In this document: positions 1 to 64,000 of the stretch, piece after piece | Position numbering within the stretch: position 1 is the stretch's first letter | Layout: each line of letters starts with the position of its first letter | Notes under the pieces: model-generated | Database searches by the model: none | Told to the model about the DNA's origin: nothing | The model's input: only the letters and a program-made list of their open reading frames with translations | Program-made: the position numbers and the translations under genes | From: Halobacteria archaeon AArc-dxtr1 | Lineage (GTDB): Archaea > Halobacteriota > Halobacteria > Halobacteriales > Natrialbaceae | DNA: 64,000 bases | Reading direction: 5' to 3' | Assembly: GCA_025517425.1 (NCBI GenBank) | Contig: JAOPJY010000001.1 | Location: 792,217-856,216, forward strand

Positions 1-1400
1 TACCGACGGTAACGCTCTCCCTCGCGCTCACCCCGCTGGCTCCCGAACTCGTCGTTGAAAACGTACAGATGGTCGGCGGAGATGGGGCGGTGTTCCTAGG
101 CTACGACGTCGGACCCTGGTACGTCGTCGACAGGCTGTACAGTCTGGCAGTCATCCTGTTCGGCTTCGGCCTGCTGATTCGAACGTATCTCCAGACCACG
201 GCGGGACAGCGCGCCCAGGTCGGCGCGCTGGTGGCCGGTTTGGCCCCCTACGTGACCCTCGTTCCGCTGTACTACTACATCGAATCGGGCCTGTTCGCGT
301 TTGGCGTCGTATACCGACCCGAACCGTTTCTGTTCGCCGTCTCCGGTGTAGTGTTCGCGTGGGCGTTGGTTCGATACGACGTTCTGGCGGCCGTTCCCGT
401 TCCGTTCGCCCTCTTGATCGAGACGACGCCAAACGGCGTTCTCGTCCTCGACAGGGAGCGCCGCGTCGCCGAGCACAATCAGGTCGCCTGCGAGTACCTC
501 GAGCTGACCGAGCCGATCGTCGGAAACCGACTGCGGACGCTCTCCGATCCCGCCGAGCGCGTCGATGCGATCGTCGCCGAAGAGACGGACGCAGAGTTAC
601 AGATCGGATCCCAGGTGTACGCCGTCTCGACGACACCACTGGTCGGTCAGCGAGACGTCGAGTACGGTTCCCACGTCGTGATCCAGGACGTGACCAAACG
701 CGTCGAGTACGACCGGCTCCTCGAACGACACAACGAACAACTCGAGACGCTAAATCAGATGCTCCGCCACGACATCCGAAACGACGCGATGGTCGCCGTC
801 GGTTGGAGCGACGTCCTCGACGAGAGGATCGAGGAGACACCGCTTGAAGAGGACGTCTCGCCCCTGCTCCAACACATCTCCGAGGCCGTCGAACACATTG
901 CAGATCTCACCGAGATCGCCTCGGAACTCTCACAACCGCTGGAAGAACCGGGAGCGGGCGCCGAGCGGTCGATTCCGCTTCGGCAAGTCCTCGAGCGTGA
1001 AGTCGAGAAGGCCGCCAAGACGTATCCTCAGGCCGAGTTCGAACTCCGCGACCCGCCGGCAGTCGACGTTGCTGCCGATCGGGCGCTGTCGTCCGCGGTC
1101 GGTAACTTGCTTCGAAATGCCGTCGTGCACAACGATACGGAAGTTCCACAGATCGACATCTCCGTCGAGACCGTCGACGGGTGCGCCCGTGTACACGTTG
1201 CGGACAACGGCCCCGGAGTTCCCGACGAGATGCGAGCCCGACTCTTCGATCGCGGCATCAAAGGCGAGGAGAGCAACGGCAGTGGGCTCGGCTTACATCT
1301 CGTTCAGACGTTCGTTCGATGGTACGGAGGGTCAGTCGAAGTGACCGACAACGAGCCGGAGGGAGCTGTCTTTACGATCGAACTCCCTCTCGTGGAGTAG
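1..1400 (+). CDS. membrane sensor histidine kinase, 5'-truncated by window edge
   Basis: The reading frame is open from the first bases of the window, so the gene begins upstream. The visible part starts inside a hydrophobic N-terminal region: three membrane spans (about bases 135-450), which looks like the end of a 7TM-type kinase sensor domain. A PAS-like segment follows, and then the phospho-acceptor helix with the haloarchaeal motif LRHDIRND (His near base 768). The ATPase domain has an N-box (NLLRNAVVHND), DNGPGVP and GSGLGLHL. It is a complete kinase core predicted to autophosphorylate and signal to an unlinked response regulator, since none lies nearby. The signal it senses cannot be read from the sequence. 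Confidence 0.93.
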   Translation, partial: PTVTLSLALTPLAPELVVENVQMVGGDGAVFLGYDVGPWYVVDRLYSLAVILFGFGLLIRTYLQTTAGQRAQVGALVAGLAPYVTLVPLYYYIESGLFAFGVVYRPEPFLFAVSGVVFAWALVRYDVLAAVPVPFALLIETTPNGVLVLDRERRVAEHNQVACEYLELTEPIVGNRLRTLSDPAERVDAIVAEETDAELQIGSQVYAVSTTPLVGQRDVEYGSHVVIQDVTKRVEYDRLLERHNEQLETLNQMLRHDIRNDAMVAVGWSDVLDERIEETPLEEDVSPLLQHISEAVEHIADLTEIASELSQPLEEPGAGAERSIPLRQVLEREVEKAAKTYPQAEFELRDPPAVDVAADRALSSAVGNLLRNAVVHNDTEVPQIDISVETVDGCARVHVADNGPGVPDEMRARLFDRGIKGEESNGSGLGLHLVQTFVRWYGGSVEVTDNEPEGAVFTIELPLVE

Positions 1401-1412
1401 GTGGGATCGCTC

Positions 1413-1646
1413 TCAGCGCGAGGCCGGTCGCAGCTCCTCGACCCGGCCGAGATCGTTCTCGATCCCCTCCGCGTCGCAGTCGTCAGCTGGACACGTGTAG
1501 TGCCAGCCGTCTCGCGTCGCGTCGACCTCGCGGAATCGGTTCCCACAGACGCCACAGAAGAGTTCCGCACGCTCGCAGGTATCGCGGTGGAGTTCGAGAT
1601 CGAGTTCGGTAGAAAACGATCGATTGCAGTCACGGCAGGTGTGCAT
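1413..1646 (-). CDS. small C2H2-type zinc-finger protein
   Basis: This is a 77-residue protein beginning MHTCRDCNRSF. It has a CxxC-x12-HxxxC finger followed by two more cysteine pairs (CGVC and CPADDC), so it should bind one or two zinc ions. Small zinc proteins of this kind are common in haloarchaea and mostly uncharacterised. The frame stays open upstream to an ATG at 1697, but the sequence ahead of the internal ATG at 1646 (ATTTTTCCC about 25 bases upstream) resembles a leaderless promoter, so I prefer the shorter form. It ends 12 bases after the kinase stop, in convergent orientation. Function unknown. Confidence 0.75.
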   Translation of the reverse strand: MHTCRDCNRSFSTELDLELHRDTCERAELFCGVCGNRFREVDATRDGWHYTCPADDCDAEGIENDLGRVEELRPASR

Positions 1647-1732
1647 ACGTTGGCTGACGTGAGCGTCGGGAAAAATGGCTTGGATTCGTTCGTCCAATCA
1701 GCGTTCGGGCCGCACGTACTGCAGCGTCCGGA

Positions 1733-3142
1733 TTAGTGGTCCTGGCCCAAGATACCGCGCTCGGTCATTTTGCGGGGGTCGAGCACCTTGTCGGCTTCCG
1801 CCTCGTCGAGATACTCCTTCTCGAGGACGACCTCTCGAACCGTTTTATCCTCCTTGAGGGCGGTCTTGGCGACCTCGCTGGCCTTGTCGTAGCCGATATG
1901 GACGTTGAGCGAGGTCGCCATCGCCATCGACTGCTCGACGCGGTCTCGGCAGAACTCCTCGTTTGCCTCGAGCGGGTCGACGAAGCGCTCGGCGAAGACC
2001 TGACTCGAGTTGGCGATGAGTTCGGCGGACTCGAGGAAGTTGTGTGCCAGCACGGGCTTGTAGAGGTTGAGGTCGATCTGTCCCTCCGCGGCGCCGGCGG
2101 AGACGGCGGCGTCGTTGCCGACGACCTGCTTGTGGACCTGGTTGACAGCTTCGGCGACGACGGGATTGATCTTGCCGGGCATGATCGAGGAGCCGGGCTG
2201 GTTCTCTGGCTGCTCGAGTTCGCCCAGGCCGTTCCGCGGGCCGGAGGCGAGCAGTCGGAGGTCGTTCGCGATCTTGTTTAGCGAACCGGCGACGACGCGA
2301 AGCGCGCCGTGGGCCTCGGACATCGCGTCGTGGGCGGCCTGGGCCTCGAAGTGGTCGTCGGCCTCGCGGAACTGGACGCCGGTCTCTTTCGTGATGTACT
2401 CCGCGGCGCGACCGGGGAACTCGGGATGAGTGTTGAGGCCGGTGCCGACCGCGGTGCCGCCGAGGGCGAGTTCGGCGAGGTGCTCGCGGGTCTTGTCGAC
2501 GCGGGACAGGCCTTTCTCGACCTGGGTTCGGTAGCCGCCGAACTCCTGGCCAAGCGTCACAGGCGTCGCGTCCTGCAGGTGCGTGCGACCCGTTTTGACG
2601 ACGTCGTCGAACTCCGCTTCTTTCGTTTCGAGTGCCCCGCGGAGCGTGTCGAGCGCGGGGATGACGTCTTTCTCAACGGCCTCGAGTGAGGCGACGTGCA
2701 TCGCAGTCGGGATCACGTCGTTCGAGGACTGGCCGTAGTTGACGTGGTCGTTCGGATGGACGACGCGGTCGCCGATCTCGGCGCCCGTAATCTCGGCGGC
2801 GCGGTTCGCGATGACCTCGTTTGCGTTCATATTCGAGGAGGTCCCCGAACCGGTCTGGAAGACGTCGACCGGGAACTGGTCGTCGTGCTCGCCGGCGATT
2901 ACTTCGTCGGCGGCCTCGATGATGGCCTCTGCAATGTCGCCGTCGACGAGATCCAGATCGCGATTGGCCTGTGCGGCAGCCTTCTTGACGACGCCGAGTG
3001 CCCGAACGAACCGGCGGCCGAACGTGATCCCCGAGATGGGGAAGTTCTGAATCGCGCGCTGGGTCTGGGCGCCCCAGTAGGCGTCGCTTGGTACCTGCAT
3101 CTCCCCGAGGCTGTCCTCCTCGACGCGAAAGTCCTCTGCCAT
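1733..3142 (-). CDS. fumC: class II fumarate hydratase
   Basis: This enzyme hydrates fumarate to L-malate reversibly in the cytosolic citric acid cycle. The 469-residue length is typical of class II (iron-independent) fumarases. The family signature GSSIMPGKINP lies at residues 317-327 and provides the mobile catalytic serine loop. TGRTHLQDATP around H188 and the GSGTSSNMNANEV stretch near residue 100 complete the active site shared between subunits of the tetramer. The frame runs on upstream to 3340, but those residues are non-conserved and arginine-rich, and the family start MAEDFRVEEDSLG is at 3142. It stands alone as a transcription unit. The closely related aspartase is the main alternative, but the motif context fits fumarase better. 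Confidence 0.95.
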   Translation of the reverse strand: MAEDFRVEEDSLGEMQVPSDAYWGAQTQRAIQNFPISGITFGRRFVRALGVVKKAAAQANRDLDLVDGDIAEAIIEAADEVIAGEHDDQFPVDVFQTGSGTSSNMNANEVIANRAAEITGAEIGDRVVHPNDHVNYGQSSNDVIPTAMHVASLEAVEKDVIPALDTLRGALETKEAEFDDVVKTGRTHLQDATPVTLGQEFGGYRTQVEKGLSRVDKTREHLAELALGGTAVGTGLNTHPEFPGRAAEYITKETGVQFREADDHFEAQAAHDAMSEAHGALRVVAGSLNKIANDLRLLASGPRNGLGELEQPENQPGSSIMPGKINPVVAEAVNQVHKQVVGNDAAVSAGAAEGQIDLNLYKPVLAHNFLESAELIANSSQVFAERFVDPLEANEEFCRDRVEQSMAMATSLNVHIGYDKASEVAKTALKEDKTVREVVLEKEYLDEAEADKVLDPRKMTERGILGQDH

Positions 3143-3203
3143 ACGTAGGGCGTCGGAACCGCTCACGTAAAAGCCACCGAAACCCCGCTCTTCCGATCGC
3201 AGC

Positions 3204-4997
3204 TCAGGTGAAGTCCACCGAAAGCCCGATATCGTCGGCTGCAGCGCGCTCACGCAGGGCGGTCTGTAAGCGGCCACGGCTCTCCTCGTGGACGGCTCGC
3301 GCCTGTTCAAGTTCGAGATCGTAGATCGTCGGCGCCGCAAGCGAGAACGTCTGTGAGCTCGCCGTGTCGATAACGACGGAAGCGAGTCCGAGTCGGCGCT
3401 GGAAGATCGATCGCCGGGTGTTGACCGTCTGGATGCGGTAGTAAGGAATAACGGTCGTGCGTCGCCGCCAGAAGCCCCGACGGACGACGATGTGCTCGTC
3501 GCCGACGTAATAGCCGAGGTTGACGTACCGGAGGTGTGCTGCGATAGGTACCGCTGTGAAGACGACGGCAGCGAGATACCACTGCTCGAAGACGGTCACC
3601 GTCGTGACGAGGTAGGCGACGAAGACGATCGCACCGGCGATCAGCGAGTACCGGGCCAGATAGCGCCGGCGGGCAAGCAGCGGCGGGCTGTCGAACGCCG
3701 GCGTCTCGACGCCCGTGAGTCGTTCTGTAAAGGTGTACACCCGTCCGGTCTCTGCGAGTGGCACCGCTGACTGGCTCCCGCCATTGCTCTCGGGACCGTA
3801 GCCCGCCGTTTCGATCCACATGCCGGCGTAGCCGATCAGTCGCTGGGCCGGATTGGCGATCACCGTTACGGACTGCACTTTTTCGGCGGGGATCGAACCG
3901 CTGTAGCGCTGGAGGAGCCCCCGTTCGTAGACGAAGTCCTCGTCGATTCGACCGAGTTCGAAGTCGTAGTACGTCCCGAAGGTGTAGGCGACGCTGACGA
4001 GGTACGTAATCGCGATCCCGTGAATCGCCGAGACGATCGTCAGGACGCCGTAGTTCGTCGCGGTTCCGGTTTCGAGATCCTCGGGGCCGCCAACCGGTTC
4101 GGCGACAGCGACCAGATACTCGAGGATCGTTCCCGTTGCCAGGAAGAACCCGAACAGTACCGCCGCAGCTGCCGCGGGGCGGAACGACGTAAACGCGTAC
4201 AACAGGAGCTCTTTGGATTGTAAGTCGAACAGCGGCTTGGATCGGTCGACCGAGACGTCCTGTCCCCAGTCGGGTTCACCGGTCGTCGTCGCGTCGGCGG
4301 ACGGGGCAGACTCGTCGGCCGAAGGCTGCGGACGGGCCGCGTCGGGATCGCCAGCGATAGCTGACTCGTCGTCGCGGTGCTCCGGCACTGGTTCGGTCGG
4401 CCGATCATCCGCTAGAGATCGATGATCGTCAGCAGGCAATTCCTGATCGTCTGATACTGGCTCGGGTTCGCCCGATCCCATCCCACCGTCATCGACGTCG
4501 AGTTGGTCTGTCCCCTCCGCGGGCGCCTCCGGGGACCGCTTGCGTGCCTCCCGGGCGCTCGCGGTTCGGCGTCGGATATCTCGCTGGAGGCGGGTCGCTT
4601 CGGACTGGCTCACGAAGTTCAGCGTTGCCTCGGTAGCGCCGCCGCCAGCAGTTTCGACCGACAGCGTTGCAAGCCCTAACAGTCGCTGGAGGACGCCCTG
4701 GCGCAGGTCGACGTTCTGGATGCGATGGTAGGGGATCTCACGCGATCGGCGAGAGAACACCCCCGACGAGACGTCGAACGTGTCTGCCGTGACCTCGTAC
4801 TCGAACCGGAGGTAGTAGCCGATGCCGTAGACGCCGCCGAGGACGAATCCGACGGGTGCGAGACCGATCATCCAGGCGACATCGACGACGTCGAAGATCG
4901 CCCCGAGTGCACCACCAAGGCCGAACACGATCGCCATGGCGAGAAAGCCGCGGTTGAGCGCGAGCGTGACTGCGCTCAGCGGATGGAGACGATTCAT
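3204..4997 (-). CDS. bacterial-PH-domain membrane protein (YdbT-like)
   Basis: This 597-residue membrane protein has three bacterial PH (bPH2) domains, each following a pair of membrane helices. They lie at roughly residues 55-130, 345-420 and 510-590 and each carries the recurrent IPYxRIQxVxxxxSxxQRxLGLAxxxxxTA pattern. Between the first and second lies an acidic, low-complexity linker of about 110 residues (roughly 155-270). The arrangement matches the YdbT/YdbS pair of Firmicutes, which is linked there to membrane or envelope stress; the haloarchaeal role is unknown. The start codon overlaps the stop of the upstream gene as ATGA (4994-4997), so the two are translationally coupled and probably form one membrane complex. 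Confidence 0.88.
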   Translation of the reverse strand: MNRLHPLSAVTLALNRGFLAMAIVFGLGGALGAIFDVVDVAWMIGLAPVGFVLGGVYGIGYYLRFEYEVTADTFDVSSGVFSRRSREIPYHRIQNVDLRQGVLQRLLGLATLSVETAGGGATEATLNFVSQSEATRLQRDIRRRTASAREARKRSPEAPAEGTDQLDVDDGGMGSGEPEPVSDDQELPADDHRSLADDRPTEPVPEHRDDESAIAGDPDAARPQPSADESAPSADATTTGEPDWGQDVSVDRSKPLFDLQSKELLLYAFTSFRPAAAAAVLFGFFLATGTILEYLVAVAEPVGGPEDLETGTATNYGVLTIVSAIHGIAITYLVSVAYTFGTYYDFELGRIDEDFVYERGLLQRYSGSIPAEKVQSVTVIANPAQRLIGYAGMWIETAGYGPESNGGSQSAVPLAETGRVYTFTERLTGVETPAFDSPPLLARRRYLARYSLIAGAIVFVAYLVTTVTVFEQWYLAAVVFTAVPIAAHLRYVNLGYYVGDEHIVVRRGFWRRRTTVIPYYRIQTVNTRRSIFQRRLGLASVVIDTASSQTFSLAAPTIYDLELEQARAVHEESRGRLQTALRERAAADDIGLSVDFT

Positions 4998-5455
4998 ACG
5001 GCGTCGTCGGCGTCGGTCTCGATGGCCAGTTCCCGCAGCGTATCCTGGAGCTTCCGAGCGCGCTCCGGCGTCAGACCCGGCACCCGAACGTCCGCGTTTC
5101 GCGAGCCCGCAGTGTAGACCACGACACTCGAGAGACCGAGGGCGCGCTCGATGGGCCCGAACTGGGTGTCGACGTGCTGGACGCGGACGAACGGAACCGC
5201 GGTCTCGACGAACGTGATCACACCCCGCTCGAGATAGAGGGCGTCGTCTTGCAGTTCGAACTGCCACACCTGGTACAGTCGAACGGCGTAGACGATCCCG
5301 AGGACGAGTCCCACCCCGACGATCCCGAGGACGATCTCGACGGGCACAGCGGTCAGAAACTGATCGACCGCAGCCAGCCCCACACCGATGAGTATCGCAG
5401 CGATCGCCCCCTGGGCGATCCAGAGCAGCCGAATGCGCGGATGAAGCGTCTCCAT
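4994..5455 (-). CDS. bacterial-PH-domain membrane protein (YdbS-like)
   Basis: This is a 153-residue protein with two adjacent membrane helices (about residues 12-32 and 38-60) followed by one bPH2 domain (about 65-140) with the pattern VPFVRVQHVDTQFG...ALGLSSVVVYTAG. It is the short partner of the three-domain protein that follows and overlaps it by four bases, so it is the first gene of a two-gene operon. A TATA-like box (TTTTATT on the minus strand, 5480-5487) lies about 29 bases before the ATG, consistent with a leaderless transcript. Family members are membrane proteins of unknown biochemical activity. Confidence 0.88.
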   Translation of the reverse strand: METLHPRIRLLWIAQGAIAAILIGVGLAAVDQFLTAVPVEIVLGIVGVGLVLGIVYAVRLYQVWQFELQDDALYLERGVITFVETAVPFVRVQHVDTQFGPIERALGLSSVVVYTAGSRNADVRVPGLTPERARKLQDTLRELAIETDADDAV

Positions 5456-5530
5456 ACGCCTACGGTCTCGCGAACCGGGAATAAAACTGCGGTTCTTCGA
5501 CTGACAGGATCGCCGCAGTCAGGTGGCGGC

Positions 5531-5779
5531 CTACTTCTCGGCGAACTCCTCTGGCGTGTACGTCGATAGTTCGAGAGCGTGGATATCGGTCGTCATATGC
5601 TCGTCTAAGGCGTCGTACACCTGCTGATGTTGTTGGACCAGCGGGACGTCTGCGAACGTCTCGGAGACCACGGTCGCCGCGAGGTGGTTTTCATCGTGTT
5701 TCTCGCGTGCGTACGTGACCGTCGCCTCGGCGCCGTCCAGTTCCGACTCGATGAGCCGTTCGACCTCGTCGGGGTGCAT
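5531..5779 (-). CDS. bolA: BolA family protein
   Basis: This 82-residue protein has the BolA fold signature: an N-terminal helix (MHPDEVERLIESEL), a central VxYxREKHDENHLAATVVSETF segment and a C-terminal half with VQQHQQVYDALDEHM and DIHALELSTYTPEE. In bacteria and eukaryotes BolA proteins pair with monothiol glutaredoxins in iron-sulfur cluster or iron regulation. No glutaredoxin is adjacent here, so the partner is unknown. I start it at 5779 rather than at the upstream in-frame ATG at 5806, because that ATG falls within a GC hairpin that carries the probable TATA element and the nine extra residues are not typical of the family. Confidence 0.88.
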   Translation of the reverse strand: MHPDEVERLIESELDGAEATVTYAREKHDENHLAATVVSETFADVPLVQQHQQVYDALDEHMTTDIHALELSTYTPEEFAEK

Positions 5780-5798
5780 ACGTAGAGCGTCGTCGGTT

Positions 5799-5814
5799 CG
5801 GGGCAAAAGCCCCG
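5799..5814. promoter_or_regulatory. perfect hairpin/palindrome in bolA promoter
   Basis: CGGGGC-AAAA-GCCCCG forms a perfect 6-bp inverted repeat with a 4-base centre. On the minus strand its centre reads TTTT about 27 bases before the bolA start, where the TATA element is expected. It may be an operator-like site overlapping the promoter; no protein is known to bind it. Confidence 0.4.
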
Positions 5815-5879
5815 CGGTCTTCGATGCTGGATTCGTGGTGTCCGGTCGTTTTATGCTCGACGCCTGCGCTCGCGTCTAT

Positions 5880-6368
5880 ATGTCACTCGCGAGCGAGACG
5901 CGCCGTGCCGTCGACGAACAGCCGTTTCTCCGGACGGCACTTCGCGCAGGGATCGTCAACTACACTGCTGCCGCTCGATTTCTGAAGATCGACGGCGAAA
6001 CCGACGCCGTCGCGACCGCATTGGGACGGTATGCCGAGGAGTTGCCGGAGTACGAAGCCGGGTCTCGCGACGTTCGCGTGACGATGCGAAGCGACATTGG
6101 CCCGGTCGACGACGGCAGCGACGGTCTCCTGTCAGTCGGAGATCTCGCGTTCGGACCGGCCGACGGGGGCAACCGAACAGCGATCGTCGCGACGGGGGAA
6201 ATAGATGCAATCGGACTCGCTACGGCAGTGCAGGCGCTTTCACTCGCGGATATCGAGCCGGCGGCAGCGGCCGTCGGTGACGGCGTCGCGATCCTCGTCG
6301 TCGACCGATTCGATGGGGCAAACGCGGTCCGAACGGTCGAGAACGCCCTCGATCGTGTTCCCGTCTGA
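5880..6368 (+). CDS. conserved haloarchaeal protein of unknown function
   Basis: This is a 162-residue protein starting MSLASETRRAVDEQPFLRTA. The first 50 residues look helical, possibly a small winged or helical domain (LRAGIVNYTAAARFLKIDG). Residues about 85-160 alternate beta and alpha (RTAIVATGEIDAIGLATAVQ ... GVAILVVDRFDG), in the style of a small ACT-like sensory domain. I believe it belongs to a haloarchaeal DUF family (possibly DUF7523) but cannot confirm this. A TATA-like TTTTATG lies about 28 bases before the ATG, so the transcript is probably leaderless. It is divergent from bolA. The frame continues upstream without good start context. Confidence 0.75.
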   Translation: MSLASETRRAVDEQPFLRTALRAGIVNYTAAARFLKIDGETDAVATALGRYAEELPEYEAGSRDVRVTMRSDIGPVDDGSDGLLSVGDLAFGPADGGNRTAIVATGEIDAIGLATAVQALSLADIEPAAAAVGDGVAILVVDRFDGANAVRTVENALDRVPV

Positions 6369-6435
6369 GGAAAGCGACAGCGCCACGATCTGTCGCGCGC
6401 TCTCGTCGAGGCTGTCGCCGACTTTGGGGGACTGC

Positions 6436-8406
6436 TTACGCGGTGTCTGAGGGAACCGGGAGTGAGACCGAAAACGTCGACCCCTCGCCGGGGGTTGAGT
6501 CGACCCAGATCTCGCCGCCGTGGCGCTCGACGATGCGCTCACAGAGTGCGAGCCCGATGCCCGTTCCGTCGTACTCCTCGCGACTGTGTAGCCGATCGAA
6601 GATCTCGAAGATACGTTGCTGCTCGTCGGCCGGAATCCCGATCCCCCGGTCGCGGACCGAGATCGTCCACGTCGTTCCATCGCGCTCGGCGGTGACGTCG
6701 ATCTCGGGTGACTCCTCGCCCGAGTACTTGATCGCGTTCTCGAGGAGGTTCTGGAACAGCTGTCGAAGCTGGTCTGCATCGCCGCTGACGCGTGGGAGCG
6801 ACCCAACGGAGAGGGCGGCATTGGCCTCCTCGAGTTGGAACTGTAGATCGTTGCGAGCGGCGGCAATAACGTCGTCCAGATCGGTCGGTTCGAGGGATCT
6901 GCCGCGGGTCTGTACCCGCGAATACTGGAGGAGCCCCCCGATCATCGTTCGCATCCGATCGGCGCCGTCGACCGCGAACGAGAGAAACTCGCGGTTCTCT
7001 GCTGAGAGATCGTCGTCTCGGTGTTCGATCAACTGGAGGTAACTCGAGACCATTCGCAGGGGCTCTTGCATGTCGTGGCTCGCTGCGTAGGCGAACTGCT
7101 CTAATCGCTCGTTAGACGTCTCGAGGCGGTCGACCGTCCGCTCGAGGTCGCGCTCGCGGTGGTGCTGTTCGAGTTCGTACGTCACCCACTGTCCCATCGA
7201 CTGGAGGAACGCCCGTTCGTCGTCGGAGAAGGGCTCGCGTGCGTCGGCACCGACGAACGCGAACGTCCGGTCGACGCCGCCGTCGATCTCGACGTAGGTA
7301 CCGAGATACGCCTGCGCGCCGAACTCGCGACAGTCGGTACGACCGTCGTAGCCGGCCGCGTCTGCGTCGGCGACGCTGGCGAGTCCCTGCGTTCGGCTCG
7401 GAAGCGCACAGTAGGTCTCTGACAGTGGCAGTTCGGCCCCTGGCTCGAACTGATCGTTCTCCTCGCTCAGGTACTCGACTTCGAACCGGTCGGTCTCGGG
7501 GTCGACTTTCGCCATCCTGCCGTACTCGAGGTCGAACCGCTCACATCCCAGTTCGAACAGCGATTGGAGCTTCGCCTCGAACGATCGATCGGGGTCTGCG
7601 ATGATCTCGTTTTGCCGTTGCTGGTATCGTTCGCGGGCTTGTAACTCGGCTTTGGCCTCGGTGCGCTCGCGCAGGGTTTCGAGCATCCGGTCGAGTTCGT
7701 GGGTCGGCTGGTTTGGCCCACAGAACTCCTCGGGTGGGGTGTAGTAGAAGTTGTGACAGACCGTGTTATCGTAGATGAGGTGGGGGTGGACGCGGACGAC
7801 GTCGCGAATAATCGACGACGGGAACCGGTTGCGGTCGTACTGACAGACCGCAATCGCGTCCTTCTCGTCGAAGAGCGCGTTTACCTTGCTCTCGTAGGCC
7901 ATCGAGACCGCTATCGGGACGTCGGCCTCGACGATCCACTCCATTTCGGCCGCCAGTCGAAGCCCGTCGTACTCGACGGTCGCGTCGTCGATGAGATCGG
8001 CGTAGAACGCAATCATCTCGTCGGGATCGAACGTTCCATTTCTGAGATACGTGTCCGCGAACGTCTCGAGGACGAGCGCGCCCGACTCGAGTGCGGCATC
8101 GACGTCGATGCCGCCGTCTCGCAGCGCCGCGAGGACTGTCGCCGTCGAGTCCTCGTCCGTGACGTACACACACTTCTCGCCGCGGTCGAGTCCCTGCTGG
8201 AGGAAGGGAACGACGGCTGCGAACTGGTCGGCTGGGGACTCATAGACCAGCGCGAAGTGGTCGTTGTGGAACTCCCCATCCATCGGCTCGACGGGGCCCC
8301 GGAATCCGGAACTGCGCTCTAACGCGTCGAGCGGGCGATCGAGTCCGAGTGGATCGTCAGCGCCGGGAGACGTGGGCTTGCTCATGTGGGATTCAGGAAT
8401 CAACAT
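6436..8406 (-). CDS. MEDS-GAF sensor histidine kinase
   Basis: This soluble 656-residue kinase starts with a MEDS (DcmR-type sensory) domain at about residues 45-215, recognisable from HFALVYESPADQFAAVVPFL and the later YDNTVCHNFYYTPPEEF. A GAF-like domain follows (about 275-415; SLFELGCERFDLEYGRMAKV). Then comes a HisKA helix with AYAASHDMQEPLRMVSS and an ATPase domain with NLLENAIKYSG, DRGIGIP and GTGIGLALC. It has no membrane span. The dimerisation helix is nearly identical to that of the PAS kinase at 56207-58633. A TTTTACCC box about 25 bases upstream supports the ATG at 8406; an ATG at 8385 is the alternative. Confidence 0.93.
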   Translation of the reverse strand: MLIPESHMSKPTSPGADDPLGLDRPLDALERSSGFRGPVEPMDGEFHNDHFALVYESPADQFAAVVPFLQQGLDRGEKCVYVTDEDSTATVLAALRDGGIDVDAALESGALVLETFADTYLRNGTFDPDEMIAFYADLIDDATVEYDGLRLAAEMEWIVEADVPIAVSMAYESKVNALFDEKDAIAVCQYDRNRFPSSIIRDVVRVHPHLIYDNTVCHNFYYTPPEEFCGPNQPTHELDRMLETLRERTEAKAELQARERYQQRQNEIIADPDRSFEAKLQSLFELGCERFDLEYGRMAKVDPETDRFEVEYLSEENDQFEPGAELPLSETYCALPSRTQGLASVADADAAGYDGRTDCREFGAQAYLGTYVEIDGGVDRTFAFVGADAREPFSDDERAFLQSMGQWVTYELEQHHRERDLERTVDRLETSNERLEQFAYAASHDMQEPLRMVSSYLQLIEHRDDDLSAENREFLSFAVDGADRMRTMIGGLLQYSRVQTRGRSLEPTDLDDVIAAARNDLQFQLEEANAALSVGSLPRVSGDADQLRQLFQNLLENAIKYSGEESPEIDVTAERDGTTWTISVRDRGIGIPADEQQRIFEIFDRLHSREEYDGTGIGLALCERIVERHGGEIWVDSTPGEGSTFSVSLPVPSDTA

Positions 8407-8565
8407 CCGAAGAAGTCGATCGACGGGTAAAAGCGCGATGGTAGACAGTCTGGTCAGTCTCTCGTACTGATAGGCGACAGCCGCTCGGTTGCTGGAGTCA
8501 CGATTTCGGGTCCACCACGAGTTGCATCACACCGTTTAACTGCCGTCCCGGGGTACGGTGGCGTA

Positions 8566-10056
8566 ATGACTGTCCACGTGACGAACACGTTGACGGGCGA
8601 ACGAGAGCCGTTCGAGCCCCAGGACCCCGAGTCCGTCTCCCTGTACTACTGCGGGTTGACGGTCTCGGACCCGGCCCACCTCGGCCACGCCCGCTCGTGG
8701 GTCCACGTCGACGTGATGCACCGCTGGCTCGAGTACGTCGGCTACGACGTCCGCCACGTCGAGAACTTCACCGACGTCAACGAGAAGATCGTCGCCCGCG
8801 TCGGCGAGGACGACCTCGGCGAGAGCGAGGCGGCCGTCGCTCGGAGTTACATCGAGCGCACCCTCGCGGATATGCGCCGGCTCAACCTCCTGCGCGCGGA
8901 GGTCTACCCTCGGGTCTCCGAGCACGTCCCAGAGATCGTCGATCTCGTCGAGACGCTGATCGAACGGGGCTACGCCTACGAGGCAAACGGCTCGGTCTAC
9001 TTCGACGTGACGAGCTTCGACGAGTACGGCACGCTCTCGAATCAGGACATCGACGAGATCGAGTCCCAGGGCGATCCCGACGAGCGCTCGGAGAAGCGCC
9101 ACCCCGCCGACTTCGCCCTCTGGAAGGCCGGCGGCGTCGGGCCCGAGGAGGTCTCCGAGCACCGCCACGAGGGGGCGGCCGATCCCGACGAGGCCTGCGA
9201 GACTGCGCTCACCTGGGACTCGCCGTGGGGCGAGGGCCGGCCCGGCTGGCACATCGAGTGCTCGGCGATGAGCATGACCCACCTGGGCGAGACCCTCGAT
9301 ATCCACGTCGGCGGGCGGGATCTCGTCTTCCCCCACCACGAAAACGAGATCGCCCAGTCCGAAGCCGCGACCGATCAGCGTTTCGCGAACTACTGGCTCC
9401 ACTGCGAGCTGTTCCAGATGGACGACGAGAAGATGTCCTCGAGTCTGGGCAACTTCGTCACCGTCGCGGAGGCCACGGAGCGGTGGGGAACCAACGCCCT
9501 TCGGACGTTCCTCACTGCGGGCTCGTACAACAGCCAGCAGCTCTATTCCGAGGAGACCGTCGCCGAGGCCAGAGAGCGGTGGGATCGGTTAGAGCGCGCT
9601 TACGAGGCTGGCGTCGACGCCCTCGACTCGCCGGACGCCATGACGACCGTGACGGACGACGATCTTCGGGAGGCCGTCGACGCCCAGCGCGAGGCGTTCG
9701 CGGACGCGATGAACGACGACTTCAACACCCGCGAGGCGCAGTCGGCACTGCTCGAGATCGCCGGGGCAGTCAATCGCCACGTCGAGGCCGACGAGTACGA
9801 CTACCGCGGGCTGCGAGGGGCGATCGAAGCGATGGACGAACTCGGCTGGGTGCTCGGCCTCTCGTTCGACGGCGAGACGAGCGGGACCGCCACCCTGGCC
9901 GACGACGTGGTCGAACTCGTCTTGGACGTCCGCGAGAGCGAACGCGAGGCGGGCAACTACGAGCGAGCAGACGAACTCCGCGACGAACTCGAAGCGCTCG
10001 GCGTGGAAGTGCAGGATAGCGACGACGGGCCCGCCTACCGGCTGCCGTCGAACTGA
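8566..10056 (+). CDS. cysS: cysteinyl-tRNA synthetase
   Basis: This class I aminoacyl-tRNA synthetase charges tRNA-Cys with cysteine. The zinc ligand C29 sits in YYCGLTVSD. The HIGH motif is HLGH (residues 38-41), [10 protein letters not shown] and [10 protein letters not shown] provide the remaining zinc and substrate contacts, and the KMSKS loop is KMSSSLGN (from residue 289). The 496-residue length is normal, and the C-terminal helical DALR-like region is present. The codon usage is strongly GC-biased. The gene is monocistronic and convergent with the following protease gene. A second overlapping frame of about 440 residues in the same direction is an arginine-rich shadow. Confidence 0.98.
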
Positions 10057-10089
10057 CTGCGGGTGCGGATTTTTTCAGCGAAGCGCCGA

Positions 10090-11178
10090 TTACAGTCCCA
10101 GCGCGGTCGCGATCGAGACGCCGCTGGCGAGGGCGCCGACGAGATAGCCACCGATTGCGCCGCCGTTCAATAGGGGCAAGCCGGCGTGGGGGCGCCCGCG
10201 CATGACGAATGACATGAGCACGAGCAGTCCCACGAGGGTCCCGACGAGGGCGCCCAGCGCGGGGACGTTGAGCGCGAGTCCGGGCACATCGATCGTCCCG
10301 GCGTCGAGGAACGAGACCGCGCTGACGACGAGGATCGTCGGGATCACGGCGTCGCCCAGGCCGATGAAAAACGCCTCGCGGTCGCCCTCCTCGTCGGTCG
10401 TCGTCGACTCGAGTTTCTCGTCGGTCGTCGGTTCGGCGCCGACTGCCGAATCAGTGGCTGCAGCCGTCGTAGCGGCGCCAGCGTCGCCGGCCGCCCCCTC
10501 AGAGCCAGCAGGCGAAGATTCGGCGACGGTTTCGGCCGCTCCGCCGTCGGTCTCCGTCTCGGCGTTCGCGACTGCGTCGAGATGGGAGTACGAGAGGGCG
10601 GTCGGGACGACGAGCACGACCGGAATTTTCAGCTCCATGACGCCGGCGGCGAGGTCGAGCATGTGCTCGGTCTTGTAGACGCTGATCGCGTCGTAGACTG
10701 CAAGCGCGAGCAAGAGGAGGATCGCTGGTAGGAGGCCGAAGCTGATGCCAAAGAGCGCGGCCGCGCCGGCGCCGATCAACACCCCCGTGAGGTCGATGAC
10801 GTACCACTCCGGGTACGCGAGCAGGGCGCCAGAGACGGCGACGGCTCCGAGCACCGCGGCGCCGTTTATTCCGCCGACGGTCACAATCGGCGGGAGGAAC
10901 TCGGCGAAGACGAACCAGGCGAGCATTCCGCTGACGCCGACGATCAGCGCTCGGATCAGCCACGCGGCGTCGTACTTGAAGGCCGCGAGCATCATGGCCG
11001 TCGCGACGAGAATGATCCCCACGTAGATCGCGCTGTTGGCCGGATCATCGGGGTTCTCGACGGCCTGGTGCTCGGACTCGTAGAACGGCTCCGCCAGGGC
11101 GAGTGCACCCAGTTGGACGGCCAGAAACAGCCCCACGACGACGCCGACAGCAGCCAGTAGTCGAGCCCGAGAGGTCAT
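10090..11178 (-). CDS. presenilin / signal-peptide-peptidase family aspartyl protease
   Basis: This polytopic membrane protein of 362 residues carries both catalytic motifs of intramembrane aspartyl proteases: YD (D163, in AVYDAISVYK) and GxGD (D276, in FIGLGDAVIP). A PAL-like PLL motif is at 335-337. About nine hydrophobic spans are visible. These enzymes cleave transmembrane helices; archaeal homologues (PSH, A22 family) have been used as structural models of presenilin. Between the two catalytic helices lies a low-complexity Ala/Glu/Thr-rich loop (about residues 205-268), expected to be extramembranous. The ATG at 11178 begins with a clean hydrophobic first span, and the longer upstream frame is not supported. 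The substrate is unknown. Confidence 0.9.
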   Translation of the reverse strand: MTSRARLLAAVGVVVGLFLAVQLGALALAEPFYESEHQAVENPDDPANSAIYVGIILVATAMMLAAFKYDAAWLIRALIVGVSGMLAWFVFAEFLPPIVTVGGINGAAVLGAVAVSGALLAYPEWYVIDLTGVLIGAGAAALFGISFGLLPAILLLLALAVYDAISVYKTEHMLDLAAGVMELKIPVVLVVPTALSYSHLDAVANAETETDGGAAETVAESSPAGSEGAAGDAGAATTAAATDSAVGAEPTTDEKLESTTTDEEGDREAFFIGLGDAVIPTILVVSAVSFLDAGTIDVPGLALNVPALGALVGTLVGLLVLMSFVMRGRPHAGLPLLNGGAIGGYLVGALASGVSIATALGL

Positions 11179-11295
11179 GTCAGAGTGGTTGTCCGCGACG
11201 GTATTTGTGTGTTGGTTTCGCCATGCAGACCGATAGGTGAAAGCGATGTTTGAGCGTCCCGAACGTATTTCTGCGAAACTCACATACAGATTGTC

Positions 11296-11916
11296 ATGAA
11301 TCGCCGAGATCTCCTTGCCGCGGGCGGGGGCGGGGCACTCGTCGCCGTCACCGGCTGCGTCGACCACATTTCGACAGTCGTTCCAAACGGGGATGGAGGA
11401 GAGCTCCCAGCCGCGTGCTCCGACTCCGATGCCGACTACACCTGCGGCGACGCTGGTCCCATCGAGGTCTCCGAGAACTTCGACGACGACGATGACGTCG
11501 AATACATCGCAGACGAGGGGGTCGTCGAATTCGTCGTCGGATACTCCGGTGGCCAAGAGCGGTACGAACAGCGCCCGTTCGAGGAGTGGGCCGACCTCAG
11601 GTGCCCGGACGCCGGCGCGAGCGCCGCCATCGACCGCACGTACGACCGATTAGATCCCGGAAAGGAAGAGGCCCTCGAGCGCGGTCTCATGACCGCGATC
11701 GGAATCAGAACTAGCCCAGACGACGAGATTGCCGCCGAGATCCGGGTGTACACGGGCGACGAAGAACGAGGACCGACCGATCCGCTCGACTTCGAGGAGG
11801 TGGTTGCGGCCGCGCCCACGTACGCTGACACGGCGATTACCCTCGCGGACCGCACCTACATGTGCTCGGTTCCGGTTTTCGTGACCACGTACGACGAGCT
11901 ACCAACCCTCGACTGA
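11296..11916 (+). CDS. Tat-exported lipoprotein, unknown function
   Basis: This is a 206-residue protein with a twin-arginine signal (MNRRDLLAAGGGG) ending in a lipobox AVTGC, so it should be exported folded and lipid-anchored at C21. The mature part is acidic and has several cysteines (CSDSDADYTCG, RCPDAG, YMCSVPV) that could form disulfides. No catalytic motif or domain is recognised. It stands alone, divergent from the presenilin-like protease gene with about 117 bases between them. Confidence 0.85.
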   Translation: MNRRDLLAAGGGGALVAVTGCVDHISTVVPNGDGGELPAACSDSDADYTCGDAGPIEVSENFDDDDDVEYIADEGVVEFVVGYSGGQERYEQRPFEEWADLRCPDAGASAAIDRTYDRLDPGKEEALERGLMTAIGIRTSPDDEIAAEIRVYTGDEERGPTDPLDFEEVVAAAPTYADTAITLADRTYMCSVPVFVTTYDELPTLD

Positions 11917-12113
11917 GCAAAACTGAACGGTCGTAGATGGTGATCGGACGGGTGGCGAGTTTTCGGCATCAAGAATCCGTTGGATCGCTTGTGAAAGCGT
12001 TTCGCCGGAATCAATTAAGTACCGATCCGGCGTAGTCTCTTTGCTGTGTGGTACCGCGTAACTCGACCTGCGGGGTGCGGTTCCGCCCAGCACTGCCACG
12101 AGAGGGAGTACAC

Positions 12114-12287
12114 ATGCCGGACGCACACAAACTCGACTGCGAAGCGGTGTCGAACGACTGCCGGTTCATCGTCCAATCCGAAGACGAAGGAGAAGCGATC
12201 GAACTGGCGAAAAATCATATGCGCGAGATCCACGGAAAGGAGCTGACCGAAGAGGAGCTAGAGACCGACCATCTACAGATCGTCTGA
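12114..12287 (+). CDS. DUF1059 family small protein
   Basis: This 57-residue protein begins MPDAHKLDCEAV and continues with DCRFIVQSEDEGEAIELAKNH, the typical DUF1059 layout: one conserved Cys pair region, then a helix with HMREIHG. The function is unknown across the family. The start is fixed by a Shine-Dalgarno-like GAGAGGGAG seven bases before the ATG, which is unusual in this window of mostly leaderless genes. A possible TATA (CAATTAAG, 12011-12018) lies about 100 bases upstream and would give a leader of roughly 70 bases. Confidence 0.85.
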   Translation: MPDAHKLDCEAVSNDCRFIVQSEDEGEAIELAKNHMREIHGKELTEEELETDHLQIV

Positions 12288-12355
12288 GAGGAGGCCGCAG
12301 GTCTCGGCTCCCCCTGTTCGAATTTTGTTCGGCACACGAGCCCCGACAATCGCGA

Positions 12356-12592
12356 CTACCGTGCGTACAGTGTCGTCCCGACGAGCGACGGGAGGTGGAC
12401 GCCCTCGTCGGGCGTCACCGCGAGGTACGGCCGATCCACGGGCCCGAAGACGTCGACGACCCGGCCCGCCGTCTCGAGGGAGTCGTCTACCGCCATCGTC
12501 CCGATCTCGTCGTCGTACTGACTGCGATCGCCGTCGGTTCGAAGGACGGCAAGCCCCTGGGCGGCTCGGACGACCTCGCCGATTCGACGCAT
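12356..12592 (-). CDS. gar1: H/ACA RNA-protein complex protein Gar1
   Basis: This 78-residue protein is built as a small beta-barrel: RIGEVVRAAQGLAVLRTDG ... GTMAVDDSLETAGRVVDVFGPVDRPYLAVTP. That is the archaeal Gar1 core, which supports H/ACA guide-RNA pseudouridylation of rRNA with Cbf5, Nop10 and L7Ae. The start ATG overlaps the stop of the upstream srp19 as TGATG (12590-12594), so the pair is translationally coupled. The longer upstream frame is an arginine-rich shadow of srp19. Confidence 0.92.
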   Translation of the reverse strand: MRRIGEVVRAAQGLAVLRTDGDRSQYDDEIGTMAVDDSLETAGRVVDVFGPVDRPYLAVTPDEGVHLPSLVGTTLYAR

Positions 12593-12873
12593 CACTCGCG
12601 CATCGCCGCGACGTACGCCGCGACGGCCTGAACGAGGTCGTTTTTGGTCGAGTCCTCGGCGCCGCGGACGACGACGCGACCGGCTTCCTCCCACGGCGTC
12701 CGCGGGTAGGACTTGTCGCGTTCGATCGCGGCGTCGTAGCCGATCTGTTGGACGGCCTTGGCGATTTCATCGACCGTCGGCTCCTCGACCGCGAGATCGG
12801 TGGGCACGCGGCGCCCGTCGGCCCGCGAGCACTCAGCGTCGAGGTAGGCGGGCCAGATGACGTTCTCGACCAT
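12592..12873 (-). CDS. srp19: signal recognition particle 19 kDa protein
   Basis: This 93-residue SRP19 starts [20 protein letters not shown]. The IWPAYLD and GRRVP segments contact SRP RNA helices 6 and 8, and the [14 protein letters not shown] stretch completes the family pattern. The protein shapes the 7S RNA so that SRP54 can bind, and so works in co-translational membrane targeting. It is the first gene of the srp19-gar1 pair and overlaps gar1 as TGATG. An ATG 39 bases further upstream exists, but its residues are not family-like. Confidence 0.95.
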
Positions 12874-12941
12874 GTCACTGACTGGGTGGCCCGACGAGTA
12901 AACGCTTTTCAAAATGAGTGACGGTACTGCGACCGAACTGA

Positions 12942-14105
12942 CTACCGTCGAACGTGGTAGGCGACGGCCAGCAGGGCCGCAATGGCGACCGGGACGCCAA
13001 ATCCGGGGATCGACTCGTCTGTGTCGTCATCGGCGTCGTCTGCATCGTCGGCGCCGTCGTCGGCGTCGTCACCGCTCTCCGCGTCACTCTGGTACTCGTC
13101 GTCTATCGCCTGGAGATCGGCTTCGATCTCGGCGTAGACGTCCGGGTGGACCGCCTCCAGCAGCGTGTCGATCACGAACAGCGCGTTCGGTCCGGGCTGG
13201 CCGATGGCGTTGTTGTCGACGGCAACAACGTTGCCAGACGCCATCGCAGTCGTCGACTCGATGCTGTCGGCAAGCGGCGGTTCGTCGGCCACGTCAGGGT
13301 GGACGACCCACTCAGGGTCCTCGGCGACGATTGTCTCTGGATCGACCATCGCCCATGCCTCATTACCGAGCTCGGCGCCCAGGTTCTCGAGGCCGGCGAG
13401 GGTCAGAATTTCGTGGTGGAAGCTCTCGGAACCGGGAGTCCAGCCGTCCTCGTCGCTGGCGTAGAACGCGAGCGGTTTCTCGAGGTCTTCGGTTGCCGAT
13501 TCGAGGATCTCGATCCGATCGTCCATCCACTCGATAGTCTCCTCAGCACCCTCGCACTCACCGGTTACCGCGCCGGCCATCGCGACGCCCTCGCTGACGT
13601 CCTCGAGGGAGTTCGCCTGATCGAGGACGTAGACGGTGATGCCGGCGTCTCGGAGTGTATCGAGCACGCCCTCCTGGGACAGTGCAACGTTCGCCGCCAG
13701 CACCACGTCGGGATCGAGCGCGATGACCTGCTCGACGTCGACCTGTGCGCCGTCGGCCTGACTGATATCGGACACGTCCTCGATGTCGAGTGACTCAGTG
13801 AACTCGCTAACCGGCATGCCGGTCACCTTCGACTCCGCGCCGATTTCGGCGGCGAGCTGGGCGTCACTCGGATAGAGGGCGACGACCTCGTCGGGTTCGC
13901 CGTCAAGCGTCACCTCCTCACCGGTCGCGTCGACGTGAGTCTGTGGGTACTCACACGACACGTCGACCCCAGCACCCGCCGCATTCACGTTCGATACTGC
14001 CTGGGCGTCGCCTGCACTCGAGGCAGCGACGCCGCCAACGGCGGCTGGAGCAGCCAGCGAGGCTGCCAGCAACGCCACCATCAGAACGACAACTGTTCGT
14101 TTCAT
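12942..14105 (-). CDS. btuF: cobalamin/iron-chelate ABC substrate-binding protein, PGF-CTERM anchored
   Basis: This 387-residue exported protein has a Sec signal peptide (about 1-28), a BtuF/FepB-type periplasmic-binding domain (about 50-330; [20 protein letters not shown] and [16 protein letters not shown] are characteristic) and an Asp/Ala-rich spacer. It ends in PGFG plus a hydrophobic helix and basic residues, a PGF-CTERM signal for archaeosortase-dependent lipid anchoring. It should capture a corrinoid or similar metal chelate outside the cell and hand it to the permease encoded divergently. Cobalamin is the usual assignment in haloarchaea; a siderophore cannot be excluded. The promoter overlaps that of btuC at a palindromic TATA element. 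Confidence 0.9.
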
Positions 14106-14131
14106 TCGTCTGCACTCAGCCCCTACTCCAA

Positions 14132-14141
14132 CAAATATTTG
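14132..14141. promoter_or_regulatory. palindromic TATA element shared by divergent btuF and btuC
   Basis: CAAATATTTG is a perfect 10-bp palindrome whose centre lies about 31 bases from both the btuF start (14105) and the btuC start (14167). It is the only AT-rich motif in the 61-base gap, so the same TATA box probably serves both leaderless transcripts. Confidence 0.6.
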
Positions 14142-14166
14142 ACTAACCCAAGCGAGCTTGGTATTG

Positions 14167-15270
14167 ATGAGGCGACCGGTTCGAACAGTATCGTGGTCTG
14201 CCGGGCTGATAGCCCTGCTCGCCGCCGTAATCGTCGGCAGCGCCGCCGTTGGCTCGGTCCACATCCACCCTCTCACCGTCGCCAAGGCAATTTTGAACGC
14301 GGTCGCGGTTCCCTCCGGACTCTCCGTCGGCTCGCTCGCGCTTCCGGTCGGCGGCTGGTCGGTTCCGGCCCCCGAGATTGCGACCACCGCGCCGTTCGCC
14401 TTCGACGTCCCCGATACGTCCGAGGTGATCGTCACCGACATCCGACTCCCCCGGATCGCTCTGGCGGCGATCGTCGGCTTCGCCCTCGCTGCGGCCGGAA
14501 CCGTGATGCAGGGCTTCTTTCGAAACCCACTCGCAGATCCGTCGATCATCGGCGTCTCCTCGGGAGCGGCGGCGGGAGCGGTCGCCGCAATCGCCTTCCC
14601 CGCCGTCGTTCCCTTCGCGAGCCTTCACCTCTCGGCGTTCGTCGGCGCGCTCGGCGCCGCCTTCCTCGTCTACGCCATTGCGACGGAGGGTGGGAAGACG
14701 CCCGTCGCGACGCTGTTGCTCGCCGGCGTCGCCGTCCAGGCATTTCTGGGCGCGATCATCTCGTTCATGCTCGTTTACAGCGGCGACGATCTCCGGGAGG
14801 CCGTCCTCTGGACGATGGGTCACCTCGTCGCGACCTCCTGGAGTGACGTCGCCTTCGCCCTCCCCGTCACGCTCGTCGGCGTGGCGATCCTCGGCGCCTA
14901 CACGCGCGAGCTCAACGTCTTGATGCTCGGCGAAGAGGAGGCCCACCACCTGGGCGTCTCCGTCGAGCGCACGAAGCTCGTCCTGCTCGCGCTCGCGAGC
15001 CTCGTCACTGCCGGCGGGGTCGCCGTCGCAGGCGTCATCGGCTTCGTGGGACTGGTCGTCCCACACATTATGCGCTTGCTCGTCGGTCCAGATCACCGAA
15101 TCCTGCTGCCGACTAGCGCGCTCGCTGGCGCATCGTTTCTCGTCGTGACCGATACGATCGCCCGGATGGGTGGTGCGATCCCGGTCGTCCCCGTCGGGAT
15201 CGTCACCGCCGCGCTCGGCGCACCCTTTTTCCTGTTCTTGCTGAAACGACGGGAGGTGCACGCATTATGA
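14167..15270 (+). CDS. btuC: BtuC/FecCD-family ABC permease
   Basis: This 367-residue integral membrane protein has about nine or ten hydrophobic spans. It carries the family patterns [33 protein letters not shown], typical of the FecCD group, and [20 protein letters not shown] near the C-terminus, which forms the coupling helix to the ATPase. It is the transmembrane pore for the ligand delivered by the divergent binding protein. The ATG at 14167 is preferred over the TTG nine bases upstream. Its stop overlaps the ATPase start as ATGA. Confidence 0.93.
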
Positions 15271-16724
15271 GCCCGTCCGCATCCGGGTTCTCCGACCGAC
15301 TTGCCGCCTTCCTGGACCGATCCACCGACCTGCTCGGTCGCTCGACCGATCGCCCTGCGACGCGCACCGGCCGCGTCGAAGTCGACGGCCTCACCCACCG
15401 GTTCGGCGACACGGCCGTCCTCCGGGACGTTTCGATGCGCGCTGAGCCCGGAGAACTGGTCGGTCTCGTCGGCCCCAACGGCGCCGGCAAGACGACCTGC
15501 CTGCGCGCGGTCACCGGCGCCCTCGAACCCGACGAGGGGGCGGTCACGATCGACGGCGTCGACATCGACGGCTGTCGCTCCCGCGAGTCGAGCCGGCTCG
15601 TTGCTGTCGTCCCGCAAGACACGACCGTCGCCTTTTCCGTTAGCGTCCGGTCGGTCGTCGAGATGGGCCGTCACCCCTACCGCTCCCGGTTCACCCCACC
15701 GACGGCGGACGACCGGAAGCTGGTGACGGAGGCGTTAGCGCGGACGCGGACGGCGCAGTTCGCCGACCGGCCGATCGACGAGGTAAGCGGCGGCGAGCGC
15801 CAGCGGGTCGTCCTTGCCCGGGCGATCGCCCAGGACACGCCGGTGCTGGTGTTAGACGAGCCCACCGCCAACCTCGACGTAAACCACCAGATCGAGACCT
15901 TAGAGTTGGTCCGCGAGCTGGTCGACGGCGGAAAGACGGCGATCGCCGCGATCCACGACCTCGATCTGGCGGCCCGCTACTGTGATCGACTCGTGTTGCT
16001 CGCCGACGGCGCGGTCCGCCGATCGGGGCCACCCGAAACGGTTCTCCAGAGCGACGTCCTCACGGACGTCTTCGGCGCGGCCGCCGCCGTCGGCGAAAAC
16101 CCAGTGACCGGCACTCCGACAGTGACGACGCTTCCCACGGCAGCAGATACCGAGCTGCCAGGACGAGTCCACGTCCTCGGCTCGGGATCGGTCGGTGCGA
16201 GCGTCGTCTCTCGTCTATGCGCGGCTGGGATCGAGGTGACCGTCGGCCCGGTCCCGGAGGGTGACGCGACGGCTGAGGCCGCACGCGGGGCAGCCGTCGA
16301 GTATCGCACGGTTCCGCCGTACCGCCCGATCGAGGAGTGCCACGCTGAGGCCTTCGCGGAATTGGCCGACGCCGCCGAGACGACGGTGGTGGCCGATCCG
16401 CCGACCAGCGCGGCCGCCAGACCGCTGTTCGATCGGCTCGATCGGCTCGATCGACTCGTTCTCGTCGACGCGGCGTCGACGGGACCCACCGATCCCGCCG
16501 TCGAGGATCGCCTCACCGGAGTTCGGCGCCGAGCGCCCGTGACGACGACCGAGACGCTTCTGGAGTGTGTTTCCGAGGCTGTCAGCGACGACTCCGTCAG
16601 TGAGAGCAGCTTCGAGACTGACGAGCTGGACGCCGAAAACACCGAGACGGACAGCACTGCGTCCGATAGCTCTGATGCCAGCAAGTCGTGGCCACCCACC
16701 GAACCGCCATCCTCGGACGACTAG
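15267..16724 (+). CDS. btuD: BtuD-type ABC ATPase with C-terminal Rossmann-like extension
   Basis: This is a 485-residue protein. Residues about 35-270 are a full ABC ATPase: Walker [10 protein letters not shown] (69-77), signature VSGGERQRV, Walker [13 protein letters not shown] and a switch His in [11 protein letters not shown]. It energises import through BtuC, whose stop it overlaps (ATGA). Residues about 290-430 form an extra domain with a nucleotide-binding-like glycine loop ([17 protein letters not shown]) and alternating beta/alpha structure. The last 60 residues are acidic and Ser-rich. The extension is far longer than in bacterial BtuD (about 250 residues), and its role is unknown. 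Confidence 0.92.
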
Positions 16725-16774
16725 GCGAACGCAACTGGACGGTTTTTTACCCCTCGGCCACCGAGTGCCCGCCA

Positions 16775-18658
16775 ATGACCGAGTACGACTACGAGGCCCT
16801 CGGACTCGTCGCCGGGCTGGAGATCCACCAGCAACTCGACACGGCGACGAAGCTGTTCTGTGCCTGTCCGACGCAGTTGCGCGAGCCCGACGACGCAACG
16901 CGAGAGTTCACCCGGTACCTGCACCCGACCCGCAGCGAACTGGGCGAGCTCGACGACGCCGCCGTCGAGGAGAGCAAGGTCGACCGCGAGTTTACCTATC
17001 TCGCCTACGACTCGACCTGTCTGGTCGAGGAGGACGACGAGCCGCCCCACCGCGTAGACGACGAGGCCCTGGAGACGACCCTGGAGGTCGCCCAGCTGAT
17101 GGATATGAACCCGGTCGATCAGGCCCACGTCATGCGAAAGATCGTCGTCGACGGCTCGAACACGTCGGGGTTCCAGCGCTCGACGCTGGTCGCAACCGGC
17201 GGCCAGATCGAGACGAGCGAGGGCCCGGTCGGGATTGAAGATCTCCTTCTCGAAGAGGAGAGCGCCCAGCGCGTCGAGGAAACCGACGCGGGCGTCACCT
17301 ACAGCTTAGACCGGCTCGGCATTCCGCTCGTCGAGATCGGTACCAGCCCCGATATTCGGTCGCCCGAGCAGGCCCGCGAGGCCGCCGAGCGCATCGGGAT
17401 GCTCCTCCGCTCGACCGGGAAGGTAAAACGGGGCCTGGGGACGATCCGCCAGGACGTCAACGTCTCCATCGCCGAGGGCGCCCGCGTCGAGATCAAAGGG
17501 GTTCAGAGCTTAGACGACATCGACGATATCGTCCGCAACGAGGTCGCCCGACAGGACGAACTGGTCGCGATCGCAGACGAACTCGCCGACCGCGAGGCCA
17601 GCGTCGGCGACTCCACGGACGTCACCGACGTCTTCGAAGATACCGACAGCGGCGTCATTCGGGGCGCACTGAGTTCGGGTGGCTCCGTCATGGCCGTCCC
17701 GCTTCCCGGCTTCGACGGGATCGTCGGTCGTGAGATCGCTCCCGACCGGCGCCTCGGCACGGAGTTCTCCGATCACGCAAAGCGCCACGGCGCCGGCGGG
17801 ATCTTCCACACCGACGAGTTGCCGGCTTACGGTGTCACGGAAGCGGAGGTCGCTGCACTGCGCGACGCCGTCGACGCCGGGCCCGAGGATGCCGTCGCCA
17901 TCGTCGCCGACGAGACGGCCGTCGCCGAGTCGGCGATTGAGGCCGTCGCCGAGCGCGCCCGGACCGCATTGGAGGGCGTCCCCGAGGAGACTCGGGGCGC
18001 AAACGACGACGGCACGACGCGGTACCTCCGTCCCCTCCCCGGCGCGGCACGGATGTACCCCGAAACCGACGTCCCGCCGGTCGAACCGGATCCGAGCGAC
18101 GTGCCGGAGCCGGAGCTTCTCACCGAGAAGGTCGAGCGCTACCAGGCCGAGTACGATCTGGACGCGGGGCTCGCAGAGCAGGTCGCCTACGGGCGACACA
18201 TGCCGCTGTTCGAGGACGTCGTGGCTGGTGAGGAGTCGTCCGACGGGGTCGACCCGACCCTGGCCGCGACGACGCTCGAGTCGACGCTCACGGAACTGCG
18301 CCGGGACGACGTCGCCGTTGAGGCCCTGACAGACGACCACCTCGCGGACGTTCTGGCGATGGTCGAGGCAGGCGACCTCCCCAACGAGGGCGTGGGTGAC
18401 CTGCTCACGGCACTCGCGGAGAATCCGGATCGGACTGCCGAGCAGGCGGCAGAGGAGGAAGATCTCGGCGGTGCCGACGAGGAGGCAGTCCGCGAGACGA
18501 TCGCGGAGGTCGTCGAGCGCAACGAGACACAGGTCGAAGAGGAGGGCATGCAGGCGTTCTCCGGACTCATGGGCGAATGCATGGGCGCGCTACGCGGCAA
18601 AGCCGACGGCGATCTCGTCAGCCAACTCCTCCGCGAGGAGATTCAGGCGCGCTCCTGA
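16775..18658 (+). CDS. gatE: glutamyl-tRNA(Gln) amidotransferase subunit E
   Basis: This is the archaeal GatE subunit, which with GatD converts misacylated Glu-tRNA(Gln) to Gln-tRNA(Gln). The 627-residue length is as expected. The GatB-like kinase/cradle domain opens with LGLVAGLEIHQQLDT and holds FCACPT, MDMNPVDQAHVMRKIVVDGSN and GIPLVEIGT. An AspRS-like GAD insertion lies around residues 290-410, and the C-terminal YqeY-like tail includes GECMGALRGKADG. The start is the ATG at 16775, about 25-30 bases after TTTTTTACC; an upstream in-frame ATG at 16688 overlaps the btuD tail. The gatD gene is not in this window. Confidence 0.97.
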   Translation: MTEYDYEALGLVAGLEIHQQLDTATKLFCACPTQLREPDDATREFTRYLHPTRSELGELDDAAVEESKVDREFTYLAYDSTCLVEEDDEPPHRVDDEALETTLEVAQLMDMNPVDQAHVMRKIVVDGSNTSGFQRSTLVATGGQIETSEGPVGIEDLLLEEESAQRVEETDAGVTYSLDRLGIPLVEIGTSPDIRSPEQAREAAERIGMLLRSTGKVKRGLGTIRQDVNVSIAEGARVEIKGVQSLDDIDDIVRNEVARQDELVAIADELADREASVGDSTDVTDVFEDTDSGVIRGALSSGGSVMAVPLPGFDGIVGREIAPDRRLGTEFSDHAKRHGAGGIFHTDELPAYGVTEAEVAALRDAVDAGPEDAVAIVADETAVAESAIEAVAERARTALEGVPEETRGANDDGTTRYLRPLPGAARMYPETDVPPVEPDPSDVPEPELLTEKVERYQAEYDLDAGLAEQVAYGRHMPLFEDVVAGEESSDGVDPTLAATTLESTLTELRRDDVAVEALTDDHLADVLAMVEAGDLPNEGVGDLLTALAENPDRTAEQAAEEEDLGGADEEAVRETIAEVVERNETQVEEEGMQAFSGLMGECMGALRGKADGDLVSQLLREEIQARS

Positions 18659-18688
18659 GGACCGCAGACCGCCTGTGAGGGGGCGGTT

Positions 18689-19516
18689 CTACTCCGTGTC
18701 GTCCAGCTCTGTGGAGGGCCCATCGTCGGTTCCCTGACGGTCAGGGCGTTCCGTCGCCCGCCGGAGGAGGCCGAGGAAGGTGGTGACCTCACGTTCGGTT
18801 AGATCCGCCCGGCCGTAGACCCGCCGGAGCATCCGTACCGTCTTCTCGCGCTTTTCTTCGGGGTGGTTGAGTTCCTCTAGGAGCGCCCCCCACTGGTCGT
18901 AGAGACGCTCTATCATCGGCTCCGGTGCACGCACGCGCTCTCGAGTCTCCGTTGGAAGCTGGATTTCCTCGGGCGCGAGGGTGAGCGTGCGTAGCTCGTA
19001 GAGGGTTACGGTCGCCGCCTGACCCAGGTTCAAGACAGGGTACTCGGCACTCGCTGGGATCGAGCAAATCTCGTCGATTCGAGCGAGCTCCTCGTTGGTG
19101 AGGCCGACGCGCTCGCGCCCGAAGACGATCGCAGTGGGTCCCTCCACACGAGCAAGGCGATCGGCCAGCTCGGCGGGCGTCGCATACGGAAAGCGGACGT
19201 GGCTGCGATCGTCCTCGTTGGTCACCGCGGTACAGCCGACGGTGTGGTAGTTCTCCACCAGCTCGTCGAACGTGATCTCCGTGGCGTTGGGCAGGACGTC
19301 TTTCCGCGCGTGACCGGCGAAGCCGTACGCCTCGCCGTCGGGGTCTAACTCCGGTGGGTCGACTAGCAGCAGTTCGGAGAAGCCGAAGTTCTTCATCGCC
19401 CGGGCGATCGTACCGACGTTTCCTGGCGCCTGGGCGTCGACGACTGCAACAGCCGGCGGCGTTCGACGGGTCGGACAGTCGACCTCCCCCTCGGGACTGG
19501 ACGGTGTCTCAGTCAT
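18689..19516 (-). CDS. trmJ: tRNA 2'-O-methyltransferase of the TrmJ/SPOUT family
   Basis: This 275-residue SPOUT-class enzyme carries the knotted SAM-binding motifs VDAQAPGNVGTIARAMKNFG (N-terminal), AIVFGRERVGLTNEEL and NLGQAATVTLYELR, the last forming the trefoil knot. The C-terminal helical region (about 180-260) is typical of archaeal TrmJ, which 2'-O-methylates C32 of tRNAs. TrmJ-type activity is inferred from family resemblance; another ribose target is possible. The gene is convergent with gatE and its start faces the putative replication origin. Confidence 0.9.
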   Translation of the reverse strand: MTETPSSPEGEVDCPTRRTPPAVAVVDAQAPGNVGTIARAMKNFGFSELLLVDPPELDPDGEAYGFAGHARKDVLPNATEITFDELVENYHTVGCTAVTNEDDRSHVRFPYATPAELADRLARVEGPTAIVFGRERVGLTNEELARIDEICSIPASAEYPVLNLGQAATVTLYELRTLTLAPEEIQLPTETRERVRAPEPMIERLYDQWGALLEELNHPEEKREKTVRMLRRVYGRADLTEREVTTFLGLLRRATERPDRQGTDDGPSTELDDTE

Positions 19517-19762
19517 GGCTCCGTCGGCACCGTCGACTCGAGGGTGTGATTTTCGGGACCGACAGGAGAGACCCAGGTTGCTCCCGTGGGCGAGTATGCG
19601 AGGGCGCGATCATACGGAAGATACTGAACGGGAGTGGAAAAATACCGTGATAGCGTTTCCCCGTCTGGTTCCAGAGGGAGTAGTCGAAAACCGATCCCAT
19701 TACCGACGCCACACGGCGATGGTGTTGGTGTTACACCGTTGCCAGTATCTTAGCTCGTCTTT

Positions 19763-19847
19763 GTTGGTGGTGTTAGTGGTGGGTAGTGGTGGTAGTGGTG
19801 TTAGTGGTGGGTAGTGGTGGTAGTGGTGGTAGTGGTGGTAGTGATGG
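19763..19847 (+). repeat. GTG-rich tandem repeat
   Basis: Irregular short units (GTGGTGGTA, GTGGTGTTA, GTGGTGGGTA) are repeated about nine times, including two copies of a 28-base unit beginning at 19767 and 19795. The top strand contains many GG runs and could adopt non-B structure. It lies at the trmJ side of the candidate origin. Confidence 0.85.
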
Positions 19848-19850
19848 TCG

Positions 19851-19885
19851 AACTAGTACTAGGATCTAGTTCTATACTCATAGAT
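19851..19885. other. AT-rich palindromic stretch, possible unwinding element
   Basis: AACTAG at 19851-19856 and CTAGTT at 19866-19871 are inverted, followed by TCTATACTCATAG. It is the most AT-rich segment of the origin region. A role as DNA unwinding element is inferred from position and composition only. Confidence 0.35.
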
Positions 19886-19914
19886 GTCCACTGTGGTGGT
19901 TGGGGTGAACGGGG

Positions 19915-19939
19915 ACACACCTCCGTCGCGTTTGTAACG
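19915..19939 (-). repeat. ORB-like repeat, copy 1 (minus orientation)
   Basis: Read on the minus strand it shares TTACA, an eight-base core CGCGA.GG and GGTGTGT with the plus copy at 20062-20086 (about 21 of 25 positions). It points away from the spacer, as expected for the left arm of an origin. Confidence 0.8.
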
Positions 19940-19970
19940 TCGGTTAGGTGTGGGGAGGTTCTGCTATGGA

Positions 19971-19995
19971 ACACACCAGTGTCGCGGGTGTAAAA
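19971..19995 (-). repeat. ORB-like repeat, copy 2 (minus orientation)
   Basis: The minus strand reads TTTTACA-CCCGCGA-CACTGGTGTGT, matching the other copies at about 18 of 25 positions, with TTACA, CCGCGA and GGTGTGT retained. It is the inner minus-strand box, 66 bases from the first inverted plus-strand box. Confidence 0.72.
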
Positions 19996-20061
19996 TCCGG
20001 GTATTGAGCGGCACAATCGAAGAAAATCGGCGAATCCGATCACACGCCACCCCTTCGTTCC

Positions 20062-20086
20062 CGTTACATCCGCGAGGGGGGTGTGT
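20062..20086 (+). repeat. ORB-like repeat, copy 3 (plus orientation)
   Basis: CGTTACATCCGCGAGGGGGG followed by TGTGT. The G-run after the CGCGA core resembles the G-string described for halophile origin boxes. It faces copies 1 and 2 as an inverted repeat. Confidence 0.8.
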
Positions 20087-20260
20087 GCGTCGATGTGCAC
20101 CCACTGCTGGAGCCGTACAGGGCCAATTCATCCCACTTTCGCCGGCCTATCGGCTGGTCCTTTGGATTTCGCCGCGAGCCGGTTCCCGTTCGCGGGTCCG
20201 ATTGCGATAGCGAGTTCGGAGCGAGGACCCTACAACAGATTCGTACCATCCCTGTCTTCC

Positions 20261-20285
20261 CGTTACATCCGCGAGGGAGGTGTCG
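20261..20285 (+). repeat. ORB-like repeat, copy 4 (plus orientation)
   Basis: CGTTACATCCGCGAGGGAGG followed by TGTCG, nearly identical to copy 3 over 23 of 25 positions and preceded by the same CC. It lies about 200 bases upstream of the orc1 start. Confidence 0.8.
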
Positions 20286-20392
20286 GTGTCGTCGAGCCTC
20301 GAGTCGAGGGCAGTTAGAAGCGCGATGGCGGCGCCCTAGTGAAATTTGCACTACACCGCCGCCAGACCGTATTAGAGTGGCTGGGACGTACT

Positions 20393-20407
20393 GTTTACAT
20401 CCGCGAT
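20393..20407 (+). repeat. half ORB-like repeat at the orc1 promoter
   Basis: GTTTACATCCGCGAT keeps the left half (TTACATCCGCGA) of the full repeat but lacks the G-run. It sits immediately upstream of the orc1 TATA box (GCTTTATTT, 20419-20427), where Orc1 binding could control its own transcription. Confidence 0.6.
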
Positions 20408-20457
20408 TGATCTCCATAGCTTTATTTCAGTTCAGTTGGAACGGACGCAGTACTGCA

Positions 20458-21687
20458 ATGTCCGTGAACGACGATCGTGATCCCCTCTTTCGGTACGACG
20501 ATCCGGTCTTTGCCGACGAGCGGTTGCTCGAGATCACGCACCTTCCCGGCCCGGACCGGATCGTCGGGCGCGACGAGCAGATGCAACGAGTAGCGGACGC
20601 CCTGAACCCCGCCATCTTCGGGAGCGAGCCAAACCACCTGTTCATCTTCGGCAAGACGGGGACCGGCAAATCACTCATCTCTCGATCGGTCACCCAGCGG
20701 GTGATCTCGGAGGCCAGACGAGACGACATCACGGTGAAGTACGCCTTCATCGACTGTGGCGAACAGAACACCGAGGCGTCGATCGTCAAGACGATCGCAC
20801 AGATCGTCAACGAACCCGAAAAGAGCGGCGTTTCCGTTCCCGACCGCGGTCTCGGCACCGGCGACTACTACAAACGGCTCTGGCAGGCTGTCGATCACTG
20901 CACGGACGTCACTATCGTCATCTTAGACGAGATCGACATGCTAGAGGACGACGAAGTGCTCCGAAAGCTCTCTCGTGCGGGCGAAAACCGACGCATCTCG
21001 GAGTCGAGCATCGGTATCATCGGCATCTCGAACAAGATCGACTTCCCGGACCACCTCTCCGAGCGCGTGAAATCGAGCCTCTCGCGGGACGAACTCGTCT
21101 TCTCGCCGTACGACGCCAACCAGCTCGTCGAGATCTTAGAGAAGCGGCGGGACGCGTTCCACGACGGCGTCCTCGGAGCGGACGTGATCCCCCTCACCGC
21201 AGCACTCGCCGCTCAGGAACACGGCGACGCGCGCAAGGCGATCGACATCCTCCGGAACGCCGGCCGCATCGCGAAGAAGCGAACCGACACCAGCGTCACC
21301 GCCGAACACGTCCGGGACGCCAAAGAGAAGACCGAGGCCGATCGGTTCAACGAGCTGATCGAGGGTTCCCCCCAACAGGCGAAGGCGATCCTCTACGCGC
21401 TGACGCTGCTCACCGAGAACAGCTCCCAGAAGGAGTTTCCGACGAAGATCATCTACGACCAGTACAAGGAGATCGCCCGACAGCTCGACTTCGACGTGCT
21501 CTCCGAACGCCGAGTCCAGGAGATTCTCCAGGAACAGAACTTCCTTAACGTGATCCAGTCCGAACGCGAAGGTCGTGGACGCGGGCGTGGTGCCCACGCC
21601 AAACACCGGTTGCTCGAGAATCCGTCGATCGTCAAGAAGGTCCTGTTGCGGGACTCGCGGCTGGCGGTACTCGACGACGGGAACTAA
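20458..21687 (+). CDS. orc1: Orc1/Cdc6 replication initiator
   Basis: This is a 409-residue AAA+ initiator. Walker A is GKTGTGKS (residues 65-72), Walker B is IILDEIDML near residue 157, and sensor motifs lie in IGISNKIDFPDHL and EHGDARKAIDILRNAG. The C-terminal winged-helix domain (about 310-405) binds origin boxes. It loads the MCM helicase at the origin. The frame is open upstream through the origin region, but only the ATG at 20458 fits: a TATA box lies 31-39 bases before it, and the protein begins MSVNDDRDPLFRYDDPVFAD as family members do. The four ORB-like repeats just upstream are its likely cognate sites. Confidence 0.96.
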   Translation: MSVNDDRDPLFRYDDPVFADERLLEITHLPGPDRIVGRDEQMQRVADALNPAIFGSEPNHLFIFGKTGTGKSLISRSVTQRVISEARRDDITVKYAFIDCGEQNTEASIVKTIAQIVNEPEKSGVSVPDRGLGTGDYYKRLWQAVDHCTDVTIVILDEIDMLEDDEVLRKLSRAGENRRISESSIGIIGISNKIDFPDHLSERVKSSLSRDELVFSPYDANQLVEILEKRRDAFHDGVLGADVIPLTAALAAQEHGDARKAIDILRNAGRIAKKRTDTSVTAEHVRDAKEKTEADRFNELIEGSPQQAKAILYALTLLTENSSQKEFPTKIIYDQYKEIARQLDFDVLSERRVQEILQEQNFLNVIQSEREGRGRGRGAHAKHRLLENPSIVKKVLLRDSRLAVLDDGN

Positions 21688-21822
21688 CGTAGGGAGCCTT
21701 CGCTGTCGGACCGGCGCCACCTCAGACGATCGGAGTCGGGGCCGCCTCCGTTCACCGGGGTTGGCGTCGTTCCAGTTCACCGGAACCGCGGTGCCTTTTT
21801 GTCTCCCATCCCCAGCGAAGAT

Positions 21823-23019
21823 ATGAACAGCGTCGACGCGGCGGGGCTCGGAATCGGTGACGATCACCCGCCCCGGATCATGGGCGTGTTGAACGTCAGC
21901 GAGGAGTCGCCGTACGATCCGAGCGTCTACGACGACCCCGGCGAGGCGGCCCGCTACGTCGACGAGGAACTGATCGGCGAGGGCGCCGATATCGTCGACG
22001 TCGGCCTCGAATCGGCGAACAAGCGCTTCGACGTGCTCTCGGCCGAGGAGGAACTGGAGCGGTTACACGTCGCCGAGGAAACGATCGCGAGCGTCTCCGG
22101 AGATGCCATCTTTTCGATCGAGACGCGCTACCACGAGGTGGCCGAGGCGGCCCTCGACGCGGGATTCGACATGGTCAACGACATCGCGGGCTTCGCCGAT
22201 CCCGAGATGCCGGCCGTCTGTGAGAAGTACGACGTCGCCGTCGCGAAGATGGCGAGCCCACCCGATATCGAGCGCCCCGGCGCCGTCGAAGAGACCGACT
22301 GGGCAACTCGCAAGTCACCCCAGTGGGCCGCCGATGCCAAGTACGTCGACCAGGTCTACGAGGCGTTAAAGCAAAACGGCCTGACCGAGAAGACGATCGT
22401 CGATCCCGCCTTCGGTGGCTGGAGTGAGGCCCAGACGATCGGCCAGGACCGCGAAACGTTCCGTCGGCTCGCGGAGTTTCGTGCGCTGGACCGTCCGATG
22501 CTGATCTCGATCAACCGGAAGAACTTCCTCGGCGAACTGGTCGACCGCGAAACCGAAGCGCGGCTGCCGGCGAGCCTCGCTGCGACGGCGATGGCCGTCG
22601 AACGTGGTGCACACGTGATCCGAACCCACGATGTCGCCGAGACACGGGACGCAGCCCAGATCGGTGCGGCGTTCACCGAGCGAGCCCGCTTTCGGGACGG
22701 CGAGATGATCGTCAGCCGGCTCGATACCGATGGGAGACGAACACTCCGTCGTCACCTCGAAGCGCGTGGGTTCGATTCCGAACGAGGTTCGGAGCAACTC
22801 GGTGCCGTCGTCGAGGTTCGGGGCCTCGGCGAGCGAGCGGAGCGGCTACGAACGGCGGTTGGGTCGACAGCTGCCGAGTTCGTCGCCGTCCCTGGCCCAA
22901 CCGACCGCGTACTGCTCGTCGGATCGGTCGCCGAGCTTGCGTTACTTCCAGAGCGAATTTCTGAGGATAGTGACGATAATTTCGCGATCGGATCTGCGAT
23001 CCAGAACGTCTTGCAGTAA
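21823..23019 (+). CDS. folP: dihydropteroate synthase family protein with C-terminal extension
   Basis: This is a 398-residue protein. Residues about 10-275 form a DHPS-type TIM barrel: MGVLNVSEES, NDIAGFADPEMPAV, VDPAFGGW and SINRKNFLGEL match the pterin-binding motifs in order. The canonical GGESTRPG loop is instead DVGLESANKRFDV, so the p-aminobenzoate side is altered. The last 120 residues (SRLDTDGRRTLRRHLEARGF onward) are an additional domain I do not recognise. It should join a dihydropterin to an arylamine in tetrahydrofolate or methanopterin-type synthesis, consistent with mptE and gch3 downstream. The start is the ATG at 21823, about 25 bases after CCTTTTTG. Confidence 0.85.
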   Translation: MNSVDAAGLGIGDDHPPRIMGVLNVSEESPYDPSVYDDPGEAARYVDEELIGEGADIVDVGLESANKRFDVLSAEEELERLHVAEETIASVSGDAIFSIETRYHEVAEAALDAGFDMVNDIAGFADPEMPAVCEKYDVAVAKMASPPDIERPGAVEETDWATRKSPQWAADAKYVDQVYEALKQNGLTEKTIVDPAFGGWSEAQTIGQDRETFRRLAEFRALDRPMLISINRKNFLGELVDRETEARLPASLAATAMAVERGAHVIRTHDVAETRDAAQIGAAFTERARFRDGEMIVSRLDTDGRRTLRRHLEARGFDSERGSEQLGAVVEVRGLGERAERLRTAVGSTAAEFVAVPGPTDRVLLVGSVAELALLPERISEDSDDNFAIGSAIQNVLQ

Positions 23020-23060
23020 GAGAAAGCTTATACCGGAGGCTTCGAAAGAGAAGGGTGGAC

Positions 23061-23104
23061 GCCGAGTCGTCTCCCGGGTAGGGGTACTTCGGAGACGACG
23101 CGGC
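23061..23104 (+). other. long inverted repeat between folP and mptE
   Basis: GTCGTCTCC (23066-23074) pairs with GGAGACGAC (23091-23099), and the flanks GCCG/CGGC extend the stem past one mismatch to about 13 bp with a 16-base loop. A TATA-like CTTATACC lies about 30 bases upstream (23026-23033). It could be a terminator, an attenuator or the start of a small RNA. Confidence 0.5.
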
Positions 23105-23123
23105 CCATAACACGGATTATTGT

Positions 23124-23169
23124 GGTCTCACACCAAAAGCGACGGCCATCCCTCGCACGTGGTGAGACC
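23124..23169 (+). other. second inverted repeat upstream of mptE
   Basis: GGTCTCAC (23124-23131) and GTGAGACC (23162-23169) form an 8-bp inverted repeat with a 30-base spacer, 64 bases before the mptE start. Too far apart for a simple dimer operator; an RNA stem is possible. Confidence 0.4.
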
Positions 23170-23233
23170 GGCTGGCAGTATCGGCGCGAGAGTGGGAGGA
23201 CACTATCATGACCGTCGAGCGTTCAGTAGGCAC

Positions 23234-23932
23234 ATGGAGTTTTCCGAGTGGGAACCGGTTTACGAGTCGATCCTCGACGACTTCGGATATGACCGGGCCG
23301 CGGACGAAGCCGCACGAGACGAACTCGCCGACGTCCTCGCGGGGGAAGAGCCCGCCGAACTCGAACCGATGCGCGGCGACCGCGTGGCGATCGCCGGCGC
23401 CGGCCCCTCCCTCGCGTCGCCAAACGAACTCGATCGTGCTCGCGACTGTGACCGCGTCGTTGCAGCCTCGACTGCGGCCGACGTGCTCGAATCTGCGGGC
23501 GTCTCCGTCGACTGCATGGTGACAGATCTGGACAAGAACCCGGAGACGGTCGTCCGACTCACGGAGCGCAAAACACCCGTCGCCGTCCACGCTCACGGCG
23601 ACAACCGGCCGGCGATCCGGGCCGTCGTCCCCAACTGCCGGTCCGAGTTCGTGCTTCCGACGACCCAAGCCGCGCCTCGTGGCCCGGTCCGGAATCTCGG
23701 CGGGTTCACAGACGGCGACCGAGCGGCGTTTCTCGCGGACGCACTCGGTGCTGGAGAACTCGGCTTCGTCGGCTGGGATCTCGACGATCCGTCGGTGGAT
23801 CCGGTAAAAGCACGAAAGCTAGCGTGGGCCGAGCGGCTCCTGTACTGGCTCGAGCAGCGTCGTGGCGACCGATTTAGCGTGTTAGACGGCCGCCGTGAGG
23901 GGATCGAGACGACGGCGCTTCCGGTCGAGTGA
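23234..23932 (+). CDS. mptE: 6-hydroxymethyl-7,8-dihydropterin pyrophosphokinase, MptE-like (DUF115)
   Basis: This is a 232-residue protein with the archaeal MptE layout: an N-terminal helical region, then GDRVAIAGAGPSLA, VAASTAADVLESAGVSVDCMVTDLDKNPE and VHAHGDNRPAIRAVVP, and a late GWDLDDPSVDPVKARKLAWAE. MptE transfers pyrophosphate from ATP to 6-hydroxymethyl-7,8-dihydropterin, the step just before dihydropteroate synthase, so its position next to folP is functionally coherent. It is structurally unrelated to bacterial FolK. Start at 23234; the upstream frame is low-quality. Confidence 0.88.
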   Translation: MEFSEWEPVYESILDDFGYDRAADEAARDELADVLAGEEPAELEPMRGDRVAIAGAGPSLASPNELDRARDCDRVVAASTAADVLESAGVSVDCMVTDLDKNPETVVRLTERKTPVAVHAHGDNRPAIRAVVPNCRSEFVLPTTQAAPRGPVRNLGGFTDGDRAAFLADALGAGELGFVGWDLDDPSVDPVKARKLAWAERLLYWLEQRRGDRFSVLDGRREGIETTALPVE

Positions 23933-24020
23933 GCGCATCGGGGAGCAGCTGGCGTCTGGTAGTTGGAGTACTCCGGGACCGGACAGTAATTCTTTTGCGC
24001 CCCCCGCGCACAGTCGGCGT

Positions 24021-24341
24021 ATGGACTGGCCCCACGATCCCGACGGCGAGGAGGGGAGCGAAGGGATGCGCAAGTACGATATGGCGATCATCGCGAAGAA
24101 AGTCGACGAGGAAGCCGACTTTCCACTCGAACGCGAGGCGTTCGTCGCCGAGCACGGCGACGATCCGATTCGGATAAACTCAGAGACGGTCGTCCCGATG
24201 CGTGACATCTTCGAGTACGTCGAACCCGACTCCTTCGAGACGATTCTTGACCTCCACCGCGCCGTCGGCGCGGCGATGCGCGCAGGCGAGTTCTGGGAGT
24301 ACCACCCGGTCGGTGCGAACCCCGAGACGAAACACGCCTAA
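24021..24341 (+). CDS. conserved haloarchaeal protein (probably DUF5785)
   Basis: This is a 106-residue acidic protein starting MDWPHDPDGEEGSEGMRKYD. It contains KVDEEADFPLEREAFVAEHGDDPIRINSETVVPMRDIFE and ends GEFWEYHPVGANPETKHA. I associate it with a family found throughout haloarchaea (probably DUF5785), without known function. The VNV-like middle could form a small barrel, but no catalytic motif stands out. A TTCTTTTG box lies about 30 bases before the ATG. It sits between mptE and the GTP cyclohydrolase III gene. Confidence 0.8.
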   Translation: MDWPHDPDGEEGSEGMRKYDMAIIAKKVDEEADFPLEREAFVAEHGDDPIRINSETVVPMRDIFEYVEPDSFETILDLHRAVGAAMRAGEFWEYHPVGANPETKHA

Positions 24342-24424
24342 GCCGTCGCCCAGCTTCGCTGATCCCCATCACGGATCTGGATTACGTATCACTTATACGA
24401 AGTCGTTCGAAAGAATCTACCATC

Positions 24425-25198
24425 GTGACGAACACGCAGGTTACGCTCATCCAGATCGATAACTACGGCCCGTGGACGGTGACGCCAGAGCCACGCCGAG
24501 AAGCCGACCTCCAGACATTGCAGTCGCGGCTGTACGCCGACGTCTCTCAGTTCGTCGGCAATCGTGGTGGGTACACGTTCTTCACGCGCTTTGACAACAT
24601 GATCGCGGTCACCAACGGGCTCTCGCTCGCCGATCACGACCTCCTTCAGGAGTCGGTCGGCAACCGGTACCCGGTGACGCTCAGCCTCGGCGTCGCGATC
24701 GACACGAGTCCGGTCACGGCTCTGGGCGACGCGACGTCGCTGCTCCAGCAAGCGGGCAGCGCCCAGGACGCGGACCGAGAAGAGATTCTCGAGGGAGCTG
24801 TCGTCGACCCGGGCCAGCAGACTGACGGCGACGTCCAGATCGCCCATTTCGACGTGATCGACGCGACGGGGACCTATACGGACGAATTAAACGCCTTCGA
24901 TACGTTCATCGAGATCGAGCAGGGGTACGCCGCACTCATGCGTCACATGCGCTACGCCCACGACAGCCTCTCGTTTTTCGTCGGCGGCGACAACGTGATC
25001 GCCGTCTGTCCGGATCTCGATCCAGCCGACTACCAGACGGCCATCGACCACGTCCGGGAGACGGTCGATGTCGAGTTACAGGTCGGCGTGGGTCGGGGCC
25101 CGAACGCCCGCGACGCCGGGATCGACGCGAAACACGCCCTCGAGCGATGCCGAGCCGACGGGACGCGGGTCGAGCTGGCGTGGCAGCCAGCACGCTGA
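24425..25198 (+). CDS. gch3: GTP cyclohydrolase III (GTP cyclohydrolase IIa)
   Basis: This 257-residue enzyme is built as two related GGDEF/palm-like halves: QVTLIQIDNYGPWT ... GNRGGYTFFTRFDNMIAVTNG in the first and DSLSFFVGGDNVIAVCP in the second. It converts GTP to a formylamino-pyrimidine (FAPy) precursor that archaea use for deazaflavin (F420) and riboflavin synthesis. The start is a GTG at 24425, with a TATA-like CTTATA about 30 bases upstream, so translation is probably leaderless. F420 use elsewhere in the window (60563-61519) and ribH (49120) are consistent consumers of the pathway. Confidence 0.93.
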   Translation: MTNTQVTLIQIDNYGPWTVTPEPRREADLQTLQSRLYADVSQFVGNRGGYTFFTRFDNMIAVTNGLSLADHDLLQESVGNRYPVTLSLGVAIDTSPVTALGDATSLLQQAGSAQDADREEILEGAVVDPGQQTDGDVQIAHFDVIDATGTYTDELNAFDTFIEIEQGYAALMRHMRYAHDSLSFFVGGDNVIAVCPDLDPADYQTAIDHVRETVDVELQVGVGRGPNARDAGIDAKHALERCRADGTRVELAWQPAR

Positions 25199-25303
25199 TC
25201 GCTGCGATCAGCGGGGGAGATCGGAGAACTAGAATCCTTAGCCGGCGTCGCGGTTAAGTGTAGCGGGGGTAGCTTTTAGACCGTCTGTGAACATGTGTCA
25301 TAC

Positions 25304-25897
25304 ATGGACTCGGAACTGTCGGTGAGAGACGCACTGACCCCGGAGTACGTCGGCGTCAGCGAGTCGGACTCCGTTCTCGGGGCAGTTCGGCTCATGCGTG
25401 ACGAGCGGATCGGCTCCGTGCTGGTCATGCGGGGTGCCAATCCGGTCGGCATCATGACTGAGTGGGACGTCCTGGGCGTCGTCTCGAGCGAACGCGATCC
25501 CGACACGACGACGATAGAGGAGGTAATGAGCACGCCGGTCATCACGATTGGCGTTGAGCGGTCGCTTTCTGACGCCGCCGGGATCATGGCTCGGGAGAAT
25601 ATTCGAAACCTGGTCGTCGAAAGCGACGGCGAGGTCGTCGGCCTGCTCACCCAACGAGACGTGATCTCCGTTGCCGGCTCGTTTCAGGCAGCGACTGCGC
25701 CAGCAAGCGGCGAACGAGCAGTCGAGACCGCAGTGACAGGATCGATCGATCCCCGTGCGGCCGAGGAGCGCGAGGTCGTTCCGAACGGCGGCGACGAGTA
25801 CTCGACACAGGGCGTCTGTGAGGCCTGTGGCTCGCTGGCGGACGCCCTCTGGGAGGCAAACGGGCAGGTCGTCTGTTCGGACTGTCGTACCGTCTAG
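25304..25897 (+). CDS. CBS-pair protein with C-terminal zinc ribbon
   Basis: This is a 197-residue protein. Two CBS motifs (about residues 8-60 and 70-125) form a Bateman module likely to bind an adenine nucleotide or SAM; LMRDERIGSVLVM and GIMARENIRNLVV are typical. The C-terminus has CEACGSLADALWEANGQVVCSDC, a two-CxxC zinc ribbon. This suggests a nucleotide-responsive regulator, perhaps contacting nucleic acid or protein through the ribbon. The ATG at 25304 lies about 28 bases after CTTTTAGA, so I start there and not at the GTG nine bases earlier. Confidence 0.88.
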   Translation: MDSELSVRDALTPEYVGVSESDSVLGAVRLMRDERIGSVLVMRGANPVGIMTEWDVLGVVSSERDPDTTTIEEVMSTPVITIGVERSLSDAAGIMARENIRNLVVESDGEVVGLLTQRDVISVAGSFQAATAPASGERAVETAVTGSIDPRAAEEREVVPNGGDEYSTQGVCEACGSLADALWEANGQVVCSDCRTV

Positions 25898-26006
25898 CCG
25901 GGAGGCAAAGCGCTTTTGCGACGAGCGGTGGTCTGCTCGATACCGAGCCCGCCAGCGATGATCGCATCGTCGAAATCCGGAAGGCACTGACGACGGTACC
26001 CAGAAC

Positions 26007-26519
26007 ATGGATAGGACGCGATCCGTGACGATCGAACGAGCCAGGCCGAGCGATCTCGAGACGGTCGCCGACCTCTGGGTCGCCCTGGCCCGGGAGCAAC
26101 GCACCCACGAGTCGGCGGTGTTACCCGACACAAATCGGGCCGCGATGCGCGAGATCCTCGCGAGCTACCGGCTAGATGGCGGTCTTCTCGTCGCTCGCCT
26201 GGACGACGAAATCGTCGGATTCGCCTCGCTTACCGTCGAGCAAGGGACACTCGAACTCGCCGAGAAGCGGGGGATCCTCTCGAACCTGTACGTCCTGCCG
26301 AAGGCTCGCAACCAGGGTATCGGAACGCAACTCCTCCGAGCCGCCGAGGACGCGCTTCGGGACCGTGGCGTCGACGTACTAACGCTCGAGGCAATGGCTG
26401 CCAACGAGGGGGCTCGACGGTTCTACCGACGGGAAGGGTACGAACCGCGTCGCGTGAAGATGAACCGTCGACTCGACGAGCAGGCGAAAAACGATACACA
26501 CTCAAAGGACGAGCAGTAA
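26007..26519 (+). CDS. GNAT family N-acetyltransferase
   Basis: This 170-residue protein covers the whole GNAT fold. Motif A is LYVLPKARNQGIGTQLLRAA, holding the acetyl-CoA pyrophosphate loop (Q/R-x-x-G-x-G/A), and the C-terminal NEGARRFYRREGYEPRRVKM is the usual motif B end. The substrate, a small molecule or a protein N-terminus, cannot be deduced. It ends 12 bases before a tRNA-Thr gene. Confidence 0.88.
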   Translation: MDRTRSVTIERARPSDLETVADLWVALAREQRTHESAVLPDTNRAAMREILASYRLDGGLLVARLDDEIVGFASLTVEQGTLELAEKRGILSNLYVLPKARNQGIGTQLLRAAEDALRDRGVDVLTLEAMAANEGARRFYRREGYEPRRVKMNRRLDEQAKNDTHSKDEQ

Positions 26520-26531
26520 GTCACAGACAGC

Positions 26532-26605
26532 GCCAGGGGAGCATGGGTGGTTCATGCACTCGACTTGTAATCGAGACTCCCGGGGTTCAAATCCCCGCCC
26601 TGGCT
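26532..26605 (+). tRNA. tRNA-Thr (anticodon TGT)
   Basis: A complete cloverleaf of 74 bases can be drawn. The acceptor stem is GCCAGGG/CCCTGGC with discriminator T. The D arm is GCAT...ATGC, the anticodon stem CTCGA/TCGAG with loop CTTGTAA (anticodon TGT, decoding ACA), and the T arm CGGGG-TTCAAAT-CCCCG. There is no intron and no encoded CCA. Confidence 0.97.
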
Positions 26606-26624
26606 TTATACGTCAGTTTCAAAC

Positions 26625-26744
26625 TCAGGAGCGGACGCTCGGCGGCCGGAACTGGGTGCAGTTCGGGCACCAGGCCGAGCCGTTCGTCCGTAGTTTCTGT
26701 CTCCCACCGCAGGTGGTACAGCGCTCATCCGCGTAGCGAACCAT
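26625..26744 (-). CDS. 39-residue zinc-binding microprotein
   Basis: This very short frame starts MVRYADERCTTCGGRQKLRT and ends 39 residues later. It has two CxxC knuckles (CTTC and CPNC) spaced by 13 residues, the layout of small haloarchaeal zinc-finger microproteins (CPxCG-related). The ATG is preceded by a Shine-Dalgarno-like GAGAGG five bases upstream, and the codons are GC-rich as in neighbouring genes. It faces tRNA-Thr convergently and ends 20 bases from it. Biochemical role unknown; it is easily missed because of its size. Confidence 0.65.
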   Translation of the reverse strand: MVRYADERCTTCGGRQKLRTNGSAWCPNCTQFRPPSVRS

Positions 26745-27153
26745 ACCCTCTCTCGTGAGACAGACGTTATCCCTCTTTCGGGCGTGCAGTCGTCACGCAT
26801 GGCAGACTGTACAGTGTCGTTAAGAGTTGAGAAGGCGGATTCGGTACGTGCAAGCGGGACGGGCTGACTCCCCAGCAGGTGCTCACGGTCGGTCGAAAAT
26901 GTCACCCGGAACACTAACGTCCAGCCTCATCCCGGGGCGGCGTGCCGCGTCGGCTGGCTAACCCTCGTGCCGGGCGTGGGGTCTCCCCCGTCAGTATCCG
27001 CACATATCGCGCGCCCGGGTTCGCCGTGTGGTCATCGCACCCGAATGGGTAGGCTCGGACGGGGACTAAAGGCGCGCACTCGTAGTACGGGGCAACCGTG
27101 GAAAACGCTTTCCGTCGACCGGGCTGGGTCGCGTCGGCTGGTCCGATCGAAAC
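26745..27153. other. 409-base region without a recognised gene
   Basis: No frame on either strand gives a convincing protein. The DNA is GC-rich with several potential short stems: GGGGTCTCCCC near 26995, CCCGGGTTCG...CACCCGAATGGG near 27018-27050, and GGAAA-ACGC-TTTCC at 27100-27113, which lies 40 bases beyond the stop of the following minus-strand gene. It could hold a structured RNA. I compared it by eye with SRP RNA and RNase P RNA core motifs and found no match. Confidence 0.4.
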
Positions 27154-28530
27154 TCAGTACGCGTACTCGTCCGCACGGAACTGGACGTACTTGCCGTTTC
27201 GGTAGGTGAACTTGCGTTTCTTGTAGGCGGCGACGATCTTGGTCGCACCGATGCCCGCGGAGTACTTCTTCGCGACGAGTGCGCCCTCGTTCGAGGCGTC
27301 TTGCATGTTCGAGACGATGTCGAACGCCCGGTCCCAGTCGTCGGGCCCGTAGTCGGCGACGATGTCGGCGAAGGCGACGTTCCGGAGGATCTCGTCGCCG
27401 ATCGCGCGCTTCCAGACGTCGTTGTAGTTCGCCAGCGAATCCGTCGCGGCGAGGCGGCCCGCGATCTTCCCCGTTCGGACGGCGACGTGGTAGCCCCCCT
27501 CGTGGAACGCCGAGGTCGTCCCCATCGCTCCCCCGGCGACTGCGATGTTCGCCTCGACCGGCGACTCGATTGGACGCGTCGAGGAGATGGGGTACGTCTC
27601 TGTACCGTTCGATTTCCCCCGATCGTCGACGATCGGGAAGTCGGTCTCGATATCGTACTCGTCACCGTACTCGAGTTCGAGCAGGCGGCGGATGTACTCG
27701 CCGCCAGAGGGAAGTGTCTCGTCGTCCGGGCGCAACAGCTTGTAGGACTCGGGGTGATCGACGTCTTCGAGGGACATCCCGATGGGCATCGTCAAACCGA
27801 CGCGGGCCACCGTGCCGTCGTTGGGGAACACCCACGGGTAGGCCGTCTCGCCGGGCATGTACCCCCACCAGAACTTGAGCCGGTCTTCCTCGAACAGTTC
27901 CTCGGGAAACTCGCGGTACTCCTGGTAGGCGATGTGATTCGCGGTCGGCGGCGAGAGGTGCTCGGAGATCGACGTTCCCGAGGGGGTGAATTGATCGAGT
28001 GCGTCGAGCGTGATCCGTCGCTGGGGGCCGTCCGCTAAGACGAGCGCCTCGGTCTCGAGTTGCTCGCCGTCGGCGAGCGTCAGCGTGTGCGTCGGCGTCG
28101 TCCCCGAGAGGTCAGATTCGACACCTTTGACGCTCGTGCCGACGCGGAGGTCGGCGCCGGCGTCTCGTGCGCGCTCGTAGAGCCAGTCGTCCATCCGGGT
28201 ACGGTGGAAGGTGTAGCCGAACTTGTCGTAGGAGGAATCCATCCCCGTCGTGTTTAGTTCGACCCGCGAGTCAGGGCCGATAAAGTCGGTTCCCGAAAGT
28301 TCCCGGTGGACGACCTCGTCGGGGATCTCTTCGAACTCGAAGTCCATGATGTCGATCCAGTAGTCGAGCATCCCGGCGGCGTCGGTCGAGTCGGGGCCGA
28401 GTTCCGCGCGGTCCGCCCGCGGAACCCCCTGCTCGAACAGGACGGTGTCGGCGCCGTGAGCGGCCGCGCGCTCGGCTGCGGCAGCGCCCGCCGGGCCGCC
28501 ACCGACGATCGCGACGTCAGCGTGTTCCAT
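27154..28530 (-). CDS. geranylgeranyl-reductase family FAD-dependent oxidoreductase
   Basis: This is a 458-residue flavoprotein. The N-terminal Rossmann loop is VAIVGGGPAGAAAAERAAAHG, and the later segment NIAVAGGAMGTTSAFHEGG is the second FAD contact of the geranylgeranyl reductase family. Such enzymes saturate isoprenoid chains of archaeal lipids or quinones; the exact substrate is not evident. An excellent TATA box (TTTAATAT) lies about 27 bases before the ATG at 28530, which fixes this start over the in-frame ATGs at 28554 and 28632. It is divergent from the RecA-like gene, with 89 bases between them. Confidence 0.9.
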   Translation of the reverse strand: MEHADVAIVGGGPAGAAAAERAAAHGADTVLFEQGVPRADRAELGPDSTDAAGMLDYWIDIMDFEFEEIPDEVVHRELSGTDFIGPDSRVELNTTGMDSSYDKFGYTFHRTRMDDWLYERARDAGADLRVGTSVKGVESDLSGTTPTHTLTLADGEQLETEALVLADGPQRRITLDALDQFTPSGTSISEHLSPPTANHIAYQEYREFPEELFEEDRLKFWWGYMPGETAYPWVFPNDGTVARVGLTMPIGMSLEDVDHPESYKLLRPDDETLPSGGEYIRRLLELEYGDEYDIETDFPIVDDRGKSNGTETYPISSTRPIESPVEANIAVAGGAMGTTSAFHEGGYHVAVRTGKIAGRLAATDSLANYNDVWKRAIGDEILRNVAFADIVADYGPDDWDRAFDIVSNMQDASNEGALVAKKYSAGIGATKIVAAYKKRKFTYRNGKYVQFRADEYAY

Positions 28531-28619
28531 ACTGCGTTGGGCGTCGCAGTCCATATTAAACTCCCTGAAAGTCCCGTCGGCGAGCATCCGACCGACATCG
28601 AGCCCTATCTTGATATTGG

Positions 28620-29273
28620 ATGGCGAGCCCAACGTTCGACGACCGCATGTCCGACCGGATCACGATGGGCGTCGACGCGCTCGACCGGTCGCTCGGCGGC
28701 GGCGTTCCGTTCGGATTTATCGTCGCCTACACCGCCGACCCGGCCAGCCAGTCCGAGCGCCTGCTGTACCGCCTGACGGCGGAGCACAAGACTCACTACC
28801 TGACCACGGAACGGTCGGCGTCAGCCGTTCGAAACGCCCTCGCGATCGCACCCGTCGAGACGGGCGCGCCGACGATTAGGGCAGTAGACGCACGCGACCC
28901 CCTCGCGTCGGCGACCCGCCGCGTGCAGGCGCTCCCGGCGGAGGCGATCCTCGTCGTCGACACGGCCGACGTCCTGGAGTGGGCGGATCGGGAGGCCTAC
29001 CTCGCGTTCCTCGAGACCCTCTCGGACGCGGTCTCGGAACGCAATGCGCTCGCGATCCTCCACTGTCTCGCGACCGACGAGCCACCTCCAAACCGCAGTC
29101 GTACCGAACACGCTGCCGACGCGATCCTCGCCCTCCGGACACAGCGGACCAGCGAGGCCGTCGAGCACCGTCTTTCGGTCCCGAAGTTCCGCGCCGGCGG
29201 ACACTCGACCGACGTCCTCACGCTCGAACTAACCGACGGCGTCGCGGTCGACGAGAGCCGAGATATCGTCTAG
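28620..29273 (+). CDS. RecA/KaiC-superfamily protein without classical P-loop
   Basis: This is a 217-residue protein resembling the haloarchaeal KaiC/RadA-like family: ITMGVDALDRSLGGGVPFGFIVAYTADPASQSERLLYRL at the N-terminus, AEAILVVDTADVLE as a Walker-B-like strand, then NALAILHCLATDEPP. The position of the P-loop reads AYTADPASQSE, lacking the GK[ST] motif, so ATP hydrolysis is unlikely. Possible role: regulatory or structural partner of a DNA-related ATPase. An internal ATG at 28647 could be the true start. Confidence 0.8.
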   Translation: MASPTFDDRMSDRITMGVDALDRSLGGGVPFGFIVAYTADPASQSERLLYRLTAEHKTHYLTTERSASAVRNALAIAPVETGAPTIRAVDARDPLASATRRVQALPAEAILVVDTADVLEWADREAYLAFLETLSDAVSERNALAILHCLATDEPPPNRSRTEHAADAILALRTQRTSEAVEHRLSVPKFRAGGHSTDVLTLELTDGVAVDESRDIV

Positions 29274-29412
29274 GGGCCGGGTCCGGTGACAGGGGACGGG
29301 CCCGATGACGATCGGGCCCGGTAATAGGGGACGGTCCCGGTGACGATCGAAGAGCCGAGAAGAAACTCGTCGCTGTTCGAGGACGAACCGGACCGAAAAC
29401 GATGTCAACGCG

Positions 29413-30378
29413 TTACTCTTCGGCGCCTTCCAGTTCCTCGACGATCTCGTCTGCGTCGACGTCGGCGTCTTCGAGGGCCGCCTCGATGTCCTCGGCACCG
29501 GCGCCGCCGCCCATGCCGCCCATCATACCGGGCATGCCCATACCGCCCATGCCGTCGATGATCTCCTGGACGATGACGCGGTCGACGTCGACCTTACCCA
29601 TGAGATCCTGGGCGATCTGCTGTTTGCCCATCATCCACTGCTGGTTCATCGTCATCTGGGGAGTTGCCTCGAGGTAGAGCGACTCCTTCTCGACGGTTTC
29701 GGTCTCGAACTCGGGTTCGGCGTCGTCGTCTGCGTCTTCGTCAGGTTCGACGGGAACCTCCTCTTCGACTTCGTCGGTCTCGATCCAGAGGTCGGGCTCC
29801 ATGCCGAGGTACATCTCGAACAGGCCGGCGGCCTGCTGCTCGCGGTCGTCGACGACGTCGGTGACCGTGTACTCGTACTCGACGTCCTCACCCGCCAGGG
29901 GGTGGTTGAAGTCGACGCGGGCACGGCCGCCGATAATCGTGCTGATGTAGCCCTGCTGGCCGTCGACCTGGACGTTAGCACCGGGGTAGCGGTCGTCCTC
30001 GTCAATCTTCTCGGCGCTTACAGTCTGGACGTCGTCGGGATCGTACTCGCCGAAGGCGTCGACGGCGTCGATCGTCACGGTGTCCGAGTCGCCGGCCTCG
30101 CTGCCGACGATTGCCTCCTCGACGTCGGCGAAGATGTGGCCCTCTCCGAGGACGATCGTTCGGGGCTTGAACTCCTGGCCCTGGGAATCGACGCCCTCTT
30201 CTTCTGCGACCTCGGGGTCGGTCGTGTCAACCAGCTGGTCGCCCTCGACGGTGTAGGCGGTGTACTCAATCTCGACGAAGTCGCCCTCTTGGAGCCCTTC
30301 GGCGGCGGACTCGTCGTCTGGGGACTGCTCCTCGCTAACGTCGTCGGCCTGCTCGTCGGCCTCCTGTTCTTCGCTCAT
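29413..30378 (-). CDS. FKBP-type (SlyD-like) peptidyl-prolyl isomerase
   Basis: This is a 321-residue acidic protein. After a disordered Glu/Asp-rich N-terminus (1-28) comes an FKBP domain with an inserted IF domain: GDFVEIEYTAYTVEGDQLVDTT, ... GGRARVDFNHPLAGEDVEYEYTVTDV (the NHPLAG motif is typical of SlyD). The remaining 130 residues are a long archaeal extension with an acidic stretch, a Met/Gly-rich segment (GMGGMGMPGMMGGMGGG) and a UBA-like acidic tail. It should assist cytosolic protein folding. A TTAAATG box about 28 bases before the ATG suggests a leaderless transcript. Confidence 0.93.
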   Translation of the reverse strand: MSEEQEADEQADDVSEEQSPDDESAAEGLQEGDFVEIEYTAYTVEGDQLVDTTDPEVAEEEGVDSQGQEFKPRTIVLGEGHIFADVEEAIVGSEAGDSDTVTIDAVDAFGEYDPDDVQTVSAEKIDEDDRYPGANVQVDGQQGYISTIIGGRARVDFNHPLAGEDVEYEYTVTDVVDDREQQAAGLFEMYLGMEPDLWIETDEVEEEVPVEPDEDADDDAEPEFETETVEKESLYLEATPQMTMNQQWMMGKQQIAQDLMGKVDVDRVIVQEIIDGMGGMGMPGMMGGMGGGAGAEDIEAALEDADVDADEIVEELEGAEE

Positions 30379-30558
30379 ACGTTGTACGTCCCTCCGTCTA
30401 CATTTAAGAACGACGTTTTGGAGCGAGGCGGCCGCCGAGGCTCACAAGGGATCAGCGTGGCGACCGTGAGTTCGCCAACGTTACGGAAGAGCGGTCGTCA
30501 CGGACTATCTGTCCCCGAGAGCGACCAATACTTACCCCATCCGGCCATTGGACCGGGT

Positions 30559-31104
30559 ATGTACGAGGTCGAAGTGAAGGTTCCTGCCGAGCTCGGGGTC
30601 GTTCGTGACCGACTCGCCGAGATCGGGGCGAGCCCGACCGACGCGGTCGTCCAGCGAGACACCTACTACGACGCACCCCACCGCTCGTTCGAAGAGACCG
30701 ACGAGGCGCTGCGGATTCGACGTGAGGAGCCAGCCGACGCCGAAGGGGGGTCGAGCGCCCGGGTGACCTACAAGGGCCCGCTGGTCGACGCGGACTCGAA
30801 GACCCGCGAGGAGGCCGAGACGGCTCTCGGCAACGGTGAGACGTTCGACGCGATCCTCGGCCACCTCGGCTTCGAGCCAGCCGCAACGGTTCGTAAGGAA
30901 CGCGAGCGGTACCGCATCGAGGGGTACACCGTGACGCTCGACGCCGTCGACGGCGTCGGCGAGTACGTCGAAGTCGAGACCGAGGCCGAGGACCGCGAGA
31001 TCGAGGCGGCCCGTGAAGGAGCGTTTGAGCTCGTAGAGCGACTCTCGCTCGATCCTGACGACCAGGTTCGGACCTCCTATCTCGGAATGCTGCTGTCGAA
31101 CTGA
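30559..31104 (+). CDS. CYTH-domain (CyaB/thiamine-triphosphatase-like) protein
   Basis: This 181-residue protein starts MYEVEVKVPAELG, with the CYTH signature ExExK at residues 3-7. Later basic and acidic residues of the tunnel are visible in RQRDTYYDAPHRSF-like and LRIRREE positions, VTYKGP and EVETEAEDRE. CYTH enzymes bind triphosphates and metal; archaeal members are annotated as class IV adenylate cyclase-like but mostly act as triphosphatases, so the activity is open. The start is the ATG at 30559, about 26 bases after TACTTACC. Confidence 0.9.
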   Translation: MYEVEVKVPAELGVVRDRLAEIGASPTDAVVQRDTYYDAPHRSFEETDEALRIRREEPADAEGGSSARVTYKGPLVDADSKTREEAETALGNGETFDAILGHLGFEPAATVRKERERYRIEGYTVTLDAVDGVGEYVEVETEAEDREIEAAREGAFELVERLSLDPDDQVRTSYLGMLLSN

Positions 31105-31189
31105 CTCGCTCGCCATATTACTATTAAGCATATTATCTGCCCGCGCTGTTTCCGCAAGTTATAGAACTACGCTGGCACAACGTCCGACA

Positions 31190-32395
31190 ATGAGCGAACG
31201 GAATATCAGGGTCGAGCCAATCGACCGCCGGGCAGTCGAAGACCAGGAAGTCGAAATCGTCGAGCGAAAGGGGATCGGACACCCCGACTCCATCTGTGAC
31301 GGGGTCGCAGAGCACGTCGCGGGCGCGCTGGCCCGGGAGTATCTAAACCGGGTTGGGAAGGTTCTACACTTCAACACTGACGAGACGCAGCTGGTTGCCG
31401 GCGAGGCCGCCCCCGCCTTCGGCGGCGGCGAGGTCGTCGACCCAATCTACCTGCTGATCGTCGGTCGGGCGACCAAGCGCTACGGGGGCGAGCTGTTCCC
31501 CGCCGAAACGATCGCCCTTCGGGCTGCGCGGGAGTACTTAGAGAGTGAGATCCCCCAGCTCACCTACGGCGAGGATATCGTCGTCGACGTCAAACTCGGC
31601 GAAGGAAGCGGCGACCTGCAGGACGTCTTCGGCGAGGACGAAGTGCAGGTTCCGATGGCAAACGACACGAGCTTCGGCGTCGGCCACGCGCCCCTCTCGG
31701 AAACGGAACAGATCGTCCTCGAGGCCGAACGTCGGCTCAACGGCCCGTTCGCCGCCGAGAACCCCTATCTCGGCACCGACGTCAAGATCATGGGCAAACG
31801 CGAGGGCGACGCCATCGACGTCACCGTCGCCGCCGCGATGATCGACGAACATCTGGCCGACATCGACGCCTACGTCGACGCGGTGGAGGCGGTCCGCGAG
31901 GAGGTCGAGGCCGTCGCCGCCGAGCACACCGACCGTGACGTGACTGTCTACGTCAACACCGCCGACGACGTCGAGTCCGGCTCGATCTATCTCACCGTCA
32001 CCGGCACCTCCGCCGAACAGGGCGACGACGGCTCTGTCGGCCGGGGTAATCGCGCTAATGGCCTCATCACGCCCAACCGCTCGATGTCGATGGAGGCGAC
32101 GAGCGGGAAGAATCCGGTAAACCACATCGGAAAGATCTACAACCTCCTCTCGACGGATATCGCTGAAGACGTCGTCGCCGAGGTCGACGGCATCCGCGAC
32201 CTGCGAGTGCGCCTGCTCAGCCAGATCGGTCGCCCGATCGACGAGCCCCACGTCGCCGACGTCCACGTCGTCACCGAAGACGGCGTCGAACTGGCGGCGG
32301 TTCACGACGAGATCGAGGCGATCGTCGACGACGGACTCGCCAACGTCACCGACGTGACCCGGCGCGTGATCGACGGCGAGTTGACGACGTTTTAG
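31190..32395 (+). CDS. mat: archaeal S-adenosylmethionine synthetase
   Basis: This 401-residue enzyme is of the archaeal MAT family, distinct from bacterial MetK. It makes S-adenosylmethionine from methionine and ATP. Recognisable stretches are [93 protein letters not shown]. The neighbouring TrmJ and other methyltransferases depend on this cofactor. GTTATAGA about 30 bases before the ATG is the likely TATA. It converges with the following acyltransferase gene, overlapping by four bases at the stops. Confidence 0.97.
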
Positions 32396-32925
32396 GTTCC
32401 TGTTGGCGAGTCGGCGCCCTCTGTCGACTCACCACCCATCGGCCTGGCGGGCACACCCGCGACGGTCTCGCCGGGCGGGACGTCTCTGGTTACGAGCGAG
32501 TTCGCCGCCACGCTCGCGTCCGCGCCGATTTCGACGCCGGGAAGGACGATCGCTCCCGCGCCGATCATCGCGCGTTCACCGACGACGACCTCGCCGGTTC
32601 GGTACTCCTCTTGGAGGAACTCGTGACACAGCAGCGTCGCGTCGTAGCCGACGATAGCGTCGTCTCGTACCGTGATCAGCTCGGGCCAGAAGACGTCAGG
32701 CGTCGCCTCGAGCCCCCACGAGACGCCCGAACCGACAGTCACACCGATGCGTCGCATGAGCCAGCGTTTGAGCCGGAGGCTCGGCGAGACGCGGATAAGC
32801 CAGATCACAACGTAGTTGATCGCAACGCGTAGGGGACTTCTGGCATCCGTCCAGTGTGCAAGAGAGTTCGCACCACCCGGTGTGGGGTGCGTTCGGACCC
32901 GGTCGTGTCGGCGATCGGCGGTCAC
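32392..32925 (-). CDS. left-handed beta-helix (hexapeptide) acyltransferase
   Basis: This is a 177-residue protein. After an amphipathic/hydrophobic N-terminus (about 30-60) come hexapeptide repeats: DDAIVGYDATLLCHEFL ... VVVGERAMIGAGAIVLPGVEIGADASVAANSLVTRDVPPGETVAGVPARPMG. These trimerise into a beta-helix in maltose/galactoside O-acetyltransferase-like enzymes; H in CHEF is a candidate catalytic residue. I place the start at the GTG (32925), giving VTADRRHDRVRTHPTPGGAN, since the upstream residues are basic and non-conserved. No sugar gene cluster is adjacent, so the acceptor is unknown. Confidence 0.82.
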   Translation of the reverse strand: MTADRRHDRVRTHPTPGGANSLAHWTDARSPLRVAINYVVIWLIRVSPSLRLKRWLMRRIGVTVGSGVSWGLEATPDVFWPELITVRDDAIVGYDATLLCHEFLQEEYRTGEVVVGERAMIGAGAIVLPGVEIGADASVAANSLVTRDVPPGETVAGVPARPMGGESTEGADSPTGT

Positions 32926-33078
32926 GCTCCCCGATTCGGTGGCCTGACGTATGAAACCGATCGATTTTCGACGCGACCGTGGACGACGAAGGCGACCGTA
33001 GCCGGCAAGCCCAACCCGACACAATCAGCACGGCAGCGTGATACTGAGGACGGTCCCGACAGCGTCGCCGTCATCGCT

Positions 33079-33933
33079 CTAGCGGTCACTGTCGCCTCGA
33101 ACCTCGAGTTCGCCGTCGGCCCGGTGGACGACCGTCCGCGCGATCCACAACCCCAGTCCCTCAGAGTGAATCATCGGCGTCTCGAACTCCCGCTCGAGGA
33201 CGACCCGTTCGATCGACGGGAGTCCCGGTCCGGTATCCGTGAGTTCGATCGTGATCCGGTCGGTGTGATCCGTGACGTCGAACTCAATCCATGCGCAGTC
33301 ATCGTCGTGGACGATGGCGTTCTCTCCGAGTTCGTACAGCGCGGTCTCGAGCCGAGGGTCGGTTTGGATCCGGGCAGCCTCTGGCGTCTCCGTCCGAATC
33401 GTCGCGTCGGGGTACTCTTCGCGAAGGCGGTCGGCAACGTGCTCCGTGAGGTTGGCGAGGTCTATCTCGCTTCGTTCGGCCGACTCCTCGAGCAACACTT
33501 GGCGAAGAACGCTCGTCTTCTCGCCCATCAGTACGAGTTCTTCGGTATGTTCCTCGATCGTCTCGAGCCGCTCTGTCCCCTCGTCGAGGCGCCGTTGAAG
33601 CAAGGCGACGTTCCCGCCGATCACGTTACAGCTGTTTCGGAGGTTGTGTCGTAACAGTCGCAACAGGATCGTAGTCTGCTTGAGGGCACGATCGAGCCGG
33701 TCGTTCGTCTCTTCGAGCGTTCGCTGCCCGCGTTCGACCAGTACGTAGATCAACAGCCCGGACCCGGCGACGAAGGCGAAGCCCTTTGCCGTCTGAATCT
33801 GGGTGACGAGCGACGGATCGTCGACGAGCAGGTCGACAGCCTGATCCGAGGTGGCGATCCAGATCGTGCTCACAAGTACGTAGAGCGCGGCGATCGCCTT
33901 CGGCGAGGAGGGGACGGCTATCGGGTTCGACAC
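33079..33933 (-). CDS. small two-span sensor histidine kinase
   Basis: This is a 284-residue kinase with two membrane helices (about 12-30 and 45-65) and little between them, so it has no extracellular sensor domain. The phospho-acceptor motif is LLRHNLRNSCNVIGG (His near residue 100) and the ATPase part has ELGENAIVHDD, DTGPGLPS and SEGLGLWIA. The G1 box is weaker than usual. The frame opens with TTG at 33939, but the GTG at 33933 is a more plausible start; a TATA-like ATTATACC lies 31-37 bases upstream. The paired response regulator is not in view. Confidence 0.87.
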   Translation of the reverse strand: MSNPIAVPSSPKAIAALYVLVSTIWIATSDQAVDLLVDDPSLVTQIQTAKGFAFVAGSGLLIYVLVERGQRTLEETNDRLDRALKQTTILLRLLRHNLRNSCNVIGGNVALLQRRLDEGTERLETIEEHTEELVLMGEKTSVLRQVLLEESAERSEIDLANLTEHVADRLREEYPDATIRTETPEAARIQTDPRLETALYELGENAIVHDDDCAWIEFDVTDHTDRITIELTDTGPGLPSIERVVLEREFETPMIHSEGLGLWIARTVVHRADGELEVRGDSDR

Positions 33934-34011
33934 AGGCAAACAGTGGGTCGAACGACTCGTGGACCGGGTATAATGGTTTGGATTGTCATATCATAGGGAG
34001 CGCAGACAGCA

Positions 34012-34815
34012 TCACGAACGTCCGGAAAACTGGCGACGTGATCGCTGAGAGTCGACGAGATCGCGAAACTCGCCTCCATCAATCGCACACCTGTAGGCCG
34101 GTTTATACATCATATTCGCACCTCCCTCGACCACCGAGAAGGTGTCCGCAACCTCGTCGCGGAGATAGTACTGTGGCCGCACGTTGCCCGCTTTCGTCCG
34201 GTACTCGCTGAGTCGAATCGGGTCGCGATCGAAGAGCCCACCGGGCTCGCGCCCATCGACGAGGACAACCGTCTTTTCGGCGTGATAGCGGTCGCCGTCG
34301 ACTGCACGCTTTGCGTGAGCGTTCTCCGCGTGTCGGTCGAGGATCGCCCGGCGCTCGTCTATCGACGTTTCCGGCTCGATCACGTCGACGGCATCGACAG
34401 TGAAGTAGCCGATCAGATACCGATGGGCGCGACCCGCCGGATCTCTGAGGCCGACGTAGAAGCCGACGGCGTCACCCGGCTCGAGTGTGCGCAGCCTGGA
34501 GACGTAGCCGCTGGTTCGGTGTTCGCCGTAGGAAAGCGCCTCGAAGTTCGGGTCGCGGTGAAACGGCCAGTCGGCGAGTGCCGATCCCGTCACGGCGGTC
34601 TCACCATCGTGAATTGGCTGGGGCGTTATTCGACTCGTCAGATCCGCAGCGACGCCGTCTTCGGTTCGGAGCGGCCAGGAGCCCAGCGTCGCGGATTCGG
34701 TGGTACGCTGGGTCTTTTCAGGGATCGGGATATAATCGAAGACGCCGTCGTCGAGGCGACCGAGTGCACCCAGATTCGTGCTGTCGGCACCGACACCGGC
34801 GAGAACCACAGTCAT
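34012..34815 (-). CDS. putative Nmad3-type (nucleotide modification associated) protein
   Basis: This is a 267-residue soluble protein. The N-terminus TVVLAGVGADSTNLGALGRLDDGVFDYIPIPEK and later FEALSYGEHRT, DAVGFYVGLRD, IGYFTVDAVDVI fit the Nmad3 domain, which was defined from gene neighbourhoods of hypermodified DNA bases, with a role inferred and not shown. The end contains GGANMMYKPAYRCAIDGGEF. No obvious modification enzyme flanks it here. A GTTATCACT box about 27 bases upstream suggests a leaderless message. The family assignment is from memory of the motif style, so moderate confidence. Confidence 0.7.
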   Translation of the reverse strand: MTVVLAGVGADSTNLGALGRLDDGVFDYIPIPEKTQRTTESATLGSWPLRTEDGVAADLTSRITPQPIHDGETAVTGSALADWPFHRDPNFEALSYGEHRTSGYVSRLRTLEPGDAVGFYVGLRDPAGRAHRYLIGYFTVDAVDVIEPETSIDERRAILDRHAENAHAKRAVDGDRYHAEKTVVLVDGREPGGLFDRDPIRLSEYRTKAGNVRPQYYLRDEVADTFSVVEGGANMMYKPAYRCAIDGGEFRDLVDSQRSRRQFSGRS

Positions 34816-34866
34816 GCGAGTTCGTGGGTCACTCGCAGTGATAACTCCGGTGATCGGGGGTCGCTG

Positions 34867-35469
34867 TCACGGGGCGTGGCTACTCCATCGGCCGGCATCT
34901 TCCGAGCGGACGCCGTCGTACGCCGCCAGATCTGACTCGTCCAGATCGTCGTAGGAATCGACGTACGCTGTTGCATCGTCCTCGTCGGCAAATGGGAGCG
35001 GGTTGGGCGCCATTGGATCGTCGAGTCGGCCATCGTCGTGTTCCAAGACGAACGTGGCTGCCGTCGCGTCGATCGTCTCGTGGGTTTCGAAGTCGGTCAC
35101 CCAGACGCCACCGACGTCGGCCTCGGGTCCGCCGAAAGCAGTCGGATCTGTGAGGTAGGCGAACAGACAGCCCGTCGTATCGAAAAAGAGCCCGCCCTCG
35201 TCTTCGTGAGCGAGCTGGGCGTTCCACTCGTCGTACTGCTGGGGCTGCATACTACAGACTGGACAGGTGCTCGTGGGGACGTCAGTCGGTTCGTCGCCCG
35301 GATGATCGACGAGTTCGAGCTCGGCGGCGTTCCCGTTCGAGCCGTCGTCGCCCGCAGCGTCGTCTCCATCGGTACCGTCGAGACAGCCCGCAACGGCTAC
35401 CAGTCCGATCGAGAGAGATCCGCTGAGAACATGTCGCCGAGACCAGCCACTCGCCCGAAGACGCTCCAT
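34867..35469 (-). CDS. NosL-family Tat lipoprotein
   Basis: This is a 200-residue protein with a twin-arginine signal (SRRHVLSG) and a lipobox AVAGC, so it should be a folded, lipid-anchored exported protein. The mature domain has the NosL motif CPVCSM, then EWNAQLAHEDEGGLFFDTTGCLFAYL and VWVTDFETHE, matching NosL, a copper(I) protein needed for nitrous oxide reductase maturation. No nosZ or other nos genes are in the window, so it may serve another copper protein. Start at 35469; an ATG at 35520 adds residues that would bury the signal peptide. Confidence 0.88.
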   Translation of the reverse strand: MERLRASGWSRRHVLSGSLSIGLVAVAGCLDGTDGDDAAGDDGSNGNAAELELVDHPGDEPTDVPTSTCPVCSMQPQQYDEWNAQLAHEDEGGLFFDTTGCLFAYLTDPTAFGGPEADVGGVWVTDFETHETIDATAATFVLEHDDGRLDDPMAPNPLPFADEDDATAYVDSYDDLDESDLAAYDGVRSEDAGRWSSHAP

Positions 35470-35476
35470 AGGTAAA

Positions 35477-35992
35477 CTAGTCGGTGCGTCGCCAAAACGC
35501 GTTTGGTTCAGGTCTCTCAAGGAGTGCTCGGGTGCGCCGGTGGCGGTGTCGGAACATCGGCGCCATTCCTACCCGACCAAGGGGGCCAAGCGCGGATCCG
35601 AGGACCCCGAAGGGAAGTTCGTACTCGACGTGGTCGTGGACGATCGTGTCGGCACCGTCGGCCCGAAAGGTATGCGTGTGGTTCCAGTAATCGAACGGAC
35701 CGTCGACCATCTCGTCGCGAAACCAGGCGTTGGCATCGTTTCGGTCGCGTCCAGTAATCACTGACCGAAACTGCGTTCGCGGACCGATACCGGCAGGTGC
35801 AACCGAGAGGTCGATCTCCGATCCGGATTCTAGAATCGGTGGCTCTTCGGTCCCGTCCGGACCGCGAACGGCGTCGACCCGCAGTCCGAGCCAGCCCGGT
35901 GTCAGCGCCTCCAGCCCGTCGACTTGCGAGTGAAACGCCCAGACATCATCGAGGGGCGCACGAACTCGTGTCCGGCGCTCGTAGATCGGCAT
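35477..35992 (-). CDS. SRPBCC (START/Bet v1) superfamily protein
   Basis: This is a 171-residue protein with the SRPBCC ligand-cavity fold: YERRTRVRAPLDDVWAFHSQVDGLEALTPGW at the start, RTQFRSVITGRDRNDANAWFRDEMVDGPFDYWNHTHTF in the middle and TIVHDHVEYELPFG near the end. These bind hydrophobic molecules or act as cyclases/aromatases, but this one has no diagnostic motif. It precedes the NosL-like gene by eight bases and is probably co-transcribed with it. Confidence 0.87.
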   Translation of the reverse strand: MPIYERRTRVRAPLDDVWAFHSQVDGLEALTPGWLGLRVDAVRGPDGTEEPPILESGSEIDLSVAPAGIGPRTQFRSVITGRDRNDANAWFRDEMVDGPFDYWNHTHTFRADGADTIVHDHVEYELPFGVLGSALGPLGRVGMAPMFRHRHRRTRALLERPEPNAFWRRTD

Positions 35993-36058
35993 GAACGGAG
36001 TACGTGCGCAGCGAGTAAAAGCAGTGGGGAGAGTACGGGCTGTAGACGGTTGTTGGAG

Positions 36059-36487
36059 CTACTTCAATCGCTCCTGGAGGAAGGACGGATGGGCGGCGGT
36101 GACGCCCTCGATTCCGAGAATAGACTCAGAGATCGTCTCTCCGAGCGCGTCGCCGTCTTCGGCACGGACCTCGGCCATCAGCATGTGATCGCCACTCGAC
36201 GTGTACAGCGACTCGATTTCCGAGAGCGCTTTGAGCGCCCGGGTCGCTTCCACGTAGCGCTCGCTGGCGACGTCGATTCCGACGAGGGCGATGGTCTGGC
36301 TCGAGAGTTTCTTTGGGTCGACGTCCGCAGAGTAGCCGACGATAACGCCGTCTTCCTCGAGTCTATTGATATACTTTCTAACCGTCGGCTTCGAGACGTC
36401 CGCCCGGGCTGCAATATCTGCGTAGGAAGCCTGGGCGTCCTCCTCTAAGGCTTCGAGAATGCGGTCTTCGGTCCGCTGCGTGCTCAT
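36059..36487 (-). CDS. Lrp/AsnC family transcriptional regulator
   Basis: This is a 142-residue regulator: an N-terminal winged helix-turn-helix (RILEALEEDAQASYADIAARADVSKPTVRKYINRLEEDGVI) and a C-terminal RAM/AsnC ligand-binding domain (IALVGIDVASERYVEATRALK ... GDHMLMAEVRAEDGD). It should form dimers or octamers and respond to an amino acid. A TATA-like GATATTTT lies about 35 bases before the ATG at 36487. Its target genes are not evident; it is divergent from the small membrane protein that follows. Confidence 0.93.
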   Translation of the reverse strand: MSTQRTEDRILEALEEDAQASYADIAARADVSKPTVRKYINRLEEDGVIVGYSADVDPKKLSSQTIALVGIDVASERYVEATRALKALSEIESLYTSSGDHMLMAEVRAEDGDALGETISESILGIEGVTAAHPSFLQERLK

Positions 36488-36649
36488 GATACTCTCTTTT
36501 ACTCGGGTGGGAAAATATCTTTTGTATTCAAAAACGACGGATCGGTGATCAGTCAGAAAGTCGAACGCGAATCTGTGCACGATCTATCTCCTCGAACAGA
36601 CGTACCCCAACCGTCGGACTTATTCCGCGCCCGTGCCGATAGCGACCTA

Positions 36650-36973
36650 ATGGTCGACGTTACGATCCTCGGCAGCGTCGTCTGGCTGCTCTGTGGGATC
36701 GTTATCACGTATCTGGGCTATCTCATCGGCATCCGGGGTCGCGTCGAACTCCACGCCGCCTACGACGAGTCGGTCGATGCGAGCTACGCCGCCCGATGGG
36801 CCGGGGGGACGGCGTTGCTCATGGGCGGTCTCGTCATCGCATACGCGATCATCGATATGCGCTACGGCTTCGACCCGTACCGACTCGGCGGACTCGTCGT
36901 TGCCTTGTTGGTGCTTAGCTACGTTTCGAAGCTGTTTGCTCGCGGGTTCGGGGCTGGCGGTTCAGTGGAGTAA
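36650..36973 (+). CDS. small membrane protein, unknown
   Basis: This is a 107-residue protein with three hydrophobic helices (about residues 5-27, 50-70 and 80-98), separated by a short polar loop RVELHAAYDESVDASYAARW. No domain is recognised with confidence. The ATG at 36650 precedes the first helix cleanly, and the frame upstream contains no better start. It lies 48 bases before the next gene and could share its transcript. Confidence 0.75.
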   Translation: MVDVTILGSVVWLLCGIVITYLGYLIGIRGRVELHAAYDESVDASYAARWAGGTALLMGGLVIAYAIIDMRYGFDPYRLGGLVVALLVLSYVSKLFARGFGAGGSVE

Positions 36974-37021
36974 AGCGAAGATTCCAGTGAACTGATAGGG
37001 GTTGGTTACACAGTGGGATAC

Positions 37022-38164
37022 ATGACGTCCCCGCGTCGAATCCTGTTCGTTCTCGCTCTCATCTGCCTCTTGTTACTGGCGGGATATGCGGGGGTAGGCG
37101 TCTTCGGTGACGACGCAGACCCCGGCGAAGAGATCCGAGAAGAGGTCTCAACAGCGACGCCCCCGACTGAGCTGTCGGCGACCGTCGAGACGACCGTCGA
37201 AATCGACGGCGAGGAGTCCGAGACGGAAACGGTCGACCGCTGGCTTCGCGATGACGGGACCAGCCGAACCGAGGGTGTGGATGGCGACTACCTGATCGTC
37301 ACCGACGGTGAGCAGTCCTGGCACCACGATCGTGAGACTGATTCGGTACAGACATTCGAACTGGCAGACACTGACGAGAGTCGACTCGACCGAATCTACG
37401 GGGAACACGAACGCTACTTCGAGCAGTTAGACGTCGCCGCTGTCTCCGAGACGTCCGTCGACGACCGCGACGTCTACGAGGTAACGTTCGAAACACCCAC
37501 GACCGAGACCGTCGAGCGCTCGGTCGACGTCCTGATCGACGACACCGTCTACCAGCTCCCGATCGAGACCGCGATCGAGGAGACAGGAGACGAGTACGCA
37601 GAGCGCGTCACCGTCGCGTTCGACCGCGAGACGATGTTCCCGCTGTCATACGAGCTGGACGCCGAGACGACCACCCTCGAGATCACCTACACGAACGTAA
37701 CCGTCGATCCCGAGCCCGGCTTCGACGACGACCTGTTCACGTTCGAGCCGCCGGAAGACGAACCGCCGGAAGAGATCGTCTTCCCGAGCTACGAGGCGTT
37801 CGATACCGTCACAGAGGCGGGAGAGGCTGCCCCCGTCGACGTCACCGAACCGTCGGCCATCCCGGAGCGATTCGACCTCGAAACGAGCGACGTCTGGGAG
37901 TACCCAGACGAGGATCGGACAGCGGTTCAGCTACGGTACGGCTCGGACGACGACGAATCGGTCCAGATTTCGGTCGGGGACGCTCCCAGAGAGATCCCGG
38001 TAACCGGCGAATCCATCGATATCAACGGGGCCGAGGCTACGCTGGCCACCACCGACCAGGGAACCGAACTCGAGTGGGAACGCGACGGACAGCACTACCA
38101 CGTCTTCGGCTCAGACTCTCTCGAGTCGGAGACGGTGATCGAGATCGCCGCCTCACTCGACTGA
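37022..38164 (+). CDS. secreted LolA-like protein with C-terminal DUF4367-like domain
   Basis: This is a 380-residue protein with an uncleaved or cleavable N-terminal helix (about 8-27) and an acidic mature part. Residues about 35-240 resemble LolA/DUF2092-type lipoprotein carriers (ELSATVETTVEIDGEE ... DRWLRDDGTSRTEG, and DRETMFPLSYELDAETT). Residues about 260-380 (VTEPSAIPERFDLETSDVW ... VQLRYGSDDDESVQISVG) resemble the DUF4367 anti-sigma-like fold. The combination is known in haloarchaea, with unknown function. Start at the ATG 37022, since the GTG upstream adds only three residues. Confidence 0.82.
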   Translation: MTSPRRILFVLALICLLLLAGYAGVGVFGDDADPGEEIREEVSTATPPTELSATVETTVEIDGEESETETVDRWLRDDGTSRTEGVDGDYLIVTDGEQSWHHDRETDSVQTFELADTDESRLDRIYGEHERYFEQLDVAAVSETSVDDRDVYEVTFETPTTETVERSVDVLIDDTVYQLPIETAIEETGDEYAERVTVAFDRETMFPLSYELDAETTTLEITYTNVTVDPEPGFDDDLFTFEPPEDEPPEEIVFPSYEAFDTVTEAGEAAPVDVTEPSAIPERFDLETSDVWEYPDEDRTAVQLRYGSDDDESVQISVGDAPREIPVTGESIDINGAEATLATTDQGTELEWERDGQHYHVFGSDSLESETVIEIAASLD

Positions 38165-38225
38165 ACGCTCGCGAAGACAGCCGCGGCTACGCGCGTCCAA
38201 AAAATAACGGAAAAGCGACGTCGAT

Positions 38226-39158
38226 CTACTTGTGGCGCTCGAGCAGATCGTAGCTACGTTCCCACTCGGCGTCCTCGTCGAAGTACCGCTCTGCGAGCGG
38301 TTCCTCGGGCATCTCGCCGAGTTCTTTCTTCTGTTCCTGGTAGGAGGGTCGTTCGTCGACGAAGTACCGGCCCGTCAGGACGCTGCCTTCGTGGAGGGCG
38401 GTTTCCGTCTCGAACATCATCTCCTGGGCCTCCTCGCGGTCGTGGATGTCGAAGTCGTAGTCGTCTGACTCTTGGATGTCCACGTACGGGACGTACTGTC
38501 GGGCGTCCTTGTTCCAGGTAGGACACTGGGTGAGGAAGTCGACGTGCGCGAAGCCGTCGTGCTCGATCGCTTCCTTGATGATCTCCTTGGCCTGGTTCGG
38601 GTTGACCGCGGCGGTGCGCGCGATGTAGGTCGCACCCGAGGTCAGCGCCGTTGACAGTGGTCGGATCGGCGACTTCGCGTTGCCGTGGGGCGTCGTCTTC
38701 GACGTGTGGCCCTTCGGGGAGGTCGGCGAGGTCTGGCCCTTCGTGAGGCCGAAGATCTCGTTGTTGAACACGATGTAGGTCATATCGTGGTTCTCCCGGG
38801 CGGTGTGGACGAAGTGGTTGCCGCCGATCCCGTAGCCGTCGCCGTCGCCACCGGCTGCGATCACTTCGAGGCCGTCGTTGGCGAGCTTCGCTGCGCGAGC
38901 GACGGGCAGCGAGCGGCCGTGGATCGTGTGGAAACCGTACGTCTCGAGGTAGCTGTTCAGTTTGCCCGAGCAGCCGATCCCCGTGACGGTAAGCACCTCG
39001 TCAGGGGTGCGTCCGACTTCCGGGAGCGCCTGCTTCAGCGCCTTGAGGACGCTGAAGTCACCACAGCCCGGACACCAGGTCGGCTGGGGCTCGAGACCGG
39101 GCGTGAACTCGTCACGGTCGATCTCGCGGTCGTCTCCGATTGCGTTGAATGCACTCAT
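38226..39158 (-). CDS. porB: 2-oxoacid:ferredoxin oxidoreductase beta subunit, probably PorB
   Basis: This is a 310-residue thiamine-diphosphate subunit. It has CPGCGD (residues 29-34), GIGCSGKLNSYLETYGFHTIHGRSLP, and the cofactor motif GGDGDGYGIGGNH. It oxidatively decarboxylates a 2-oxoacid (most likely pyruvate) to the acyl-CoA and passes electrons to ferredoxin. The length and start (MSAFNAIGDDREIDRDEFTP) fit the Halobacterium pyruvate enzyme (beta about 312 residues) better than the shorter 2-oxoglutarate type. The gap to porA is two bases, so it is the second gene of the operon. Confidence 0.93.
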   Translation of the reverse strand: MSAFNAIGDDREIDRDEFTPGLEPQPTWCPGCGDFSVLKALKQALPEVGRTPDEVLTVTGIGCSGKLNSYLETYGFHTIHGRSLPVARAAKLANDGLEVIAAGGDGDGYGIGGNHFVHTARENHDMTYIVFNNEIFGLTKGQTSPTSPKGHTSKTTPHGNAKSPIRPLSTALTSGATYIARTAAVNPNQAKEIIKEAIEHDGFAHVDFLTQCPTWNKDARQYVPYVDIQESDDYDFDIHDREEAQEMMFETETALHEGSVLTGRYFVDERPSYQEQKKELGEMPEEPLAERYFDEDAEWERSYDLLERHK

Positions 39159-39160
39159 GA

Positions 39161-41059
39161 TTAGTCACCTGCTGCGGGTTCAATTCGGACCTGTGCGGTC
39201 GGTTCCGCGTCCGAGTCGTCGACGTTGAGTTCGTACCCTTCGACGATCTCGGCTGGTTCGAACGGGTTCCCGTTGTACTTGAGAAGGCTGGTCAGTTTCT
39301 CGCCGTAGCGACCCAGTTCCTTCTGGACCAATCCGCGGAACTGTGCCGAGGCGTTCATCTCGACGACCATCGCCTGGTCGACGCTCTCTAGGAACTCGGT
39401 GAGCTCCTGTTCGGGGAACGGCATCATGTCGGAGACACCGATACCCTTGACGGCGTGGCCCTGGTCGTTGAGGCGTTCGACGCCCTCTTCGACGACACCC
39501 TGGGAGGAGCCCCAGGTGATGATGCCGAAGTCGGCCGACTCGTCGCCGAAGTACGTCTGGTTCGAGTCGTACTCCTCGTCTAGGGCCGTGCGGATCGCCT
39601 CGAGCTTGCGCAGTCGGCGGTCCATCTGTGCGACGCGGTTGTCCGGATCCTCGCTGATGTGGCCGGCGGGCGTGTGCTCGTTACCCGTGGCGAGGTACCG
39701 ACCGCCCTTCTGGCCGGGCAGCGAGCGCGGACTGACACCGTTCTCTGGGTCGTGCTGGAAGCGGTGGAACTTCCCAGAGTCGGCGTGGGGAAGCTCTTCG
39801 AGTTCGTCCTCGGTAGCCGTCGAGCCCAGCGACGGGTCGGGCTCGCGGTCGAAGAAGCTGACGGGAACGTTGGTGTTCTCGCCGGAGAGCTTCTGGTCGT
39901 AGATGATGATCACCGGGATCTGGTAGTCGTAGGCGATCTCGAAGGCCAGTCGCGTCTGCTCGTAGGCCTCGGCGACGGTGCCGGGCGCGAAGACGACGCG
40001 GTTGGAGTCTCCCTGACTCGTGTACAGCGAGAACTCGAGGTCGGCCTGCTCTGGCTTGGTCGGCATCCCGGTCGAGGGACCGGCACGCATCGACTCGAGC
40101 AAGACGATCGGCGTCTCGGTCATCTCTGCGAGGCCGAGCGGTTCGCTCATCAGCGCGAAGCCGCCGCCCGAGGAGCCGGACATCGCCTTCACGCCGGCGT
40201 GGCTCGCACCCACGGCCAGCGCCGCAGCCGCGATCTCGTCTTCGACCTGCTCGGAGATCCCGCCCATGTCGGGCAGGTTCTTCGACATGATCGTGAAGAC
40301 GTCAGTCCACGGCGTCATCGGGTAGCCGGCGATGAAGCGACAGCCGGCGTCGATCGAGCCGTAGGCGATCGCGTTCGAGCCCGAGAGCAGCGCCTGCTCC
40401 TCGTCGTGCTCGCCCGTCGGCACGCGCAGGTCGTGCTCGAAGTCGTACTCCTCGGTGGCCATGTCGTAGGCCTCCTGGAGGATGATCTCGTTGGCCTCTA
40501 AGACGTCGCCGCTCATCGCGTCGGCCATCAGGTCCTCGATGTGGCCGAGATCCATCTCGAGCAGTGCGGCGGTGACCCCCACACCGGCGGTGTTACGCAT
40601 GACCTCGCGGCCGTGCTCTTTGGCCATCGATCGGAGATCGACCGGGAAGACGTGCCAGTCGTTCTCCTCGGCTCGTTCTTCGAGGTTGAGCGCGTCGACG
40701 TCTTCCTCGTCGATCAGCCCCGAGTCGTAGACGATGATCCCGCCCTCACGGAGTTCGTCTAGGTTCTCCGAGAGTGGCTTGACCTCCTCGTTGCCGTAGT
40801 AGGCCTCTTCCTGTGGGTTACGCGCGAACGAGTCGCCCAGCGCGAGCAAACAGTTGTAGCCGTCTCCCCGTGACTGTACCTCTTCGGCTGCTGCGCGGAT
40901 TTCGACGTACGTGTGGCCACCGCGAATCCGTGACGGATAGTGTCGGTGGGTGAACACGTGCAACCCCGAGCGCATCAGCGCTTTCGCAAAGTTCTGGCTC
41001 GTCGAGTCGATTCCGTCGCCGGAACCCCCCGCGATTCGCCAGATGAGTTCGTCGCTCAT
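39161..41059 (-). CDS. porA: 2-oxoacid:ferredoxin oxidoreductase alpha subunit, probably PorA
   Basis: This is a 632-residue subunit that fuses the gamma domain (WRIAGGSGDGIDSTSQNFAKA ... FTHRHYPSRIRGGHTY) with the alpha domain (LSGSNAIAYGSIDAGCRFIAGYPMTPWTDVF, GPSTGMPTKPEQADL). The length agrees with the 631-residue haloarchaeal pyruvate:ferredoxin oxidoreductase; KOR-type enzymes of haloarchaea are the alternative. As the enzyme that replaces pyruvate dehydrogenase in haloarchaea, it links glycolysis to the citric acid cycle. Start ATG at 41059, after a possible CTATAG/CTTTAGG box. It is the first gene of porAB. Confidence 0.93.
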   Translation of the reverse strand: MSDELIWRIAGGSGDGIDSTSQNFAKALMRSGLHVFTHRHYPSRIRGGHTYVEIRAAAEEVQSRGDGYNCLLALGDSFARNPQEEAYYGNEEVKPLSENLDELREGGIIVYDSGLIDEEDVDALNLEERAEENDWHVFPVDLRSMAKEHGREVMRNTAGVGVTAALLEMDLGHIEDLMADAMSGDVLEANEIILQEAYDMATEEYDFEHDLRVPTGEHDEEQALLSGSNAIAYGSIDAGCRFIAGYPMTPWTDVFTIMSKNLPDMGGISEQVEDEIAAAALAVGASHAGVKAMSGSSGGGFALMSEPLGLAEMTETPIVLLESMRAGPSTGMPTKPEQADLEFSLYTSQGDSNRVVFAPGTVAEAYEQTRLAFEIAYDYQIPVIIIYDQKLSGENTNVPVSFFDREPDPSLGSTATEDELEELPHADSGKFHRFQHDPENGVSPRSLPGQKGGRYLATGNEHTPAGHISEDPDNRVAQMDRRLRKLEAIRTALDEEYDSNQTYFGDESADFGIITWGSSQGVVEEGVERLNDQGHAVKGIGVSDMMPFPEQELTEFLESVDQAMVVEMNASAQFRGLVQKELGRYGEKLTSLLKYNGNPFEPAEIVEGYELNVDDSDAEPTAQVRIEPAAGD

Positions 41060-41297
41060 AGTGAGTTCAGTGGCCGATGGGCCAACAGTGTACGGATTTT
41101 CGGCGTACGCAACCTAAAGCCTTTGCTATAGATTGCCAAGGATCTTTCGTGAAGAATGTGTGGGTAGGCACCACCGATCGCACGAATCATCACTATTGGA
41201 CACCATAACGGGAGAACAGTGGCCAAAAGAACAGTACGGTGATCGGACGAACGTAGCCGAATGCCCACCCTAAGACGGACCGGTTGGGGTGGGGGAA

Positions 41298-41315
41298 CCT
41301 ACGTCCGAGCGTAGG
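41298..41315 (-). terminator. hairpin downstream of the malectin lipoprotein gene
   Basis: CCTACG-TCCGAG-CGTAGG makes a 6-bp stem with a 6-base loop, 7 bases beyond the stop codon on the minus strand and followed by a pyrimidine run (TTCCCCCACCCC). This is compatible with a transcription end, though haloarchaeal termination usually relies on U-runs. Confidence 0.35.
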
Positions 41316-41321
41316 CTGATC

Positions 41322-43784
41322 CTACTCGTCTTCGTCGTCGCCAGCTCCTGCACCCGCCTCACGGATTTCGATCCCACAGAACTTGGTGTTGTCCTCGTGG
41401 GTCGTCGACCGAATCGAGAGGGTTTCCTGATTGACGACAACGCTTTGCAACGTAATCGTGTGTGCAGTGTCTTCGCCGGCTTCCGCGAAGAGGTCGAGCT
41501 CTTCGGCGACAGTGGTTCCCTGAATCTGGAGGTCGAAGACGCGTGTTTCTTCCTCGTCGAAGGCCGTCTCGGCGTTGTGGACGGTCACGTCGTAGACGCC
41601 GTTTTCGATGGCGATATCGTAACCGAGGTCGGGCCCCCAGTGTTCGGTCTGGTAGAGGGCATCGTAGTCGGTGTCTTCGATCTCACCGCCGTCGTCGGCT
41701 CTACCGGGATCTCCGAACCAGTCTTCACCAGCGTCTGGATCGTCCTCGTCCCAGTGGACGTCGACTTCGTCGATGTCGTCGGGATCGTAGAGTTCCCCGA
41801 ACTCGAGGCCGTCGATTTCGACGGGAACGTCGGACTGTGGATCCTCTGGGTTACCGCCCGAGTTGAATCCGAACGGCGCGGAGACCGTTGGGACTTCTTC
41901 GGCGTCAGGATCTTCGAGCGTAAAGGTGCCGAGCGCTTCGTAGCTCTTGTCCTCGCTGATGGCGGGGCTGGTCCAGTTCAGGACGGCTTCGCGGCCGTCA
42001 CCGTCGTCGTTGTTGATGATGACGCCGAAGCGGAAGGAGTCACCGGGCTCGGGCGCGGCTGGGAGGATGGCCTCCCACGGAATCGTCGCCTCGTAGGTGG
42101 TCAGATTCTCGTCGTCGTCGCGGCTGGTGTCGGCCTCGATGACGTCGAGACCCTCCTCGTTTTCGCCGTCCATCCAGCGGGTGGTACTAGTCTCGCCGTC
42201 GACGTGGGAGATTCCGTCTTCGGGCCCGTACGTGCCGTCGTAGCCGGCGGCGTACTGGATGCTGTCGGCCTCCCACATGCTGCCACCCTCGAGTGCGTGG
42301 TGCTCGTCGTCGGTGACCTCACCGTGGAGGTGGAGGTTGTCGTCGTCGTAGCCGAAGTAGAACTCCGCCGAAAGCTTGTCTTCGTCGTAGTCCTCGGGGT
42401 CTGCCATTTCAAGCATTCCCTCCTCGGGCAGCAACGTGAACGACGGCTCGTCCGCAACGCCGCCTTCGACGTGCTGGATTTCGACCTCGGCCTTCTCGAT
42501 CTTGAGGCCGTTGAACGCGACCCAGTCGTCGACTGCTTCGCCGAGAATCGTGAGGCTGCCGTCGGTAACCTGCACGGAGGAAATCGTCTCGCGAGCGGCG
42601 GTCGCGTAGCCAACTTCCGCGACGGTGTTCCACTCGTCGAACACGACGCTCCCGTTGATGGAGATGTCCATCACGCGCGTATCGTCCGGCTCGGTGTTGT
42701 CTTCCCAGGTTTCACCGAAGTAGAACGTGACGTCGTAGACGCCGTTTTCGAGCGGGATGTCGTATCCCAGATCGCCACCGTCGGAGCCGTGGTGTTCGCT
42801 GAGGTAGAGGTCGTCGTCGTCGGTGTCTGCAACATCGTCGACGTCGTGTGTAGACGTGCCGTAGTCTCCGAGAATCTGGATGGCGTCAGGAAGGTTCGGC
42901 GTGAACGGCACGCCGTCTTTGACTGTTGGCTCGTCGGCCTCGGAGCCGAAGTTAAACGCCAGCGGCGTCGCGAGCGGACCGACAACAGTCACTTCGAGGG
43001 TGTGATCCTCGCTGTGTGACTCGTCGCCAACCTCGTGGCTTGCTTCGGCTTCGAGTTCGAACTCGTCTTCGTCGTCCGGGACCTCGACGTGCCACTCGAC
43101 GCTTTGGGAGGAACCGGCACCGAGTTCGTCGAAGCTGGTTCCGTCGTCGTCGACGATCTCCCAGCCGTCAGGGACGTCGAGGCTGACCTCGCCGGACTCC
43201 GCTGCGACGGGATAGGAGTTGTCGAACTCGCCGGAGATGGCCGCAGTACCGGGCTGGACGGTGATCGAGTCCTCGCCGAACGAGAAGATCGAATCGAGGT
43301 CCTCGAACGGATCGACGGTGAGTGTCGCGCTCTCGCTGTCGTCGTCGGTGGTAACTTCGTAGTCGTAGTCGCCTTCGTCTAAGTCGCCGGTGTCGACGTC
43401 GAAGGAGACGTCGTCTTCGGCGCCACTTTCGAGTTCGAGAGTAGCGACGTCTTCGCTGTCGCCGTCGAAGAAGAACTCGACGTCCTGTTCGCCGTCTTCC
43501 TCACCGGTATTCTCGACCGTCGCCGTGACCGTCACCGACTCGCCGAGCGAGACGCTGTCGTCGCCGGGCTCGAGAGCAGTAATCTCGAACGTGTCCGACT
43601 CCGCTGGCGGCTCGTCGTCACCATTTGCGTCGTCCCCGTTTGCGTCGTCGCCATTCTCGTCATCGTCGCCGAGGCAGCCGGCAGTAATCCCAGCAATACC
43701 CGTCGCCCCAACCCCCTGGAGGAATCGACGTCGATGTTTGTTGACTCGCCCTTCGGCACCATCTGTGTTCGCTTTATCACTCAT
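41322..43784 (-). CDS. large Tat lipoprotein with CARDB, malectin-like and CBM9-like domains
   Basis: This is an 820-residue exported protein. It starts with a twin-arginine signal (KHRRRFLQG) and a lipobox (GITAGC), then a Gly/Asp linker. Next come a CARDB-like domain (about 55-150; VSLGESVTVTATVENTGEEDG), a NEW3-like beta domain (170-270), a malectin-like domain (about 270-440; FNFGSEADEP ... GDLGYDIPLENGVYDVTFYFGE), a CBM9/DOMON-like domain (about 455-650; AEFYFGYDDDNLHLHGEVTDDE) and a second malectin-like domain (about 660-810). All are carbohydrate-binding folds. No catalytic motif is seen, so it is probably a glycan-binding surface protein. An ATG 48 bases upstream is the alternative start. 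Confidence 0.88.
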   Translation of the reverse strand: MSDKANTDGAEGRVNKHRRRFLQGVGATGIAGITAGCLGDDDENGDDANGDDANGDDEPPAESDTFEITALEPGDDSVSLGESVTVTATVENTGEEDGEQDVEFFFDGDSEDVATLELESGAEDDVSFDVDTGDLDEGDYDYEVTTDDDSESATLTVDPFEDLDSIFSFGEDSITVQPGTAAISGEFDNSYPVAAESGEVSLDVPDGWEIVDDDGTSFDELGAGSSQSVEWHVEVPDDEDEFELEAEASHEVGDESHSEDHTLEVTVVGPLATPLAFNFGSEADEPTVKDGVPFTPNLPDAIQILGDYGTSTHDVDDVADTDDDDLYLSEHHGSDGGDLGYDIPLENGVYDVTFYFGETWEDNTEPDDTRVMDISINGSVVFDEWNTVAEVGYATAARETISSVQVTDGSLTILGEAVDDWVAFNGLKIEKAEVEIQHVEGGVADEPSFTLLPEEGMLEMADPEDYDEDKLSAEFYFGYDDDNLHLHGEVTDDEHHALEGGSMWEADSIQYAAGYDGTYGPEDGISHVDGETSTTRWMDGENEEGLDVIEADTSRDDDENLTTYEATIPWEAILPAAPEPGDSFRFGVIINNDDGDGREAVLNWTSPAISEDKSYEALGTFTLEDPDAEEVPTVSAPFGFNSGGNPEDPQSDVPVEIDGLEFGELYDPDDIDEVDVHWDEDDPDAGEDWFGDPGRADDGGEIEDTDYDALYQTEHWGPDLGYDIAIENGVYDVTVHNAETAFDEEETRVFDLQIQGTTVAEELDLFAEAGEDTAHTITLQSVVVNQETLSIRSTTHEDNTKFCGIEIREAGAGAGDDEDE

Positions 43785-43832
43785 TAGTGAACCACTTGCA
43801 TAGGAACAGTATTTTTCGCCACATATATACAT

Positions 43833-43904
43833 ATCGGTAAATATTGCAACTAGAATTCCAGTGTGATTATCTCAGGTATGTCGTGTTTACTCCATCGGTA
43901 AATA
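43833..43904. promoter_or_regulatory. AT-rich gap with two direct ATCGGTAAATA repeats
   Basis: ATCGGTAAATA occurs at 43833-43843 and again at 43894-43904, exactly 61 bases apart, between the minus-strand lipoprotein gene and the plus-strand flavoprotein gene. The local AT content is much higher than the surroundings. Likely a regulatory stretch, with possible promoters on both strands. Confidence 0.45.
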
Positions 43905-44017
43905 GAGGTTATTTCGGTGGGCAAACGGATTGGTGCCTGGCTGCTGACAGTCCAGGGAATCGAAAAAGAAGTTCCGGATGTACAACGCTTTTATCGACCG
44001 GCGCCGGACATTGTTGT

Positions 44018-44593
44018 ATGGTAGACGTTGCAATTGTCGGCGGCGGCCCGGCGGGACTGAGCGCGGCCCTGTTCACCGCGAAGAACGGACTCGACACCGT
44101 TGTCTTCGATACAGACGAGACGTGGATGCACAAAGCACACCTGTTCAACTATCCCGGCGTTCGGAGCCTGAGTGGCAGCGAGTTCATGGCGCTGACCCGC
44201 GGGCAGGTCCGAGATCGCGGCGCCGACGTCCGAACCGACGAGGCAGTGACCGGTGTCGAAGACACCGACGATGGCTTCCGCGTCGAGACCGAATCCGACG
44301 AGTACGACGCCGAGTACGTCGTTCTCGCGACTGGAGCCGATCGGTCGGTCGCCGAAGAGATCGGGTGTGCGTTCGACGACGACGAGACCGTCGCGGTCGA
44401 CCTCGACATGGAGACCAGCATCGACGGGCTCTACGCGACCGGTGCGATGGTTCGACCCGAGAAGTGGCAGGCGGTTATTGCGGCTGGCGACGGTGGTGCT
44501 GCGGCGCTCGATATTCTAAGCGCCGAGCTGGGCGAACACTACCACGATTTCGACGTTCCTGGAGACGTTCCGGAGCTCTCCGACGAGCTGTAA
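44018..44593 (+). CDS. short FAD-dependent oxidoreductase, thioredoxin-reductase-like
   Basis: This is a 191-residue protein that begins VDVAIVGGGPAGLSAALFTA, an FAD-binding Rossmann motif, and ends with DGLYATGAMVRPEKWQAVIAAGDGGAAAL, the C-terminal FAD contact of thioredoxin-reductase-like proteins. The central NADPH domain and the CxxC redox pair of true thioredoxin reductases are absent, so it is a compact flavoprotein of unknown partner. TTTTATCG about 28 bases before the ATG fits a leaderless start. Related short paralogues are known in haloarchaea. Confidence 0.85.
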   Translation: MVDVAIVGGGPAGLSAALFTAKNGLDTVVFDTDETWMHKAHLFNYPGVRSLSGSEFMALTRGQVRDRGADVRTDEAVTGVEDTDDGFRVETESDEYDAEYVVLATGADRSVAEEIGCAFDDDETVAVDLDMETSIDGLYATGAMVRPEKWQAVIAAGDGGAAALDILSAELGEHYHDFDVPGDVPELSDEL

Positions 44594-44757
44594 CTGCCGT
44601 CCACGATTTCGAGCCGTCTTTCGGTAACACGCTGCCTCGCCCACAAGGAGTTATATAGTCACTGGCACTAGTCGCTCGGCTACGATTCGAAAGGCACCGA
44701 CTGATGGGAGATATGACCTCCGTAACAAATAGTGCTCGAATGTGATGTGTTGCCGAG

Positions 44758-45030
44758 ATGGACGACCTCACAGGGTTTCAGCGTGATCTGTTGTACGTGA
44801 TCGCTGGAGCCGACGACCCGTCAGGACAGGACGTCAAAGAGGAGATCGAAACGTACTACGAGTCAGACATCAATCACGGTCGGCTGTATCCGAACCTCGA
44901 TACGCTCGTCAACAAGGAGCTCGTCGAAAAAGGACAGCTCGACCGGCGGACCAACTACTACACGATTACCGACGACGGTATGGACGCAATTGAACGGCGT
45001 CGAGGGTGGGAAACACAGTTTCTGGAATGA
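44758..45030 (+). CDS. PadR-family transcriptional regulator
   Basis: This is a 90-residue winged-helix protein of the PadR type: FQRDLLYVIAGADDPSGQDVKEEIETYYESDINHGRLYPNLDTLVNKELVEKGQLDRRTNYYTITDDG. The recognition helix lies in NHGRLYPNLDTLV. It is small, without the usual C-terminal dimerisation helices. It sits 118 bases upstream of a MATE transporter gene, and PadR proteins commonly control neighbouring efflux pumps, so it is a plausible regulator of that gene. Confidence 0.92.
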   Translation: MDDLTGFQRDLLYVIAGADDPSGQDVKEEIETYYESDINHGRLYPNLDTLVNKELVEKGQLDRRTNYYTITDDGMDAIERRRGWETQFLE

Positions 45031-45147
45031 GCTGAGACGTAGCGTTCCGGACTATCGATCGCCACGCCGTGAGCGGCGCGGAACCGGTCACCCCTGCCGC
45101 GGTGGGAATTGCTTTTTACCGCCATCGGCAAGCCTCGGGCGGTTCTC

Positions 45148-46659
45148 GTGGCCAGACAGGTACCGAATCCGTTCCGACTGCTGATCCTCTGGATCGGGCT
45201 CGGGCTGGCGAGACTTGGTCTCGTCGACGCCCAGCGAGCGCGTCGGACCACCGACCTCGCCTGGCCGCGGATCGTTACCGGTCTGGCCCGGATGTCGAAA
45301 AACGCCGTCGACGTCGCGATGGTCGGCATCGCCGTCGGCTCCGGGGCGATCGCCGGTGTCGGATTCGCGGCACCGTACTGGGGGCTGGCATTTACCGTCG
45401 GCGGCGGCGTCGCCGGCGGCACGATCGCGCTCGTCTCCCAACGATACGGCGCCGAGGCGACCGAGCAACTCGGGCAAGCCATCCGGTCGAGCGTCGTTCT
45501 CGTACTCGCGATTTCGCTGCCGATCGTCGCCATCTTCTGGACACAGTCGACGACCCTTCTGTCGCTTCTAAGCAGCGACCCAGAGGTGGTCGAGCTCGGC
45601 GCAACGTATCTGCAGTTAGTCGCACTCGGCGTCCCCTTCGCCGGACTGAATCTGATCGGGAGCCGGACGTTCGTCGGGATGGACGACTCCTGGACGCCGA
45701 TGGTGCTTCGCGCGGGCGGCGCGGTCGCGAACATCCTGCTAAACGCCGTGCTCATCTTCGGGCTCGGAATGGGGGTGGCCGGGGCCGCGCTCGGGACCGT
45801 CCTCGCGAACGTCGCGGTGACGTCGGCGTTTACGGTCGCACTCGTTGCGGGCCGCCTGCCCGGCTTCGAACCGTTCCCGGTCAGCGTCGATCCACTCGGA
45901 CGCTACCTCGATGCGGAGACGATTCGGGACCTCGTTCGGATCGGCCTTCCCGTGATGGGGACGAACCTCGTCTGGACCGCCGCCGAGTTTCCGATGCTCG
46001 CCATCGTGGACATCTTCGGCCAGGACACCGCGGCAGCGTACGTCATCGCCCGGCGCATCTGGGGGCTGATGAACACACCGGGTTGGGGATTCGGGCTGGC
46101 CGCTTCGAGCCTCGTCGGCCAGTCGTTGGGAGAGGGTGACGAGCGGACCGCCGAGCAGTACGGCCGGGAAATCGTCCGTTTTTCGGCGGGCGTCTACGTC
46201 GTCTTCGCGGCTCTGGTCTTCGTGTTTGCCGAGCCGATCGTACTCGGGTTCACCGACGATCCCGGAGAGTTATCCGTCTCGACTGCGGTGGCACTGATTC
46301 GCGCAGCCGCACTGGCTGCCGTTTTCCAGGGCGTGACGACCGGTGCCTCCGGCGCGCTGAACGGAAGTGGGGACACTCGCTGGCCGTTCTACAGCCAATT
46401 TCTGGGGACGTTCGGGCTGGCGATTCCGCTGGCGTATCTCGGCGCAACGTCTGTGAGCGTTCCCGCACTCACGATTCCAGTGTTCGGACTCTCGCTTCCC
46501 GGTGTGACAATCCCGGCGATCGGGCTGACCGGACTCTACCTCGCCTTCTTCGCAGAGGCGATGGTACCGGCGGCGATCAACTACTACCGGTTCACGACGG
46601 GAAAATGGAAGGCGATCGGCCGGGAGTTCCGACCGGAGTCGGCGAGCGCAGACGACTGA
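45148..46659 (+). CDS. MATE-family efflux transporter
   Basis: This is a 503-residue protein with about twelve hydrophobic spans arranged as two repeats of six, as in MATE exporters of the DinF/NorM type: MVGIAVGSGAIAGVGFAAPYWGLAFTVGGGVAGG, IGSRTFVGMDDSWTPMVLRAGGAVANILLNAVLIFG and the second-half MGTNLVWTAAEFP. It exports cationic or organic compounds using a sodium or proton gradient. I start it at the GTG (45148, VARQVPNPF), since CTTTTTACC lies about 32 bases upstream; the TTG at 45109 is inside that promoter. Confidence 0.92.
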   Translation: MARQVPNPFRLLILWIGLGLARLGLVDAQRARRTTDLAWPRIVTGLARMSKNAVDVAMVGIAVGSGAIAGVGFAAPYWGLAFTVGGGVAGGTIALVSQRYGAEATEQLGQAIRSSVVLVLAISLPIVAIFWTQSTTLLSLLSSDPEVVELGATYLQLVALGVPFAGLNLIGSRTFVGMDDSWTPMVLRAGGAVANILLNAVLIFGLGMGVAGAALGTVLANVAVTSAFTVALVAGRLPGFEPFPVSVDPLGRYLDAETIRDLVRIGLPVMGTNLVWTAAEFPMLAIVDIFGQDTAAAYVIARRIWGLMNTPGWGFGLAASSLVGQSLGEGDERTAEQYGREIVRFSAGVYVVFAALVFVFAEPIVLGFTDDPGELSVSTAVALIRAAALAAVFQGVTTGASGALNGSGDTRWPFYSQFLGTFGLAIPLAYLGATSVSVPALTIPVFGLSLPGVTIPAIGLTGLYLAFFAEAMVPAAINYYRFTTGKWKAIGREFRPESASADD

Positions 46660-46695
46660 CGACACGGCCTGAGTAGGCGGATACGCGTCTCCCTC

Positions 46696-48042
46696 TCATC
46701 CGTCGTGTTTCCAGTCGTAGACCTCGTCGACGTCGCCGGGTGGAACCGGTCCGTCGAGCAGTGGATCGTCAGTTTCGTCCATCCAGGTGTGCAGTTGCGC
46801 CGAGAGCTCCTCTCGAATGTCCTGGTAGTGGGGTTCGAGAACGACGTTTTCGTCTTCGCCGGGTCCCTTCTCGAGATCGTATAGCTCCTCGTACGGCCTG
46901 GGTGGCATTCCGTAGGACTCGCGCACCTCGCGACCGGCCTCGCTCGCGAAGATATCTGCCGAGAGGTACACCTCCGGCAGGTGCCAGAAGTTCCGGATGT
47001 ACTTGTAGCGGTCCGTCCGGATCGCACGCACTGGATTGTACATGTCGTGCCAGGTCATCTCCGCGAAGAGCCGCTCCCGTGGATCGTCGCTCTCACCGGT
47101 TAGCTCCGCAAGGACGCTCCGTCCGTCGACGGCCTCGGGAACGTCACAGTCGAGGAGTTCGAGAATCGTCGGCAGAATGTCGACGTTGCTGACCAACCCG
47201 TCGTAGCGCCGGCCCCCGTCGAACACGCCGGGGTACCACAGCAAGAGCGCGGCCTCGATCCCGGGGTCGTAGCAGCTTCCTTTCGCCCGCGGGAAGGCGA
47301 TGCCGTGCTCGGTCGTGAAGACGAGCAGCGTCTCCTCGGCCAGCCCCGTTTGCTCGAGAGCGTCGACGATCGTCCCGACGCCGTCGTCGACCGCCCGAAC
47401 CATCCCGTGCATCTCGGAGAGATCGTGCCTGATTCCCCGACGGTCAGGGAGATACGAAAGTGGCTGGACGTCGGCCGGATCGGGTGTCTCGTAGCTATCC
47501 CCGTCGAACCCGAACCGACCGTTGTCCTCCTCTACTCGGTGGAGTTCGAAGAAGCCGACCGAGGCGAAAAACGGCTCGGGAGCCGACCGTTCTTCGAGAA
47601 ACCGCTCGACGACGTCGGCGACGTTTCGGGCACGGTTTGCCTCGTGAACAGCCGGAGAGACCCCTGGATACAGATTCCCCTCCGAGTGGACGTGGTCGTA
47701 GCCGAGCCGGTCGGTATCCTGGCTGATGTGCTGGAGACCGAACAGGTGAGTCTCGTACCCCGCATCGCTCAGGTAGTGTGGGAGGATACGCTCGCCGTCG
47801 TGTAACTCCCAACTGCCGTGAGCGAGCCCCATCAACCCGTTTACGTGCGGATAGCGACCGGTCATGAGACTTCCCCGCGAAGGCGAGCACTGCGGTGCGG
47901 TCACGAAGTGGTTCTCTGCGGTAACGCCACGGTCGGCCAACTCGTCGATTCGGGGCGTCTTGACGTCGACACCGTACGTACCGAGGTACCGTCCGAGATC
48001 GTGACAGTGGACGAGAAGGACGTTCGGGCGCGTGTCTGCCAT
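46696..48042 (-). CDS. sulfatase-family hydrolase (alkaline-phosphatase superfamily)
   Basis: This is a 448-residue soluble enzyme. The N-terminus RPNVLLVHCHDLGRYLGTYG holds the first metal ligands. The sulfatase signature APQCSPSRGSLMTGRYP contains C52 (CxPxR), the residue that must be oxidised to formylglycine for sulfatase activity. Later metal ligands include TTEHGIAFPRAKGS. It should hydrolyse a sulfate ester; the substrate is unknown. There is no secretion signal. The ATG at 48042 sits about 27 bases after GGTTTTCGG, favouring it over the ATG at 48054. Confidence 0.92.
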   Translation of the reverse strand: MADTRPNVLLVHCHDLGRYLGTYGVDVKTPRIDELADRGVTAENHFVTAPQCSPSRGSLMTGRYPHVNGLMGLAHGSWELHDGERILPHYLSDAGYETHLFGLQHISQDTDRLGYDHVHSEGNLYPGVSPAVHEANRARNVADVVERFLEERSAPEPFFASVGFFELHRVEEDNGRFGFDGDSYETPDPADVQPLSYLPDRRGIRHDLSEMHGMVRAVDDGVGTIVDALEQTGLAEETLLVFTTEHGIAFPRAKGSCYDPGIEAALLLWYPGVFDGGRRYDGLVSNVDILPTILELLDCDVPEAVDGRSVLAELTGESDDPRERLFAEMTWHDMYNPVRAIRTDRYKYIRNFWHLPEVYLSADIFASEAGREVRESYGMPPRPYEELYDLEKGPGEDENVVLEPHYQDIREELSAQLHTWMDETDDPLLDGPVPPGDVDEVYDWKHDG

Positions 48043-48180
48043 ACGCCGTTCCACGACGACCCGCCCGAAAACCCTTCCAGTGTCTCTCAGTCAGCGATCC
48101 GGTATCGAGACGGTGCGATCCGACATCGGCGGGATCGCGATGTGACAGTCCTTTTGACCGCCGCGTTCCGTACGTGACGT

Positions 48181-49038
48181 ATGCACTCGTACACGGTCTG
48201 GTCGAGCGAGCCAAATACGGGCGCGACGACGCTCGCGGCGAACCTGGCCCGCGCACACGCCGATCGCGGCAAGCGCGTCCTCGCGATCGACTTCTCCCCG
48301 CCGGGAGACGGACTCACGGCCCACTACGGCCTCGACCCAGCGCCAGACGACGCGGACAACATCGTCTTACATCTCTTAGAAGACGAGCAGGGAGCGTTCG
48401 AGGAGCTGATCGAGCCCGCCGAACCGGGCGTCGACCTCGTTCCGACCCACTCCCATCTCGACTCGCTCTCGGAGACCTTAGCGCAGAACGCAACTCTTGC
48501 GGAGCTGTCGGCTCCCAAACAGAATTACACCTATCCAACATCCGAACAGCTCCGACGAGTCCTGCTCGACTCGACGGTGTTCTACGAGTACGACCTGATT
48601 GTCATCGACGCTGCACCCGGGGTCGACGAACACGTACTCAACGCCGTCTACGCCTCCCCACATCTCGTGGTTCCGGTGGATTCGTCGGACGCGACAGAGC
48701 GCGTCGCCGAGTCGGTCGACGAGCTCGAAGCCGAGTTCGACGACGCAAATCTCACAGTGCTTGGCGCCGTACGCAACCGAGCTACCAGCGGCGACGCCAC
48801 AGCTGAGGCGTCCGGACCGGGCGCAGACGAGGGTGCCGTTTCGCTCTTTTCCGCGTCGATTCCCGAGGCACCAGGACTGTTCGCCGACGCTCGAGAGAAC
48901 GGCTGCAGCATCTTCGAACTCGCAGACGATAGCGCACACCGTGAGCTCGAAGCGGATGAGCAGGACGTCCTCGACGCGTTCGGGGCGCTCGCAGCGGCGG
49001 TCTCCCGTCGGCTCGAGGATCCTGCGTCGAGTCCCTGA
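48181..49038 (+). CDS. ParA/MinD-like protein with degenerate P-loop
   Basis: This is a 285-residue protein. The fold is evident: the N-terminal strand and loop SSEPNTGATTLAANLARAHADRGKRVLAIDFSPPGDG, then DLIVIDAAPGVDEHVLNAVYASPHLVVPVDSSDA. The deviant Walker A motif of ParA/MinD (KGGxGKT) is replaced by PNTGATT, so both lysines are missing and ATP hydrolysis is doubtful. The Walker-B-like aspartate and switch region (VIDAAPG) remain. It is probably a regulatory pseudo-ATPase. A CCTTTTG box lies about 30 bases before the ATG. It is followed by the riboflavin gene ribH after 81 bases. Confidence 0.88.
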   Translation: MHSYTVWSSEPNTGATTLAANLARAHADRGKRVLAIDFSPPGDGLTAHYGLDPAPDDADNIVLHLLEDEQGAFEELIEPAEPGVDLVPTHSHLDSLSETLAQNATLAELSAPKQNYTYPTSEQLRRVLLDSTVFYEYDLIVIDAAPGVDEHVLNAVYASPHLVVPVDSSDATERVAESVDELEAEFDDANLTVLGAVRNRATSGDATAEASGPGADEGAVSLFSASIPEAPGLFADARENGCSIFELADDSAHRELEADEQDVLDAFGALAAAVSRRLEDPASSP

Positions 49039-49119
49039 CCGGGAATCGATTGGCACTGCGAGACGGCGACTGCGGTCCAGAACGGTATCTCTTTTAGTCG
49101 GCCACTCCACGAACCGCGT

Positions 49120-49575
49120 ATGACCGCGCTCGGACTGGTGGTCGCGGAGTTCAACCGGCCGATCACCGAGGAGATGGAACAGACGGCGCTCGACGCCGCG
49201 GGTGACGCCGGCGTGACCGTCTCCGAGACGGTACACGTCCCTGGCGCCTACGACGCTCCGCTGGCAGCCGACCGCCTCGCTCGTCGCGAGTCGATCGACG
49301 CCGTCGCCGTCCTCGGGGCCGTCATTACCGGCGACACCGACCACGATCGAGTGATCGCCGACGCGATCGCCGGGCGACTCGCCGACGTGAGCCTAGAGCG
49401 CGACACACCAGTCACCCTCGGCGTCACCGGGCCGGGAATGTCTGCGGCAGAAGCCCGCGAGCGCGTCGAGAACGCGGCCACGGCCGTCGAGGGCGCGATC
49501 GATCTCGCGACCTCGCTTCCCGATTCGAAACCGGCCGCCGGGAGCGATCCGGCAGACGACCCCAGTTCGCAGTGA
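49120..49575 (+). CDS. ribH: 6,7-dimethyl-8-ribityllumazine synthase
   Basis: This 151-residue enzyme condenses 5-amino-6-ribitylaminouracil with 3,4-dihydroxy-2-butanone 4-phosphate to form lumazine, the penultimate riboflavin step. It shows LGLVVAEFNRPITEEME, VHVPGAYDAPLAADRL and VLGAVITGDTDHDRVIADAI, where GAV-x-x-G-x-T-x-H is the active-site pattern. It forms pentamers or icosahedral shells in the family. The C-terminal 20 residues are a proline/serine-rich tail. The CTTTTAGTC box about 27 bases upstream fits a leaderless start. The next gene begins 12 bases downstream, probably in the same operon. Confidence 0.95.
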   Translation: MTALGLVVAEFNRPITEEMEQTALDAAGDAGVTVSETVHVPGAYDAPLAADRLARRESIDAVAVLGAVITGDTDHDRVIADAIAGRLADVSLERDTPVTLGVTGPGMSAAEARERVENAATAVEGAIDLATSLPDSKPAAGSDPADDPSSQ

Positions 49576-49587
49576 GTCTCTGATACC

Positions 49588-50736
49588 ATGACCATGGAAT
49601 TTACCGACCGCGTAACCCGAGTCGAACCGTCCGCAACGCTCGCGATTTCCGCGCTCGCGACCGAACTCGAGGCCGACGGCGCAGACGTCGTCGACCTCTC
49701 GGTCGGGGAGCCGGACTTCCCGACGCCCCAAAACATCATCGACGCCGGCCAGGACGCCATGGACGCCGGCCACACCGGCTACACCACCTCCGCTGGCATC
49801 CTCGCGCTTCGAGAAGCTATCTCGGAGAAGCTCGCTGACGACGGTCTCGATCATACGACCGACGAGATCATCGTCACGCCCGGCGCCAAGCAGGCGCTGT
49901 ACGAAATCGTGCAGGCGCTCGTACAGGCCGGCGACGAGGTCGTCCTGCTCGACCCGGCGTGGGTCTCTTACGAGGCGATGGTGAAGATGGCCGGTGGCTC
50001 GCTCTCGCGTGTCGACCTCTCGGGACACGACTTCCAACTCGAGCCCGCACTCGACGACCTCAGTGAGGCCGTCTCGGACGAGACCGAACTGCTGATCGTC
50101 AACTCGCCGTCGAATCCCACCGGTTCCGTCTACTCCGATGCAGCTCTGGAGGGCGTCCGCGACCTCGCCGTCGAGCACGACATCACCGTCATCTCCGACG
50201 AGATCTACAAGGAGATTACCTACGGCGTCGAGCCGACCAGTCTCGGCACGCTCGAGGGAATGGCAGACCGCACCGTCACGGTCAACGGCTTCTCCAAGGC
50301 CTACTCGATGACCGGCTGGCGCCTAGGCTACTTCGCAGGTCCCGAGGACCTGATCGACCAGTGTGGCAAACTCCACAGCCACTCCGTCTCCTCGGCCGTC
50401 AACTTCGTCCAGCACGCCGGCATCGAGGCGCTGGAAAACACCGACGAGGCCGTCACGGAGATGACCGAGGCCTTCGAGGGACGCCGCGATCTCGTCGTCG
50501 ATCTCCTGGCAGCGCACGACGTCGACGTCGCGGTACCCGAGGGCGCGTTCTACATGATGCTCCCGGTCGATGAGGACGACCAGGCCTGGTGTGAAGGCGC
50601 TATCGAGGACGCCCACGTCGCAACGGTTCCCGGCAGCGCCTTTGGCACGCCCGGCTACGCGCGGATCTCCTACGCCGCAAGCGAGGAGCGACTCGAGGAA
50701 GGAATCGAGCGGCTGGCTGACGAAGGTTACCTGTAA
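49588..50736 (+). CDS. class I pyridoxal-phosphate aminotransferase (aspartate aminotransferase-like)
   Basis: This 382-residue enzyme is of the AspC/PatA type. It shows VVDLSVGEPDFPTPQNI, PGAKQALYEIVQAL, NSPSNPTGSVYSD, ISDEIYKEITYG and NGFSKAYSMTGWRLGY, where the lysine forms the Schiff base with the cofactor. It transfers an amino group from aspartate or another amino acid to 2-oxoglutarate; the exact specificity is not fixed by sequence. It is transcribed with ribH. An ATG at 49594 is equally plausible as start. Confidence 0.93.
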   Translation: MTMEFTDRVTRVEPSATLAISALATELEADGADVVDLSVGEPDFPTPQNIIDAGQDAMDAGHTGYTTSAGILALREAISEKLADDGLDHTTDEIIVTPGAKQALYEIVQALVQAGDEVVLLDPAWVSYEAMVKMAGGSLSRVDLSGHDFQLEPALDDLSEAVSDETELLIVNSPSNPTGSVYSDAALEGVRDLAVEHDITVISDEIYKEITYGVEPTSLGTLEGMADRTVTVNGFSKAYSMTGWRLGYFAGPEDLIDQCGKLHSHSVSSAVNFVQHAGIEALENTDEAVTEMTEAFEGRRDLVVDLLAAHDVDVAVPEGAFYMMLPVDEDDQAWCEGAIEDAHVATVPGSAFGTPGYARISYAASEERLEEGIERLADEGYL

Positions 50737-50886
50737 GCCCGTCTCACAACCCCCGCAACCGACCGCGCATTACCTCGGTTTCTGTACGTCGTCAGTGCAG
50801 TCGCATCGGTAGCATGCGTCTCCGATTTCGCCGCCCACCAGCGCCGCGTTCTCAGGTTTATCAGGGATGGCGAAGCCACTCACCGC

Positions 50887-51636
50887 ATGGACTGCCCGAC
50901 GTGTGGCAAGTCACTACGGACGGAACAAGGGATGCGCCAACATCACACCAAAGTCCACGACAAACCGATCCCGAATCGGACCTGTAATGGGTGTGAAACG
51001 GAGTTTTACGACTCGAAGGCTCGCCGCGAGTTCTGCGAGAACTGTAACCCAAACGCTGGTGAGCACAACGGGAACTGGAACGGTGGGAACGAAACGACGA
51101 CCTGTAAACTGTGTGGGGAGACGTTCGAATACTACCCGTCCGACAAGCTGGGTGTGTACTGTCCTGATTGCGTCGAAGCCGCTGACGGGCAGATTCCGGA
51201 GAACCCGTCGACGAAGGGGCCGCGAGTGCAGACGAACTGTCGCCACTGCGCCGCGGTTCTGGAGATTCGCCCGTCCCGGATCGAGTCGCGGACCCGCGGC
51301 GTCTTCTGTTCACTCGAGTGCTACGGCGGCTGGCTCTCGGCGAATGTCGTCGGGCCGGACCACCACCAGTGGGAGGGCGGTCCGATCGAGTACGGACGCG
51401 AGTGGTGGCGAATTCGACGGCAGGCACTCGAACGGGACGGCTACGAGTGTCAGGAGTGTGGCGCCGGACCGGACGAACTCGGCCGGAATCCGGACGTCCA
51501 CCACCAGACTCCCGTTCGATCGTTCGGCGAGCCCGAAGACGCGCACACGCTGGACAACGTGATCTCGCTCTGTCGACCGTGTCATCGGCGCGCAGAGTCG
51601 AAGACCAGGTCGGCGTCGACTGCCGACGAAAAGTAA
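50887..51636 (+). CDS. multi-zinc-finger HNH endonuclease
   Basis: This is a 249-residue protein. An N-terminal C2H2 finger (CPTCGKSLRTEQGMRQHHTKVH) is followed by cysteine-rich knuckles (CNGCETEF, CENC, CKLCGETF, CPDC, CRHC, CSLEC) up to about residue 150. The C-terminal HNH domain has CQECGAG...NPDVHHQTPV...DNVISLCRPCHRRAE, with the histidine pair and zinc cysteines intact. GTTTATCAG lies about 28 bases before the ATG. It could be a domesticated homing-type or a defence nuclease; nothing adjacent explains it. Confidence 0.9.
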   Translation: MDCPTCGKSLRTEQGMRQHHTKVHDKPIPNRTCNGCETEFYDSKARREFCENCNPNAGEHNGNWNGGNETTTCKLCGETFEYYPSDKLGVYCPDCVEAADGQIPENPSTKGPRVQTNCRHCAAVLEIRPSRIESRTRGVFCSLECYGGWLSANVVGPDHHQWEGGPIEYGREWWRIRRQALERDGYECQECGAGPDELGRNPDVHHQTPVRSFGEPEDAHTLDNVISLCRPCHRRAESKTRSASTADEK

Positions 51637-51671
51637 CACTATTGTACCGAGAAAGCAGTAGCAGTTGATGG

Positions 51672-51775
51672 AGTCCCGTGGTGTAGTGGCCAATCATATG
51701 GGCCTTTGGACGTACTCGGTCCAGGCCGATTACGGAAGATAGCCCATGACGGCGGTTCGAATCCGCCCGGGACTA
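51672..51775 (+). tRNA. tRNA-Gln (anticodon TTG) with 31-base intron
   Basis: The acceptor stem is AGTCCCG/CGGGACT with discriminator A, and the T arm is GGCGG-TTCGAAT-CCGCC. The anticodon stem is TGGGC/GCCCA with loop CTTTGGA, giving TTG at positions 34-36. The gene is interrupted after position 37. Spliced length is 73 bases. The acceptor, anticodon and T stems are fully paired in the spliced form; the D stem is a three-pair stem with a G-T. Confidence 0.96.
51710..51740 (+). other. tRNA-Gln intron with bulge-helix-bulge splice motif
   Basis: The 31-base intron lies between positions 37 and 38. The splice motif is textbook: central helix CTTT/GAAG, 5' bulge GG^A, 3' bulge AT^A, inner helix CGTA/TACG (51711-51714 with 51731-51734), outer helix GGGC/GCCC. 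The EndA endonuclease would cut within both three-base bulges. Confidence 0.93.
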
Positions 51776-52090
51776 TTCAAATTTTCAATATTTGGTTCGT
51801 AGCGTAGCTAGTGTAGTGATCACACGCAAAGTCTGTCATGGGCAATGGTGGCAAACGCGCGAAACGCCACAACCTGTCGCGAGCAGTCGTTATCACTCTG
51901 AAACGAAAGAAGCAACGCCGCACACAGCCCGAAGAGGGCGATAGGATGGCTCCTACCGCCCGTCTCGGGTGCGATAGTCATGAATCGCCCACTGGGGGCG
52001 TGTGGTAGCGTACCCCCCTTTCCCAGTAGGCATCGATATATTCGTCTCTGTATACATAAATCTAGAGGGTGAATTCAAAGATGGACGGAG
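51776..52090. other. 315-base gap after tRNA-Gln
   Basis: Immediately after the tRNA is a T-rich stretch (ATTCAAATTTTCAATATTT), likely a terminator. The remainder has no recognised gene. An open frame at 51838-52008 (56 residues, basic, Lys/Arg-rich) has no promoter, Shine-Dalgarno or known family and is probably not coding. The AT-rich segment near 52030-52070 carries TATA-like runs. Confidence 0.5.
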
Positions 52091-52267
52091 TCAGCGGCCC
52101 AAAAGCACAAAGACGATCAGTAGCGAGACTGCGAGGATGGGGAGAAGCGGAACTCCGCCCAGCGTCGCCGTCTCGACCGGTTCGGGAAGGTCAACGACCC
52201 AGAGAAGCACGACCGAGACAGGGAAAATCGTGATCGCAGCCACGACTGTCGTCCAAATTGAGGTCAT
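52091..52267 (-). CDS. 58-residue two-helix membrane protein
   Basis: This small protein starts MTSIWTTVVAAITIFPVSVV and contains two hydrophobic helices (about 4-22 and 37-56), joined by the loop DLPEPVETATLGGVP. A TTAATA box lies about 28 bases before the ATG at 52267, so a leaderless transcript is likely. The frame is longer (to 52369), but the extension overlaps the promoter region of leuS. It is divergent from leuS by about 130 bases. Function unknown. Confidence 0.6.
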   Translation of the reverse strand: MTSIWTTVVAAITIFPVSVVLLWVVDLPEPVETATLGGVPLLPILAVSLLIVFVLLGR

Positions 52268-52397
52268 GGGTACACCGACAGTGGTGTCGCTATTAACCGT
52301 AGCCTCGATTCTCAGCACGTGTGTGTCGGCGCTGTCGGACGAGCGGCCGAACAATGATATAGCCGGCACACCCAGTTTCCAGTAACGGACCCCGACA

Positions 52398-55070
52398 ATG
52401 ACGAGCCACTACGACCACGCGCAGGTACAGGAGTTTTGGCAGTACGTCTGGGAGCGCGACGACGTCTACGCACTCCCCGAAGACGCCACAGATCCGACGT
52501 ACGTGCTCGGTATGTTTCCGTACACGTCGGGGACGCTCCACATGGGACACATCCGGAACTACGCGATTACGGACGCGTACGCCCGATATCGGCGGATGCA
52601 AGGTGACGACGTGCTCCATCCGATGGGGTGGGACGCGTTCGGTCTCCCCGCCGAAAATGCTGCCCATGAGCGTGCGAGTGATCCCGGATCGTGGACGCAG
52701 GCGTGCATCCGGCGGATGCGTGAGGGACTCGAGGCGATGGGCTTTGGCTACGACTGGGATCGGGAGATCACCACCTGCGAGCCGAGCTACTACCGGTGGA
52801 ATCAGTGGCTGTTCAAACGCTTTCACGAAGCCGGTCTCGTCGATTACGAGGCCGCCTCTGTCAACTGGTGTCCAGACTGCGAGACCGTCCTCGCCGACGC
52901 GCAGGTCGAAGTTCGAGAGGACGCTGCGGAGCCGATCGAAGGTGCGTCTGAGAGCGAAATTCACGCCGGGGAAACCCGGGTCTGCTGGCGCTGTGAGACC
53001 CCTGTCGGGAGACGCGAACTCGACCAGTGGTTCTTTACGATCACCGACTACGCCGAGGAGTTAGACGCTGGACTCGACGACCTCGAGGAGTGGCCCGAGG
53101 GCGTCCGAGAGATGCAACGTAACTGGATCGGTCGCCAGGAGGGCGCACACATCGCCTTCGAGGTCGCGGACCACGGATCAGTCGACGTCTTTACGACGAG
53201 ACCCGAGACGGTCGGCGGCGCGACCTACCTCGCGGTGTCGCCGGGCCACGAGCTGGCCGAAGCGCTCGCCGAAGCCGACGACGCGGTCGCGGAGTACGTC
53301 CGAACCGCCCGGGAGCGCGATCCCAGTGAAGTCGGCTTCTCTGGCGTGGCAACCGAGGCGACGGCCGTCAATCCCCTCACGGGAGCAGCGCTGCCGGTGT
53401 ACGTCGCGGGCTACGTGCTCGACGACGTCGGCACCGGCGCCGTGATGGGCGTTCCGGGGCACAACGAGCGCGACCACGCGTTCGCGACCGAGCACGGGCT
53501 CCCGGTCGAGCAAGTGATCGAACCCGAGGAGAGTAGCGAAGAGGAAGGAGCTCCCTACACAGGAGAGGGAAGCGTCGCCGACGATGGGGCGTACGACGGT
53601 GTCCCGAGCGAGGAGGCCCGCGAACGCCTCGTTGCCGAACACGAGGCGGTCGAGGAGGCGGTGACCTATCGTCTTCGCGACTGGCTCATCTCGCGTCAGC
53701 GCTACTGGGGGACGCCGATTCCGATGGTTCACTGCGAGGACTGCGGGCGCGTCCCGGTTCCCGACGAGGATCTCCCCGTCGAACTCCCAGAGTTCGTTCG
53801 GACGACAGGGAATCCGCTCGACGAGGCCGATGAATGGAAAGAGACGACCTGTCCCGACTGTGGCGGCCCGGCAGCGCGCGAGACCGACACGATGGATACC
53901 TTCGTCGACTCCTCGTGGTACTTCCTGCGGTTTCTCTCACCCGAGTACGACGAGGGTCCCTTCGATCCCGACCGGGCCGCAGAGTGGATGCCGATCGACG
54001 TCTACGTCGGAGGCGAGGAACACGCCGTGTTGCACCTGCTCTATATCCGCTTCGTTACCCGAGCGCTCGCCGATATGGGACTCCTCGAGGATCGGGAGCC
54101 GGTTTCCCGACTCGTCAGCCAGGGTGCGGTGTTGTACGAGGGGGAGAAGATGTCGAACACGCGTGAGAACGTGGTCACACCCGGCGAGTACGGCGCGGAG
54201 ACGACGCGGCTGTTCGTCCTCTCGGCGGCCCACCCCGAACAGGACTTCGAGTGGACGGCCAACAACGTCCGCGGCGTCTACGACCTCCAGCAGTCGCTGT
54301 ACGGAATGGCGACGGCGTTCATCGACGAGACAGAGACCCGCATAGAGCGGACGGATCGAGACGAGTATCTGGATCACGAGATCGATCGAACGATCGCTGC
54401 CACGACCGAGGAGTACGAGCGGTTCCGGTTTCACCGAGCGGTCAGCGAGATTCAGGGGCTGGCACGGCTCCTCCGACGGTATCGGGAGTACGGCACGCCC
54501 CACGAAGCGGTCTACCGGCGCGGGCTGTTGACGCTATCGGCGCTGATCGCCCCGATGGCGCCCCACCTCGGAGAGGAACTGTGGAACAAGCTTCGGGGAG
54601 ACGGGCTCGTCGTCCTCGCGGACTGGCCCGAACCCGAGAGCGAGACGGGTCGGTACCGAGCGGAGCGCCGAACCGTCGAGCGAACGATCGCAGACGTCAG
54701 AGACATCGTCGACACCGCCTCCATCGAAGACCCCGACCGCATCGAACTGACCGTCGCGGCGCCGTGGAAGTACCGCGTCCTCACGCACCTGATCGAGGCG
54801 GACGACGAGGGCGCGGCGATCGAAGCAGCCCTGGCCGACGACGCGATCGACGTCGGCCGGGAACGGACGGCGGCGGTTGCAAGCGAGACGACACCGCCGC
54901 GGGGCGAGCCCGGACCGCTCGCCGACGCCGACGCCGAGTACGCAGTGCTCTCACAGGCGCGGTGGCTCTTCGAAGACGAGTTCGGCGCCTCGGTCACGAT
55001 TCACCGAGAATCCAAGCGATCGACCGAAACCGACGCCAGGCCGGGAAAACCTGCGATCGAAATCGCGTAG
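52398..55070 (+). CDS. leuS: leucyl-tRNA synthetase, bacterial-type core with archaeal C-terminal domain
   Basis: This 890-residue enzyme charges tRNA-Leu. The catalytic core is of bacterial type: HMGH (48-51), HPMGWDAFGLPAENAAHE, NWCPDCETVLADAQVE and RNWIGRQEGAHI. The CP1 editing domain shows TTRPETVGGATYLAVSPGHE. The C-terminus (about 770-890; ELTVAAPWKYRVLTHLIE) looks archaeal, matching the chimeric LeuRS known from some haloarchaea. The KMSKS loop is KMSNT (584-588), losing the second lysine. A second LeuRS elsewhere in the genome is possible. A GATATAGCC box lies about 40 bases upstream. Most of the other frames over this region are shadows. Confidence 0.94.
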   Translation: MTSHYDHAQVQEFWQYVWERDDVYALPEDATDPTYVLGMFPYTSGTLHMGHIRNYAITDAYARYRRMQGDDVLHPMGWDAFGLPAENAAHERASDPGSWTQACIRRMREGLEAMGFGYDWDREITTCEPSYYRWNQWLFKRFHEAGLVDYEAASVNWCPDCETVLADAQVEVREDAAEPIEGASESEIHAGETRVCWRCETPVGRRELDQWFFTITDYAEELDAGLDDLEEWPEGVREMQRNWIGRQEGAHIAFEVADHGSVDVFTTRPETVGGATYLAVSPGHELAEALAEADDAVAEYVRTARERDPSEVGFSGVATEATAVNPLTGAALPVYVAGYVLDDVGTGAVMGVPGHNERDHAFATEHGLPVEQVIEPEESSEEEGAPYTGEGSVADDGAYDGVPSEEARERLVAEHEAVEEAVTYRLRDWLISRQRYWGTPIPMVHCEDCGRVPVPDEDLPVELPEFVRTTGNPLDEADEWKETTCPDCGGPAARETDTMDTFVDSSWYFLRFLSPEYDEGPFDPDRAAEWMPIDVYVGGEEHAVLHLLYIRFVTRALADMGLLEDREPVSRLVSQGAVLYEGEKMSNTRENVVTPGEYGAETTRLFVLSAAHPEQDFEWTANNVRGVYDLQQSLYGMATAFIDETETRIERTDRDEYLDHEIDRTIAATTEEYERFRFHRAVSEIQGLARLLRRYREYGTPHEAVYRRGLLTLSALIAPMAPHLGEELWNKLRGDGLVVLADWPEPESETGRYRAERRTVERTIADVRDIVDTASIEDPDRIELTVAAPWKYRVLTHLIEADDEGAAIEAALADDAIDVGRERTAAVASETTPPRGEPGPLADADAEYAVLSQARWLFEDEFGASVTIHRESKRSTETDARPGKPAIEIA

Positions 55071-55171
55071 CCCGCTCCAGGCGTCGATTTCGGGCGGATG
55101 ACTTCGTGTGGGTTGTGTCCGCACCATACATGAACAGTTTTATTTCACCGGACTTGATACCTCCCGATAAG

Positions 55172-55444
55172 ATGGTCGAGGGCGGAGATAGCATCGATAC
55201 GCGCATCCAGACATCGCCGAGTTGGGCAGTCGTGGAAGCAGTAGCGGATGCCGAAGGAATTTCAGCCGACGAACTCGAACCACCCGAGTACGAGGCGTTA
55301 CACGACGTTATCGATCCGGACGCACTGAACGCGCTCTTTTCACCGCGGGGACAGACTGCCGACCGTGATGGGGGCACTGTTATCTTTAACTACTGTAACT
55401 ACGAGGTCATCGTCGAGAGTGACGGCTCCGTTCGGCTCGAGTAA
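55172..55444 (+). CDS. HalOD1-domain protein
   Basis: This 90-residue protein consists of one haloarchaeal output domain 1: SPSWAVVEAVADAEGISADELEPPEYEALHDVIDPDALNALF, then GGTVIFNYCNYEVIVESDGSVRLE. HalOD1 occurs alone or fused to response regulators and sensor domains in haloarchaea, with proposed but unproven signalling roles. GTTTTATTTC lies about 30 bases before the ATG at 55172, so the gene is probably leaderless. The same frame is open far upstream inside leuS, which is a shadow. Confidence 0.82.
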   Translation: MVEGGDSIDTRIQTSPSWAVVEAVADAEGISADELEPPEYEALHDVIDPDALNALFSPRGQTADRDGGTVIFNYCNYEVIVESDGSVRLE

Positions 55445-55510
55445 GTACTTCGTCACGGTGCAGTAGTGCGAAGAACAAGACACATAGCGCCCCCGTTCTA
55501 ACGCACACCG

Positions 55511-56113
55511 ATGGCAACTGCGACTGCGAGACGGCAGATCCGGGACCGGCCACTCGGTGTGACGGTAGTTTTGAGCATCATCGGCTATGCGCTGGTCATC
55601 GGAACGTTCCTCCTCGACCTTCCGATCTACCCCGACCTGACGAACGCGCAGGTAAACCTGCTGACCCACGCCGTTGCGGTGACCAACCTGGTGACGACGG
55701 TACTGCTGGTACTTGGCTGGTACTGGATCCGGCGCAACGAGGTTGCCAAACACCGGGCCGCGATGATCGGTGCGTTCGTGACGATCATCCTGTTTCTGGT
55801 GTTGTACCTCACGCGGGTCGGCGGTGGTGACGGCGAGAAGCTGTTCGTCGGGCCCGATCTGTACTACTACGCATACCTGATCATGCTCGCGATCCACATC
55901 ATCCTCTCGATCGTGGCCGTTCCGGTCGTCCTCTACGCGTTGCTTCTCGGGCTGACCCACACCCCGGCGGAACTGAAACACACTGCCCACGCTCGAGTGG
56001 GTCGGATTGCCGCCGGATCGTGGATCCTCAGTCTCGTCCTCGGCATCGTCACCTATCTGATGCTCAACCACATCTTCAGTTACGAGTTCGGACTGGTCGT
56101 TCCGCTCGTGTAA
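55511..56113 (+). CDS. DUF420 family membrane protein
   Basis: This is a 200-residue protein with about five or six membrane helices. It shows THAVAVTNLVTTVLLVLGWYWIRRNEVAKHRAAMIGAF, the DUF420 histidine signature, and later YLIMLAIHIILSIVAVPVVLYAL, HTAHARVGRIAAGSWILSL. Conserved histidines suggest haem or metal contact; relatives (YozB/CtaM) help cytochrome oxidase assembly in bacteria. No oxidase gene is adjacent, so the role here is inferred only. Confidence 0.9.
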   Translation: MATATARRQIRDRPLGVTVVLSIIGYALVIGTFLLDLPIYPDLTNAQVNLLTHAVAVTNLVTTVLLVLGWYWIRRNEVAKHRAAMIGAFVTIILFLVLYLTRVGGGDGEKLFVGPDLYYYAYLIMLAIHIILSIVAVPVVLYALLLGLTHTPAELKHTAHARVGRIAAGSWILSLVLGIVTYLMLNHIFSYEFGLVVPLV

Positions 56114-56206
56114 GTAGCCAGTACTGGGAATCTTCTCAGTCTCGAATTGCCGAATGAGACAGGATTCGGCCTAAGCCAGTAACTTATCCCAATCGAGGGC
56201 CTCAAG

Positions 56207-58633
56207 ATGGATATGAGTGAACGGGCCGACCCCTCTGAAATGGCGTTCGAGGAGAATACGGATGACACCGAGGCCCTACAGTACTATCGCACCCTCGTTA
56301 GTACGATCGACGATGGGATCTATCGACTCGACGCTGAGGACCGCCTCGTCTCGGTCAACGACGCCATCGTCGAGAGTACCGGGTACATGCGCAACGAGCT
56401 GCTCGGCGAGCACGTGTCCGCCCTCTTCGGTGACGACAGTGCGACGATCGAACGCGAGATAGAGCGTCTCCGAGCGACCGCCGCCGATCAAATCGAGCCC
56501 CTCGATCTTACTATAGAAACCGCCGAACGAGGACCGATTCCGTGTAAAGTGCGGATGAATGTGCTCGACGTGGGCGAGACCGCGCAGGAAGCAGTCGGCA
56601 TTGTTCGTGAAACTGGCGACCGCGAACAGCCGGAGTCGGAAGCGACCGAAGCGACCTTTCGGCGACTGTTCGAGAACGTGCCCGGCAACTATCTCATCGT
56701 CCAGCCCGGAGACTACGAAATCGTGGCCGTGAGCGATGCCTATCTGGACGCGACGATGACCGAGCGGGCGGAGATCCTGGGCAAGACGTTGTTCGAGATC
56801 TTTCCGAACAACCCCGACGATCCGGCCGAGGGTGTCGGAAATCTGCGGGAATCCCTCGATACCGTAGCGAAGACCGGTGAAGCGGACACCATGCCGGTGA
56901 CACATTACCCGATTCCCGACCGCGAGTCCGATGACAACGAGTTCGAGGAGCGGTGGTGGAGTCCGATCAATTCACCGGTGTTCGACACGGGTGGCGAACT
57001 CGACTACATCGTCCACAGCGTCGAGGACATCACGCCGATCGTCGAGGAACTCTTCGCAGACGGAGAGGAGCAGTTGCTACAGGATTCGAGCACGGCGGAG
57101 CCTCAGCTCGCATCGGACGTCGTGTTACGTGGACAGGAGTTACTCCAACAGGCAAAACAAGAAGCATACGAGCAACTACGCGAGAGCGAAGAGCGCTTTC
57201 GCGCGTTGGTTACTACCACGTCAGACGCGGTGTTCAGCATGAGTGCAGACTGGAGCGAGATGCGCAGTGTAGAGGGGTCAGATTTCCTCGCAGACACCGA
57301 CACACAAGGGGCCTCGTGGATTGAACAATACGTTCCGTCCGAAGACCAACTGCGCGTTCAGGAAGCTATTGACGAAGCCACTCGAACGAAAAGCAGCGTC
57401 GAGCTGGAACACCGGGTCGTTTGCGAAGACGGCACCGTCGCCTGGATCGTGTTACGTGCGACACCGCTGCTGGATGAAAACGACGAAATCACGCAGTGGC
57501 TAGGGACGGCCAACGACGTAACCCAGCGGGTCGAACGAGAGCGCTATCACGAGGACGCAAAAGAGCGCCTGGAGGCGGCGACCGAAGCCGGCGCTGTCGG
57601 GACCTGGGAGTGGCATATTCCCGAGGACCGGATGGTCACGGGCGCATCGTTCGCCACGAAGTTCGGGATCGATCCCGACGCGGCCACCGAGGGCGTTTCG
57701 CTCGACCAGTTCATCTCGGCGATTCACGACGACGATCGCGAGCGGGTCGAACAACGGGTCGAGGACGCCATCGAATCGGGGGAGGAGTACGAAGAGGAGT
57801 ACCGCGTCTGGGACGCCGACGACGAACTCCGGTGGGTCGTCGCGCGCGGTCACGTCGAGTACGACGGCGACGGAAATCCCGTCACGTTCCCCGGTGCACT
57901 GGCCGATATCACCGAGCGAAAGCAGTTCGAGCAGCGACTCGGGGAATCCAACAAGCGTCTGGAACAGTTCGCCTACGCCGCCTCACACGACTTACAAGAG
58001 CCCCTACGGATGGTCTCGAGCTATCTGCAGTTGATTGAGGACCGCTACATGGATGAACTCGACGATGACGGTGCGGAGTTCCTTGAGTTCGCCATCAACG
58101 GTGCCGACCGGATGCGAGACATGATCGAGGGGTTACTCGAGTATTCGCGGGTCGAAACGCGTGGAGATCCCTTCGAGCCGGTTGATCTGGACGCCGTTCT
58201 CGCGGATGTCCGCACGGACCTTCAGGTGGTGATCGACGAGAACGGCGCCGAGATCACAGCCGAATCGCTGCCTCGCGTCGAGGGAGACCCAGGACAGTTA
58301 CGCCAGCTATTCCAGAACCTGCTTTCGAACGCAACCGAGTACAGCGGCGACGAGCCGCCACAGGTAGATATTTCGGCTGTGCAGAACGGTTCGGAGGTAC
58401 GCGTCTCAGTCACCGACAAGGGGATCGGTATCGATCCGGACGACAGAGGGCGGATCTTCGAGATCTTCGAGAGCCTACACGCACAGGACGAGCACTCGGG
58501 AACGGGGATCGGGCTCGCGCTCTGTAAGCGCATCGTCGAGCGCCACGGTGGCGACATCTGGGTCGACTCCGAACCGGGTGCAGGTGCAACCTTCTCGTTT
58601 ACGCTCCCTGCTGCAAGCAGTCAGGAGGCGTGA
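56207..58633 (+). CDS. multi-PAS sensor histidine kinase
   Basis: This soluble kinase has 808 residues. PAS-type repeats lie at about 25-140 (YRTLVSTIDDGIYRLDAEDRLVSV), 145-290 (FRRLFENVPGNYLIV), 325-440 (FRALVTTTSDAVFSM) and 445-570 (LEAATEAGAVGTWEWHIPED). The HisKA helix has AYAASHDLQEPLRMVSS (His near residue 593) and the ATPase has NLLSNATEYSG, DKGIGIDP and GTGIGLALC. The kinase core is closely related to that of 6436-8406. The AACTTATCC box about 28 bases upstream supports the ATG at 56207. No membrane helix. Confidence 0.95.
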   Translation: MDMSERADPSEMAFEENTDDTEALQYYRTLVSTIDDGIYRLDAEDRLVSVNDAIVESTGYMRNELLGEHVSALFGDDSATIEREIERLRATAADQIEPLDLTIETAERGPIPCKVRMNVLDVGETAQEAVGIVRETGDREQPESEATEATFRRLFENVPGNYLIVQPGDYEIVAVSDAYLDATMTERAEILGKTLFEIFPNNPDDPAEGVGNLRESLDTVAKTGEADTMPVTHYPIPDRESDDNEFEERWWSPINSPVFDTGGELDYIVHSVEDITPIVEELFADGEEQLLQDSSTAEPQLASDVVLRGQELLQQAKQEAYEQLRESEERFRALVTTTSDAVFSMSADWSEMRSVEGSDFLADTDTQGASWIEQYVPSEDQLRVQEAIDEATRTKSSVELEHRVVCEDGTVAWIVLRATPLLDENDEITQWLGTANDVTQRVERERYHEDAKERLEAATEAGAVGTWEWHIPEDRMVTGASFATKFGIDPDAATEGVSLDQFISAIHDDDRERVEQRVEDAIESGEEYEEEYRVWDADDELRWVVARGHVEYDGDGNPVTFPGALADITERKQFEQRLGESNKRLEQFAYAASHDLQEPLRMVSSYLQLIEDRYMDELDDDGAEFLEFAINGADRMRDMIEGLLEYSRVETRGDPFEPVDLDAVLADVRTDLQVVIDENGAEITAESLPRVEGDPGQLRQLFQNLLSNATEYSGDEPPQVDISAVQNGSEVRVSVTDKGIGIDPDDRGRIFEIFESLHAQDEHSGTGIGLALCKRIVERHGGDIWVDSEPGAGATFSFTLPAASSQEA

Positions 58634-58673
58634 ACGCACTCAACTGGCCAGCTGGGTCGGCTCCAGTCTGAGT

Positions 58674-59477
58674 TTAGTCCGTCCGCGGGATCGAGCGCGC
58701 CCCGAGCGCGAACGCAACGATGGCGATACCCGCGAGGATCGCCAGATTTGCGAGCGCCGGGTCGACGCCCGCAATCTCGGGCGTGGCGGCGTCGGGAGAG
58801 GTCGCCGCTCGAACGCCGCGGGCGAAGTACGTAAGCGGCGAGAGCGCCACGAACGGTTCGAACCAGCCTGGAAGCTGCTCGAGCGAGACGAACGTCTCCG
58901 AGAGAAAGAGCAGTGGGAGGCCGATCGCGTTGCTCGCGGCGATGGCGCCGTCCTGGGAGTCGGCGTAGCTGCCGAGCATCGCGCCGATACCACAGAAACA
59001 GACGACGCCGATGAGGATGTAGGGAACCAGCAGCGGGGAGAAGACGATCTCCGCGCCCGTCAAGACGATCACGAGTCCGAGGATGAGAACGCTGGCGAGA
59101 CCGATGATCGCCGCGTTGACGATCGTCTGGGCGAGTAGCCACTCGCCTCTGGTCAACGGCGTCGTCGCGAGTTTTTCGAAGCGGTTCCCCTCCCGGTGGC
59201 GGGCGACCTCGCTGCCGAGTCGCGAGAGGGGCGTAAAGAGGACGACGACCGCCAGGTAGCCCGGCACGTAGTACGCCGGCGCCTCGGTAAAGAGTCCGTC
59301 GCCGGTGGGATCGGTTCGGACGAGCGCCCCGAAGATGACGATCAGGATCACCGGGAAGAAAAAGGTGAAAAAGACCGCTGTTCGACGACGAGCGAACGAG
59401 CGCCAGCCGGCGCCGACCGCGGCGCCGACGCGACCCGCACGCACCGAGAGACCGCTGCGCTCACGGGACGCGCTCAC
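58674..59477 (-). CDS. ABC-2 type export permease
   Basis: This is a 267-residue membrane protein with six hydrophobic spans and the ABC-2 (drug/DNR-type) layout: FFTFFFPVILIVIFGALV, then PGYLAVVVLFTPLSRLGSEVARHREGNRFEKLATTPLTRGEWLLAQTI. LPLLFLSETFVSLEQLPGWFEPFVALSPLTYFARGVR is the most typical signature of this family. It pairs with the ATPase encoded immediately upstream and overlapping by four bases (ATGA at 59474-59477). The exported substrate is unknown. Confidence 0.92.
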   Translation of the reverse strand: MSASRERSGLSVRAGRVGAAVGAGWRSFARRRTAVFFTFFFPVILIVIFGALVRTDPTGDGLFTEAPAYYVPGYLAVVVLFTPLSRLGSEVARHREGNRFEKLATTPLTRGEWLLAQTIVNAAIIGLASVLILGLVIVLTGAEIVFSPLLVPYILIGVVCFCGIGAMLGSYADSQDGAIAASNAIGLPLLFLSETFVSLEQLPGWFEPFVALSPLTYFARGVRAATSPDAATPEIAGVDPALANLAILAGIAIVAFALGARSIPRTD

Positions 59478-60433
59478 GGCCGCACCTCCGGTTCGGCGGC
59501 GTTTTCCTCGGTTTCGAGTCGGGCAGTCCGCGCTTGCTCTGTATCATCTGCAAGCGCCAGGTAGACGTCCTCCAGATCCGGTTCGCTCCACGAGAGTCCG
59601 GTGTAGGTGACGCCCGCTGCCGCTAGGTCGTCGACGACATCGCCGATATCTGTCGGGGCGACGTCGTGAACGACGAGTGTACCCTCCCGGACCGATGTCC
59701 GATGTGCGAGCGCGTCGTCGAGCGTTCCATCACCAGCAGAAGCAGCCTCAGTTTCGACGGTGAGGGTGCGCTCTCCACCGTGGGCCGTGACGAGCGCGTC
59801 CGGGGCGCCGGTCGCGACGAGTTCGCCGCCTGCGAGGAGCCCAACGCGGTCGGCGAGACGCTCGGCCTCGGCCATATCGTGAGTGGTCAGAATAACGGTC
59901 GTCCCGCCCGCTGCCAGGTCCTCGACGAGGCGCCAGACGGTTCGGCGACCGGCCGGGTCGATCCCGGTCGTCGGCTCGTCGAGAAAGAGCACGTCGGGGT
60001 CGTTGACGAGCGTCGCGCCGACGCAGACGCGCCGTTGCTGACCTCCCGAGAGCTCCTCGTACCAGGTGTCGCCCGCGTCGACGAGTCCGACATCGGCGAG
60101 CACCGCCTCGGGATCGCGCGCCTCAGTATAGAGGCCGGAGTAGTAGGCGAGTAGCTCGCGGGCAGTGAGCCGATCCGGCGGTGAGAACGCCTGCGGGAGA
60201 ACGCCCAGCCGGTCCCGATCGACGGTCGCCGGGGGCGCGCCCAGTACGCGGACGGTTCCCGAATCCGGCCTCGTCGTTCCCGTCAGTGCGCGGACGAGCG
60301 TCGTCTTTCCGGCGCCGTTCGGGCCGATCAGCGCGAACACCTCCCCACGTTCGACGGATAGCGACGCCGACGCGAGCGCGACCGTCTCGCCGTAGCGTTT
60401 CTCGAGCGCCGTTGCCTCGACGACGGCTTCCAT
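59474..60433 (-). CDS. ABC export ATPase
   Basis: This 319-residue protein has Walker [12 protein letters not shown], signature LSGGQQRRV, Walker B VLFLDEPTTGIDP and switch His in LTTHDMAEAERLADRV. The C-terminal 90 residues resemble the DUF4162 tail of exporters, ending EPDLEDVYLALADD. It drives the following permease for drug or lipid export. The start ATG at 60433 is chosen because the frame upstream has no family resemblance. It is first in a two-gene operon. Confidence 0.94.
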   Translation of the reverse strand: MEAVVEATALEKRYGETVALASASLSVERGEVFALIGPNGAGKTTLVRALTGTTRPDSGTVRVLGAPPATVDRDRLGVLPQAFSPPDRLTARELLAYYSGLYTEARDPEAVLADVGLVDAGDTWYEELSGGQQRRVCVGATLVNDPDVLFLDEPTTGIDPAGRRTVWRLVEDLAAGGTTVILTTHDMAEAERLADRVGLLAGGELVATGAPDALVTAHGGERTLTVETEAASAGDGTLDDALAHRTSVREGTLVVHDVAPTDIGDVVDDLAAAGVTYTGLSWSEPDLEDVYLALADDTEQARTARLETEENAAEPEVRP

Positions 60434-60562
60434 ACGAGAGGATACCGAACGGGCGCGGGTAAGCGGTTCGATTTTCGGCGTCTGTCGTGGTGCGACGGCT
60501 GAGTGGGGGCGCGTTGTGTTCGCAGGGCCAACGGTTAGAACGCCGTTCGTGATTTCTTCGGT

Positions 60563-61519
60563 ATGGTCGAGCTCGGCTACACGCTCTCGAGCGAGGAACA
60601 CGGCCCGAACGAACTCGTCGACATCGCGGCTCGCGCCGAGGCGGCAGGCTTTGACTTCGTCTCGGTCTCCGATCACTTCCACCCGTGGATCTCGGCGCAG
60701 GGCGAATCACCGTTCGTCTGGTCGGTTCTCGCCGGAATCGCCCGCGCAACCGACGAGATCGAGATCGGTGTTGGCGTCACCTGCCCAACAATCCGTATCC
60801 ACCCGGTGAACGTCGCCCAGGCGGTCGCCACCACCCAGGTGATGGCCGACGGCCGGTTCACCTTCGGTGTCGGCACCGGTGAAAATCTAAACGAGCACGT
60901 CACAGGTGCGCGCTGGCCGCCCCACAACGTTCGCATGGAGATGCTAGAGGAGGCGATGGCCGCAATGCGCAAGCTCTGGACCGGCGAGACCGTCACCCAC
61001 CGCGGCGAGCACTACACGATCGAGAACGCGAGACTGTACACCGTCCCCGAGGAGATTCCCGACGTCGTTGTCTCTGCGTTCGGTCCACAGGCTGCCCGAC
61101 TGGCCGCCGAGGAGGGAGACGGTCTCTGGACGGTGGGGATAAAAGAGACCGTCCGCGAGCGCTACGTCGACGCCGGCGGCGAGGGGCCGAGATACACTCA
61201 GATCGACGTCTGCTACGCCGACAGCGAGGACGAAGCGATTGACACCGTCTACGAGCAGTGGCCGAACACGGCACTGCCGGGGGAGCTGAGTCAGGTGCTC
61301 CCGACGCCTGCCCACTTCGAGCAGGCGACGCAGATGATCGAGCGCGAGGACATCGCCGAAGGGTCGACGGTGACGAGCCAGGAACCGGAAGCACATATTG
61401 CGTCCATCGAAGAGGCGATCGACGCGGGCTTCGATCACGTCTACGTCCACCAGGTCGGCGACCGGCAGGCGGAGGCGATCGAGTTCTACGAGAACGAGGT
61501 GCTGCCAGCGTTCTCCTGA
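60563..61519 (+). CDS. F420-dependent LLM-class oxidoreductase (FGD-like)
   Basis: This is a 318-residue TIM-barrel protein of the bacterial luciferase superfamily. It starts MVELGYTLSSEEHGPNELVD, then AEAAGFDFVSVSDHFHPWISAQGESPFVWSVL, GVGVTCPTIRIHPVNVAQA and FGVGTGENLNEHVTGARWPP, a pattern close to F420-dependent glucose-6-phosphate dehydrogenase. The physiological substrate is not known. It uses F420, whose precursor is made by the GTP cyclohydrolase III gene at 24425. A GGTTAGAA box lies about 28 bases before the ATG. Confidence 0.93.
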   Translation: MVELGYTLSSEEHGPNELVDIAARAEAAGFDFVSVSDHFHPWISAQGESPFVWSVLAGIARATDEIEIGVGVTCPTIRIHPVNVAQAVATTQVMADGRFTFGVGTGENLNEHVTGARWPPHNVRMEMLEEAMAAMRKLWTGETVTHRGEHYTIENARLYTVPEEIPDVVVSAFGPQAARLAAEEGDGLWTVGIKETVRERYVDAGGEGPRYTQIDVCYADSEDEAIDTVYEQWPNTALPGELSQVLPTPAHFEQATQMIEREDIAEGSTVTSQEPEAHIASIEEAIDAGFDHVYVHQVGDRQAEAIEFYENEVLPAFS

Positions 61520-61702
61520 TCCGTGCCAAGTGTATACATACACCAGCAGATAGTCTGTCTGACAAGAGAGGTGCGTACCATCGCTTTTTCTCAGTACGTA
61601 GACTTCGAATGCGAGTATGAACAATCCCCACACATAGTTGACAGACAGCGCCAATGTAATCGATAGCAACAATTAAGAGTGTTGTCGCACACCACACGAG
61701 GG

Positions 61703-62764
61703 ATGAGACACAGCGACGCCGCCCTCCTGGTCGTCGTTGGCATGGTCCTCCTGGCGGGCTGTGCTGAGATGACGACAACAACAGAGGTCGCTGCCGACGG
61801 TGAGATCGAGGAGTTGACCGTACAAGCAGAGGTTGAAAAAGATGCCTACGAGAGCTTCGAAGCGGAAGTAGAAGAGAGTGGGCACGACTCTGTCGAGTCG
61901 TTCCTCGAAGACGAAGTCACCGAGGGTATCGGTGATTCTGCGCTCGGTTCGGTGACGACCGCAACTGAGCCAGTCGAAAATGACAGGTATCTCCTGACGG
62001 TGACGGTAACCCACGTCAATCCGGACGCACTCGGTGACGTCACCGTCACCGTCGAGGACGGGACAATGTACTACGAGAGCACCGACGTGTTCAACCGTAA
62101 CTTCGCTGGCAACACCTACGAGTTCGACGATGCATTCGATGATGACAACGGGTTCGGGATCAATGACGATCTCTTCGGCGGCGTCGAGGATGGTGACAAC
62201 GGATACGGCGAGAGTCTGGACGAACTCTTCGAGGAGTACGAAGAGGACATCTGGATCGAGTACTCGGTGACGATGCCGGGGGAGATCATCGATCACAACG
62301 CCCACCAGATCAGCGACGACGATCGGACCGCGACATGGGGATACATGGGCGACGAAATCGAGACGGTCTACGTCGAAAGTGAGATCGACGGTATAAATGG
62401 CGACGATGGATCCGACGACGGGGCCAACGATTCAACCGGTAGTGATGATGGAGGTGCAGACGACGAAAGCACGGACGATGGGGGTGCGGACGACGACGGT
62501 GACGATTCGATTGACAGCGACGACGAACAGACGGACAATGAGAGTACAGACGATGGCGGTAGTGTCTTCGACGATGGCGGCGTGTTCGATGACACACCGA
62601 GCGACGACGGAGTTGCTGACGAAGGCGACACACCGAGCGACGACGGGAATGACCACGACGACGATGGCGGGAGCGTAAGCGACTCGATACCTGGCTTCGG
62701 GATCAGCGCCATCGTGTTCAGTTCGCTGCTGGCCGGGGCTATCTTGGTGTTGCGACTTCGGTAG
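61703..62764 (+). CDS. doubly anchored surface lipoprotein (lipobox plus PGF-CTERM)
   Basis: This is a 353-residue acidic protein with a Sec signal ending in the lipobox LLAGC (C20). The mature part (about 25-225) has a beta-rich domain (EVEKDAYESFEAEVEES, YLLTVTVTHVNPDAL, TATWGYMGDEIETVYVESE). A disordered Asp/Gly/Ser/Thr-rich spacer follows (225-325), and it ends DSIPGFGISAIVFSSLLAGA plus basic residues, a PGF-CTERM anchor. The two anchors at opposite ends are unusual. The spacer resembles glycosylated S-layer-type stalks. CAATTAAG lies about 30 bases before the ATG. Confidence 0.88.
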   Translation: MRHSDAALLVVVGMVLLAGCAEMTTTTEVAADGEIEELTVQAEVEKDAYESFEAEVEESGHDSVESFLEDEVTEGIGDSALGSVTTATEPVENDRYLLTVTVTHVNPDALGDVTVTVEDGTMYYESTDVFNRNFAGNTYEFDDAFDDDNGFGINDDLFGGVEDGDNGYGESLDELFEEYEEDIWIEYSVTMPGEIIDHNAHQISDDDRTATWGYMGDEIETVYVESEIDGINGDDGSDDGANDSTGSDDGGADDESTDDGGADDDGDDSIDSDDEQTDNESTDDGGSVFDDGGVFDDTPSDDGVADEGDTPSDDGNDHDDDGGSVSDSIPGFGISAIVFSSLLAGAILVLRLR

Positions 62765-62822
62765 ACAGATCAGGGCAGAATAGACCCCACCGATTTTCAC
62801 GCACGGCGTTCAACCACCACCC

Positions 62823-63821
62823 ATGGAGTACACCACGCTCGGAAACACCGGAACGACCGTCTCGCGACTGTGCTTTGGCACCTGGCGCTTTGGGAAAGAG
62901 GTCGACGGCGTCGTCGAGACCGAACGAGACGAGGCCCACGAACTGCTCGATGCCTGTCGGGAGCACGGGATCAACTTCATCGACACGGCTAACGTCTACG
63001 GCGATCCCGACGGCACGAGCGAGGAGTGGATCGGCGAGTGGCTCGCAGACCACGACCGTGAGGACTACGTTCTCGCCTCCAAGGTCTACTTCCCCTTTAA
63101 CGGCTGGGGCGATCCCGGACCGAACGATTCGGGGCTGGGGCGAAAGCACATCCGAGCACAGATCGAGGGAACTCTCGACCGGCTCGGTACCGACTACCTC
63201 GATCTGTACTACATTCACCGCTGGGACGAGAAGACACCGATCCGGGAGACCATGCAGACGCTAACGGAACTCGTCCGAGAGGGTACAGTCCACTACCTCG
63301 GCGCCTCAACGATGGCGGCCTGGCAGCTCACGAAGGCGCTGTGGACCAGCGACGCCGACGGACTCGAACGGTTCGACGTCACACAGCCGATGGTCAACGC
63401 CGCCCACTACGACGCGGTCGGCGGCTACCTCGATGTCTGTGCCGACCAGGACCTGGCAGTCTGCCCGTACTCCCCGCTGGCAGGGGGCTTTCTCACCGGG
63501 AAGTACGACCGTGGTGACGACGGCGGCGTCGTCGCCCCCGACGGCTCCCGGGGAAGCTTAGACGACGCGTTCGGCGACCACTACGCCACCGAGCGCGCCT
63601 GGCGCGTTTTGGAGGCTGTCGAGTCCGTCGCCGACGAGGTCGATGCCACGCCTGCACAGGTCTCCTTGCGGTGGCTGATCGAGCAGGATCGCTTTACCTG
63701 CGTGCCGATCGTGGGCGCGCGCAGTCCGGATCAGCTCGCAGAGAACGTCGAGGCCGTCGAAATCGACCTCTCGGACGATCAGTTCGATCGCATCGACGAC
63801 GCCCGTGCCGAGGAACTGTAG
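62823..63821 (+). CDS. aldo/keto reductase
   Basis: This is a 332-residue TIM-barrel oxidoreductase. It shows MEYTTLGNTGTTVSRLCFGT, then GINFIDTANVYGDPDGTSEEW with the catalytic Asp and Tyr, LASKVYFPFNGWGDPG with the catalytic Lys, YYIHRWDEKTPI with His and the NADPH-binding GARSPDQLAENVEA. It reduces an aldehyde or ketone with NADPH. A GATTTTCAC box about 28 bases before the ATG suggests a leaderless start. It is convergent with the gene at the right edge by one base. Confidence 0.95.
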   Translation: MEYTTLGNTGTTVSRLCFGTWRFGKEVDGVVETERDEAHELLDACREHGINFIDTANVYGDPDGTSEEWIGEWLADHDREDYVLASKVYFPFNGWGDPGPNDSGLGRKHIRAQIEGTLDRLGTDYLDLYYIHRWDEKTPIRETMQTLTELVREGTVHYLGASTMAAWQLTKALWTSDADGLERFDVTQPMVNAAHYDAVGGYLDVCADQDLAVCPYSPLAGGFLTGKYDRGDDGGVVAPDGSRGSLDDAFGDHYATERAWRVLEAVESVADEVDATPAQVSLRWLIEQDRFTCVPIVGARSPDQLAENVEAVEIDLSDDQFDRIDDARAEEL

Positions 63822-64000
63822 TCACCCGTCAGCGTCGACAAACTCTCGGTACAGATCGCGAATTGTCGGTTCCTCTCGGGAGATTACGTCGGCGTCAGGA
63901 AGGGTCGACGCCAACGTCGATTCGACGGCGGGCGATTCCGCGGTGACGCGAACGATCTCTCCGTCGACGGTTGCAGAGCGAACGCCGGGGACGGTCGCGG
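63822..64000 (-). CDS. C-terminal end of an ABC ATPase-like gene, cut by the window edge
   Basis: The minus-strand frame has its stop (TGA) at 63822-63824 and runs out at 64000 with 59 residues visible: GVRSATVDGEIVRVTAESPAVESTLASTLPDADVISREEPTIRDLYREFVDADG. The shape and ending (EEPTIRDLYREFV) resemble the C-terminal DUF4162 region of drug-export ABC ATPases. The identification rests on the tail only. Confidence 0.6.
   Translation of the reverse strand, partial: ATVPGVRSATVDGEIVRVTAESPAVESTLASTLPDADVISREEPTIRDLYREFVDADG

Follow-up and report, generated by a model that had tools for sequence, protein, structure and literature searches.

Replicators linked to an orc/cdc6 gene are of a kind already known in haloarchaea. 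At oriC1/cdc6A, as described for Haloarcula hispanica (PMC3936714) and as also present in the genome studied here, the region upstream of the cognate orc gene contains a spacer flanked by inverted ORBs with outward-facing G-strings, and on the inner side of these ORBs there is a G-rich inverted repeat (PMC3936714). The oriCa and oriCb families of Wu et al. 2012 (PMC3528665) are likewise linked to orc/cdc6 genes, possess family-specific ORBs with a G-string and occur on both chromosomes and plasmids. In Haloferax mediterranei, oriC4-cdc6H consists of inverted ORBs beside an orc gene and shows little or no trace of use in the wild type (PMC4595724), while in Natrinema sp. J7 the region named oriC9, or ARS-5, was assayed on plasmid pFJ5 (PMC5350488).

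The locus examined in the current study, which lies in a 64,000-nucleotide stretch of the draft genome of Halobacteria archaeon AArc-dxtr1 (the window), resembles each of these systems. It shares with oriC1 the inverted boxes, the outward G-strings around a spacer, the inner G-rich inverted repeat and the cognate orc gene downstream, yet it differs in its box core (TTACANNCGCGA as against TTCCANNGGAAAC in oriC1), in its Orc protein, which belongs to a different clade and is 43% identical to Cdc6A over 285 matched residues, in not being universal and in a skew polarity that is terminus-like. Dormancy was measured for oriC4, which was acquired recently and lies in a variable region (PMC4595724); the present locus is family-wide and has a conserved neighbourhood, and its dormancy is a matter of inference. 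The J7 oriC9 is orthologous and, at 914 bp, fits the trmJ-orc intergenic region; Ori-Finder 2 assigned it one ORB, whereas in the Natrinema orthologues analysed here all four boxes are complete and a half-box is present at the promoter. Since the survey of Wu et al. covered Haloterrigena, Halopiger and Natrialba (PMC3528665), the origin family of this locus, compared by description, is probably among those reported there. In the literature searched, no description was found of the family-wide geometry, the antipodal position or the promoter half-box.

The locus is likely, in our view, to be a complete replicator linked to an orc/cdc6 gene and distinct from oriC1; it would constitute a secondary chromosomal origin opposite oriC1 and probably serves as a weak, late or dormant backup. 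Four ORB-like boxes with the consensus TTACANNCGCGA-N4-GGTGTGT lie upstream of an intact Orc1/Cdc6 gene, and the features of the region are as follows.

18689..19516, minus strand: trmJ/SpoU-family RNA methyltransferase gene, the divergent left neighbour that bounds the intergenic region
19915..19937, minus strand: ORB-like box M1, outer left, TTACAAACGCGACGGAGGTGTGT, 32.0 bits, kept in 49 of 49 orthologues
19947..19958, plus strand: G-rich string GGTGTGGGGAGG, left half of the G-rich inverted repeat, just inside M1
19971..19993, minus strand: ORB-like box M2, inner left, TTACACCCGCGACACTGGTGTGT, 32.3 bits
19994..20046: spacer of the inverted boxes, mildly AT-enriched, possibly the site of duplex unwinding
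20047..20053, minus strand: C-rich string just inside P1, partner in the G-rich inverted repeat
20064..20086, plus strand: ORB-like box P1, inner right, TTACATCCGCGAGGGGGGTGTGT, 39.8 bits
20263..20285, plus strand: ORB-like box P2, distal right, TTACATCCGCGAGGGAGGTGTCG, 37.8 bits
20395..20406, plus strand: promoter half-box P3, a fifth box without G-string, TTACATCCGCGA, candidate autoregulatory site
20420..20428, plus strand: TATA-like element of the orc1 promoter, CTTTATTTC, aligned and conserved among orthologues
20458..21687, plus strand: orc1/cdc6, 409 aa, AAA+ ATPase with winged helix, putative cognate initiator
21823..23019, plus strand: folP, dihydropteroate-synthase-like, right neighbour

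The protein family of Orc1 is settled by its sequence motifs, the Walker A, Walker B, sensor-1 and sensor-2 motifs all being intact, and by its PDB relatives 2v1u and 2qby; it matches TIGR02928 (E 2.8e-122) and also PF22703, PF09079 and AAA domains. Two marks by which Wu et al. 2012 recognised origins are thus present, namely an adjacent orc/cdc6 gene of >300 aa with AAA+ and winged-helix domains, and inverted ORB-like repeats beside it, here two minus-strand and two plus-strand boxes. An earlier note on this DNA had described four boxes, M1 and M2 on the minus strand facing P1 and P2 on the plus strand, upstream of orc1/cdc6 and sharing a common motif, and this description is borne out: all four are present and contain the exact sequence TTACAYCCGCGA, with the TTACA ends directed toward the spacer and the G-rich ends outward. 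The boxes end in GGGGG(T)GTGT, the string being short and degenerate in the inner minus box M2. The G-rich inverted repeat is specific in its placement, as GGGG occurs just inside M1 in 37/49 orthologues versus 6/49 inside M2, and CCCC just inside P1 in 44/49 versus 8/49 inside P2. The note had also placed an unwinding element between the boxes; a spacer is indeed found there, but strong AT-richness is not, given a family mean GC of 0.55, with a dip to about 0.45 in the two 20-nt windows that begin 50 and 40 nt ahead of P1. A tandem GTGGTGGTA repeat of about nine copies is also present at 19767-19848, in the interval from trmJ to the boxes; among 58 upstream regions, that of the window included, only three have a comparable G-rich run, and the repeat is thus not part of the conserved origin. 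Elsewhere in the window, a 104-nt tRNA at 51672-51775 was detected by an Rfam match, with no ARAGORN match, and probably contains an intron.

The box set is both specific to the locus and conserved. Four copies of the exact sequence TTACAYCCGCGA exist in the 2.8-Mb genome, and all of them fall inside the same 425 nt. A weight matrix trained on orthologous upstream regions, of which the window supplied one of 58, scored the boxes at 32-40 bits against 7 for the next best site in the 64-kb window and 6.5 for the best site in 300 shuffled intergenic regions, and gave no other site above 20.3 in about 0.92 Mb of genome scanned. As this matrix is fitted to the family it was trained on, and several of the later genomes are of the same species, a plain pattern search is the cleaner test: of the 125 family genomes, 62 contain the inverted core in exactly one place, while a reversed control pattern gave no occurrence across all 125. 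The box order (minus, minus, plus, plus) was the same in all 49 Natrialbaceae upstream regions analysed; M1 and M2 are separated by 54 nt in 39 of these orthologues and by 56 nt in eight, M2 and P1 by 69-73 nt in 47 and by 63 nt in two. The distance from P1 to P2 varies among relatives from 77 to 602 nt. Box order is thus fixed, and spacing nearly so, in 49/49 orthologues although the flanks diverge. Orthologues of the Orc itself, taken from a scan of species genomes, were recovered in 99/125 Natrialbaceae genomes representing 22/29 genera, and are mostly 93-96% identical between genera, which points to purifying selection. The genome (G000) encodes seven Orc/Cdc6 homologues (L022-L028), and ahead of two of these, L022 (C1:96680) and L026 (C1:1724539), no ORB-like repeats are obvious. 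Around paralogous Orc loci in three relatives no boxes were found at >=14 bits, indicating that box and initiator go together. A phage homologue was sought and none was found.

The locus is not the main origin. In the same genome, oriC1 is located at C1:1698996-1699278, where the exact canonical ORB TTCCAGTGGAAACGAAGGGG lies upstream of cdc6A (C1:1699891-1701699), a gene present in 124/125 family genomes and in 59/59 haloarchaea sampled. At the orc1 locus, neither the C-ORB TTCCANNGGAAAC nor a cdc6A orthologue is present, and identity with oriC1 is ruled out by the different box and by the position of cdc6A and the exact C-ORB 887 kb away. The suggestion that this might be a lineage-specific or secondary origin is upheld in that the box core differs from the canonical one and oriC1 with cdc6A resides elsewhere; the genome-wide ORB search that the earlier note called for located canonical oriC1 with cdc6A and found the exact box sequence TTACAYCCGCGA nowhere outside the locus. 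The orc locus and cdc6A share a contig in 40 chromosomes. Their separation amounts to 0.40-0.50 of that contig's length in 37 of these, with a median of 0.451, and genus medians depart from a uniform distribution (KS p = 2.6e-8), a comparison in which phylogenetic dependence remains. Base 1 of public chromosomes coincides with the orc locus in G036, G048, G081 and G082 (C1) and with cdc6A in others, so that the numbering of Natrialbaceae chromosomes follows two conventions.

Concerning activity, some information can be deduced from published work on Natrinema sp. J7. Both PARS-5 primers have perfect matches at the Natrinema gari orthologue (L035), where one falls within the predicted trmJ gene and the other immediately past orc, and the J7 ARS-5 is thereby identified as the orthologous locus; J7 oriC7/oriC8 (pFJ4) had been a candidate by gene length (gap 1227 nt) and was set aside when primer mapping gave ARS-5. 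Autonomous replication of the orthologous fragment was only marginal, since pFJ5 yielded <10 cfu/µg as compared with about 1000 for pFJ1, pFJ4 and pFJ6 (PMC5350488). In the same assay pFJ2 gave no transformants (PMC5350488), and as its reverse primer maps just downstream of cdc6A, the low pFJ5 count is no proof of inactivity and could reflect incompatibility instead of weakness. A literature search found no marker-frequency data for any Natrialbaceae.

GC skew in haloarchaea is inverted (PMC2841640). In sampled stretches of the AArc-dxtr1 genome, third-codon skew corrected for gene orientation was +0.047 to the left and -0.053 to the right of oriC1, whereas at the orc1 locus it was -0.017 to the left (712-812 kb) and +0.029 to the right (812-952 kb), and it remained positive from 812 kb to oriC1 at 1699 kb. 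The earlier note had looked to a skew inflection here as a sign of an origin: a change near the locus does exist, but its polarity is opposite to the plus-to-minus change at oriC1 and is terminus-like. The changepoint interval is 810-900 kb, so the sign change could be as much as 90 kb away from the locus. This polarity suggests that forks from oriC1 have met near the locus over evolutionary time. A bacterial-style reading, in which the cumulative skew minimum marks the origin and the locus would be the main origin, was rejected in view of the inverted haloarchaeal skew (PMC2841640), the same inverted polarity of oriC1 in 5/6 haloarchaea of other families tested, and the correction for gene orientation. 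Corrected skew gave no replication-associated signal in G022 and Natronorubrum bangense, so that the terminus-polarity argument is one from a single draft genome, whose largest contig is probably shorter than the whole chromosome. The proposal of a chromosomal origin stands as regards an element of origin type, but is so far not supported as regards an important active origin at this site, given the terminus-like skew and the J7 count.

The fifth box, P3, was absent from the box list of the earlier note. It lies 26 nt ahead of the orc1 TATA element and, in most Natrialbaceae, at -63 from the ATG; the distance from P3 to TTTAT is 26 nt in 52/57 sequences and 27 nt in three, and it is constant even where the distance to the start codon differs among aligned relatives. 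P3 is also retained in homologues that are just 65-73% identical, on plasmids of Haladaptatus, Haloferax and Haloprofundus. The simplest reading of this arrangement is that P3 is a site at which Orc1 may autoregulate its own gene; a literature search on archaeal Orc autoregulation through ORBs gave nothing usable. The main initiator gene may possess a similar element, as an ORB-like box (TTCCAGGTGAAATGAGGGGGT, TTCCACCCGAAATAAGGGGGT or similar) is situated roughly 10-35 nt before the cdc6A start codon in all nine loci read (L028, on C1 of the present genome, near 1328-1349; L124, L126, L151-L154, L156 and L158), and is a possible autoregulatory site.

Related loci are found outside the main chromosome. 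On a 417-kb Natronosalvus plasmid the box-bearing orc homologue is the only Orc found, and plasmids of Haladaptatus (389 kb) and Haloferax larsenii (344 kb) carry homologues with the same boxes. A separate 987-kb circle of Natrinema thermotolerans A29 holds the locus together with trmJ (RNA methyltransferase) and folP, and in Natrinema thermotolerans folP again lies downstream of the annotated orthologue, one gene further along; a divergent gene of methyltransferase size and a gene of folP size flank the locus in most relatives too. A natural cis/trans separation is provided by genome G087, where an apparent inversion has placed the core M1-M2-P1 near 1569.7 kb of C1 and orc at 2267.0 kb (L266 and L265), 697 kb apart. 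P2 and the promoter box have stayed with orc, and the separated core still scores 39-40 bits. This suggests that the core has a role independent of the orc promoter, an argument that would be weaker if the rearrangement were recent, as it may be.

Based on these findings we propose that Orc1 most likely binds the four boxes that bear a G-string, and that their divergent arrangement would place it on both sides of the roughly 70-nt spacer. The spacer would then melt to permit MCM loading, aided by the G-rich inverted repeat in the manner of the enhancer in Haloarcula oriC1. The same protein probably binds P3, which lacks a G-string, upstream of the TATA element and would thereby control its own gene. 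The chromosomal copy would be a secondary origin that in ordinary growth is probably weak, late or dormant and is kept in reserve, while related copies of the replicator would serve plasmids.

A replicator is the best reading of the locus on the basis of the comparative data and the plasmid homologues, and we count as evidence for an origin both the full set of origin parts and the plasmid copies with the same boxes. That it is weak or dormant is suggested by the J7 ARS-5 count, the antipodal position in 37/40 chromosomes and the skew polarity opposite to that of oriC1. The same antipodal position would, however, also be favoured by an equal division of the chromosome between two origins, if the locus were a fully active second origin, firing every cycle with oriC1 and selected for a position that balances four replichores; all parts are strongly conserved, and in Haloarcula hispanica and Haloferax two or three origins are indeed active (PMC3936714, PMC4595724). 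We nevertheless regard this as unlikely, since two active origins should agree in skew polarity and the locus and oriC1 are opposite in this genome, and since the orthologous J7 fragment produced <10 cfu/µg.

That the boxes form no origin at all, Orc1 being a transcription factor on its own (and the trmJ) promoter, would account for the fixed 26-nt distance of the half-box from the TATA element in 52/57 sequences and for the weak ARS activity of the orthologue. A pure operator is highly improbable given four more divergent boxes with a constant spacer and a G-rich inverted repeat, the G087 core retained 697 kb from orc, and the 417-kb plasmid for which the box-bearing homologue is the one Orc found. 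It is scarcely credible that the locus is a functionless remnant of an integrated plasmid replicon: related replicators do occur on plasmids of several genera, and the skew bears no sign of firing here, but the orthologues in 99/125 genomes are mostly 93-96% identical with boxes and spacing intact, and the flanking genes of methyltransferase and folP size are common to most relatives. Chance repeats in a GC-rich intergenic region are refuted by conservation and specificity alike, as seen in the shuffles, the genome-wide counts and the geometry of 49/49 orthologues.

Haloarchaea keep many orc/ori pairs, most of them without visible activity, and these may be backup origins, elements of the terminus or regulators. 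With its fixed geometry in dozens of species, its antipodal position, its plasmid relatives and the genetics available in Natrinema J7, the locus offers a clean way to decide among these possibilities, and the promoter half-box represents a simple route of archaeal initiator autoregulation that is open to testing. A more far-reaching and tentative idea, about which we are doubtful, is that the family as a whole maintains a complete second replicator near the terminus, normally silent or late and restrained by its own Orc1 acting at the promoter half-box, and that this replicator finishes or rescues replication or seeds new replicons. If this were true, the locus would be an archaeal counterpart of an origin that is licensed yet dormant, situated where it would be of greatest use.
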